A DNA stretch of 36,707 nt from an uncultured Halomicronema sp. (GTDB taxonomy: Bacteria > Cyanobacteriota > Cyanobacteriia > Phormidesmidales > Phormidesmidaceae), in the NCBI GenBank assembly GCA_937899725.1, contig CALCCA010000084.1, positions 1-36,707 of the forward strand, given 5' to 3'. Within the stretch, counting starts at the first letter, position 1. The number at the start of each line of letters is the position of its first letter. Positions 1 to 36,707 of the stretch are shown here, piece after piece. The notes below the pieces were generated by a model, which worked only from the letters and a program-made list of their open reading frames with translations, made no database searches and was not told where the DNA came from. Position numbers and translations under genes: made by a program.

Positions 1-60
1 GGGCTGATTTTCGGGCTGATTTTCGGGCTGATTTTCGGGCTGATTGGCGGGCTGAAGAGT
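1..60 (+). repeat. 12-nt in-frame tandem repeat coding Gly-Leu-Ile-Phe
   Basis: The unit GGGCTGATTTTC occurs three times exactly (1-12, 13-24, 25-36). A fourth, changed copy lies at 37-48 and a weak fifth at 49-60. It is in frame with the truncated gene and encodes GLIF-GLIF-GLIF-GLIG-GL, a glycine-spaced hydrophobic stretch. The array may continue to the left of the window. Confidence 0.85.
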
Positions 61-456
61 GACATCACTATTCGCATGAAACCCAATCAGGGTATTTTAG
101 CTTCTGCCAAGAACTCGCTAATCCTGACTGGATTCGGATTTGCCCTCGCTGGCATCCTCGCGATTGGGCTGAATGCGGTCTTGCCAAGGGTACTCAGCGA
201 TGCCGATCTAATTCGTCGGATTGTTGGTGCTTCTATGGCCGCAGCGATTTGGATGTCGCTTAGTGAGAGCGGTGGTCAAGCCTGTATGCAGCACCTGGCT
301 CTCCGGCTGGTGCTGTGGCGCAGTGAGGCCATGCCGTGGAACTATGCCCAGTTTCTCAAATACACCTCTGAGTTGCGCCTCACCCGGCAAACCGGGGGCG
401 AGTTTCGCTTTTTCCATGATCTGCTGCGCGAGCATTTAGCCCAATCGTCGCCCTAA
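1..456 (+). CDS. C-terminal end of a membrane NACHT/NTPase-type protein (5' truncated by window)
   Basis: The reading frame is open from base 1, so the true start lies outside the window; the ATG at 76 is internal. The visible part begins with a Gly-Leu-Ile-Phe repeat (about residues 1-18 of the fragment), then a hydrophobic segment (LILTGFGFALAGILAIGL) and a second one (IVGASMAAAIWMSL). It closes with a segment reading TGGEFRFFHDLLREHLA. Large cyanobacterial NACHT or NB-ARC-like membrane proteins commonly end in this way, with Gly-Leu-Ile repeats followed by a 'GG-FRF-H-LL-(D/E)-(H/Y)-(L/F)A' tail. The NTPase domain itself is not visible, so the family call rests on the tail alone. The gene converges on secA with about 100 bp between stop codons. 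Confidence 0.6.
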   Translation, partial: GLIFGLIFGLIFGLIGGLKSDITIRMKPNQGILASAKNSLILTGFGFALAGILAIGLNAVLPRVLSDADLIRRIVGASMAAAIWMSLSESGGQACMQHLALRLVLWRSEAMPWNYAQFLKYTSELRLTRQTGGEFRFFHDLLREHLAQSSP

Positions 457-557
457 CCAACACTGAAGGGCGATTAGACCGCAGCACTTATGGCCCACTG
501 CTAAGAAGCAAGGGGCATGTGGACTGAAAACCCAGAATTGGCTGACTGGAGTAGCTG

Positions 558-3344
558 TTAACCGACCTCTTGGGAGGTTTTGACCTGAGGTTGAGCTTGG
601 GGCTGGAATTGGAAGAGCGTGTAGACGACGTTACGGCGAATGCCGATCATCATGTCCAAAAAGACTTCGTAGCCTTCGCTCTTGTATTCAATCAGCGGAT
701 CTTTTTGACCGTAGCCCCGTAGGCCGACGGTCTCTCGCAGCGAGTCCATTTGCTGCAGGTGCTCGCGCCAGAGGTTGTCGATCTGCTGCAGAATGAAGAA
801 TCGCTCGGCCTCGCGCATCAGGCCCGGCTTCATCTGGTCAACCTGCGCCTCTTTCATGTCGTAGGCCGTGCGCACCTGCTCATGGAGAAAAGTTCGGATT
901 TCGCCGACGGACAGATCTTCGAGCTGCGACGGCTCCATGTCAGCGAGTAGATAGACAAACTCTTTGACCTTCTCCACCATTTCCGGCAGCTTCCACTCTT
1001 CGGAGGGCAGCTCGGGATTAATGTAAGCGGTGACAATGTCGTCCATCGTGCGCTCAGCGTAAGAAATCACCAGCTCTTTAAGGTCTTGGCCTTCTAGCAC
1101 GCGCCGCCGCTCGGCGTAGATGGCTCGCCGCTGATTATTCATCACTTCGTCGTACTCAAACACCTGCTTACGGATGTCGTAGTAGTAGGTCTCGACCTTC
1201 TTCTGGGCGCCTTCTAGCGATCGCGTCAACATGCCCGATTCGATCGGCATGTCCTCTTCGACGCGGAACATATTCATCAAACCCGCAACACGATCGCCGC
1301 CAAAGATCCGCAACAGATTGTCTTCTAAGCTGAGGAAGAAGCGAGTGGAGCCGGGGTCACCCTGGCGGCCGGCACGACCCCGCAGCTGGTTATCAACCCG
1401 GCGCGATTCGTGGCGTTCGGTGCCAATGACGTGGAGGCCCCCGGCCTCGATCACCTTGTCATGCTCCTCGTCGGTAAACTGCTCATATTCATGCAGTACG
1501 AGATTGTAGGATTCCCGCAGCTGTTGAATCACGGGATCCTCAACCGGGGCTTTTTCCGCCGCGATCGCCACCTTGTCTTCGGCTTCTAATTCAGGCAGGC
1601 TGCGATCGCCGTAGGTGTCAACGGCTAAGGTCACGGTATCTTTGAGCATCTGCTCTGCTTCTGCCGATAGCTCCGTGGGGAAGATGTCGGGCGAGGCTTT
1701 CCAGGTTTTAACTTTCTTTTGCTCACCGGCGAACCCTTGAGCCTTACTGCGGCCTTGGGCACCCGGCACCGCGATCTTCATTTCGTCATCCTCGGGCTTG
1801 ACGATGCGCGGCATTAGGTACTCTCGTACCTTAAGGCGGGCCATGTATTCGGCGTTACCCCCCAGAATGATGTCGGTGCCGCGTCCGGCCATGTTGGTGG
1901 CGATCGTCACCGCGCCGCCGCGTCCCGCCTGGGCGACGATTTCAGCCTCTCGCTCCACGTTCTCTGGCTTGGCGTTCAGCAAGTTGTGGGGAATGTTGCG
2001 CTCGGCTAGCAGCGCCGACAGCAATTCGGACTTTTCGACGCTGGTGGTACCCACCAACACGGGGCGGCCCGTTTCGTGCATTTCGGCACATTCGCTGGCC
2101 ACGGCCTGCCACTTGGCCATCTCGGTTTTGTAAACCACATCGGCCAGGTCTTGGCGACGGGAGGGCTTGTTGGTCGCGATGACCGTCACTTCCAACTCGT
2201 AAATCTTTTCAAATTCCGCTTCTTCAGTTTTGGCTGTGCCGGTCATGCCCGACAGCTTGGGATACAGCAGGAAGAAATTCTGATAAGTAATGCTGGCGAG
2301 GGTTTGGGTTTCTGGCTGAATCTCGGCATGTTCTTTGGCCTCAATCGCCTGGTGCAGGCCATCGCTCCAGCGGCGGCCAGGCATCACCCGGCCCGTAAAC
2401 TCATCGACAATGACGACTTCGCCGTTGCGCACGATGTACTTGACGTCTTTGTCAAACAGTTCCTTGGCTTTGACGGCGTTGAAAATGTAGTGCGCCCACG
2501 GGTCTTTAGGATCAAAGAGATCCTGCACGCCCAGCATCTCTTCCGCGAGGATGAAACCTTCATCGTTGAGCAACACGTTGTGCGCCTTCTCATCCACTTC
2601 ATAGTGATCTTCACCGTTGAGGGCCGTCGCGACCTCGGCAGCCTTCGTATATTTTTCGCTGGGGCGCTGCACCTGGCCCGAGATGATTAGGGGGGTGCGG
2701 GCTTCATCCACCAAAATGGAATCCACTTCGTCGATCACGCAGAAGTTGAAGGGCCGCTGCACCACATCTTCAATGGAGGTGGCCATGTTGTCGCGCAGGT
2801 AGTCAAACCCGAACTCGCTATTGGTGCCGTAGGTGATGTCGCAGGCGTAGTTCTTCTGGCGCTCGCTGGGGCTCATGCCCTGCTGAATCAGGCCCACCTC
2901 AAGCCCCAAAAAGCGATGCACCTGCCCCATCCACTCGGCGTCGCGGCGGGCCAGATAGTCGTTCACCGTGACGACGTGAGCGCCTTTGCCCGTCAAAGCG
3001 TTGAGGTAACTCGGCAGGGTGGCCACCAGGGTTTTGCCCTCGCCGGTTTTCATCTCGGCGATTTGCCCTTCGTGCAGCACCATGCCGCCAATTAGCTGCA
3101 CATCAAAGTGGCGCATCCCCAAGACTCGGCGAGAGGCTTCTCGCACCACCGCAAAGGCTTCGGTGAGGATGTCATCCAGCGACTCTCCTTTCGCCAAGCG
3201 CTGTTGGAACTCGCCCGTTTTGGCCGCCAGCGCTTCGTCTGACAGCGGCTGGATTTCTTCTTCCAGCAAGTTGATTTCGACTACATCGGGTTTGTAGCGT
3301 TTGAGTTTTCGAGCGTTTGGATCACCAAGCAGAGCTTTGAGCAT
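558..3344 (-). CDS. secA: Preprotein translocase subunit SecA
   Basis: This is the ATPase motor that pushes preproteins through SecYEG at the plasma membrane and, in cyanobacteria, the thylakoid membrane. The 928-residue product is full length. Walker A (MKTGEGKT) lies near 98-105 and Walker B ([18 protein letters not shown]) near 203-220. The second nucleotide-binding half carries [14 protein letters not shown] and [20 protein letters not shown]. An extra acidic segment of roughly 80 residues follows IILGG, as is usual in cyanobacterial and plastid SecA. The C terminus ends in a Gln/Pro-rich tail ([10 protein letters not shown]) without the Cys-x-Cys zinc motif of E. coli SecA, again normal for cyanobacteria. 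The start is an ATG with GGA upstream. It is transcribed alone and converges with the gene at the window's left edge. Confidence 0.98.
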
Positions 3345-3448
3345 ATGTCCGGAGACGATGAATGGATAGATTCTTTAGTAAAACGAAAATTCTTGCGCTT
3401 AACAATGGGCGATCGCCGCACCTTCAACGCTTGAGACAATCGAATCAC

Positions 3449-3491
3449 CGTTTACTGATCCTACCACTTGCCCTTGGGGGATCAGTAAACG
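3449..3491. promoter_or_regulatory. 13-bp perfect inverted repeat in the secA upstream region
   Basis: CGTTTACTGATCC (3449-3461) and its exact reverse complement GGATCAGTAAACG (3479-3491) flank a 17-nt loop. The structure lies 105-147 bp upstream of the secA start codon. It could form a hairpin in a long 5' leader or be a two-arm protein-binding site. There is no T-run on either side, so it is not a simple terminator. The rest of the 3345-3881 gap is AT-richer near 3490-3550 and holds no gene I can support. Confidence 0.55.
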
Positions 3492-3805
3492 CTGATGTTT
3501 TGGATTATCTTTAAGATTAGAAAATAAGTTTCGTGTCTAAGATAAGTTCACTATGAACGTTTAATACGGTTCCGAGCTGTTTTTTTATGCCAGATTTCTC
3601 CCTCAGGGTGTTTGTCGCTCCGGATCTCAGCCAGTGTGGGCTGGGCAACCGCCGTTATGAGGGTGTGATTGGCCGCCGCGATGAGCACGCGATCGCGACG
3701 CGACCCGGCGATGTCTTGAGTCTGCGACGACGAGTCTCGGGCGTTTGGTCTTAGACGTTGGGTCACCGCTATCGACCCAAGCCGACCAACGCCAGCCCAT
3801 TGATA

Positions 3806-3837
3806 GAGTCAGCGCTCTCTGAGTTTTTCGCTGACTC
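3806..3837. other. 9-bp inverted repeat upstream of the GNAT gene
   Basis: GAGTCAGCG (3806-3814) pairs perfectly with CGCTGACTC (3829-3837) around a 14-nt pyrimidine-rich loop. It ends 44 bp before the ATG at 3882. It may be a 5'-leader hairpin or an operator. The function is not readable from the sequence. Confidence 0.4.
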
Positions 3838-3881
3838 GGTTTGCCTAGCCGTCGTCCCTTTTACCTTCTTTGTTACTCGTT

Positions 3882-4361
3882 ATGGACTGCAGCAACATTC
3901 AATTTCAATACGTTGAGACGTTAAGCCCCGCCGAGATGCAGCAGCTAATTACCCTGTTTCAACGGGCTGCGTTTTGGGCCAGCGATCGCACTGATGCAGA
4001 TATGGCCGTCGCGATCGCCCATAGTCACCCAGTCGTCATTGCTTGGGATGGAGAGCAGCTGATTGGCTTTGCCCGCGCCACGTCTGACGGCGTCTATCGG
4101 GCCACTATTTGGGATGTGGTGATCGACCCTCACTATCAAGGAGCCGGACTCGGCCGCAAACTGGTGCAAACGGTGCTGAGTCATCCCCTCATGAGCCGGA
4201 TTGAGCGCGTCTACTTGATGACGACCCATCAGCAAGCGTTTTATCAGCGCATTGGCTTTCAAGAAAATCAGACCACCACAATGGTGCTGTTCCATCAAGA
4301 AATTGAGCCCGTGCCGAATTTGGTGACTGTCGAGCAAGAGCCTCTATCTGGTCAGATTTAG
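3882..4361 (+). CDS. GNAT-family N-acetyltransferase, Ycf52/NSI-like
   Basis: The product is a single GNAT domain of 159 residues that would transfer an acetyl group from acetyl-CoA to an amine. The acetyl-CoA loop is QGAGLGR (about 86-92), after the beta strand IWDVVIDP. The segment DGEQLIGFARATSDGVYRATIWDVV closely recalls the plastid-type GNATs (red-algal Ycf52, plant NSI/GNAT2), which are protein acetyltransferases. That likeness is from memory of the family and the substrate here is unknown. I chose the ATG at 3882; an in-frame TTG at 3870 would add four residues (MLLV) and has no better ribosome site. The gene stands alone. Confidence 0.85.
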   Translation: MDCSNIQFQYVETLSPAEMQQLITLFQRAAFWASDRTDADMAVAIAHSHPVVIAWDGEQLIGFARATSDGVYRATIWDVVIDPHYQGAGLGRKLVQTVLSHPLMSRIERVYLMTTHQQAFYQRIGFQENQTTTMVLFHQEIEPVPNLVTVEQEPLSGQI

Positions 4362-4447
4362 ACCGGTTCGTCCACTCAGGGAATTGCTTGAAAATAGTGT
4401 GTTGATCGCAGGGGTTTGGCAGGTATGTGTTTAGCAACCAGCTACTG

Positions 4448-4800
4448 CCGATCCCCCTCAATCCCCCTTTTTAAGGCTATCCATTACGCATAAGTAGCTA
4501 AAAGCTATGTCAGCAGAGAATTCTAGACTACGCTTGAGCGTTCAAACCTCACCGCCTACGGCACCTCTCCTTGCCAAGGAGAGGTTTATTCATCGGCTAG
4601 TGAACAGATTTGACCCAAGTTTGACAGGACATCTAGTTCCTCTCCTTGCCAAGGCGAGGCTAGGTGAGGTCATACAGCCCGTAAAACAACCACAACCGAT
4701 CTTCAGAAACCCCGTCGCAAAGGGTATACAACGACTTGTGTGTAACGGATAGCTTTTTAAGGGGGACTTCTAAGCCCGTGAGTTGCGAGTCCCCTTTTTG
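4448..4800. repeat. Repeat-filled intergenic stretch with two short palindromes
   Basis: The 556-bp gap between the GNAT and kinase genes is made of short repeats. A palindrome with 9-bp arms, CCTCTCCTT / AAGGAGAGG, lies at 4564-4584; a near copy with one changed base lies at 4639-4659. Outer segments rich in TCCCCC-TTTTT-AAGG (near 4450-4475) and TTTTTAAGGGGGA (near 4752-4766) are roughly inverted, with another CCCCCTTTTTGG near 4790. An 81-codon ORF here (4507-4752) runs through the palindromes and is not credible as a gene. It looks like remnants of small dispersed elements. Confidence 0.5.
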
Positions 4801-4917
4801 GTGGCGAAGCCTGCCCGGAGGGCGCAGGGGCGGCGATCGCGGGGAATCCTACGAGCCCGCTCAACCGATACTTTGGCACTGCTAACCCCTTACCGAAAAC
4901 GTGTCGATTTTCGAAGG

Positions 4918-5706
4918 TTATGCAGGCGCGGCCCCTAAATTGGGCGGTTGGGGGAGCGTCAGCTGCAGCCGCGTTGGGGTCGTGTCGGTTGCCTGGGTCA
5001 GTTGAATTAGACTGCCGCCGAGAGCCTGCAGCATCGCTTCTACCAGGCCCATCCGTAGGCTAGCGGAGAGCGTGTCATTGAGCTCAAACTCGGTCGGTTG
5101 AGGAAAGGCGATGGGCTCTTGCCAGGAGCCAGTGGGCCGGTCATCGTCGAGCCAGAGCTGCCACGTATCAGCGGGGGGGGTCGGGGCGAGACTCAGATGC
5201 AGCGTGCCGCGATCGCGATTTGCTAGCGCCATATCGATCAGTGTGGTGAGCACGTTGCACAGCCAGGCCGGGTCCGTCTGCACTGATTGGGATGGCTCAG
5301 GAAAGTTGACCACGAGCCGCAGGTTGCGATCGGTGACCTGCAGCTGGTTCATCTCTTTAACCTGACTGAAAATCTGCGTCCACGGCACCGTTTGCACCTG
5401 CGGGATGACGCGTCCCATCTCAACTTTCGATACGCGAATCAAAAAATCGAGATATTCCAGCAGCTTCATCGAAGCGGCATAGGCCTCGCCGACAAAGGCC
5501 CGCTCTTCTGCCACATCATCACAGAGCCCCTCGATAATCATTTGCTGCAGGCTGATGACTTTGCTGAGGGGCGATCGCAACTCATGGGCCGTGCGCGCTA
5601 AAAAGCCGCCCTTAAAGTCCGCTAGCTCTAAGGCGCGATAATAGGCCAGTTCTAGGCTGGCAGCGGACGGTTGCGGGGAACTTGCTTCGTTTGCCTCGGC
5701 CATCAT
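4918..5706 (-). CDS. Histidine-kinase-like protein with degenerate ATPase domain
   Basis: The 262-residue product has a HisKA dimerisation helix with a good H-box (RTAHELRSPLSKVISLQQ, likely phospho-accepting His near 41). The second half aligns in order with a HATPase domain but lacks its key features. The N-box position reads VLTTLIDMALANRDRG without the usual Asn, the DxGxG motif is replaced by LWLDDDRPTG, and the glycine lid is reduced to SASLRMGLVEAMLQALGGSL. There is no transmembrane segment, sensor domain or adjacent response regulator. It may be a phosphotransfer or scaffold protein, or a decaying kinase. The ATG at 5706 has AGGA about six bases upstream; a TTG at 5721 is the longer alternative. 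Confidence 0.75.
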   Translation of the reverse strand: MMAEANEASSPQPSAASLELAYYRALELADFKGGFLARTAHELRSPLSKVISLQQMIIEGLCDDVAEERAFVGEAYAASMKLLEYLDFLIRVSKVEMGRVIPQVQTVPWTQIFSQVKEMNQLQVTDRNLRLVVNFPEPSQSVQTDPAWLCNVLTTLIDMALANRDRGTLHLSLAPTPPADTWQLWLDDDRPTGSWQEPIAFPQPTEFELNDTLSASLRMGLVEAMLQALGGSLIQLTQATDTTPTRLQLTLPQPPNLGAAPA

Positions 5707-6261
5707 CAGAAATCCTGTCAACTTCGCTATTCAAGCCTATAGTCTGCCTTTTGCATACGCGACCGTTGAAATTTGTATTTCAATCAAAAATTTAGGGCGA
5801 GAGCAGGGTGAACTCTGTGCTTACCCCATAGACAGCAGGGGCGTTAGCCCCCCAGACCAAGACGATACCGTTTGGGTGAAGAAAATTCTGTCAGGGAGAT
5901 TGCACAGACCGGGTCGGGACGAAGGGCCTTGCGTCTCGACCCAAACTCACTCAGGTGATTGTTGAGAAAGACGATACCGGCACTGTCAGGGCGGGTTTTG
6001 TGGATGCTTTGTATCGATGAATTCAAGGTTCTATAGCAAGCCGCAGTTTGATGCGATCATTCCAGATGACTGCAATCACGATCTGGTGGGCTTTTTAACT
6101 CCGACTTCCGAATTCTGCATTCCGAATTCTGCTATAGCTAAACCCGGCCCTCACGGAATCTGAGTTTGGGACAAGGGCATCAGGCACGCTTACCCGCTGT
6201 TGCGGCGATAATACCCTCGCCGAAGGCGGGGTGGGTTGAACCCGAATTGGCGTCACGGATA
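5707..6261. other. 555-bp gap with a strong hairpin and short repeats
   Basis: No convincing gene lies here; a 60-codon minus ORF at 5844-6026 has no recognisable feature. A near-perfect hairpin spans 5911-5942, with arms GGGTCGGGACG and CGTCTCGACCC (one G-T pair) and an inner AAGG/CCTT. The 8-bp pair CTATAGCA (6031-6038) / TGCTATAG (6130-6137) bounds a 107-bp segment containing two copies of TTCCGAATTCTGC, which may be a small fold-back element. Near 6219-6250 is a GGGTGGGTTGAACCCGAA segment that partly recurs near 30272. Confidence 0.45.
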
Positions 6262-6846
6262 TTATCTTTGCTGGCGACTAGCACTTGACACCTGGGGCAG
6301 GGGAGCCGCTGCCTGCGGCCAAGGGCCGGGTGGAGTCGAGGGCAGTTCTACCGTCGTTTCTTGGGTGTCGTAAAGGGTGAAGCCTCGCGCCTCGTAATTT
6401 TTGTAGGCGTAGCGACTGTCTAAATTGCAGGTGTGGAGCCAAACGCGACGATCCGCGATGGCCCAGGCGCGCTCAATGCCGACGGTGAGCAAATGACCGC
6501 CAATGCCCTGACCGATGAACTGGGGCAGCAAGCCGAAATACTCAATTTTGACGGTGCTTTCTGGCTGGATTTCAAGTTCGATGTAGCCAGCAGGAGTGCC
6601 TGAGAGATAGGCAACCCAGGTTTCCAACTCGGGTCGGTTGAGATAGTCAAGCCATTGGTCGTAGGTCCACTTCAGGCGATCGCACCAATACCAATGGCCA
6701 CCCACGCTGGTATACAAAAACCGGCTGAATTCAGGACAGGCGATGGTGACCTGCTGCACGCTGAGTTGGGGATTGTCGAGCCGCTGGGGCCGCAAATCCG
6801 CCGGGGTGAGCATCTCTAAATACCAGGTGATGAGGGGATGAATCAT
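6262..6846 (-). CDS. GNAT-family N-acetyltransferase
   Basis: A 194-residue product with a GNAT fold near residues 60-165. The acetyl-CoA binding loop is FIGQGIGGHLL (about 110-120), following the strand KIEYFGLLP. A C-terminal YKNYEARGFTLYDTQ matches the usual last strands of GNAT enzymes. The acceptor substrate cannot be told. The last 25 or so residues are Pro/Ala/Ser-rich and look unstructured. The start is an ATG. It is unrelated in detail to the other GNAT at 3.9 kb, so this is not a recent duplication. Confidence 0.85.
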   Translation of the reverse strand: MIHPLITWYLEMLTPADLRPQRLDNPQLSVQQVTIACPEFSRFLYTSVGGHWYWCDRLKWTYDQWLDYLNRPELETWVAYLSGTPAGYIELEIQPESTVKIEYFGLLPQFIGQGIGGHLLTVGIERAWAIADRRVWLHTCNLDSRYAYKNYEARGFTLYDTQETTVELPSTPPGPWPQAAAPLPQVSSASRQQR

Positions 6847-6939
6847 TGAGAGCGATCGCGTTTCTTGCCGTCGGTAAGCGTTGGCCCCGACTGAGCCGAT
6901 GTCCTCTTCGTTGGGATGGTCTCAATCAGGGCCAAGGTG

Positions 6940-7236
6940 CTACTGATAATATCGTTCATCTAACCAAACCCGAACTGCTCGCTCAGAATCAAAATGGTGA
7001 CGAGTCCGAGTCACGGGATCATACGCCTCATAGTAGAGATGACCCTCGCGATCGCGCTTCGTCCAAATGGTCGGGTCCTGAGCCTGAGCCCCGACCAAAT
7101 AATTGACGATGGCGCGACCGAGCTGACTCCAGCGCGACTGATGCGCCCCGCGTGCGGTCTCTGAGTCAATTAGCGGGGCTTGTTCCTGCTCCGGAGAGAT
7201 GAGTTCTAACCGGGCATAGAGGTCTTGTTGTGTCAT
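6940..7236 (-). CDS. Conserved small cyanobacterial protein, unknown function
   Basis: A 98-residue soluble product. The C-terminal half (TIWTKRDREGHLYYEAYDPVTRTRHHFDSERAVRVWLDERYY) looks like a compact beta-rich fold with conserved aromatics. I recognise this as a type of small protein met in cyanobacteria but know no function. The ATG at 7236 follows AAGGACAGG at a good distance; a TTG at 7251 would add five residues (MKDRL) and overlap that ribosome site, so the ATG is preferred. It ends 93 bp upstream of the GNAT gene on the same strand and could share a transcript with it. Confidence 0.65.
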   Translation of the reverse strand: MTQQDLYARLELISPEQEQAPLIDSETARGAHQSRWSQLGRAIVNYLVGAQAQDPTIWTKRDREGHLYYEAYDPVTRTRHHFDSERAVRVWLDERYYQ

Positions 7237-7343
7237 GAGCCTGTCCTTCAAAAATCAGGTCAGCTCGAATCGATTCGGCATAGTTGAATTGTCCTCAATT
7301 CTTTCCCGATCGAACAGAGACAGTTGTCGTGAATTGTTTTGGT

Positions 7344-7368
7344 AACAGTTTCAATTTCTAAAACTGTT
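7344..7368. promoter_or_regulatory. 8-bp inverted repeat upstream of the small conserved gene
   Basis: AACAGTTT (7344-7351) and AAACTGTT (7361-7368) form a perfect inverted repeat around nine AT-rich bases, about 108 bp upstream of the ATG at 7236. The stretch 7240-7480 is AT-richer than its surroundings, as expected of a promoter region. No T-run follows on either strand, so an operator or weak leader hairpin is more likely than a terminator. Confidence 0.35.
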
Positions 7369-7479
7369 CTGGTGGAAAATAGTCACATGAGACCATTGGT
7401 TTATGTCAATACTCAGTGCGCGGACTCCTCCCAATAGCAGAATCCCGAATTCTACAGAAAGACCTCGCTCTAGAAAATC

Positions 7480-8208
7480 CTAGGCGTCGGCTGCTGGCCA
7501 CAGGGAGGTGGTCTGCCGCAGGCTGCTGAAATCGCCATTACCAAGAATCAGATGATCCAAAATAGGAATGCCCAACAGCTGCGACGCCTCTAACAACTGC
7601 TGGGTGAGGCTGATATCTTCTGGGCTGGGGTCAAGATTACCGGTGGGGTGATTGTGGGCAATGATGACTCGGGTGGCCCCTTGCCGAATCACTTCTTTGA
7701 AAATATCGCGGGGATGGGCCAGCGTTTCCGTTGCAGTGCCGATGGTGATCACCTTCATCCCCAAAATGCGATGTTTGACATCGAGAAAGAGTACCGCAAA
7801 CCGTTCTTGTGCCTGCCACATCAGTTCATGACTCATGGCGGCAGCGGCCACGCTGGGGTCATCGACCACCGTTTTTTCGGGCGGGCGCGACTGCAAAACC
7901 CGTTTACCTAGTTCGATCGCGGCCAAAATGCTGGTAGCCTTGGCCGGGCCGACCCCTGATATTGTCATCAGCTCTTGGGCGGAGACCTCACGCATCACAT
8001 TCATGGCATCGCGCTGATCGGCGCTGAGGCATTGCAAAATGTATTGTCCTAAGCCCACTGCCGACAGCTTGCCAGGGCCTTGACCCGTGCCTAACAAAAT
8101 GGCGAGCAGTTCGGCGGTGGCCAGGGTTTTGGCACCCTGGGCCAGCAATCGCTCACGGGGGCGATCGCCCGCAGGCATGTCAGTTACCCGCACTTGATAA
8201 GTCGTCAT
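7480..8208 (-). CDS. radC: RadC family JAMM/MPN+ protein
   Basis: The 242-residue product has the two expected parts. The N-terminal helix-hairpin-helix ([21 protein letters not shown], about 83-103) suggests DNA binding. The C-terminal MPN+ domain carries the zinc-binding signature [14 protein letters not shown], with both His near 185-187 and Asp near 198. Length and motif order are those of a complete family member. RadC was named for DNA repair in E. coli, but its real activity is unsettled and chromosomal members are common. The start ATG at 8208 lies only 38 bp from a miniature repeat element that fills most of the intergenic region. Confidence 0.92.
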
Positions 8209-8245
8209 AGCAGCACCCGAGCCGATAAAGTGAGAAGATTTCTTT

Positions 8246-8360
8246 GTTAGGACTGACCCATCGCCCCCTGATGGAGCTCAATTTTGGGGAGGTTGCATCC
8301 GGTTTTCTTAAAACTGGGGGGAAGGGGGCCGAAACCCAATGCAACTGCGTCAGTCCTGTC
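8246..8360. mobile_element. Miniature inverted-repeat element (about 115 bp) between radC and the DUF1824 gene
   Basis: The ends GTTAGGACTGACCCA (8246-8260) and TGCGTCAGTCCTGTC (8346-8360) are inverted copies with three mismatches; the core AGGACTGAC/GTCAGTCCT is perfect. Nested inside are GTTGCAT/ATGCAAC and a CCGGTTTT/AAAACTGG hairpin, so the whole segment can fold on itself. There is no ORF. Ends close to GTTAGGACT-ACGCA are, from memory, widespread in cyanobacterial miniature elements. It lies in the shared upstream region of two divergent genes. Confidence 0.65.
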
Positions 8361-8402
8361 TGTACTCAGTAAGCCCAGGCCACTTGTGCCCATAACGTCA
8401 CC

Positions 8403-8840
8403 ATGACCGCCACCGATTCCAGTTCGATTGATGCCAGCGCCATCGATTACCGAGCCCTTAAAAAGCAGTTGGCGCAGTTCAGCCGGTTAGAAACGCCGCC
8501 AGTGCTCTCCGATGCCGAAAGCGTGGACGTGCGCACTGCTCTCAAGCATTTCAATGCGGCGGCTGACTACGAGACTTTGGGCGTCTGCGCCGATACGTTG
8601 GCGGTGGGGCAGGCGGCGATCGAAGCCTATGTCGCGGCCTTGAGTCGTCCGATTCAACTTGACCTCGACCCGCGCAGCGGCCCCGTCTATCTGAAGTTCA
8701 ACACGCTCAAAGGGGCCTGGTATTTAGACGATTATGTGGGCACTGCCAGGGGCGTTTTGATTTCATTTCACGCTTCTGAGCCTGAGGTCGACGTCATCAA
8801 CGGCACCTATGGGCCGTTTCCGTTTGATTTATTTGGCTAG
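8403..8840 (+). CDS. DUF1824 family protein
   Basis: A 145-residue soluble protein. The C-terminal part (PVYLKFNTLKGAWYLDDYVGTARGVLISFHASEPEVDVINGTYGPFPFDLF) matches my recollection of DUF1824, a family found almost only in cyanobacteria with no assigned function. The N-terminal half is helical. The ATG is preceded by only weak Shine-Dalgarno similarity, which is common in this phylum. It is divergent from radC, with a miniature element between them. Confidence 0.75.
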   Translation: MTATDSSSIDASAIDYRALKKQLAQFSRLETPPVLSDAESVDVRTALKHFNAAADYETLGVCADTLAVGQAAIEAYVAALSRPIQLDLDPRSGPVYLKFNTLKGAWYLDDYVGTARGVLISFHASEPEVDVINGTYGPFPFDLFG

Positions 8841-9130
8841 GTTTGAGCAGTCAAGGTGATTTCCCGCCAAACTTGTCCCGACCGTACCGGCATATTTTTT
8901 CTCGACAATCGCCTCAGTGAGCAAACGCCCCCATCTGCACTTGACGTGACAGTTGATGAGCTGGCTGAGTGAGGCCAGCGAGAGAGCGGCTTGACATCCG
9001 TGAATCTTCAGATTGTTGTGCCACCTGCTATGACAGCTTGGGTAGTGTCTTGGGGGCGCGATCGCCTGGAAACCGGCACGATAGAACGGTATTCGTAGTC
9101 AGGTTTGTTGAAGTGTCTGAAAATCGCGTT

Positions 9131-9274
9131 ATGAACCAGCAAAAGCACTGCCCCGAATGTGGGGAAACGAAACTTAAGCGCATCCAGGTGCGGGGCATTA
9201 AGAAATGCAGCAGCTGTGGCACGTTTGTCGATCTTCGCCAGGGCACTTGGTGGCGCAAACTATTGTCTGCCTGA
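9131..9274 (+). CDS. Small zinc-ribbon protein (47 aa)
   Basis: The product from the ATG at 9131 has two Cys pairs, CPEC (residues 6-9) and CSSC (28-31), separated by a basic stretch (KLKRIQVRGIKK). This is the layout of a zinc ribbon. It ends GTWWRKLLSA. A longer frame back to 8969 is open but reads as non-protein-like sequence, so the short form is preferred although no clear ribosome site precedes it. The 290 bp upstream (8841-9130) holds nothing else I can identify. A strong terminator follows at 9343. Function unknown. Confidence 0.6.
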   Translation: MNQQKHCPECGETKLKRIQVRGIKKCSSCGTFVDLRQGTWWRKLLSA

Positions 9275-9342
9275 GGATCGCGATCGCCGGTGATTGCCAA
9301 CTTGATTAGAGATACACATTACAAGGTTTGTAGAGATGAATG

Positions 9343-9370
9343 GCTATCTGTTTCGGCAGATAGCTTTTTT
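9343..9370 (+). terminator. Rho-independent terminator after the zinc-ribbon gene
   Basis: GCTATCTG (9343-9350) and CAGATAGC (9357-9364) form a perfect 8-bp stem with loop TTTCGG, followed directly by six T. It lies 69 bp after the stop at 9274 and separates this gene from the CBS gene. Confidence 0.85.
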
Positions 9371-9544
9371 AATGCTCTCGTTTTAAGGTCAAAAGATTGA
9401 ACGATTGACTCAGGCTGGAAAACTAAAAATAACCCGCAGAAATGGCGGTTGTGGGTGTTCTCTCGCCAGGATGTGGACGAAAATCAAGGAGGCTGCTCTG
9501 ATTTTTGTGAGTGGCCGCTGGAAATCTACGAAGGAATACCGGGT

Positions 9545-9946
9545 ATGCTCACGATCACCGATATTATGACCACCACCGTGCAAGTGATTGATCGCCTGGC
9601 CACCGTCGCGGATGCGATTGTGCAAATGCAGACCCATGGCGTGCGATCACTGATTGTGGATCGGCCTTCGCCAGAGATGCCCTACGGCGTTTTGACTGAA
9701 CGCGACGTGGTTTACAAAGTCTTTGCCCGCAACTTGGAACCGGCGCGGGTGATTGTGCAAGACATCATGCGCCAGCCCTGTATCGCGGTTGAGCCGCATA
9801 TGACCTTAAGAGAAGCGGCCTTGCTGATGTCTGATGCGGGCATTCAGCGGGCACCGGTCATCAAAGATGGCGAACTGCTGGGTATTGTGTCGGTGACGGA
9901 TCTAGTGATGAAAGGCTATGTGGCTAGCACGGTATTGCCGAGCTGA
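9545..9946 (+). CDS. Tandem CBS-domain protein
   Basis: A 133-residue protein made only of two CBS motifs, which pair into one adenosyl-nucleotide-binding Bateman module. The first runs from about 5 to 60 (IMTTTVQVIDRLATVADAIVQMQTHGVRSLIV) and the second from about 72 to 130 (IMRQPCIAVEPHMTLREAALLMSDAGIQRAPVI...GIVSVTDLV). Stand-alone CBS pairs often act as energy sensors that bind other proteins; the partner here is unknown. I chose the ATG at 9545, with AAGGA nine bases upstream, and not an earlier GTG at 9449 that would add 32 unlike residues. Confidence 0.88.
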   Translation: MLTITDIMTTTVQVIDRLATVADAIVQMQTHGVRSLIVDRPSPEMPYGVLTERDVVYKVFARNLEPARVIVQDIMRQPCIAVEPHMTLREAALLMSDAGIQRAPVIKDGELLGIVSVTDLVMKGYVASTVLPS

Positions 9947-10038
9947 GCGATCGCCGGCGGCCACCACACTCATACGCCAGCCTGACGGTTTATCACAACT
10001 CTGGCCCTTTCGGTCTCTAGCCTCCTTATGCTGAAGGC

Positions 10039-11265
10039 ATGAACGTTGGCGGTTGTGAAGAGGGCAGTATCGCAGTGCAGCGGGTAATTAGACCACTACA
10101 AAAAATCTGGCAGCGATTTACCGTCAGTGAAGCGCAAATTGCGGGTCACCTGGAGGCCATTCGGGCACAACTGCCGACGACGGAAGTGATTTTGATCGGC
10201 AAGCCCCAGGCCGGTAAAAGTTCGATCGTGCGCGCCATGACCGGCCAGCCCGCAGACATTGTCGGGCAAGGGTTCAAGCCCCATACCCGCAGCACTCAGC
10301 AATACCCGTATCCCGCTGCGGATCTGCCGCTGCTCATCTTTACCGACACGGTGGGATTGGGCGATGTCGAGCGCCAGACCCAAGAGATTGTGGAAGATCT
10401 GACCCAAACGCTCCAGGCCGACGCCGGGCGATCGCGCCTCTTTGTGCTGACGGTGAAGATTACGGACTTTGCCAACGACAGTCTGCGTCAGGTGATCTCA
10501 GAGCTCAAGCAAGCGTTTCCCCAGATTCCCTGCATTCTGGCGCTGACCTGCTTGCACGAACTCTACGCTACCCCCACGGATGACCATCCTGACTATCCGC
10601 CCCAGCTAGCGGCCATTACCCGCGCTGCTGAAACCACTGAAGCGAATTTTGGGGCGCTGTGCGATCGCAGTCTGCTGCTCGATTTCACGCTCGAAGAAGA
10701 CGGCTACGAGCCGACATTCTACGGCTTAGAGGCCCTACGGGAGGCGCTGGACGACCTGTTGCCCCAAGCCCAAGCTCAGGCCATTCACCAGCTGTTGGAG
10801 ACTGATGAACGTGGCAAAGCGATCGGCGATTTGTATCGCCGGGTGGCCCGCCATTACATCAGTGCCTTTGCCGTTATGGCGGGTATTGCTGCCGCTGTAC
10901 CGCTGCCCTTTGCCACCATGCCGGTCTTGACCAGTCTGCAGGTGTCAATGGTGGTGGCGTTGGGGCGAGTTTATAACCAAAAGCTGACCTTTGGCCAAGC
11001 CCTCGGGGTGATGGGCACGCTAGCGGGGGGCTTTTTCGCCCAGGCGATTGGCCGCGAATTGGTGAAGTTTATTCCCGGTATTGGCAGTGTGGTGGCGACC
11101 TCTTGGGCTGTCGCCTACACCTGGGCTTTGGGCGAAGGCGCTTGCGTCTATTTTGGCGATTTGATGACGGGCAAGGTGCCCGATCCCGAGGCCATTCAAG
11201 ATCTGATGGGCGCCGCCTTTAAACAAGCCCAGCAAGATTGGCGCGAGGCCCAGACCGATGACTAA
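10039..11265 (+). CDS. GTPase with C-terminal DUF697-type membrane domain
   Basis: A 408-residue protein. The G domain has a P-loop GKPQAGKSS (about 54-62), a threonine segment (KPHTRSTQQY) as candidate switch I, and G3 DTVGLGD (103-109). The G4 position reads ALTCLHELY and not N/TKxD, so base specificity may be altered. After about residue 270 a hydrophobic domain of two or three helices (AVMAGIAAAVPLPFATMPVLTSLQVSMVVALG ... GVMGTLAGGFFAQAIG ... IPGIGSVVATSWAVAYTWALGEG) matches the DUF697 pattern. This makes it a likely membrane-associated GTPase. A second, larger GTPase follows 245 bp downstream on the same strand. The exact cellular role is unknown. Confidence 0.82.
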   Translation: MNVGGCEEGSIAVQRVIRPLQKIWQRFTVSEAQIAGHLEAIRAQLPTTEVILIGKPQAGKSSIVRAMTGQPADIVGQGFKPHTRSTQQYPYPAADLPLLIFTDTVGLGDVERQTQEIVEDLTQTLQADAGRSRLFVLTVKITDFANDSLRQVISELKQAFPQIPCILALTCLHELYATPTDDHPDYPPQLAAITRAAETTEANFGALCDRSLLLDFTLEEDGYEPTFYGLEALREALDDLLPQAQAQAIHQLLETDERGKAIGDLYRRVARHYISAFAVMAGIAAAVPLPFATMPVLTSLQVSMVVALGRVYNQKLTFGQALGVMGTLAGGFFAQAIGRELVKFIPGIGSVVATSWAVAYTWALGEGACVYFGDLMTGKVPDPEAIQDLMGAAFKQAQQDWREAQTDD

Positions 11266-11510
11266 TATCCGCTCTCCTCACAAGTGCTATGAAGATTTGA
11301 GATGGCGAGCTCAAGAGAAGCGGCTGGCGAGGGGCGTATCCCAGATTGGTTCATCCATCCACGCGTTTAGGACGGCATCTTGCCCGCGAGCAGGACGCAA
11401 GAATAAAAGTAGGATGCACTTGAGGGAGCGTAATGACTATCGTCGTAATCGGCAGAAGTGGTATAGCGTGTGCCGCGAATTAATCGCTGAATGAAGAGGA
11501 CTGCCGCCTG

Positions 11511-13484
11511 ATGTTGAAGCTTAAACGTTGGCAATGGACGGTGTTGGCCCTGCCGCCCCTAACGCTGCTCATCGGCCTCTTGATTCTCTCGGGTCTGCAG
11601 CTGCAGCAGTGGGGCCTGAGTTGGGTCTGGGCGCTGGTGGCGATCGCCGCCGTCGGCTGGCGTTGGGGCTTTAGCCAGTGGACCAAATCGAACCCTGTGG
11701 CCCTGGAGCAAAAGCTGTCAGACGTGCGATCGCAGCTGCAAGACACGCTGGCTGAAACGGCACAAGTAGTGCCCCCCGAGCAGGTAGAAACGGTGCTGCG
11801 GCAAACCCTTGAAGCCGCTCAGGCCGATCCGCCCATTTGGGAAGACTGGGCCAGCTTTGCCCAGCGCTGCCAGACGTTGATTCGCGAGATTGCTCACCTC
11901 TATCACCCCGAGGTGAAATATCCCCTGCTCAATATTTATGTGCCCCAGGCTTACGGCTTGATTCGGGGCACGGTAGATGACCTGGATCGCTACATGCGCG
12001 TGGCGGCTCCGGCGTTGAACCAGGTCAGCGTCGCTCAGGTTTACCAAACCTACGAAACCTATCAGGCGCTAGAGAGGCCTCTGCGGCGGTTAGGGACGGT
12101 GCTGGATCTGAGTCGCTGGCTCTGGAATCCGATTGGGGCGGTGATCCGAGAAGTGGGACGGCCCCTCGGGAACCAGGCTAATCAGCAACTGGTGGCCAAT
12201 TTTGATCAGACTTTGCGAGAAACGGCGCTCACGATTTTGTGTAAGCAGGCGATCGCCCTCTATGGCGGCATCACCGCGCTCGATTTTGCCCAGGCCGCCC
12301 CTGACTCCGCCCAAAGTCAAAGTCTGCGCGCGCTGATGGAAGCGGCTGACTCACCCCAGGCGATCGCTGCAGAGCCGATTAATCTGCTGCTGGTGGGGCG
12401 CACGGGTGCGGGTAAAAGTAGCCTGATCAATACTCTGTTTCAGCAAGATCGGGCCGAGGTCGATGTACTGCCCAGCACCGATCAGATTGCCAGCTATCGG
12501 TGGGAAACTGCTACGGAAGAGGCCCTGGTGCTGTGGGACAGTCCGGGTTATGAGCAGGTCGACCGCACAGACTGGCGGCAACAGGTGTTGGCCCAGGCGG
12601 CCCAAGCGGATGTGCTGCTGCTAGTGAACCCGGCGCTCGATCCAGCCCTCGAAGCCGACATTGCTTTCCTCAAAGATCTGGCGCGTGAAGGTCAGGAGAT
12701 TCCCACGTTGCTGGTCGTGACTCAGGTCGATCGCCTGCGCCCCGTGCGCGAATGGGCGCCCCCTTACAACTGGCAGCAGGGCGATCGTCCCAAAGAGCGC
12801 AACATTCGCGCTGCTGTGGATTATCGCCAAGAGCAGATGGGGGACTGGATTCAGCAAATTTTGCCACTGGTGACCCAGTCAGATGCCGATGACCGCAATG
12901 CCTGGGGCAGCGATGCTCTGGCCACCCAACTGGTTGAGGCGATCGCGCCCGCCAAATCCCAGCGGTTGGCCCAGTTTCTCCGCAGTCGCGAAGCCCGCAT
13001 CACCGCAGCTTTACGCCTGATCGAGCGGTATGCCCTACAAATGAGCAGCAGTCAGGGCATTGTGGCGCTGGTCAAAACGCCGCTATTTACCTTTTTATCG
13101 GCGCGTTTCACTGGCACGCCAGAACTGGGCACCTTGCTGGCGCAATCGCTGCCCGCCGAACAAGTGCCGGTGATTGCCAGCAAAATGATGCTGACCTATG
13201 AGCTGGCGGCGTTGCTTAACGAGCAGGGTACCCTCTTTCGACCCGGCGAAATTCTTAAGCTGTGGCCCATTCTGGTGCAAAACAGCGATCGCGCCCCGGC
13301 TCAAAACGCTTGGGCCTGGGGGCAAGCGCTGGTGGAATACTGGACGAAAGATCTCTCGGTCAATGCACTCAAATCTCGCTTTGCTGACTATCTGGAGGAG
13401 TCGCAGGCGATGCCTGCCGCCCTTCAAGCGGCGACTGAAGATGCCTCTATTTCCAGTAAAGGCTTAGATGAAGCCTTACCTTAA
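11511..13484 (+). CDS. Large membrane-anchored GTPase of unknown role
   Basis: A 657-residue protein. Two hydrophobic helices at about 9-28 and 34-52 (WTVLALPPLTLLIGLLILSG; WGLSWVWALVAIAAVGW) likely form a hairpin in the membrane. A helical region of some 230 residues precedes the G domain. G1 is GRTGAGKSS (296-304), G3 DSPG (343-346) and G4 TQVD (404-407), so the GTPase set is complete. The C-terminal 170 residues are helical, with a hydrophobic stretch (GIVALVKTPLFTFLSARFTG). Order and size recall dynamin-like or Era/HSR1-type membrane GTPases, but I cannot place it in a named family. The ATG at 11511 is preceded by GAAGAGGA. The 245-bp gap before it contains no credible gene. Confidence 0.8.
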   Translation: MLKLKRWQWTVLALPPLTLLIGLLILSGLQLQQWGLSWVWALVAIAAVGWRWGFSQWTKSNPVALEQKLSDVRSQLQDTLAETAQVVPPEQVETVLRQTLEAAQADPPIWEDWASFAQRCQTLIREIAHLYHPEVKYPLLNIYVPQAYGLIRGTVDDLDRYMRVAAPALNQVSVAQVYQTYETYQALERPLRRLGTVLDLSRWLWNPIGAVIREVGRPLGNQANQQLVANFDQTLRETALTILCKQAIALYGGITALDFAQAAPDSAQSQSLRALMEAADSPQAIAAEPINLLLVGRTGAGKSSLINTLFQQDRAEVDVLPSTDQIASYRWETATEEALVLWDSPGYEQVDRTDWRQQVLAQAAQADVLLLVNPALDPALEADIAFLKDLAREGQEIPTLLVVTQVDRLRPVREWAPPYNWQQGDRPKERNIRAAVDYRQEQMGDWIQQILPLVTQSDADDRNAWGSDALATQLVEAIAPAKSQRLAQFLRSREARITAALRLIERYALQMSSSQGIVALVKTPLFTFLSARFTGTPELGTLLAQSLPAEQVPVIASKMMLTYELAALLNEQGTLFRPGEILKLWPILVQNSDRAPAQNAWAWGQALVEYWTKDLSVNALKSRFADYLEESQAMPAALQAATEDASISSKGLDEALP

Positions 13485-13494
13485 ATCGCAGCAG

Positions 13495-13515
13495 CTTTCA
13501 CTTCTGAAGTGAAAG
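13495..13515. other. 21-bp palindrome just after the large GTPase gene
   Basis: CTTTCACTTC (13495-13504) and GAAGTGAAAG (13506-13515) are perfect inverted arms around a single T, ten bases after the stop codon. Such a tight centre cannot form a stable short-loop hairpin without opening a few pairs, so a dimeric protein-binding site is as likely as a transcription-stop element. No T-run follows. Confidence 0.45.
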
Positions 13516-13693
13516 TGATCGGCCCACCCCCTACGACAGATACAAAACGCCACGATTCAACACGGTAATTGTTGCTAGCGCGATCAAACGTTAAAGCTTT
13601 TCAAGAAGGGTTTACTCGTTCTCGTGGCGCAGGTTCATTTTTTTATACTGAACGGGTATTGCAAAACCGTGCCAATGCCTGGAGGGCAGAGCC

Positions 13694-13894
13694 ATGAGCC
13701 ATACTTACGAAGCTTTCGTAGACATCAAAGAATACGCCAGCAGCCAAGGTCTTTCCCCGTTAATTTATACAGAGCGTTACGAAGTCAATGCCTTGTCTCC
13801 TCAAGAGGCGGACGAAGTAGCCCTGTCTAAAGCTACGGGCATTCACCCCAAAGCGACAGAATTTGATATCCGAGTCACCCGCCTGCTCAAATAG
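13694..13894 (+). CDS. Small conserved cyanobacterial protein (66 aa)
   Basis: A soluble protein (MSHTYEAFVDIKEYASSQGLSPLIYTERYEVNALSPQEADEVALSKATGIHPKATEFDIRVTRLLK; split here: residues 1-33 form two short strands, 34-46 an acidic helix, 55-64 a last strand). It is preceded by GGAGGG at 13681, a strong ribosome site that fixes the start. The length, composition and start are those of a real gene, and I recall similar small cyanobacterial proteins, but no function. The 209 bp upstream contains only the palindrome at 13495 and an AT-richer likely promoter near 13570-13660. Confidence 0.65.
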   Translation: MSHTYEAFVDIKEYASSQGLSPLIYTERYEVNALSPQEADEVALSKATGIHPKATEFDIRVTRLLK

Positions 13895-13971
13895 TTGATG
13901 CCTAGCTTCACGGGCTTCCCGCTGAAAACCAGAGCCCTTAATCGAGTAGAGAGCCGTCATTAAACGATGGT

Positions 13972-14050
13972 GTAGGGTACATTGCGGTATTAGGCCAACG
14001 CACCAGTAGATGGGCTCTGGTGCGTCATCGCTTGGCGTGACGCACCCTAC
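13972..14050. repeat. Fold-back dispersed repeat with GTAGGGT ends
   Basis: Outer arms GTAGGGT (13972-13978) / ACCCTAC (14044-14050) and inner arms ACGCACCA (13998-14005) / TGGTGCGT (14018-14025), with GCCAA/TTGGC between, let the 79 bp fold into one long hairpin. Segments like GTAGGGTGCGT are, from memory, common dispersed repeats in cyanobacteria. It has no ORF and looks like a miniature element. Confidence 0.6.
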
Positions 14051-14121
14051 GATTATGAAGGCTACCTACTTAGAACTTATTTTCGGCGAGTACATCAGCC
14101 GCTAGGGATGTGAACACTACT

Positions 14122-14175
14122 GTCCCAATGGCTGAGCCGGGTGCATGACCATTTGCCCGGCTCAGCCATTGGGAC
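14122..14175. other. 20-bp perfect inverted repeat between convergent genes
   Basis: The arm GTCCCAATGGCTGAGCCGGG (14122-14141) is matched exactly in reverse complement at 14156-14175 around a 14-nt loop. It lies between the 66-aa gene (plus) and the GIY-YIG gene (minus), seven bases past the latter's stop codon. It could stop or stabilise transcripts from either side, although no T-run follows on either strand. It may also be another miniature element. Confidence 0.6.
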
Positions 14176-14182
14176 GTGGGGG

Positions 14183-14455
14183 TTAGGCTTGCTCAGCATT
14201 CCTCTTTTCAGCATCTCTGAGGAAGAGTTTGCGGCCCCGCAGGGTGGATTCGGCATGGATCTGCTCCGCTGTGTGAAACGTGAAGCGGCGATCGCCCCGA
14301 TGCTTCACCCATTCTTGCTGGATGGCCGGGTCGGGAAATTTGCCCTGTTCGAGTTGGCTCATCATCTTGGGCCAACGCGTCTTCAAATGCCTGACCTCGC
14401 CAACATAGAGCTGTATGTTGCCAAAATTGGCGACGGCGTAGATTCCAGAGGCCAT
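14183..14455 (-). CDS. Mini GIY-YIG-like protein (90 aa)
   Basis: The N terminus reads SGIYAVANFGNIQLYVGEVRHLKTRWPKMM, matching the two strands and spacing of the GIY-YIG fold (GIY near residues 4-6 and YVGE near 17-20 in place of YIG). The rest is helical (QQEWVKHRGDRRFTFHTAEQI). Full GIY-YIG nucleases also need an arginine and a later glutamate; R27 (KTRW) and E48 are possible counterparts but are not certain. No DNA-binding domain is attached. It may be a small nuclease or a non-catalytic relative. The ATG at 14455 was chosen over overlapping frames because only this frame shows the motif. Confidence 0.65.
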   Translation of the reverse strand: MASGIYAVANFGNIQLYVGEVRHLKTRWPKMMSQLEQGKFPDPAIQQEWVKHRGDRRFTFHTAEQIHAESTLRGRKLFLRDAEKRNAEQA

Positions 14456-14566
14456 AACCTCGACTCATCGCTAAATTTTTCATAAGCATGCCCTAGGACG
14501 GCTAATAATGCCACTCTTGAAACCAGCGCAAAAATTTTACCTGGTCGAGAACACGACAAGGAGTGG

Positions 14567-16681
14567 CTATGAGCCGATGTTTTTGGCATTTGTAAAAGAA
14601 TATTGATGCGGGGCGGGCAGCTGACGCGATAAAACGGCGGCGATCGCGGTGCCCCCAAAAACGGCACTGGCGGGCAGCAGGGGGAGCCAACCCTCAGCCA
14701 TAAACATGGCGGCTGGGAGTCCCACTAAGACCAAGCTGCCGCCGACTAGCCCCAGGCTAAACACCCACCGCCGCTTGACTGTTCCTCCCAAAACAGTGCC
14801 GCCTATGGCCCAGAGACCGATCCAAACCAGTTCGCCGACTTCCGGTAAGGCCCAGCGAAGCGGACGTTCATCTAGGGCGGCGGTGATAATCTGGCTGGTC
14901 GCTTGGGCGTGTAACATTACCCCCGGCATCAAAAAATCGGCTTCCGCCCCCGCGCTGTAGGGCGTGAGAAAGAGATCTTTAGCAGAGGCGGCGGTCGTGC
15001 CAATCAGCACAATGCGATCGCGCACCATCGCTGCATTAACGTCACCCGCCAGGACGGCACTTAAGCTCAGCTGTGGCACAGCGGCATCAGCGGCCCGATA
15101 CTGCAGCATGAGCTGATAGCCCGCCGTATCGGCGCGGTGGTAACCGCCAAATTGGGGAGCGAGCGGTGTGAACGTCGTGCCGTTAAGGGTGAGGTGATCG
15201 CCTCGCGCTTCGCTGGCCAAGGGCAGAATGCCTTCGGGCTCAAGATAGGCCAGCGCTAACCGCAGGGCTAACGACTGTAGCACTTCCGTCTCGGGGCGTT
15301 CATCTGCTGAGGCCATTAGCAGGCTGCGTCGCACGACGCCATCGTCATCCACCGGAAAGTCGTTGAAGCCGACCCGTTCTGGCGGCAGGCCCGGGGGAGC
15401 GGGAATCGCCTCGGCCGAGCGATCGTCAAGCTGCCGGATGGTGATGATGTTGTCTGCCGCTAGCGTTTTCAGCAGCGCTGCTTGTCCTTCCCCTTGAGGA
15501 ATATCGCGATAGAGGTCGATCCCAATCACGCGGGGATTGTGGGCCTGCAGCGTTTGAATCGCTTGACTCAAGATGGCGTCGCTGGGGGTACTTTGTTGCA
15601 GGGCCTTGAGGTCGGCTTCGGTGATTTCGACCACGAGCAGGCGATCGTCCTGGGGCAGAGCGGGCTGCCACTGGGTCCACCGGTCATAAATCATCAGCTC
15701 TAACGGCGCCCAGCCTCCCAACTGACGAATCACGAGCACTGCCGCTGTTACCAGTAGGGGGCCAAATGCCCGGCTAAACCGGCGGCGAACGGCTGGTTTA
15801 GCCGGCGGTAGCAGCGTTTTGAGCTGAGTTTCCGGCAGGTCGGGTGGGAGCGGGGCGGCCAGGGTGTCGAGTTGGGCCAAATCGGCGAGGGCCGCTGCCG
15901 CCGAGGGATAGCGCTGGTAGACCGAGGCTTCGGTGAGTCGCTGCAAAAACTGCCTTAACCCTGGACTCACTGTCGGGGCGGCAGACTCCCAGAGCAGTTC
16001 GCCGGTATCACGATTTTCGGGCAGTTCGGTCGGCGATCGCCCGGTGAGGCCGCGAATTACCGTCATGCCTAAGGAGTACAGGTCGCTGCTGTAGCGGGGC
16101 CGACCAGCCATTTGCTCTGGTGCCGCATAGCCTTGGGTGCCAATGCTGACCGTCAGCTGCTCGCTACCAGCGGTATAAAACTCAGTGGTGATGGCCTTAA
16201 CCGCCCCAAAGTCGATCAGCATAAAGCGGCCATCGGCATGGCGGCGCATCAGGTTGCTGGGCTTGATGTCACGATGCACGACTTCTTGCTCATGGATGAA
16301 CGCCAGAATCGGCAGGATATCTTCGAGCAACGCAATGATTTCTGCCTCGGTATACCGGGGATGCTGTTTGAATAGAGTGCTCAGCGAATTGCCGTCGATG
16401 AATTCTTGAACGAGATAAAACTCTCCCTCTGACTCAAAGGCATCTAACAGGCTGGGAATGCGATCATGGGTGCCCAAGCGCTGCAGCGCCGCAGCTTCTG
16501 ATTCAAACAGACGACGAGCAGTGGTCAAAAATTCGGGTTCTGCTTTAACCGGTGTCAAATGCTTGATCACACAGTGCACGGAGTCCTGTTGGCAATCTAC
16601 CGCCAAGTAGGTTTTGGCAAAGCCGCCTTGCCCCAAAGGTTTCAGCAGCTTGTACCGCGATCGCAACAGTTTTTCTATCAT
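14567..16681 (-). CDS. Serine/threonine protein kinase with CHASE2 sensor domain
   Basis: A 704-residue membrane kinase. The cytoplasmic N-terminal Hanks-type domain (about 10-270) has the glycine loop GQGGFAKTY, lysine K40 in CVIKHL, HRDIKPSN (136-143), DFGAVK (157-162) and APEQ, so it should be active. A transmembrane helix (FGPLLVTAAVLVIRQL, about 305-320) leads to a large CHASE2 region (about 325-620; LELMIYDRWTQW ... VVEITEADL ... NPRVIGIDLYRD), expected outside the membrane. Two or three helices near the C terminus return the chain. This kinase-first CHASE2 layout is known in cyanobacteria. The ligand is unknown. ATG at 16681 chosen; a TTG at 16711 adds ten residues and sits in a GGGGCAA/TTGCCCC hairpin. 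Confidence 0.92.
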   Translation of the reverse strand: MIEKLLRSRYKLLKPLGQGGFAKTYLAVDCQQDSVHCVIKHLTPVKAEPEFLTTARRLFESEAAALQRLGTHDRIPSLLDAFESEGEFYLVQEFIDGNSLSTLFKQHPRYTEAEIIALLEDILPILAFIHEQEVVHRDIKPSNLMRRHADGRFMLIDFGAVKAITTEFYTAGSEQLTVSIGTQGYAAPEQMAGRPRYSSDLYSLGMTVIRGLTGRSPTELPENRDTGELLWESAAPTVSPGLRQFLQRLTEASVYQRYPSAAAALADLAQLDTLAAPLPPDLPETQLKTLLPPAKPAVRRRFSRAFGPLLVTAAVLVIRQLGGWAPLELMIYDRWTQWQPALPQDDRLLVVEITEADLKALQQSTPSDAILSQAIQTLQAHNPRVIGIDLYRDIPQGEGQAALLKTLAADNIITIRQLDDRSAEAIPAPPGLPPERVGFNDFPVDDDGVVRRSLLMASADERPETEVLQSLALRLALAYLEPEGILPLASEARGDHLTLNGTTFTPLAPQFGGYHRADTAGYQLMLQYRAADAAVPQLSLSAVLAGDVNAAMVRDRIVLIGTTAASAKDLFLTPYSAGAEADFLMPGVMLHAQATSQIITAALDERPLRWALPEVGELVWIGLWAIGGTVLGGTVKRRWVFSLGLVGGSLVLVGLPAAMFMAEGWLPLLPASAVFGGTAIAAVLSRQLPAPHQYSFTNAKNIGS

Positions 16682-17008
16682 GAACCCACGCTTACCAACG
16701 ATGCGGGGCAAACTTGCCCCCTTCGAGCCCGTTTACGAACCGGGCAGCCGTGGCCACGGTCATAGTGGATGCCAAAGCCTTTTCTAACGTAGACGGCCAC
16801 GGTTGATTTATCCTAACTGGCGATTTCCTCTATTCTCTATCCCAGGGGCACGCCGCCGGATCAGTAGATGTTTTATCCTAATAAAGACTGATGAAGCGTG
16901 CTCTGTTTATCTATTGCCCAATGGCGAGACCGATCGCGTCTTCGATCTTCAATTTTGCTCCGGTAGAAAAACTGGTCTGGTTTCTGCCTACACCGATATT
17001 GACAACGC
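16682..17008. promoter_or_regulatory. Divergent upstream region of the kinase and TerC genes
   Basis: The 327-bp gap must hold both promoters. A GGGGCAA/TTGCCCC inverted repeat (16705-16720) lies 24 bases before the kinase ATG, and a CCGTGG/CCACGG palindrome lies near 16749-16760. The part nearer the TerC gene (16800-17000) reads open in some frames, but I find no ribosome site or protein-like sequence there. Confidence 0.35.
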
Positions 17009-17848
17009 ATGCTGGATCGCCTCCTCGACCTCTCTACCAACTTCGGCATCGACACCCTGTTGCTGTTGCCGGTGCTCATCGCGCTGGAAGCCGTTCTGTC
17101 TGCCGATAATGCGATCGCGCTGGCGGCGATCGCCCAGGGGCTCGGCTCAGAAAAGCAGCAGCAGCAAGCGCTTAACATCGGTTTGGTGGCAGCTTTTGTT
17201 TTGCGGATGTCGTTGATTTTGACCGCCTCATGGGTGCTGCAGTTTTGGCAGTTTGAGGTAGCCGGAGCGGGCTATCTATTGTGGCTGGTCTATCAGCATT
17301 TCACAGCGGCTGAAGACGCCGCCCATCATCACCACGGCCCGCGATTTGCTTCCGTGTGGCAGGCGATCCCCACGATCGCCCTGACAGATTTGGCCTTTTC
17401 GCTAGATAGCGTCACCACCGCGATCGCCCTCTCGCGGGATGTTTTAGTCGTGCTGCTGGGCGGCACCATTGGCATCATCACGTTGCGCTTCATGGCTCAG
17501 CTCTTTATTCGCTGGCTCGATGAGTATGAGTATTTAGAAGATGCCGGCTTTATTACCGTGGCCTTTGTCGGCATTCGCCTGTTGCTGCGGGTGGTCAACG
17601 ACAGTTGGGTACCGCCCCAATGGCTGATGGTCGGGCTGATCGCAGCGATTTTTGCCTGGGGCTTTTCCAAAAAGACGACTCCTCCTACAGCGGCAGATAC
17701 GGGGTCGACAACTGAAAGCACCGATGCTGAGTCAGCGAGCTTAGACTCGACGCCTCAGCTGGAGCCGGGCCAGTCAGCAATCTTAACCGAACCGCGCCAG
17801 CCTGCTGGCATCGCTACTGCAGAGGGCGAATCTCAAAGCGTCGATTAG
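17009..17848 (+). CDS. TerC family integral membrane protein
   Basis: A 279-residue membrane protein with about seven hydrophobic helices. Near the N terminus it has the family signature LIALEAVLSADNAIALAAIAQGL (about 23-45), where the Asp/Asn pair is conserved in TerC proteins. A second, related acidic signature lies at TDLAFSLDSVTTAIALS. A His-rich loop (DAAHHHHGPRF) between helices may bind metal. The family includes manganese exporters and proteins linked to loading of metalloenzymes and thylakoid biogenesis. The last 50 residues are Ser/Thr/Pro-rich and probably cytosolic and disordered. The ATG at 17009 is the only start that places the first helix correctly. Confidence 0.9.
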   Translation: MLDRLLDLSTNFGIDTLLLLPVLIALEAVLSADNAIALAAIAQGLGSEKQQQQALNIGLVAAFVLRMSLILTASWVLQFWQFEVAGAGYLLWLVYQHFTAAEDAAHHHHGPRFASVWQAIPTIALTDLAFSLDSVTTAIALSRDVLVVLLGGTIGIITLRFMAQLFIRWLDEYEYLEDAGFITVAFVGIRLLLRVVNDSWVPPQWLMVGLIAAIFAWGFSKKTTPPTAADTGSTTESTDAESASLDSTPQLEPGQSAILTEPRQPAGIATAEGESQSVD

Positions 17849-17886
17849 GAGAGATGCTATTTTGAGCGATGTCTTATGACGGGGAT

Positions 17887-18011
17887 GCGCCACGCCAAAT
17901 GATGAAAATTGTCGGGTGTCATCTGCGCCGCGATGCACCGAATCCAAGTTGTTTTTTAGAGCAATAGCTCATAACGCGGGTGCGCTACGCCAAACGATGA
18001 AAATTCGGGGG
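17887..18011. repeat. Two diverged copies of a dispersed repeat
   Basis: GCGCCACGCCAAATGATGAA (from 17887) and GCGCTACGCCAAACGATGAA (from 17982) are related direct copies, each continuing with AAATT. The longer form to 17960 (with ATCTGCGCCGCGATGCACCG and then AATCC) resembles a third copy at 20986-21060. The 322-bp gap 17849-18170 has no gene. Confidence 0.5.
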
Positions 18012-18170
18012 ACAGCGGCGGGTAGGAGGTGGTGGGGCAAGATTCATTCTGATCAGGAGTTAGGCGCGATCTATGGGGAATCGACCGACCCTACGGCAGG
18101 TGACTTTTGGGGAGCCGCTTTCTAGAAGATCAGGGTGGGGACGTAGTCGTGTCCCCATGCCGGTAATCGA

Positions 18171-19112
18171 TCAGCACGGGCTGAGTGATGATAGCGGCGC
18201 GACCTCAGCCAGTTCCAAAATCTTGGGGATCAAATCTTCTCGCCGAATGGCCATCACATGCACGCCTTGGCACAGCTCGCGGGCGGCTTTGACTTGCTCA
18301 GCAGCAATGCACACGCCTTCGTGCAGGGGGTCAGCAGCCTGAGCTAAACGCTGAATAATGTGCTCAGGAATCTCCACGCCGGGGACATTGCGGTTGATGA
18401 ACTGAGCGTTTTTCGCTGATTTTAGGAGAAAAATGCCCGCCAGCACCGGGCGATCGCATCCCACGGCAACGTGAACCATGAATTTCTCTAACCGTTCAAA
18501 ATCATCAATCAGCTGACTTTGAAAGAACTGCGCTCCGGCCTCTAACTTCTTTTCAAAGCGGCGCTGCAGACCTGACCAGCTCCGACTTTGCGGATCGATT
18601 GCCGCCCCGGCAAATAACGTGGTGGCCTGATCGGGCAGGGGGCGATCGCAGGCATCCAAGCCGTCATTGAGCTGTCGAATCAGTCGCAGGAGTCGCACCG
18701 ATTCCAGGTCAAACACCGACCGGGCGGCGGCCTGATCGCCCGCCTTAACCGGATCCCCCGTCAGCGCTAGAATATTGCGGATGCCGAGCGCTTGCGCCCC
18801 GAGCAGGTCGGCCTGCAGGGCAATGCGATTGCGATCACGACAGGCCATCTGACAAATCGGCTCGATTCCCTGCTGGTGCAAAATTGCCGCCGCTGCTAGA
18901 GAAGACATCCGCATTACCGCTCGGCTGCCGTCAGTGATATTCACAGCGTGCACCCGACCGCGCAGCTGCGCCGCCATGCCGACCATATGACGAACATCGC
19001 TCCCCTTGGGGGGCATGACCTCCGCTGTGATGAGAAATTCTCCGGCCCGAGCCGCCCGTTGCAACTGTGATTCAGGGGAGGGCTGCGGTAGAGGAAGAGA
19101 TGTCGCGACCAT
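18171..19112 (-). CDS. metF: Methylenetetrahydrofolate reductase family protein
   Basis: A 313-residue TIM-barrel flavoprotein of the MTHFR family, expected to reduce 5,10-methylene-THF to 5-methyl-THF for methionine synthesis. The first strand ITAEVMPPKGSD (about 27-38) carries the conserved active-site Glu; INITDGSRAVMRMSS and NILALTGDPVKAGD follow in the usual order. The sequence is closer to the MTHFR domains fused to homocysteine methyltransferases, or found in acetogens, than to E. coli MetF, which begins FEFFPP. The electron donor may therefore not be NADH; that is inference. It lies 87 bp downstream of trpS on the same strand. Confidence 0.82.
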   Translation of the reverse strand: MVATSLPLPQPSPESQLQRAARAGEFLITAEVMPPKGSDVRHMVGMAAQLRGRVHAVNITDGSRAVMRMSSLAAAAILHQQGIEPICQMACRDRNRIALQADLLGAQALGIRNILALTGDPVKAGDQAAARSVFDLESVRLLRLIRQLNDGLDACDRPLPDQATTLFAGAAIDPQSRSWSGLQRRFEKKLEAGAQFFQSQLIDDFERLEKFMVHVAVGCDRPVLAGIFLLKSAKNAQFINRNVPGVEIPEHIIQRLAQAADPLHEGVCIAAEQVKAARELCQGVHVMAIRREDLIPKILELAEVAPLSSLSPC

Positions 19113-19199
19113 TAAGTGATCCGTAAGTTCAGACGATAGAGAGTCTTGCTAGTATATCCCGCGACTATAGACATCCCGAGAATAGCCCCCCGCAGACAG

Positions 19200-20210
19200 T
19201 CACAGTGGTTGCGAATAGCCCAACGCCGCTTTGGCTTTACCCAGAGTCGTCAGGGCGATCGCTTCGGCTTTTTCACGACCCTGCTTCAAGATGGATTCGA
19301 GATAGGTGCGATCGTCCATCAAGCTGTGAAACTGATCTTGAATGGGCTTCAGGGCTTCTACCATCGTTTCGGCTAACAGGGGCTTAAACTGGCCCCAGCC
19401 CATCTCGGCGCATTCCTGGGCTACTGCTTCTTTAGTTTGCCCCGACAGCAGCATGTAGAGGGTCAGCAGGTTGTCGCACTCTGGTCGATCCGGGTTATCA
19501 AACTCTAATCCGCGCGTCGGGTCACTCTTGCAGCGTTTGACCTTGCGGAGAATAACCTCCGGCGGATCGACCAAATCGATGCGACTCATCTCAGAGGGGT
19601 CAGACTTGGACATCTTTTTCGTGCCGTCGGTCAGGCTCATCACCCGTGCCCCCGCCTTTTGAATCATTGGTTCGGGCAACTTAATCACGGGCTGCTCTGC
19701 GCTGCCGTATTGAAAGTTAAAGCGATTGGCGATGTCTCGTGTCAATTCCACATGCTGTTTTTGATCTTCACCCACCGGCACCAAATCCGGCTCGTATAAC
19801 AAAATATCGGCAGCTTGCAAAACGGGGTAGTCAAACAGTCCCACCGTGACGTTTTCGCCCTGTTTAACCGCTTTTTCTTTGAACTGAATCATGCGCTCTA
19901 GCCAGTTGAGTGGCGTGATGCAGTTAAATAGCCACGCCAACTCGCTGTGGGCCGAAATGTGAGATTGCACAAACACCGTCGCTTTGTTGGGATCGATGCC
20001 GCAGGCCAGGTAAGTAGCCGCCACTTTGTAGGTGTTTTCTGCCAGCTGTTGGGGATCATGGGGCACGGTGATCGCGTGCAAATCAGCCATAAACAAGAAG
20101 CTGTCGTACTCTTCCTGCAGGGCTACCCAGTTGCGAATAGCACCCAAGTAGTTACCCAAATGGAGGTCACCAGTCGGCTGGATGCCAGAAAGAATCCGAT
20201 GCTTGCCCAT
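19200..20210 (-). CDS. trpS: Tryptophan-tRNA ligase
   Basis: A complete class I aminoacyl-tRNA synthetase of 336 residues that charges tRNA-Trp. The HIGH-type motif is PTGDLHLGN (12-20) and the KMSKS motif is at 199-203. Conserved DYPVLQAADILLY and PVGEDQKQHVELTRDIA lie between. Length and start (ATG at 20210, followed by GKHRILSGIQPTG) are typical. It may be co-transcribed with the MTHFR gene downstream. It is divergent from the small gene at 20320. Confidence 0.97.
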   Translation of the reverse strand: MGKHRILSGIQPTGDLHLGNYLGAIRNWVALQEEYDSFLFMADLHAITVPHDPQQLAENTYKVAATYLACGIDPNKATVFVQSHISAHSELAWLFNCITPLNWLERMIQFKEKAVKQGENVTVGLFDYPVLQAADILLYEPDLVPVGEDQKQHVELTRDIANRFNFQYGSAEQPVIKLPEPMIQKAGARVMSLTDGTKKMSKSDPSEMSRIDLVDPPEVILRKVKRCKSDPTRGLEFDNPDRPECDNLLTLYMLLSGQTKEAVAQECAEMGWGQFKPLLAETMVEALKPIQDQFHSLMDDRTYLESILKQGREKAEAIALTTLGKAKAALGYSQPL

Positions 20211-20319
20211 AGATAAGAAAGATGTCAGTCTGTATACTCTGTTAAAGCATTGTATAGGACGTCCCGATCCGTTTAATATTCGAACCTTACTTTTCTGTTG
20301 TTGAAGAATAATTGCCCCA

Positions 20320-20655
20320 ATGACTAAAACTTTGACTCAATCGCCGCTCACTGCCCTCGAAGCCGCTATCAAACTGGCTCAAGACAGTCCCAATAATGAC
20401 GCAGCGCACGCGGCCTTTGACGAACTCTACAACTCTGTGCAGGCTACTGATCCGCAAATGGCGGCTCTGCTGCAAAGGCTGTGGCGCGAGTATCTGACAA
20501 CCCAACGATCAGCCGCTTTTTGGCAAGAGCTTTGTCAGGTTGAAAAGCATCTATCGGAGCGCATTACCGAAAGTCACCTGCAGCTCCGTCAAAGCTACCG
20601 GCGATTAATGGAAGAGCAATCCCCCGTCACCCTCACGCACCCCGCCCAACGATGA
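20320..20655 (+). CDS. Small helical protein, conserved type, unknown function
   Basis: A 111-residue soluble protein, almost all helix, with LTALEAAIKLAQDSPNNDAAHAAFDELYNSV and LLQRLWREYLTTQRSAAFWQELCQVEKHLSERI as the main segments. It has no metal, nucleotide or membrane motif. The upstream AT-rich 109 bp shared with trpS can serve as promoter. I recognise it only as a cyanobacterial-type hypothetical protein. Confidence 0.65.
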   Translation: MTKTLTQSPLTALEAAIKLAQDSPNNDAAHAAFDELYNSVQATDPQMAALLQRLWREYLTTQRSAAFWQELCQVEKHLSERITESHLQLRQSYRRLMEEQSPVTLTHPAQR

Positions 20656-20772
20656 AAAGGTGAGTGTTCTTTGGGGGTGGGGACTGGAGGTCAGAAGGCT
20701 CGCTGGCAGGCGGCTTGATTGGTGCTGTTAGAAACCACCTCACCCGACGCGGTGCTGATTTTGAGAGCGATT

Positions 20773-20968
20773 TACCAGTTCTACAAATTGCCGCTACATA
20801 GGCCAGTCGGTTTTCTTCCAGTCGGAGAGTCGGATACCCTGTACGTTAGCCCGGCCTGTCCGTCGGGCTGACGGCGCCGCTCAGCCGACGTTCCTTGAGC
20901 GGTGTCGTTGGCGTAGCCTTCCCGTAGGGAATAAGGCAGATCTGTCGTCCAGTTTTAGAGAATTGGTA
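20773..20968. mobile_element. TA-flanked miniature element, copy A (196 bp)
   Basis: The ends TACCAGTTCT (20773-20782) and AGAATTGGTA (20959-20968) are inverted with one mismatch, and the outermost bases are TA on both sides. The element is an inverted copy of the one at 25804-25967. Both share about 100 bp next to one end, including CCCTACGGGAAGGCTACGCC, CGTCGGCTGAGCGG and a final AATTTGTAGAACTGGTA, while the centre differs. It carries no transposase. The TA ends fit an IS630/Tc1-mariner-type mechanism (inference). Confidence 0.65.
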
Positions 20969-20985
20969 TGACTCGTGCCGCGATC

Positions 20986-21060
20986 GCGCCACACCGGGTT
21001 GTGAAAGTCCTCGGATGTTATCTGTGCCGTGATGTCCTAAATCCGGGTAATTTTCTGACA
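20986..21060. repeat. Third, diverged copy of the 17.9-kb dispersed repeat
   Basis: GCGCCACACCGGGTTGTGAA, then TCGGATGTTATCTGTGCCGT and GATGTCCTAAATCC align base for base with 17887-17960 at roughly two thirds to three quarters identity by eye. It lies between miniature element A and the TauE/SafE stop codon. No coding content. Confidence 0.45.
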
Positions 21061-21079
21061 ATGAGTCGTCCGTTCAGCC

Positions 21080-21883
21080 TTACCAGGCCAAAAACCAGGC
21101 CCGCTGTTCCCAAAGCATCATGACGCCGCTGACGGCGACAAAGGCGTAAACCATCTGCCGAAACTGATCGTTGCTGATGCGCTCTAGCACCCATTTGCCT
21201 AACCAGTTGGCCGGTACGGCTCCCAAGCCAATCAGCAAGCCATAACCGATGTGGCTAGGTTGTAAAACTCCTAGGGCGGCGTAGCTCAGCAATTTAAAGA
21301 TGTGCAAAAAAGCTTTATTAGAAGCTTTAGTCGCAATCATGGCCTCTTTTTCTAACCCGTAAGCAAAGTACATCGGGTTCATGATGGGACCGGTGCTGCC
21401 AATCAGTGCTGACCCGACCGAGTTGAGAAACGAAACCGGCAAAAAGTACCAAGGTTTAACGGTGAAGTGTTGCTCGGATAGCTTGAGAGTTTTATTGAGC
21501 CAGTAGTTCACGACCATGCCCAGCAGCGCCACCCCAATCAACACCTGCAGCCAGTCGGCGCGCACCCAAGTGAAAATATAGGCCCCAAGCATCGCGCCCG
21601 CCAAGCATCCTGGTAGGTACCAAGCCGTCACGCGCCAATCAATCTTGCGCCAAAAGAAAAGGCTGCGTTGCGTATTGCCAATCAGCAGGCCAGTGGTGAT
21701 GACGGGAGCCACTGCAGCGGCCCCGAGCAATACTGACAGCAAAGGAATTAGGACGAGCGGACTGCCACCGCCGGCCAACATGCTAAAAAACCAGGCCACA
21801 AAACTGGTGCCCGAAATTAGCAAGACAATAATTGGGGTCGAAAGCTCCGTCAGGTTCACGCCGCCGTAATCCGTTACAAACAT
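21080..21883 (-). CDS. TauE/SafE (TSUP) family membrane transporter
   Basis: A 267-residue polytopic protein with about eight hydrophobic helices and the family's repeated Gly-rich half-motifs. The first is SFVAWFFSMLAGGGSPLVLIPLL and the second is FLNSVGSALIGSTGPIMNPMYFAYG. TSUP members export or import sulfite, sulfoacetate or other organosulfur anions; the substrate cannot be read here. I prefer the ATG at 21883; a TTG at 21892 adds three residues (MIY). It lies 79 bp after the TPR gene on the same strand, but no functional link is evident. Confidence 0.9.
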   Translation of the reverse strand: MFVTDYGGVNLTELSTPIIVLLISGTSFVAWFFSMLAGGGSPLVLIPLLSVLLGAAAVAPVITTGLLIGNTQRSLFFWRKIDWRVTAWYLPGCLAGAMLGAYIFTWVRADWLQVLIGVALLGMVVNYWLNKTLKLSEQHFTVKPWYFLPVSFLNSVGSALIGSTGPIMNPMYFAYGLEKEAMIATKASNKAFLHIFKLLSYAALGVLQPSHIGYGLLIGLGAVPANWLGKWVLERISNDQFRQMVYAFVAVSGVMMLWEQRAWFLAW

Positions 21884-21962
21884 GTAAATCAAGCTTAACC
21901 AAATTAAGCATTCTTTACACTAATTTAAGGAGTTTATTCGGCACTTGAGCTAGCAGATGTGA

Positions 21963-23840
21963 CTATTGGCCGCGATCACCCCATCCCAGCGATTCGCGAT
22001 ATTCGGCTAGGAGCTTGGGCAAATGGTCGTAGCCATCCACCCCGATCTGTCTTAAAAAGGCAGTGCGATAGGTTTCGAGCGTGGCTTGATAAGCGGCGGC
22101 TCCCATCTGTCCAGACAAGATGCTGAGGGTGCCCGCCGGCTGATGCCACTGTTCAGAGTTGATTTGCCACAGCAGATACATGCCCATTGCGCCACAGAAG
22201 ACAGACATTTCGGTGTTTTCCAGATTTTGATAGGCGATCGCCAAATAGCTATAGTTCATCCCCTGCAAAAATACGTCGCCAATCGCTTGGGCAGTCTGTA
22301 GCCCTTTTTCCAACACGGTAATGGCCGCGTCATAGCGTCGCAGCATTACCTGCGCCACGCCGAGACTGTTGGCGCATAGGGCCTCACTGGGGCGATCTTG
22401 CACCTGCTCGGTCAGCGTTAGCCCTTGTTCTAAATAGGTCAGTACCGATTCAATTTGTGCTGGCTCCAAGGGATTGGCCTGAGCCCGGTTGACTTCGCTG
22501 TAGCCAAAATTAGCCAGCGCATTGGCTTCGCCCACCCGATCGCCTACCTGACGCGCCAAAATTAAGGCCCGCTGACTGTGGGCGATCGCGGCGTCAAAGT
22601 CGGGTGCCATCACGGCGGTGCGGCTGAGATGGTTCAAATTGGCAATTTCACAGCGGCGATCGTTAATCGCGCGGGCACTCTCCAACGCGCGCTCGTGAAA
22701 CTGTTGGGCTTGGTCATAGTGCCCCAACGCCCGCTGCGAGTAGCCCAACAGGGTCAAAATGCGGGCCTTGGTATCGGTATTGGGCACCTGTCTTAGGGGC
22801 TGATCGAGGTAGTCCAGTAGGGTGCGTAGAGATTCGCCCGATAGCGCGGTAAACAGCCCCCCATAGAGTGGAAAGTAGTCTTGCTGAGCAAACTGTCGTA
22901 GCCCCTGCAGCACCATTTGAAAACACCCTTCCGCCAGCAGTGGTTGCCGCAGATCACTTAACCGGCGTGACAGCTGGCTCCACACCACCGCAAACGTCAA
23001 AAAGGTCGAGATCGAGAGTCGTTTGCCCGCTTTGGCATCATAGGGCTGCTGGTCAAACCAGGTCACCAAGGCCATCTGTAACCGCTGTACCGCGATCGCC
23101 AGCTCAACCCAGGTGCTGACTTCTAAGGGGATTGGCACACCCGCCGAAGTGATCGCTTGCTGCTCGGCTAAGTCACTAAAAATTCGCTGAATGCTAGCCG
23201 TCGTGACTTGTTTGGCCCAATAGGGCCAAGGACCTTGGGGCGTAGCGCTGCCAAAGCCAATCGAGCGTTGGCCCTGATCATAGACCCAACTAATCACATG
23301 CCCTTCGAGCTGTTGCCAGGTTGCCAGTCCCTGAGTGAGGCCTGCTGCCAGCTCGTGCAAACTAGGCTGGGCCGTGACTTCCGTCTCTAGCTGCCGCAAC
23401 TGCTGGGCCAGGGTTTGAATTTGGTCACGAGTCAGATGTTCGCTTTGGTTGGGGTCGAGGGCCTGCAGCAAGGCCGTGAGGCGTTCCTGATCGGCAGAAC
23501 GAATCAGGCTGGCGATCGCCCCCGATAACGCTGCAAAGCCTTGGTTCTCCTTCTGCCAGTGCTCAAACTCACTCTGAATTGTGACCAACGCCCGCTGCTG
23601 GCGAGTGGCCTTAGCCTGCTTCATTTCATCAGCGGTCTCAGCCAAAGTGGTGCTGACTGCTGTCAGCCGCGCCTGCAGGCATTGCTCAAATAGGTCACCA
23701 TCACCCGGTTCAATGTCTGACTGCAGCTGCTTAAACACCTGCGATTTAGAGCGAATCTGCCCCTTGAGCGTCATCGTCACGAGGCGATCGATGAGTTCAA
23801 AATAATTGTCAGTCGCTGGGTCGGAAGTTGAGTCAGCCAT
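21963..23840 (-). CDS. Tetratricopeptide-repeat protein
   Basis: A 625-residue soluble protein. The N-terminal 350 residues are mainly helical, with a possible coiled coil (AETADEMKQAKATRQQRALVTIQSEFEHWQKEN, about 70-105). The C-terminal part (about 365-570) contains at least four TPR units, such as LGYSQRALGHYDQAQQFHERALESAR and LGVAQVMLRRYDAAITVLEKGLQTAQAIGD. TPRs bind proteins; similar C-terminal tetratricopeptide arrays occur in cyanobacterial regulatory scaffolds, but no catalytic domain is present. The ATG at 23840 is preferred to TTG 23846 or GTG 23843. Confidence 0.85.
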   Translation of the reverse strand: MADSTSDPATDNYFELIDRLVTMTLKGQIRSKSQVFKQLQSDIEPGDGDLFEQCLQARLTAVSTTLAETADEMKQAKATRQQRALVTIQSEFEHWQKENQGFAALSGAIASLIRSADQERLTALLQALDPNQSEHLTRDQIQTLAQQLRQLETEVTAQPSLHELAAGLTQGLATWQQLEGHVISWVYDQGQRSIGFGSATPQGPWPYWAKQVTTASIQRIFSDLAEQQAITSAGVPIPLEVSTWVELAIAVQRLQMALVTWFDQQPYDAKAGKRLSISTFLTFAVVWSQLSRRLSDLRQPLLAEGCFQMVLQGLRQFAQQDYFPLYGGLFTALSGESLRTLLDYLDQPLRQVPNTDTKARILTLLGYSQRALGHYDQAQQFHERALESARAINDRRCEIANLNHLSRTAVMAPDFDAAIAHSQRALILARQVGDRVGEANALANFGYSEVNRAQANPLEPAQIESVLTYLEQGLTLTEQVQDRPSEALCANSLGVAQVMLRRYDAAITVLEKGLQTAQAIGDVFLQGMNYSYLAIAYQNLENTEMSVFCGAMGMYLLWQINSEQWHQPAGTLSILSGQMGAAAYQATLETYRTAFLRQIGVDGYDHLPKLLAEYRESLGWGDRGQ

Positions 23841-24739
23841 CACCAATGCCGATTAATTTCTGTGAGCCTACCCCAAACTGGGCCAGCCGATCAGACGAAC
23901 TGCTGTTCATCCTAACGAGACTGGTCAGGGGTGGAAGGTTGAGCTGGCAGGCGACTGCTGAGGACGCGGTACTAGCTCATACGCCCAGGGTAATAACGTC
24001 TCTGCCAGGATTTAGCCTGGCAAGCTGCGGCGATCGCTGCAGTTATTTGGAGGGCCTCCTCAATCCGCAAGTTTTCGAGATGTCGTCTTCGAGTAGTTTA
24101 TTCACTCACTTTGACTTCCCTCATGTCAGATTTGAGAGCCTCAGAATCAAGGGGGATTAGGCAGGTGATCCGACTGGCTTAGGAAGTTCTAAAAAAGGAT
24201 ATGAGGGGCAACTTTAAATGAGTAATTGAGTGAAATCACTGAATTCAGCACAATCAAGCAAGGTGCTTGATGCCGCAACTATTGGTTTTTCCAATCCACC
24301 AATCGATATGCCATCGTACTTGATCGTTCCATTAATCGTGACAACTGTGACACGGTGGTACAAGCCTGAGTTCGCCAGTATGAATCCTTAAAAAGCTTAT
24401 GAATCAAAGTCTAAGGAAGATCGTTGCACTTTGACCGGTCACCTTCGAAGTTGCGATGAGTGATGACAAAGTCCTCGATCTGAGCAGGTAAACTAGTATT
24501 TTTGCTGAGACAAAGCCTTTTTAGGGCAGGCTGAAAAATAGAAAATAAGTAATTCCTCAAGGATGATTTTGAGATGGCAAATAGTTCTCCGTAAATCACC
24601 CTAGACTAGATTTTTGTGAGGGAGATTTTCTTTATTTAATTCTGTTCAAATCTTGCAAATACGCTCACCTAAATATTGCTTAAAAAGGGGTAACTTGTAA
24701 TCAAGGGCTAGAAACTGTTGTAAAAAAGAGAATTTCACT
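23841..24739. other. About 900-bp stretch without a supported gene, AT-richer in its right half
   Basis: From about 24170 to 24739 the sequence is clearly richer in A and T than the rest of the window (many AAAA/TTTT runs). It has few HIP1 octamers; one GCGATCGC lies near 24030. ORFs here are short and without ribosome sites. A 46-codon minus frame (about 24227-24370) reads protein-like but begins right after a stop and lacks an ATG. The last 100 bp should contain the PEP-CTERM gene promoter; AAAAAAGAGA before the ATG at 24740 is a weak ribosome site. Confidence 0.5.
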
Positions 24740-25561
24740 ATGTTTAACAAGGCTCAACTCAGCAATAAGCTCACTGTTCTCGCCGGTGTGACGGCGATCG
24801 CTGTAGGCACCGCAACATCTGCTCAAGCGGCTTCCTTTATTGACTTCGAAGATCCCAGTGCGCTGGGTCTGGGCGATAACCAGTCGGTGACTGACCAATA
24901 TTTAGACCTAGGGTTTACTTTTGGTCTTGATAATGATCTTGATGGTCTCGCTGATGAAGGGATTGCCCCTGCCCTTGAGGCCAAGGGTAAAGGCGGTACG
25001 GATGGATTTGTGAACGGTGGCGAAAAAACTAACGACGTCGCTGCTGCTGGTTATTTTGATGAAGCCAATGGTGTGACCTATGCCGATCGCCTAGGGGATT
25101 ATTTCTTGCGGACCGGGGGCTTGGGCGGCAACGGTGGCAATCTACTCATCACCTATACCGAAGGCACCTCAGCCGCTTCGGGTGAACTGTGGGATATCGA
25201 CGGCAACAAGAACTGGTGGAGCAAAGGGCGTGATCGCACTGAACAGTGGGCAGTCCAGGCTCTCGGTGCGGACAACAACATTTTGGAAACAATGCTCAGC
25301 CCGCTCGGAGATCGCTCCACTGGCGGCCTCGATGGTAAGCCCTGGATGTGGTCATTTGATCGCGACAGCAACGACATCCAAGCGATTCGGTTTGTGTTCA
25401 CTGGCGATAGCAAGGCTAAGAATGTTGGCCTCGCCTTCGACAACTTTTCCTCACACTCTGTAGAAGGCCAAGATGTGCCCGAACCGGCTTCGGCGCTGGG
25501 TCTGCTGGTGTTAGGCATGCTGGGTGGTGGCTCAGTGCTGGCTAAGCGTAAAGCTCAGTAA
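24740..25561 (+). CDS. Exported PEP-CTERM sorting-domain protein
   Basis: A 273-residue secreted protein. The signal peptide spans about 1-30 (hydrophobic LTVLAGVTAIAVGTATSAQA, cleavage after AQA). The C terminus has the PEP-CTERM pattern: VPEPASALGLLVLGMLGGG followed by the basic tail KRKAQ, the signal processed by an exosortase. The mature part is Gly/Asp-rich and includes DNDLDGLADEG (about 58-68), a possible calcium-binding loop, and a later beta-rich domain ending VGLAFDNFSSHSV, as in several PEP-CTERM surface proteins. Such proteins are linked to exopolysaccharide. No exosortase gene lies in this window. It is monocistronic with its own terminator. Confidence 0.9.
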   Translation: MFNKAQLSNKLTVLAGVTAIAVGTATSAQAASFIDFEDPSALGLGDNQSVTDQYLDLGFTFGLDNDLDGLADEGIAPALEAKGKGGTDGFVNGGEKTNDVAAAGYFDEANGVTYADRLGDYFLRTGGLGGNGGNLLITYTEGTSAASGELWDIDGNKNWWSKGRDRTEQWAVQALGADNNILETMLSPLGDRSTGGLDGKPWMWSFDRDSNDIQAIRFVFTGDSKAKNVGLAFDNFSSHSVEGQDVPEPASALGLLVLGMLGGGSVLAKRKAQ

Positions 25562-25638
25562 GATCAGCCGTTGCCCATCACTGGACTGGTCAGCCACAAC
25601 TGAATCAGAAAGCAGCGTGACGCACGAGTCTCATGCTT

Positions 25639-25675
25639 GGGGCGATTGGGTGTAACAAACCCAATCGCCCCTTTG
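25639..25675 (+). terminator. Strong terminator after the PEP-CTERM gene
   Basis: GGGGCGATTGGGT (25639-25651) pairs perfectly with ACCCAATCGCCCC (25659-25671) around a 7-nt loop. TTTGTCT follows. The stem lies 77 bp after the stop at 25561. Confidence 0.85.
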
Positions 25676-25803
25676 TCTATGGTTGTCAAACATTAGCCGA
25701 ACTCCCGTCCCTTGCAGCCAGGGCGGCGGTGGCAAAGGATCGTCCTTATCCAGAATTAACAGCCTATCGGATGGTGATTTCAGCCATTTACGGTAATGGC
25801 TCA

Positions 25804-25967
25804 TACCAATTCTCTGAAACTGGACTACAGATCTTCCTTATTCCCTACGGGAAGGCTACGCCAACGACTCCGCTCCAGGAACGTCGGCTGAGCGGAGTCG
25901 TTCGCATCGCGTCTCCCCGAGGGAGAAAGCCGACTTGTCCGTGTAGCGGTAATTTGTAGAACTGGTA
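25804..25967. mobile_element. TA-flanked miniature element, copy B (164 bp)
   Basis: The ends TACCAATTCT (25804-25813) and AGAACTGGTA (25958-25967) are inverted with one mismatch. It is the same family as copy A at 20773-20968, in opposite orientation, and is 32 bp shorter through a different centre. The centre contains a GGAGA..CGATGCGAACG-like segment (minus strand, about 25898-25930), a motif also met inside the transposase at 35099. An ORF crossing it is a by-product of the repeat. It lies between the PEP-CTERM terminator and the 3' end of rsgA. Confidence 0.65.
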
Positions 25968-26043
25968 TTACACCTTTGGGGCCAGATATTATCCTACTCG
26001 CTTCATCAACTCAGCTTGGGAGCTGGGCTAGCAATTGACAGCC

Positions 26044-27117
26044 CTACCGTTTTCGCTTTTGATGCTGGCGGATGGTTTTTGACATCTGTTTCCAGCGGCG
26101 TTTGGTGTTGAGTCGCGCCTGGGTATCTTGGCGCTGCTCGATCCACTGTTGTTCACGCTGCAGCTTTTGGTAGCTTTGCAACCGTGAGGCGGTGAGTTCC
26201 CCAACGGCGATCGCGGCCTGCACGGCACATCCGGGTTCGCCCTGATGCTGACAGTCGCGAAATTTACAGTCAGCGGCCAACGCCTGAATATCGCCAAACG
26301 TCTCTGCCAATCCAGTGTTAGCTGACCAGAGCTGTAGCTCTCGCAGGCCCGGCGTGTCAATCAGCAGTGCGCCCCCCGGCAATGGCCATAATTGCCGATG
26401 GGTGGTGGTATGCCGTCCTCGACTGTCATCCAGGCGGACGGCTTGGGTGGCTGCTTGCTGCTCGCCTAGCAGGTAGTTGGTCAAGGTCGATTTGCCTACT
26501 CCCGAAGACCCAATCAGCACCACCGTTTTACCTGGTGACAGGTAGGGCGTGAGCTGATCGAGTCCGTCGCCCTGGGTAGCGCTGATGACATGAATCGGCA
26601 CCGCGATCGCCACCGTCTCAACCTGGGCGATCGCGGCAGGTAAATCGGCACACTGGTCGGCTTTATTTAAGATCAGCACCGGGCTGGCTCCGCTGTCCCA
26701 GGCGGTGACCAGGTATCGCTCAATTCGCCTGAGGTTAAAGTCGCCATCCAAACCCGACATCAAAAACACGGTGTCTACGTTGGCGGCAATGACTTGGCCC
26801 GCTGTCAGGGTGCCCGCTGCCTGTCGGACAAATTGACTCTGGCGCGGCAGCACCTGATGAATGGCGATCGCCCCGGCGGCACCCTGACGCTCTACCACCA
26901 CCCAATCACCCACGACGGGAAATCCGAGGGCATCTTCCACCTCATGTCGAAAATGTCCGGTCACCTCAGCATCTTGCTCGCCCCATTGGGTGTAGACCCG
27001 ATAAGCCCCCCGCTGCTCTGAGACGACGCGTCCCACCACAAACCCGGCCTGCGCCATGGGCGCAAACGCTAAATCTAGGCTGCTGCCAATGCACCAGCCA
27101 AAATCAGATAAATTCAA
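26044..27117 (-). CDS. rsgA: Ribosome small-subunit-dependent GTPase A
   Basis: RsgA checks late 30S ribosome maturation. The 357-residue product shows the circularly permuted GTPase order: G4 NKAD (about 151-154) precedes the P-loop GSSGVGKST (203-211) and G3 DTPG (254-257). The N-terminal OB-fold (VGRVVSEQRGAYRVYTQWGEQDAEVTG) binds rRNA. The C-terminal zinc site has C284, C289, H291 and C297. The tail is basic (KTIRQHQKRKR). I prefer a TTG start at 27117, because GAGG lies eight bases upstream and MNLSDFGW is a typical beginning. A GTG at 27171 would add 18 residues and lacks a ribosome site. Confidence 0.93.
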   Translation of the reverse strand: MNLSDFGWCIGSSLDLAFAPMAQAGFVVGRVVSEQRGAYRVYTQWGEQDAEVTGHFRHEVEDALGFPVVGDWVVVERQGAAGAIAIHQVLPRQSQFVRQAAGTLTAGQVIAANVDTVFLMSGLDGDFNLRRIERYLVTAWDSGASPVLILNKADQCADLPAAIAQVETVAIAVPIHVISATQGDGLDQLTPYLSPGKTVVLIGSSGVGKSTLTNYLLGEQQAATQAVRLDDSRGRHTTTHRQLWPLPGGALLIDTPGLRELQLWSANTGLAETFGDIQALAADCKFRDCQHQGEPGCAVQAAIAVGELTASRLQSYQKLQREQQWIEQRQDTQARLNTKRRWKQMSKTIRQHQKRKR

Positions 27118-27458
27118 TGTCTTGTCCTCAAAGAAACCTACGCAGGGCAAGGTTCTAAAAGGCTTAAGCACAATGCTTTGAACAGCAGTCTTAGACCTTG
27201 CCGATTAAACGGATGTAGTGAATTCCATTACCGACACCGCCATAAGACCTCTCCTCTGGTTTTGATAGGACTTTTCCCAGTATATCGCTCTGAAAATTCC
27301 TCTGGCCGCCAACAATTAGGGCCGCTTTCCTCCGCCACTGTCTGCAACTGTCTGACTCAGTTTTGATCGATTACCTTTGCGCCTGATCCGGGATAGAGCC
27401 TGGATGCTTAAGGGTATCTGGCTTTTTGGATACTCCTCAGCTCACTTCGGTAGAATAA

Positions 27459-27478
27459 ATCGAGAATCTCATCTCGAT
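27459..27478. promoter_or_regulatory. Inverted repeat upstream of the ABC exporter genes
   Basis: ATCGAGA (27459-27465) and TCTCGAT (27472-27478) flank six bases, 70 bp upstream of the ATG at 27548. A half-site-like ATCGAGG follows near 27493. This could be an operator for a repressor of the exporter or a leader hairpin. The remaining 375-bp divergent gap to rsgA holds no gene. Confidence 0.4.
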
Positions 27479-27547
27479 AAATCCCCCATCTATCGAGGTC
27501 ACTGCAAACCGCATGAATCGTGACTTAAGCAAGGTCAGTTTATTGAT

Positions 27548-28573
27548 ATGCCTCCAGCCGTTTTAGTCGAAGGCTTACAAAAGCGCTACGGCGATGTTGA
27601 TGCCGTCAAAGATGTCTCTTTCACCATCGAGGCAGGTGAAATTTTTGGCTTGCTCGGGCCTAACGGAGCGGGAAAGACCACCACAATCCGCTGTCTCTGT
27701 ACATTGAGCACGCCCGACGCTGGCCGCGTAGAAATTAACGGTCGTTCGGTGCTCAACAATCCGGCTCTGGCGCGCCAGCAACTCGGCTACATTGCTCAGG
27801 AGGTGGCCCTCGACAAAGTGCTCACAGGGCGCGAACTGCTGCAGCTACAGGCAGCGCTGTATCACATGCCTGCTAAGGTGGCGCGCGATCGCATTCAGCA
27901 GATGATTGAGCTGTTAGAGCTGACCGCCTGGGCTGACAAAAAATCAGGCATCTACTCCGGCGGTCTCAAAAAGCGTCTCGACCTGGCGTTGGGACTGCTG
28001 CATCAGCCCGATGTGTTAGTGCTAGATGAACCTACTGTGGGCCTAGACATTGAGACTCGTTCTGCCGTATGGCAATTTTTGCGACAGTTGAAAGCGGCGG
28101 GCACCACGGTGCTGCTCACCAGCCATTATTTAGAAGAGGTCGATGCGCTGTCAGACCGCGTTGCCATCATTGACCAGGGCAAGGTGATCGCCGCAGGTAC
28201 GCCCAGTGACCTCAAAAGTCGGGTGGGGGGCGATCGTATCACCCTGCGGATTCGCGAATTCACCCCCGATGACGAAGCCGACCAAGCAAAAGATTTACTC
28301 CAAACCCTGCCCTGTGTCGAAGAGGCAATCGTTAACGACGCTCAAGGCAACTCGATTAACTTGGTCGTGACAGCCCAGTCTGACGCGCTAATGACCGTGC
28401 AGCAGGCGCTCAAAGAGACCGGTTTGCCCATGTTTGGCATCTCACAATCGCGCCCTAGCCTCGATGATGTTTATCTGGCCGCGACGGGCCGCACGCTGAT
28501 GGATGCCGAAATTGCCGCGGCTGGCAGTCGTGATCTCAAGGCCGAACGCAAACAAGCGATGAAAGGCGCTTAG
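27548..28573 (+). CDS. ABC transporter ATP-binding protein (DrrA-type exporter)
   Basis: A 341-residue ATPase of an ABC-2 type exporter. Walker A is GPNGAGKTT (37-45), the Q-loop IAQE, the ABC signature YSGGLKKR (136-143), Walker B VLVLDEP (156-162) and the H-loop TSHYLEE. The extra C-terminal domain of about 100 residues (after QGKVIAAGTPSDLK) is that of the DrrA/daunorubicin-resistance subfamily, which exports drugs or lipids. The last 25 residues are charged. It is followed by its permease 105 bp downstream. The substrate cannot be predicted. Confidence 0.94.
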   Translation: MPPAVLVEGLQKRYGDVDAVKDVSFTIEAGEIFGLLGPNGAGKTTTIRCLCTLSTPDAGRVEINGRSVLNNPALARQQLGYIAQEVALDKVLTGRELLQLQAALYHMPAKVARDRIQQMIELLELTAWADKKSGIYSGGLKKRLDLALGLLHQPDVLVLDEPTVGLDIETRSAVWQFLRQLKAAGTTVLLTSHYLEEVDALSDRVAIIDQGKVIAAGTPSDLKSRVGGDRITLRIREFTPDDEADQAKDLLQTLPCVEEAIVNDAQGNSINLVVTAQSDALMTVQQALKETGLPMFGISQSRPSLDDVYLAATGRTLMDAEIAAAGSRDLKAERKQAMKGA

Positions 28574-28678
28574 TGGAGAGCGGCGGTCGGCTACCACGTC
28601 GCTGCTCCGGCCGTCTTCCTCTGCCGCATGGCCCCCACTCCATCCCGCTACCCCTCGATTTTCCTTACCCTGATAGCT

Positions 28679-29599
28679 ATGAGCACCACCCTAACTCCCA
28701 AACCCAAACTCTCTTTAGATAACCCTGAATTGCGTCAGTGGAAGGCTGAGCTCAGTAACAGCAGCGCGACGGCAACGCCAGGCTTGTTTTCGGCAGCCTT
28801 TTTGCAAGAAACGATCGCCATGACGCGACGGCTGTTCATTCAGCTGCAGCGCCGCCCCTCGACGCTGGTGGCAGGCGTGATTCAGCCCGTGATGTGGTTG
28901 ATTTTGTTTGGTGCCTTGTTTCAAAACGTGCCCCAGGGGCTGTTTGGTGAAAGCCAAAATTATGGTCAGTTTTTAGGGGCGGGCATCATCGTGTTCACGG
29001 CCTTTGGCGGTGCCCTCAATGCCGGATTGCCGGTGATGTTCGATCGCGAGTTTGGCTTTCTCAACCGCTTTCTCGTCGCACCGTTAGCCTCGCGCTATTC
29101 CATCGTGGCCGCGTCAGCGGTGTTTATTGCCGCGATGAGCATGGTGCAAACTGCTGCCATTATTGGGCTCAGTGCAGTCTTAGGGGCGGGGCTGCCTGAT
29201 CCGATGGGGCTCGGGCTGGTCGTGTTGATTGTGCTGACGTTAGTGTTAGGGGTTACGGCTTTAAGCTTAGGGCTTTCCTTTGCGCTGCCTGGGCACATTG
29301 AGCTAATTGCCGTCATTTTTGTCACCAATCTGCCGCTGCTGTTTTCGAGCACTGCGCTGGTGCCCCTGTCCTTTATGCCGCAGTGGCTGCGAGTCGTGGC
29401 GAGCTTAAATCCACTCACCTATGCGATCGAGCCGATTCGGTACATCTATTTGCACCCTGACAGTTGGGGGTTAACCAGTGTGGTGATGGCAGCGCCCTGG
29501 GGCGATGTCAAGATGGGGGATGCGCTAGCGATACTGCTAGGATTTTGTCTGATTTCTCTGGCACTTATTCAACCGCTGCTGCGTCGTCGTATTGCATAG
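28679..29599 (+). CDS. ABC-2 type transporter permease
   Basis: A 306-residue membrane subunit that pairs with the ATPase at 27548. A cytoplasmic N-terminal region of about 60 residues is followed by six hydrophobic helices, beginning with STLVAGVIQPVMWLILFGALF and including the ABC-2 hallmark region GLSFALPGHIELIAVIFVTNLPLLFSSTALVPLSFMPQWLRVVASLNPLTYAIEPIR. The C terminus ends in RRRIA. I prefer the ATG at 28679 (MSTTLTPKPKLS); an ATG at 28628 would add 17 residues and lies in a less protein-like stretch. Confidence 0.92.
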   Translation: MSTTLTPKPKLSLDNPELRQWKAELSNSSATATPGLFSAAFLQETIAMTRRLFIQLQRRPSTLVAGVIQPVMWLILFGALFQNVPQGLFGESQNYGQFLGAGIIVFTAFGGALNAGLPVMFDREFGFLNRFLVAPLASRYSIVAASAVFIAAMSMVQTAAIIGLSAVLGAGLPDPMGLGLVVLIVLTLVLGVTALSLGLSFALPGHIELIAVIFVTNLPLLFSSTALVPLSFMPQWLRVVASLNPLTYAIEPIRYIYLHPDSWGLTSVVMAAPWGDVKMGDALAILLGFCLISLALIQPLLRRRIA

Positions 29600-29686
29600 C
29601 GCGCGCGCCGCATTCAGAATTCTCTGTTAAAGTAGGGCGTATATTGCGCCAGTTATCGTAGTGGTGTAATTAGGAGTTAACCCGTC

Positions 29687-30040
29687 ATGCACATGATGAA
29701 AAAATCTCTCTCTTGGCTATTGGTTGGGGCGTTTGCCAGCATCGGTGCGGTGGTTATGTCTCCCGCTGCGATCGCCCAGTCGGCGGACGCCGATCTCTTT
29801 GGAACAGATGATGATGGTGCTGATCAGTTCGGCGATTCGGCGAGTCCCTATGAGCTGATTCACCGGGCTATCTTGGCGCCGACGATGAGTTCTGAAGAGT
29901 TTCAAGAGCAGCAAAATCGAGCCATCACCACCGAAGCGCAAGATTTCAGACAGCGTCAGCAAGAAGCCCTCCGCCAGCAACCGGCTTTAACTGTTGAAGA
30001 GCCTGGGGATACGATCTCGGTCGATGGCGAAGAGCTGTAG
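29687..30040 (+). CDS. Small exported protein, unknown function
   Basis: A 117-residue product with a clear signal peptide (MHMMKKSLSWLLVGAFASIG..., cleavage after AIAQS-type site near 31). The mature part is acidic and Gln-rich (DADLFGTDDDGADQFGD; FQEQQNRAITTEAQDFRQRQQEALRQQ), mostly helical, without cysteines. AGGAG lies ten bases before the ATG, a strong start signal. It has its own terminator 34 bp after the stop. It is probably periplasmic. I know no function. Confidence 0.75.
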   Translation: MHMMKKSLSWLLVGAFASIGAVVMSPAAIAQSADADLFGTDDDGADQFGDSASPYELIHRAILAPTMSSEEFQEQQNRAITTEAQDFRQRQQEALRQQPALTVEEPGDTISVDGEEL

Positions 30041-30073
30041 GCTAGCGCCTACCAGTTCATCAGTCTTATTCGA

Positions 30074-30108
30074 AAAGCGCTCCTACGGTTAAAGTAGGGG
30101 CGCTTTTT
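30074..30108 (+). terminator. Terminator after the small exported-protein gene
   Basis: AAAGCGCTCCTAC (30074-30086) pairs with GTAGGGGCGCTTT (30094-30106), with one G-T pair, around a 7-nt loop, ending in a run of five T. Beyond it, 30109-30356 holds no gene but has a small CCCCTC/GAGGGG hairpin (30231-30246), a kind of dispersed repeat. Confidence 0.85.
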
Positions 30109-30356
30109 AGCGTGGATTAATTTATTCAGAGGATGGGGCTCCTCTACCAGCCCGTTGAAGCAACTATCTTCTCTGGCAAGGGGTGTTGGGTGGCCGATCC
30201 TCCCGCTGAGAGTTCAACCCACCCCATTAGCCCCTCCCCAGAGGGGAAAGAAACGGGGTTTGGCTTAACCCGAACTGGCGCTAGGAACCAAAGCGGGGTG
30301 ATCGCAGACGGCATTCACCCCAACATGTATCTCGACTGGTTAGCATCCCTCGACAC

Positions 30357-31808
30357 TTAGGAAACCGAGGGTTGCTCTTCTGACGATTGAGCTGAGGCAA
30401 GTTCGACTTCCTCAGTCGGTGGGGCCGCGTCAGAATCTTTGAACACAATGCGTAAGAGCGGTGGCGCGACGAACGTGGTCAAAATCACCATGACGATAAT
30501 CGCTGCCTCCAGCGATTCTGAGAGCGCCCCACTGGCGGAACCCACACCGGCAAAAACCAAACCAACCTCACCCCGAGGAATCATGCCCACCCCAATGGCG
30601 AGCTTGTTGATGCCCTCTTGCCCAAAGACCGCAAAGCCGGTGACCACCTTACCGATGATCGCCACGACGACGAGGAATGAGGCAATGATTAAGCCCTCGC
30701 GGTTAGCCGGATCAAGCGGATTTAGAACGCTAACATCGGTGCGCGCGCCCACTGTCACAAAGAAAATCGGCACCAGCATGTCAGAAATCGGAATAATTTG
30801 CTCTTCCAGTTCTTTATGCTTGGGCGTTTCGGCCAAAATCAACCCAGCGGCAAAAGCCCCCAAAATCGCCTCTAGCTGAATGGTGGCGGCGATGTAAGAC
30901 AGCACAAAGGCAAAAACCAGCGAGCTAATGATCAGTTCGCCCCGCGTCTTCATTTGATTGACTAAGCCCACAAAGACTGGGCTGAGCAATCGCCCAATAA
31001 AGATCGCGCCGATCAAAAACGCGGCGGCGCTGACGATGAGAATGACGACGTTTTGAATCTCGATTTCCCCCGTTTTAGCGAGGCTGGCCACCACGGCTAG
31101 GACGATGATGCCGAGGACATCGTCTAATACTGCCGCCCCGATGATGATTTGCCCTTCGCGCGAGCTGAGCCTTTGAAGCTCGGCCAACACTTTGGCGGTG
31201 ATGCCAATACTGGTGGCGGTCAGAGCGGCGCCGGCAAAGACAGCGGGAATCGTCGCAATGTTGAACAGCACGATCAGGCCGGTCGTGCCCAAGGCAAAGG
31301 GCACCACTACCCCAATGATGGCGACTACGGCGGCCTGGGGGCCGACCCGAATCAGCTCCTTAAGATCAGATTCCAGGCCGATTTCAAAGAGCAGAATGAT
31401 GACGCCCAGCTCAGCCAGAATTGAGACGACTTCACTTTCTCCGCGAAAAACGGATAGCAGCCCCGCACCATCCATGTCGGTGGTGGTGGAGACTAACTGC
31501 ATGAGGACTGAGCCTGTTTCGCCCGCCCCTTCGGGAAAAACGATCAGATGCAGGGCGGAGACCCCGACGACAACGCCGCCGAGCAGCTCACCTAAAACCG
31601 GGGGTAAGTTGACCCGTGCACAGAGTTCGCCGCCAATTTTGGCAGCTAAGTAAACCGTGATCAGACTCAACAAGACGCCAGCTAAGACCAGCGGTTCGAT
31701 CTCGGCCTCTGAAGCTTCGGCCAAGATGGTCAGCCAACTGACATCTCCATAGAGAGGCATTGCCGTCAGGCTACCGATGGAACTAAGGCAGAAAAGTGCA
31801 TTCACCAT
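30357..31808 (-). CDS. CPA2 cation:proton antiporter (NhaS3/KefB type)
   Basis: A 483-residue polytopic membrane protein with about twelve helices. The ion-binding Asp pair lies in IIIGAAVLDDVLGIIVLAVV (D229-D230). The discontinuous helix TATSIGITAKVLAEL and the late motif GMIPRGEVGLVFAGVG are typical of CPA2 exchangers. There is no C-terminal TrkA-N domain, so it is closer to NhaS3/NapA-type Na+/H+ antiporters than to KefB; in Synechocystis NhaS3 is a thylakoid antiporter, and the likeness is from memory. The C terminus is acidic and Ser-rich. It stands alone. Confidence 0.88.
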   Translation of the reverse strand: MVNALFCLSSIGSLTAMPLYGDVSWLTILAEASEAEIEPLVLAGVLLSLITVYLAAKIGGELCARVNLPPVLGELLGGVVVGVSALHLIVFPEGAGETGSVLMQLVSTTTDMDGAGLLSVFRGESEVVSILAELGVIILLFEIGLESDLKELIRVGPQAAVVAIIGVVVPFALGTTGLIVLFNIATIPAVFAGAALTATSIGITAKVLAELQRLSSREGQIIIGAAVLDDVLGIIVLAVVASLAKTGEIEIQNVVILIVSAAAFLIGAIFIGRLLSPVFVGLVNQMKTRGELIISSLVFAFVLSYIAATIQLEAILGAFAAGLILAETPKHKELEEQIIPISDMLVPIFFVTVGARTDVSVLNPLDPANREGLIIASFLVVVAIIGKVVTGFAVFGQEGINKLAIGVGMIPRGEVGLVFAGVGSASGALSESLEAAIIVMVILTTFVAPPLLRIVFKDSDAAPPTEEVELASAQSSEEQPSVS

Positions 31809-32000
31809 TCAGGCTGAAAAAACGCATCTTGTCTACCTTACATGAGTTCAGGTTTTCGCCAATGTTCAAACCGATCAACTTATCGGTTTATTTGGCGATC
31901 GCCAGATAAATCTTGAGACCGCCGGACGGTTTGATGCACCGGATGTCCCTGTTGAGGTCGCCCCATGCTGGCACTCAGTCCTCAGTGGGAGCGGTTGATG

Positions 32001-32813
32001 CTAAATAAAGACGCGATGTTGCAGGGCGGGCATCTGTTGCCGCACCTGCGATAGGCGAGCGGGGTTGATTTCGGCGATCGCCACCCCTACATCCGTCCCC
32101 ACATCGTCTAACACCATGCCCCAGGGGTCGATGATCATGGCGTGTCCATGAGACTGGCGACGACTGTTGTGAAACCCGGTCTGAGCGGGGGCAATGACGT
32201 AACAGGTGTTTTCGATCGCCCGTGCCTGCAGCAGCACCTGCCAATGATCTTTGCCGGTAAACGCGGTGAAGGCCGCCGGAATCATCAACACTTCGGCTCC
32301 CATCTGGGAAAGATGGCGATAAAGCTCAGGAAAGCGCACGTCATAACAAACAGAGAGGGCTAAGTTGCCTAGCTGTTTGGACGGATGCACCGCTGGTAAA
32401 TCTTGACCCGAAATCACCGTATTGGATTCGCGGTAGGTGTTGCCATCGGGGACATTCACGTCAAACAGATGAACTTTTTCGTAACGGGCGAGTTCACTGC
32501 CATCGGAGCCCACCAGCAGCGCCGTGTTAAAAAATTTGCCGTCAGTACCGGGCACCGGATAGCCGCCGCCCAGCAGCGTAATCTGGTGGCGCTGGGCCAT
32601 TTTTTTGAGAAACTGTTCGCTGGCGTCGCAAATTTCTTGAGCCTGCGCCTGTTTGGTGCCTTCTTCGCCTAAAAACGAAAAGTTCTCGGGGAGGGTCACG
32701 AGTTCTGCCCCGCGTCGCACTGCCAGGTCAATTAAGTCTTCAGCTTGGGCCAGATTTTTCTCCAAATCTGGCACGCTGGTCATTTGTAAAGCTGCGGCCA
32801 GGTAAGACTTCAT
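32001..32813 (-). CDS. Carbon-nitrogen hydrolase, Nit1/deaminated-glutathione amidase-like
   Basis: A 270-residue nitrilase-superfamily enzyme. The catalytic triad is visible: Glu in LPENFSF (E43), Lys in RYEKVHLFDV (K113) and Cys in SVCYDVRFPELYR (C156). HWQVLLQARAIENTCYVIAPAQTG and the C-terminal SHGHAMIIDPWG complete the fold. This pattern belongs to the Nit1/Nit2 branch, whose members hydrolyse the side-product amides deaminated glutathione or alpha-ketoglutaramate (metabolite repair). The ATG at 32813 was chosen; an upstream start at 32846 adds 11 unlike residues. It is divergent from the NhaC-type gene. Confidence 0.9.
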   Translation of the reverse strand: MKSYLAAALQMTSVPDLEKNLAQAEDLIDLAVRRGAELVTLPENFSFLGEEGTKQAQAQEICDASEQFLKKMAQRHQITLLGGGYPVPGTDGKFFNTALLVGSDGSELARYEKVHLFDVNVPDGNTYRESNTVISGQDLPAVHPSKQLGNLALSVCYDVRFPELYRHLSQMGAEVLMIPAAFTAFTGKDHWQVLLQARAIENTCYVIAPAQTGFHNSRRQSHGHAMIIDPWGMVLDDVGTDVGVAIAEINPARLSQVRQQMPALQHRVFI

Positions 32814-33032
32814 GCGCGATCGCCAATGATAGAGTTCGGACTTCAATTTTACGCGGATTTGGGCTGCTGCCCACAGGTTCCGCCCAGGTGTAGCCGTTTT
32901 TAGGGGTTTTCGCGGAGAGGGCGGCGATCAGCTTAGTCATCGACAGCATCGATAGTAGCGGTCGTCAAAATCAGTGTGGGTGTCACCAGCTGGCCTGATA
33001 GCGTAACCACAGATTGACCACGTTTTTGAGGG

Positions 33033-34385
33033 ATGGATGGAGCAATGGATATTGCGATCGCCCTGGCGGTTTCATTCGCAGGCCTCTTGCTCTCGGTGCA
33101 GCAAGGCTGGCCGCTTTTACTGCCCTTGGTGGGTGCTCTGAGCCTAATCTCGTGGGTGTATCGGCGGCGAGGCATCCCCTATCGGCAGTTGGCGAAGCAT
33201 ATGCAACAGGGGGTGCGGCAATCGTGGGGCGTGCTCAGTATTTTGTTGCTGATTGGCGTGGTGGTGGCCGGTTGGCTGATTGCGGGCACCGTGCCAGCGT
33301 TGGTGTACTACGGGCTCAAGATCATTCACCCGCAGTGGTTTTTGGTGTCGGCCTTTGTGCTGACGGGGACGCTCTCGGCGCTGCTGGGCACCTCGTTTGG
33401 CAGTGCGGGCACCATGGGGCTAGCGCTAATGATTATGGCGCGCGGGGCCGATTTTCCTGAGGGGTGGGCAGCGGGCGCGGTGATCGCGGGAGCTTATGTG
33501 GGCGATCGCTGTTCCCCCATGTCGTCGAGCGCTCACCTGGTCGCGGCGATCACCGCCACCAATATCTATCGCAATTTACAGCGCATGATCGCCACTAACT
33601 GGGGGCCATTGGGCTTATCTCTATTGATCTATGGCATCGCGTCGCTGCAACATCCGCTGACGGGCACCGACAATCCGCTGTTGGCAAGCATTCCCACTCA
33701 ATTTTCAGTGCATCCCCTCACTCTATTGCCCGCCGGTCTGCTGGTGCTGCTCACCCTTTGCCGCTGGCCGGTGCGGCGCACTCTGGCCGTCAGCTTGGCC
33801 AGTGCGATCGCCCTGGCGCTCACTTTGCAATCGCAATCGCTGGGGACGGTGACGCAAACCTTGCTGTGGGGCCTGCAGTTGCCGCCGGATGAAGCCCTCA
33901 GCACCATCTTTAGAGGCGGTGGCCTGTGGACGATGAGTAAAGTTTGCAGCATCGTGTTGGTTTCTAGCGCCCTGGCGGGATTGCTCTCCGCCCTGGGCAC
34001 TTTTAATCGGATCGGGCGCTGGCTGGCTCGGTGGTCAGGGCAGCGCGGTCGCTTTGGCGGTATAATCGCGGCCAGTCTGCTCACGAGTGCCTTTGGCTGT
34101 ACGCAAACCATTGCGATTTTGCTGACGCAGAAGATTGCGCAACCACAGTACACGGCGCAGCAGGCCAGTCAGGAACAGCTGGCGGTGGATATCGAAAATT
34201 CGGCAGTGGTGATTGCACCCCTGATTCCCTGGAATATCGCGGGGCTGGTACCGGCCACCATTATTCTCAGTGACAGCAGCTTTGTGCCCTATGCGGTGTA
34301 TCTCTATCTGTTGCCGCTGTGGAACTGGCTGTTTTATCGCGTTGACTGCAAGCCGTTGTGGCGACGTCGGTTTCCGGCGAACTGA
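33033..34385 (+). CDS. nhaC: NhaC-family Na+/H+ antiporter-like transporter
   Basis: A 450-residue protein with about eleven hydrophobic helices. The family signature is present twice in related form: LLGTSFGSAGTMGLALMIMARG followed by AGAVIAGAYVGDRCSPMSSSAHLVAAIT, and later SAFGCTQTIAILLTQKI with ENSAVVIAPLIPWNIAGLVPA. The AGAYVGD-SPMS block is diagnostic of NhaC-like exchangers. Ion specificity (Na+/H+, malate-lactate or other) is not decided by sequence. ATGs at 33033 and 33045 are both possible starts. It is the last chromosomal gene before the IS element, 149 bp away. Confidence 0.88.
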   Translation: MDGAMDIAIALAVSFAGLLLSVQQGWPLLLPLVGALSLISWVYRRRGIPYRQLAKHMQQGVRQSWGVLSILLLIGVVVAGWLIAGTVPALVYYGLKIIHPQWFLVSAFVLTGTLSALLGTSFGSAGTMGLALMIMARGADFPEGWAAGAVIAGAYVGDRCSPMSSSAHLVAAITATNIYRNLQRMIATNWGPLGLSLLIYGIASLQHPLTGTDNPLLASIPTQFSVHPLTLLPAGLLVLLTLCRWPVRRTLAVSLASAIALALTLQSQSLGTVTQTLLWGLQLPPDEALSTIFRGGGLWTMSKVCSIVLVSSALAGLLSALGTFNRIGRWLARWSGQRGRFGGIIAASLLTSAFGCTQTIAILLTQKIAQPQYTAQQASQEQLAVDIENSAVVIAPLIPWNIAGLVPATIILSDSSFVPYAVYLYLLPLWNWLFYRVDCKPLWRRRFPAN

Positions 34386-34594
34386 CGAGGAGTGGAGAGT
34401 GGTGGGTAGAGGGTGGAGAGTTCGGAGTAGGAAATCAGGACTTTTTCCGCGTTCACCATTGAGCTGCGCGACGAAAGGGAGAAGAGAGAAGGTGAGGGAA
34501 AAGTGTACCTAAAGCTGAGAGCAGCATGGCAATCGAGACTGTACAGAATTTTGTGTAAGCGGTCTAAAATCCCGATAACTTAGGAGACCGCATC

Positions 34595-35845
34595 ATGCCT
34601 AGGAAAAAACCAGCACCGAATCGTGCCGATGAGCTACTGGACGAGCTGTTGGCAGACTGTCAAAGCCCAGAAGCGATTCTCGGTGAGTCCGGCTTACTCA
34701 AGCAGCTCACCAAACGATTAGTCGAACGGGCGTTAGCCGGGGAACTCAACCATCATCTCAACGAGACTGATGAGAGCGATCGCCGCAATAGCCGTAACGG
34801 TCACTCGTCCAAGACGGTGCAGTCAGAGCAGGGGGAATTGGAATTGGCCATTCCGCGAGATCGCCAAGGCACCTTTGAGCCTGTATTGGTGCCGAAGCAC
34901 CAAAGGCGATTGAGCGGTCTAGACGAGAAGATTTTGGCGCTCTATGCGCGCGGGATGAGTACCCGTGATATCTCATTGCAACTGGCGGAACTCTACGGCG
35001 CGCAAGTGTCCCCTGCCATCATTAGCGAGGTAACCGAGACGGTTCGTGAGGCCGTCAAAGCGTGGCAGTCTCGCCCCCTCGACGAGGTGTATCCCATTCT
35101 CCTCCGGAGACGCTGCGCGAACGTTTATCTCGATGCCCTCTACGTCAATATCAAAGTGGCCGGACGGGTGAGCAAGCGGGCCGTCTATGTCGTGCTGGGC
35201 ATCAACCGCGAGGGCCACAAAGAGCTGCTCGGTCTCTGGATTGGCGAGGCGGAAGCGGAAGGGGCCAAATTTTGGCTCAAAGTCCTCACTGACCTTAAAA
35301 ATCGAGGCCTGAAAGATATTCTGATTGCTTGCTGTGATGGACTTAAAGGCTTTCCCCAGGCCATTGAGGCCGTCTATCCCCAGACTCAAGTACAGCTTTG
35401 CATCGTCCATCTGATGCGCAACTCGCTCCGCTATGTGCCTTGGAAAGACGGCAAGGCGGTGGCTGCTGACCTCAAACCCATCTATCGAGCAGCTACCTTG
35501 GCGGAAGCGGAAACGGCGTTAGAGGACTTTGCCGCTAAGTGGGATGAGCACTATCCTGCGGTGAGCCAAATCTGGTTGCGTCACGGGGAAAACATCATCC
35601 CCAGCTTCGACTATCCGATGGAGATTCGTCGCGTCATCTACACCACCAACGCGATTGAATCAGTCAACCGCTCCTTGCGGAAGGTCGTTAAGACCAAGGC
35701 CGTGTTCCCTGATGAAGAGTCCGTTTTCAAGCTGATGTATCTGGCGATGAACAACATCTCAAAGCGGTGGAATCGTCCCATCAAAAACTGGAGAGCGGCC
35801 CTGTCACACTTTGCTATTCTGTTCCCACAACGCTTCAAACTTTGA
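34595..35845 (+). CDS. IS256-family (mutator type) transposase
   Basis: A 416-residue DDE transposase. The catalytic triad is D180 (VYLDALYV), D248 (CCDGLKGFP) and E355 (TTNAIESVNRS); the zinc-like C269/H272 pair (LCIVHLMRNS) is also present. The N-terminal part (1-160) is the DNA-binding region (ALYARGMSTRDISLQLAELYG). In related transposases the segment before D180 reads VYPI directly followed by V/F-L-D. Here eight residues, LLRRRCAN (169-176), are inserted in frame. The gene is otherwise intact. Activity is uncertain because the insertion abuts the first catalytic strand. ATG at 34595, with AGGAG upstream. Confidence 0.95.
   Translation: MPRKKPAPNRADELLDELLADCQSPEAILGESGLLKQLTKRLVERALAGELNHHLNETDESDRRNSRNGHSSKTVQSEQGELELAIPRDRQGTFEPVLVPKHQRRLSGLDEKILALYARGMSTRDISLQLAELYGAQVSPAIISEVTETVREAVKAWQSRPLDEVYPILLRRRCANVYLDALYVNIKVAGRVSKRAVYVVLGINREGHKELLGLWIGEAEAEGAKFWLKVLTDLKNRGLKDILIACCDGLKGFPQAIEAVYPQTQVQLCIVHLMRNSLRYVPWKDGKAVAADLKPIYRAATLAEAETALEDFAAKWDEHYPAVSQIWLRHGENIIPSFDYPMEIRRVIYTTNAIESVNRSLRKVVKTKAVFPDEESVFKLMYLAMNNISKRWNRPIKNWRAALSHFAILFPQRFKL
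35099..35122 (+). repeat. 24-nt in-frame small dispersed repeat inside the transposase gene
   Basis: The inserted bases contain CCGGAGACGCTGCGCGAAC, with GTT next. A related segment appears on the minus strand inside miniature element B (near 25898-25930), reading GGGAGACGC then GATGCGAACG. Short repeats of this kind (GGAGACGC..GCGAACG) are common in cyanobacteria and 21-27 nt small dispersed repeats have been described there. It adds eight codons without a frameshift. Confidence 0.65.
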
Positions 35846-35938
35846 ACAACAATCTGCTTACACAAAAATCAGAACACTCTCTGGCAATCTGGCTTTTTTC
35901 TTTGATTCTTCCACCCTTCTTCTTCGTCCTCTCGCAGC

Positions 35939-36413
35939 GTTTTAAACTATGTCCGAACATAACCCTTCGGTTGGGCTGCAACAGATACGGAACAACTCGA
36001 CGGAGACGTTGACCAATTTTCAACTATTCCGAATTTAACCCTTCGGTTGGGGACGGGAAAACCGTTGAAATGCGAATTTCCGAGAGGTTTTCAACTATTC
36101 CGAATTTAACCCTTCGGTTGGGCTGAGCCGACTCAATTGTTTGCGGTCAGGGGCAAAATGTTTTCAACTATTCCGAATTTAACCCTTCGGTTGGGGTCAG
36201 AAGGTCATTGCCGTCTCCACCATCTAGGGTGGTTTTCAACTATTCCGAATTTAACCCTTCGGTTGGGCAAAGCCAAGACCGCCAACCTGGTGCTCACCAG
36301 CTAGTTTTCAACTATTCCGAATTTAACCCTTCGGTTGGGTAGAGGCGCTCAGCTTAGGTGATGGAATTCAATCTCTGGTTTTCAACTATTCCGAATTTAA
36401 CCCTTCGGTTGGG
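35939..36413 (-). CRISPR. CRISPR array, seven repeats and six spacers
   Basis: Repeats are 36 nt, beginning GTTTTCAACTATTCCGAATT and ending AACCCTTCGGTTGGG on the plus strand. They lie at 35939-35975 (degenerate, 37 nt), 36016-36051 (first base changed), 36087-36122, 36160-36195, 36232-36267, 36304-36339 and 36378-36413. Spacers are 40, 35, 37, 36, 36 and 38 nt and unrelated to one another. On the minus strand each repeat ends GTTGAAAAC, like the 3' ends of many CRISPR repeats, and the degenerate repeat is at the left. Both points indicate transcription leftward with the leader on the right. Each repeat can form CCGAA/TTCGG and AACC/GGTT stems. No cas gene is in the window, so the subtype is undecided. 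Confidence 0.97.
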
Positions 36414-36580
36414 AGCACCACTCTAGAAGCCAAACCCCGTAAGGGTTTTGACCCCATCGATTCAAGCACCTCCATTTTATCATCAGCAAATTGTGGATTT
36501 TGGTCAAAATAGCCTATCCTTAACCCCTTGAACTTCCCGCTCGGCAAGGCATTCAAGCACCTCAACGAGATTTCAACCAT
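36414..36580 (-). promoter_or_regulatory. Probable CRISPR leader
   Basis: The sequence to the right of the last perfect repeat is AT-richer and non-coding. It contains an AAACCC/GGGTTT hairpin (36432-36448) close to the array and the 12-bp direct repeat TTCAAGCACCTC at 36461-36472 and 36552-36563. A minus-strand TTGACC (36502-36507) and TAAAAT (36474-36479) could be promoter boxes but are 22 bp apart, wider than usual. A 64-codon minus ORF here runs into the array and is not a gene. Beyond 36580 I see only TACCAGTTCT (36623-36632), identical to one end of the TA-flanked miniature elements. Confidence 0.6.
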
Positions 36581-36707
36581 TACCGCCGATCAGCATCCTG
36601 CTTGCATCGCCCCGCAGCCTAATACCAGTTCTCAGTGATCAGACTCCCGATGGGGAGTAGGTCACCTTCTACAGAGAAAAATAATGATGGGGTGAGAGCA
36701 TCCCATT

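Follow-up and report, generated by a model that had tools for sequence, protein, structure and literature searches.

To our knowledge, how repeats of 20-odd bases move is an open question. REPINs and REP repeats carry a GTAG- or CGTC-tagged hairpin and occur with a RAYT in the genome. They are described as being mobilised by RAYT transposases (PMC3116915), and Rickettsia palindromic elements (RPEs) are described as lying in frame within genes whose protein products are likely functional (PMC3733652). SDR5 is reported as a cyanobacterial small dispersed repeat that is inserted precisely between nucleotides 3 and 4 of HIP1 (PMC4390886, citing Elhai et al., 2008, Genome Res 18:1484). Here we describe what is very probably an SDR5-type repeat that inserted into an IS256-family transposase gene without changing its frame, left a copy that is probably impaired and was probably moved by a process other than the IS.

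The window, meaning the whole stretch of DNA that was analysed (36,707 nucleotides), is contig C84 of a 7.0 Mb genome whose relatives mark it as cyanobacterial. It holds a complete IS with both inverted repeats (85% complementary) and a perfect target duplication, and these ends and the duplication length agree with the IS256 family, for which 8-9 bp is typical (Table 1). The transposase matched the profile PF00872 (Transposase_mut) at E 6e-117, which places it in this family, with a Mutator-type DDE. D180, D248 and E355, which we take to be the catalytic residues, were invariant in 20 aligned sequences. Given the perfect 8-bp duplication, the element transposed once, before or after the insert arrived. 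A CRISPR-like array adjoins the IS at 35939-36420, with seven repeats of ~36 nt (GTTTTCAACTATTCCGAATTTAACCCTTCGGTTGGG) spaced at 71-76 nt; its first repeat is degenerate.

Table 1. Coordinates of the IS, its insert and the related features discussed in the text. Positions are those of the window unless a locus is named; a caret marks a point of insertion.
Feature	Location	Strand	Remarks
8-bp target duplication TGGCAATC, left copy	34527..34534	.	perfect duplication
Left terminal inverted repeat of IS	34535..34560	+	26 bp
IS256-family transposase	34595..35845	+	416 aa, Pfam Transposase_mut; insert = residues 169-176
70-bp tract identical between window copy and L004, around insert	35088..35157	+	sequence comparison
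24-bp SDR5-type repeat (by site, size and design) TCTCC-TCC-GGAGA-CGCTGCGCGAA	35098..35121	+	inserted at AT^CG
Right terminal inverted repeat of IS	35856..35881	-	26 bp
8-bp target duplication TGGCAATC, right copy	35882..35889	.	perfect duplication
Second module, 25 bp, two hairpins	L004:1830-1854		at GCG^ATCGC; breaks frame
CysS with in-frame repeat	L182, G252:C1:5226265-5228085	reverse orientation of repeat	empty in 12 congeners

The insert can equally be written as CTCCTCCGGAGACGCTGCGCGAAC (CTCC...GAAC) at 35099-35122 or as TCTCC...GAA at the position given in Table 1. It encodes LLRRRCAN, between YPI and VYLD180, just before the first catalytic Asp. We searched 87 loci. The same genome supplied two copies and the order 29 loci (63 genomes), and scanning the species genome collection with a peptide pattern gave the other 56. 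The insertion point is covered by 55 of the 87 (56 alignments), some of them being one genomic copy present in two collections. The eight residues were found in the window copy (L003) and in a second copy on contig C114 of the same genome (L004); 52 spanning loci lack them and one (L029) is unreadable at the point. The extra LLRRRCAN before VYLD to which the first-pass annotation had drawn attention is present, in two of the 55 loci only. Near relatives read YPI-(V/L/T)-YLD at the insertion point, and the closest relative, L011 from another genus of the family (86% identity outside the insert), reads YPI-T-YLD.

At the nucleotide level, empty sites were compared for 31 of the 55 loci; seven with <600 aligned bases were omitted (L096, L118, L032, L034, L035, L037 and L036), and 17 had no plus-strand match, some of them loci that match on the minus strand (for example L013, L014 and L018-L020). 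Natural empty sites read CCCAT^CGTTTACC (L074 and L121) and CCAAT^CGTTTATC (L023). Because these sites in relatives are exact, the gain is exactly 24 bp at AT^CG, and the 24 bases are an insertion into the transposase gene, without target duplication or deletion. Filled and empty sites thus agree with the earlier reading of a very small mobile repeat that entered the gene in frame beside a catalytic Asp. We rejected a MITE of this IS as a candidate, since no IS ends are present and the exact 24-bp gain was read directly at the insert and at the empty sites.

In the other five genomes of the genus, no listed fragment extends to the insertion point, which makes the genus uninformative. A search of the phylum with the IS matched 4 of 386 genomes at E 1e-30, own genome included. 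The plasmid search matched 1108 records, of which the 20 listed have ≤69.5% identity, and one record falls in the 80-90% band. Viral contigs had no match to the insert plus GTNTAY.

The repeat is laid out as a hairpin, TCTCC-NNN-GGAGA, with a variable 3-nt loop, followed by a conserved tail, and takes the form TCTCCNNNGGAGACGCTGCGCGAA. Many loci with nothing else in common carry it. In the order, 15 of 60 genomes have CTCCNNNGGAGACGCTGCGCGAAC, at 25 places in total; in the phylum, 14 of 386 genomes have it, one of them at 21 places. The reversed control gave 0 in both searches. Within its own genome, CTCCNNNGGAGACGCTGCGCGAAC is found in the two IS copies only; two other places have the 17-base core GGAGACGCTGCGCGAAC. 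Among 49 places examined as loci, which are a subset of all counted places (five from the genome with 21) and include some near copies of each other, we identified 14 kinds of loop. The predicted fold of the repeat DNA combines TCTCC-NNN-GGAGA with a small CGC-TGC-GCG hairpin and is not exceptional (z -1.05 versus shuffles). The core letters had no match in the literature text searched.

The genome-wide count that the first-pass annotation had proposed thus bore out a repeat, with the full pattern in both IS copies, dispersal in other genomes and controls at 0. The same annotation had likened the 24 bases to a motif within miniature "element B" close by, and this likeness was not confirmed. 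A 22-mer of the insert has a single match in the window at ≤3 mismatches, which is itself (0.01 expected). The window otherwise shows only words of 9-11 bases (an exact 10-base word at 3348, a 9-base word at 34463 and a 10-of-11 inverted match at 35930-35940) and a chance-level 14-mer with two mismatches at 30935 (0.43 expected by chance), and the element was not located.

The flanks of the dispersed copies indicate where the repeat inserts. Five of the 49 places fall outside the T...C form and were excluded, leaving 44 that fit TCTCC...GAA^C. AT^CG flanks occur at 16 of these (both IS copies counted) and are absent from 28, and exact HIP1 (GCGAT^CGC) flanks the repeat at 5. Others sit at T^C, several within CAAAATT repeats. 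At L045, L051-L053, L058, L060-L062 and L064 the repeat is surrounded by CAAAATT-like heptamer repeats and keeps their register, at T^C. As HIP1 is palindromic, the SDR5 site between nucleotides 3 and 4 equals GCGAT^CGC on the other strand, as found here, and the empty site GCGATCGC occurs in L169, an orthologue of an AMP-binding enzyme. The site in the window, CCCAT^CGTTT, is half of HIP1 (AT^CG) and not the full motif. The insert fits an SDR5-type repeat, a name that rests on insertion site, size and design.

We found the same repeat within several long reading frames of other genomes, two of which could be compared with orthologues. An AMP-binding enzyme (PF00501) was found in 14 of 80 genomes of the family at E 1e-120; three of the 14 orthologues carry the 24 bp in frame, with filled copies reading WTSSD-SPAETLRE-RILH and similar, and 11 are empty. 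The loop is TGC in L168, whose congener L169 holds an exact empty HIP1 (agcgat^cgcatt), and TGG in L170 and L171 of another genus, at the same HIP1 site. The difference between the loops suggests either that this site received the repeat twice or that the loop has changed. The cysteinyl-tRNA synthetase CysS (PF01406 and CysS_C) is present in 13 of 13 genomes of its genus, and one has the 24 bp in frame, in reverse orientation (Table 1); the near orthologues L184 and L185 read agcgatcgcgt at the site. As the AMP-binding enzyme and CysS show, genes can take up the repeat either way round and remain open. With a length of 24 nt it equals eight codons, and almost all of its frames are free of stops (60 to 64 of the 64 loops in each of the six frames), which allows entry into genes without breakage.

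To compare the transposase with and without the insert, the window protein and its relative L065 were modelled with AlphaFold2 from the same 20 sequences. In the insert-free L065 model, residues 167-182 form one strand that runs through D174 (mean pLDDT 83, pTM 0.67). In the model of the window protein (mean pLDDT 76, pTM 0.60), this strand is interrupted between 170 and 182, and D180 lies outside any strand. Residues 172-180 have pLDDT <50 and the block 171-180 a mean of 37, low confidence that is partly expected anyway at an insert absent from all aligned sequences. As modelled, the window copy is probably impaired by the split of the strand that carries the first Asp.

Outside the insert, L004 and the window copy have 85.5% identity; L004, the second IS copy, has the same insert, with the same loop and orientation. 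It is a pseudogene, broken by a one-base deletion and by a 25-bp module, TTGGCGCTAGCCTGTCCAGAGGACA. At ≤1 mismatch, 5 of 60 genomes have this module, at eight places in total (control 0); four of the five are in its own genus, and four of the eight places are at GCG^ATCGC. In its predicted fold (z -2.58), a small hairpin precedes TGTCC-AGA-GGACA, the mirror order of the 24-mer design.

How both copies came to hold the insert was examined in a tree and in the identity of their flanks. The tree left out 7 of 32 rows, namely L073, L065, L070, L098, L021 and L099 as duplicates, and L125; the pair L021/L099 is wholly absent from it. The window copy, L004 and L011 were grouped with support 100/99, and the order within the group is weak, with supporting sites for the three pairings of 88/77/86. 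A single entry in the common ancestor of the window and C114 copies, inherited by both while the insert-bearing element still transposed, is a serious candidate at somewhat below even chances. Insert, loop and orientation are identical in both, a clade of the window copy and L004 was not rejected (p-AU 0.32; L004 with L011, 0.26), and the window copy has its perfect target duplication. However, the best tree pairs the window copy with the insert-free L011, weakly (support 73/49). Moreover, the 24 insert bases and 45 scored flank sites show 0 differences, against 5.6 expected in the flanks from column-wise conservation (P 0.0015), and a run of such length across the point had P 0.0058 in simulation.

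The 70-bp identity, in copies that otherwise differ as much as these do, hints at short gene conversion on sequence grounds, and the pair has no longer run of identity than the one across the insertion point. A converted tract of ~70 bp between the diverged copies, or a repeat copied together with homologous flanks, may accordingly account for the pair, and we regard this as quite possible while placing it somewhat below an even chance. The tract endpoints were picked after the run was seen, and when any position in the gene is allowed, the simulations give P 0.08 for a run of this length. Another stretch, of 46 sites from 35729, also has 1 difference versus 7.1 expected, and L004 and L011 have a common 38-base run that starts beside the insertion point. 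These observations weigh against conversion. We are unsure whether the insertion should be called recent, as it is either older than the divergence of the two copies or moved between them by short conversion.

That the two IS copies each acquired the repeat independently, at the same AT^CG, is improbable: the recurrence hinted at by the AMP-binding gene (TGC in L168, empty in L169, TGG in L170/L171) speaks for it, but loop, orientation and flanks are all identical in the two copies, and two draws from the loop table (pair included) match only ~13% of the time. An ancestral loop common to this IS subgroup, the reading that the first-pass annotation had set as its own check, has next to no chance in the loci examined, given that 52 of 55 are without the eight residues, among them L011 from the same group as the two copies.

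In combination, we favour a 24-nt SDR5-type repeat that inserted precisely at AT^CG (half of HIP1, GCGAT^CGC) and so added eight codons. The repeat would be moved by some process with a preference for HIP1-like and other T^C sites, and not by this IS, and the second IS copy would have received the same insert by shared descent or short conversion. The suggestion that the repeat spreads by riding on the IS found no support: there are two copies only, of which one is broken, and 49 of 51 repeat loci are without IS trace, any IS or transposase similarity beyond the repeat being confined to the two IS copies. We also rejected the IS as the main route of spread, since its own genome has the two copies and one 64-base match, with no near-identical pair. 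The repeat in the transposase shows that the IS is a target, and none of our results show the IS acting as a vehicle.

A broader reading, which we consider rather unlikely, is that SDR5 may be a frame-neutral selfish 24-mer at often-coding HIP1 sites, one that gives unrelated proteins eight-residue segments and can be copied with short flanks between homologous genes. If it were true, the IS pair would be a natural record of a copying event, and transposase, CysS and AMP-binding enzymes would gain segments in this way. Both the insertion rule and frame neutrality can be tested on the exact filled and empty sites in orthologues from near relatives, and a frame-neutral 24-mer by which unrelated proteins gain eight residues merits a systematic count.

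Compared with known systems, this is a very small mobile repeat of a known kind, in a clean instance inside a transposase. The window element resembles the IS256 family in its conserved DDE residues, 26-bp inverted repeats and 8-bp target duplication, and differs from it by the eight residues added to the strand carrying the first Asp. RPEs are not known to be related to the 24-mer in sequence and are several times longer. As described, they resemble it in being small palindromic repeats within protein genes, but belong to another phylum than the hosts of the 24-mer. REPINs and REP repeats are, in the account drawn on here, short dispersed hairpin repeats probably moved in trans, as may be the case for the 24-mer, whereas REPINs are REP doublets. 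Precise insertion inside HIP1, as it has been reported for SDR5, is seen at part of the places of the 24-mer family; the window copy departs from that description in that its host gene is a transposase and its site only half of HIP1.
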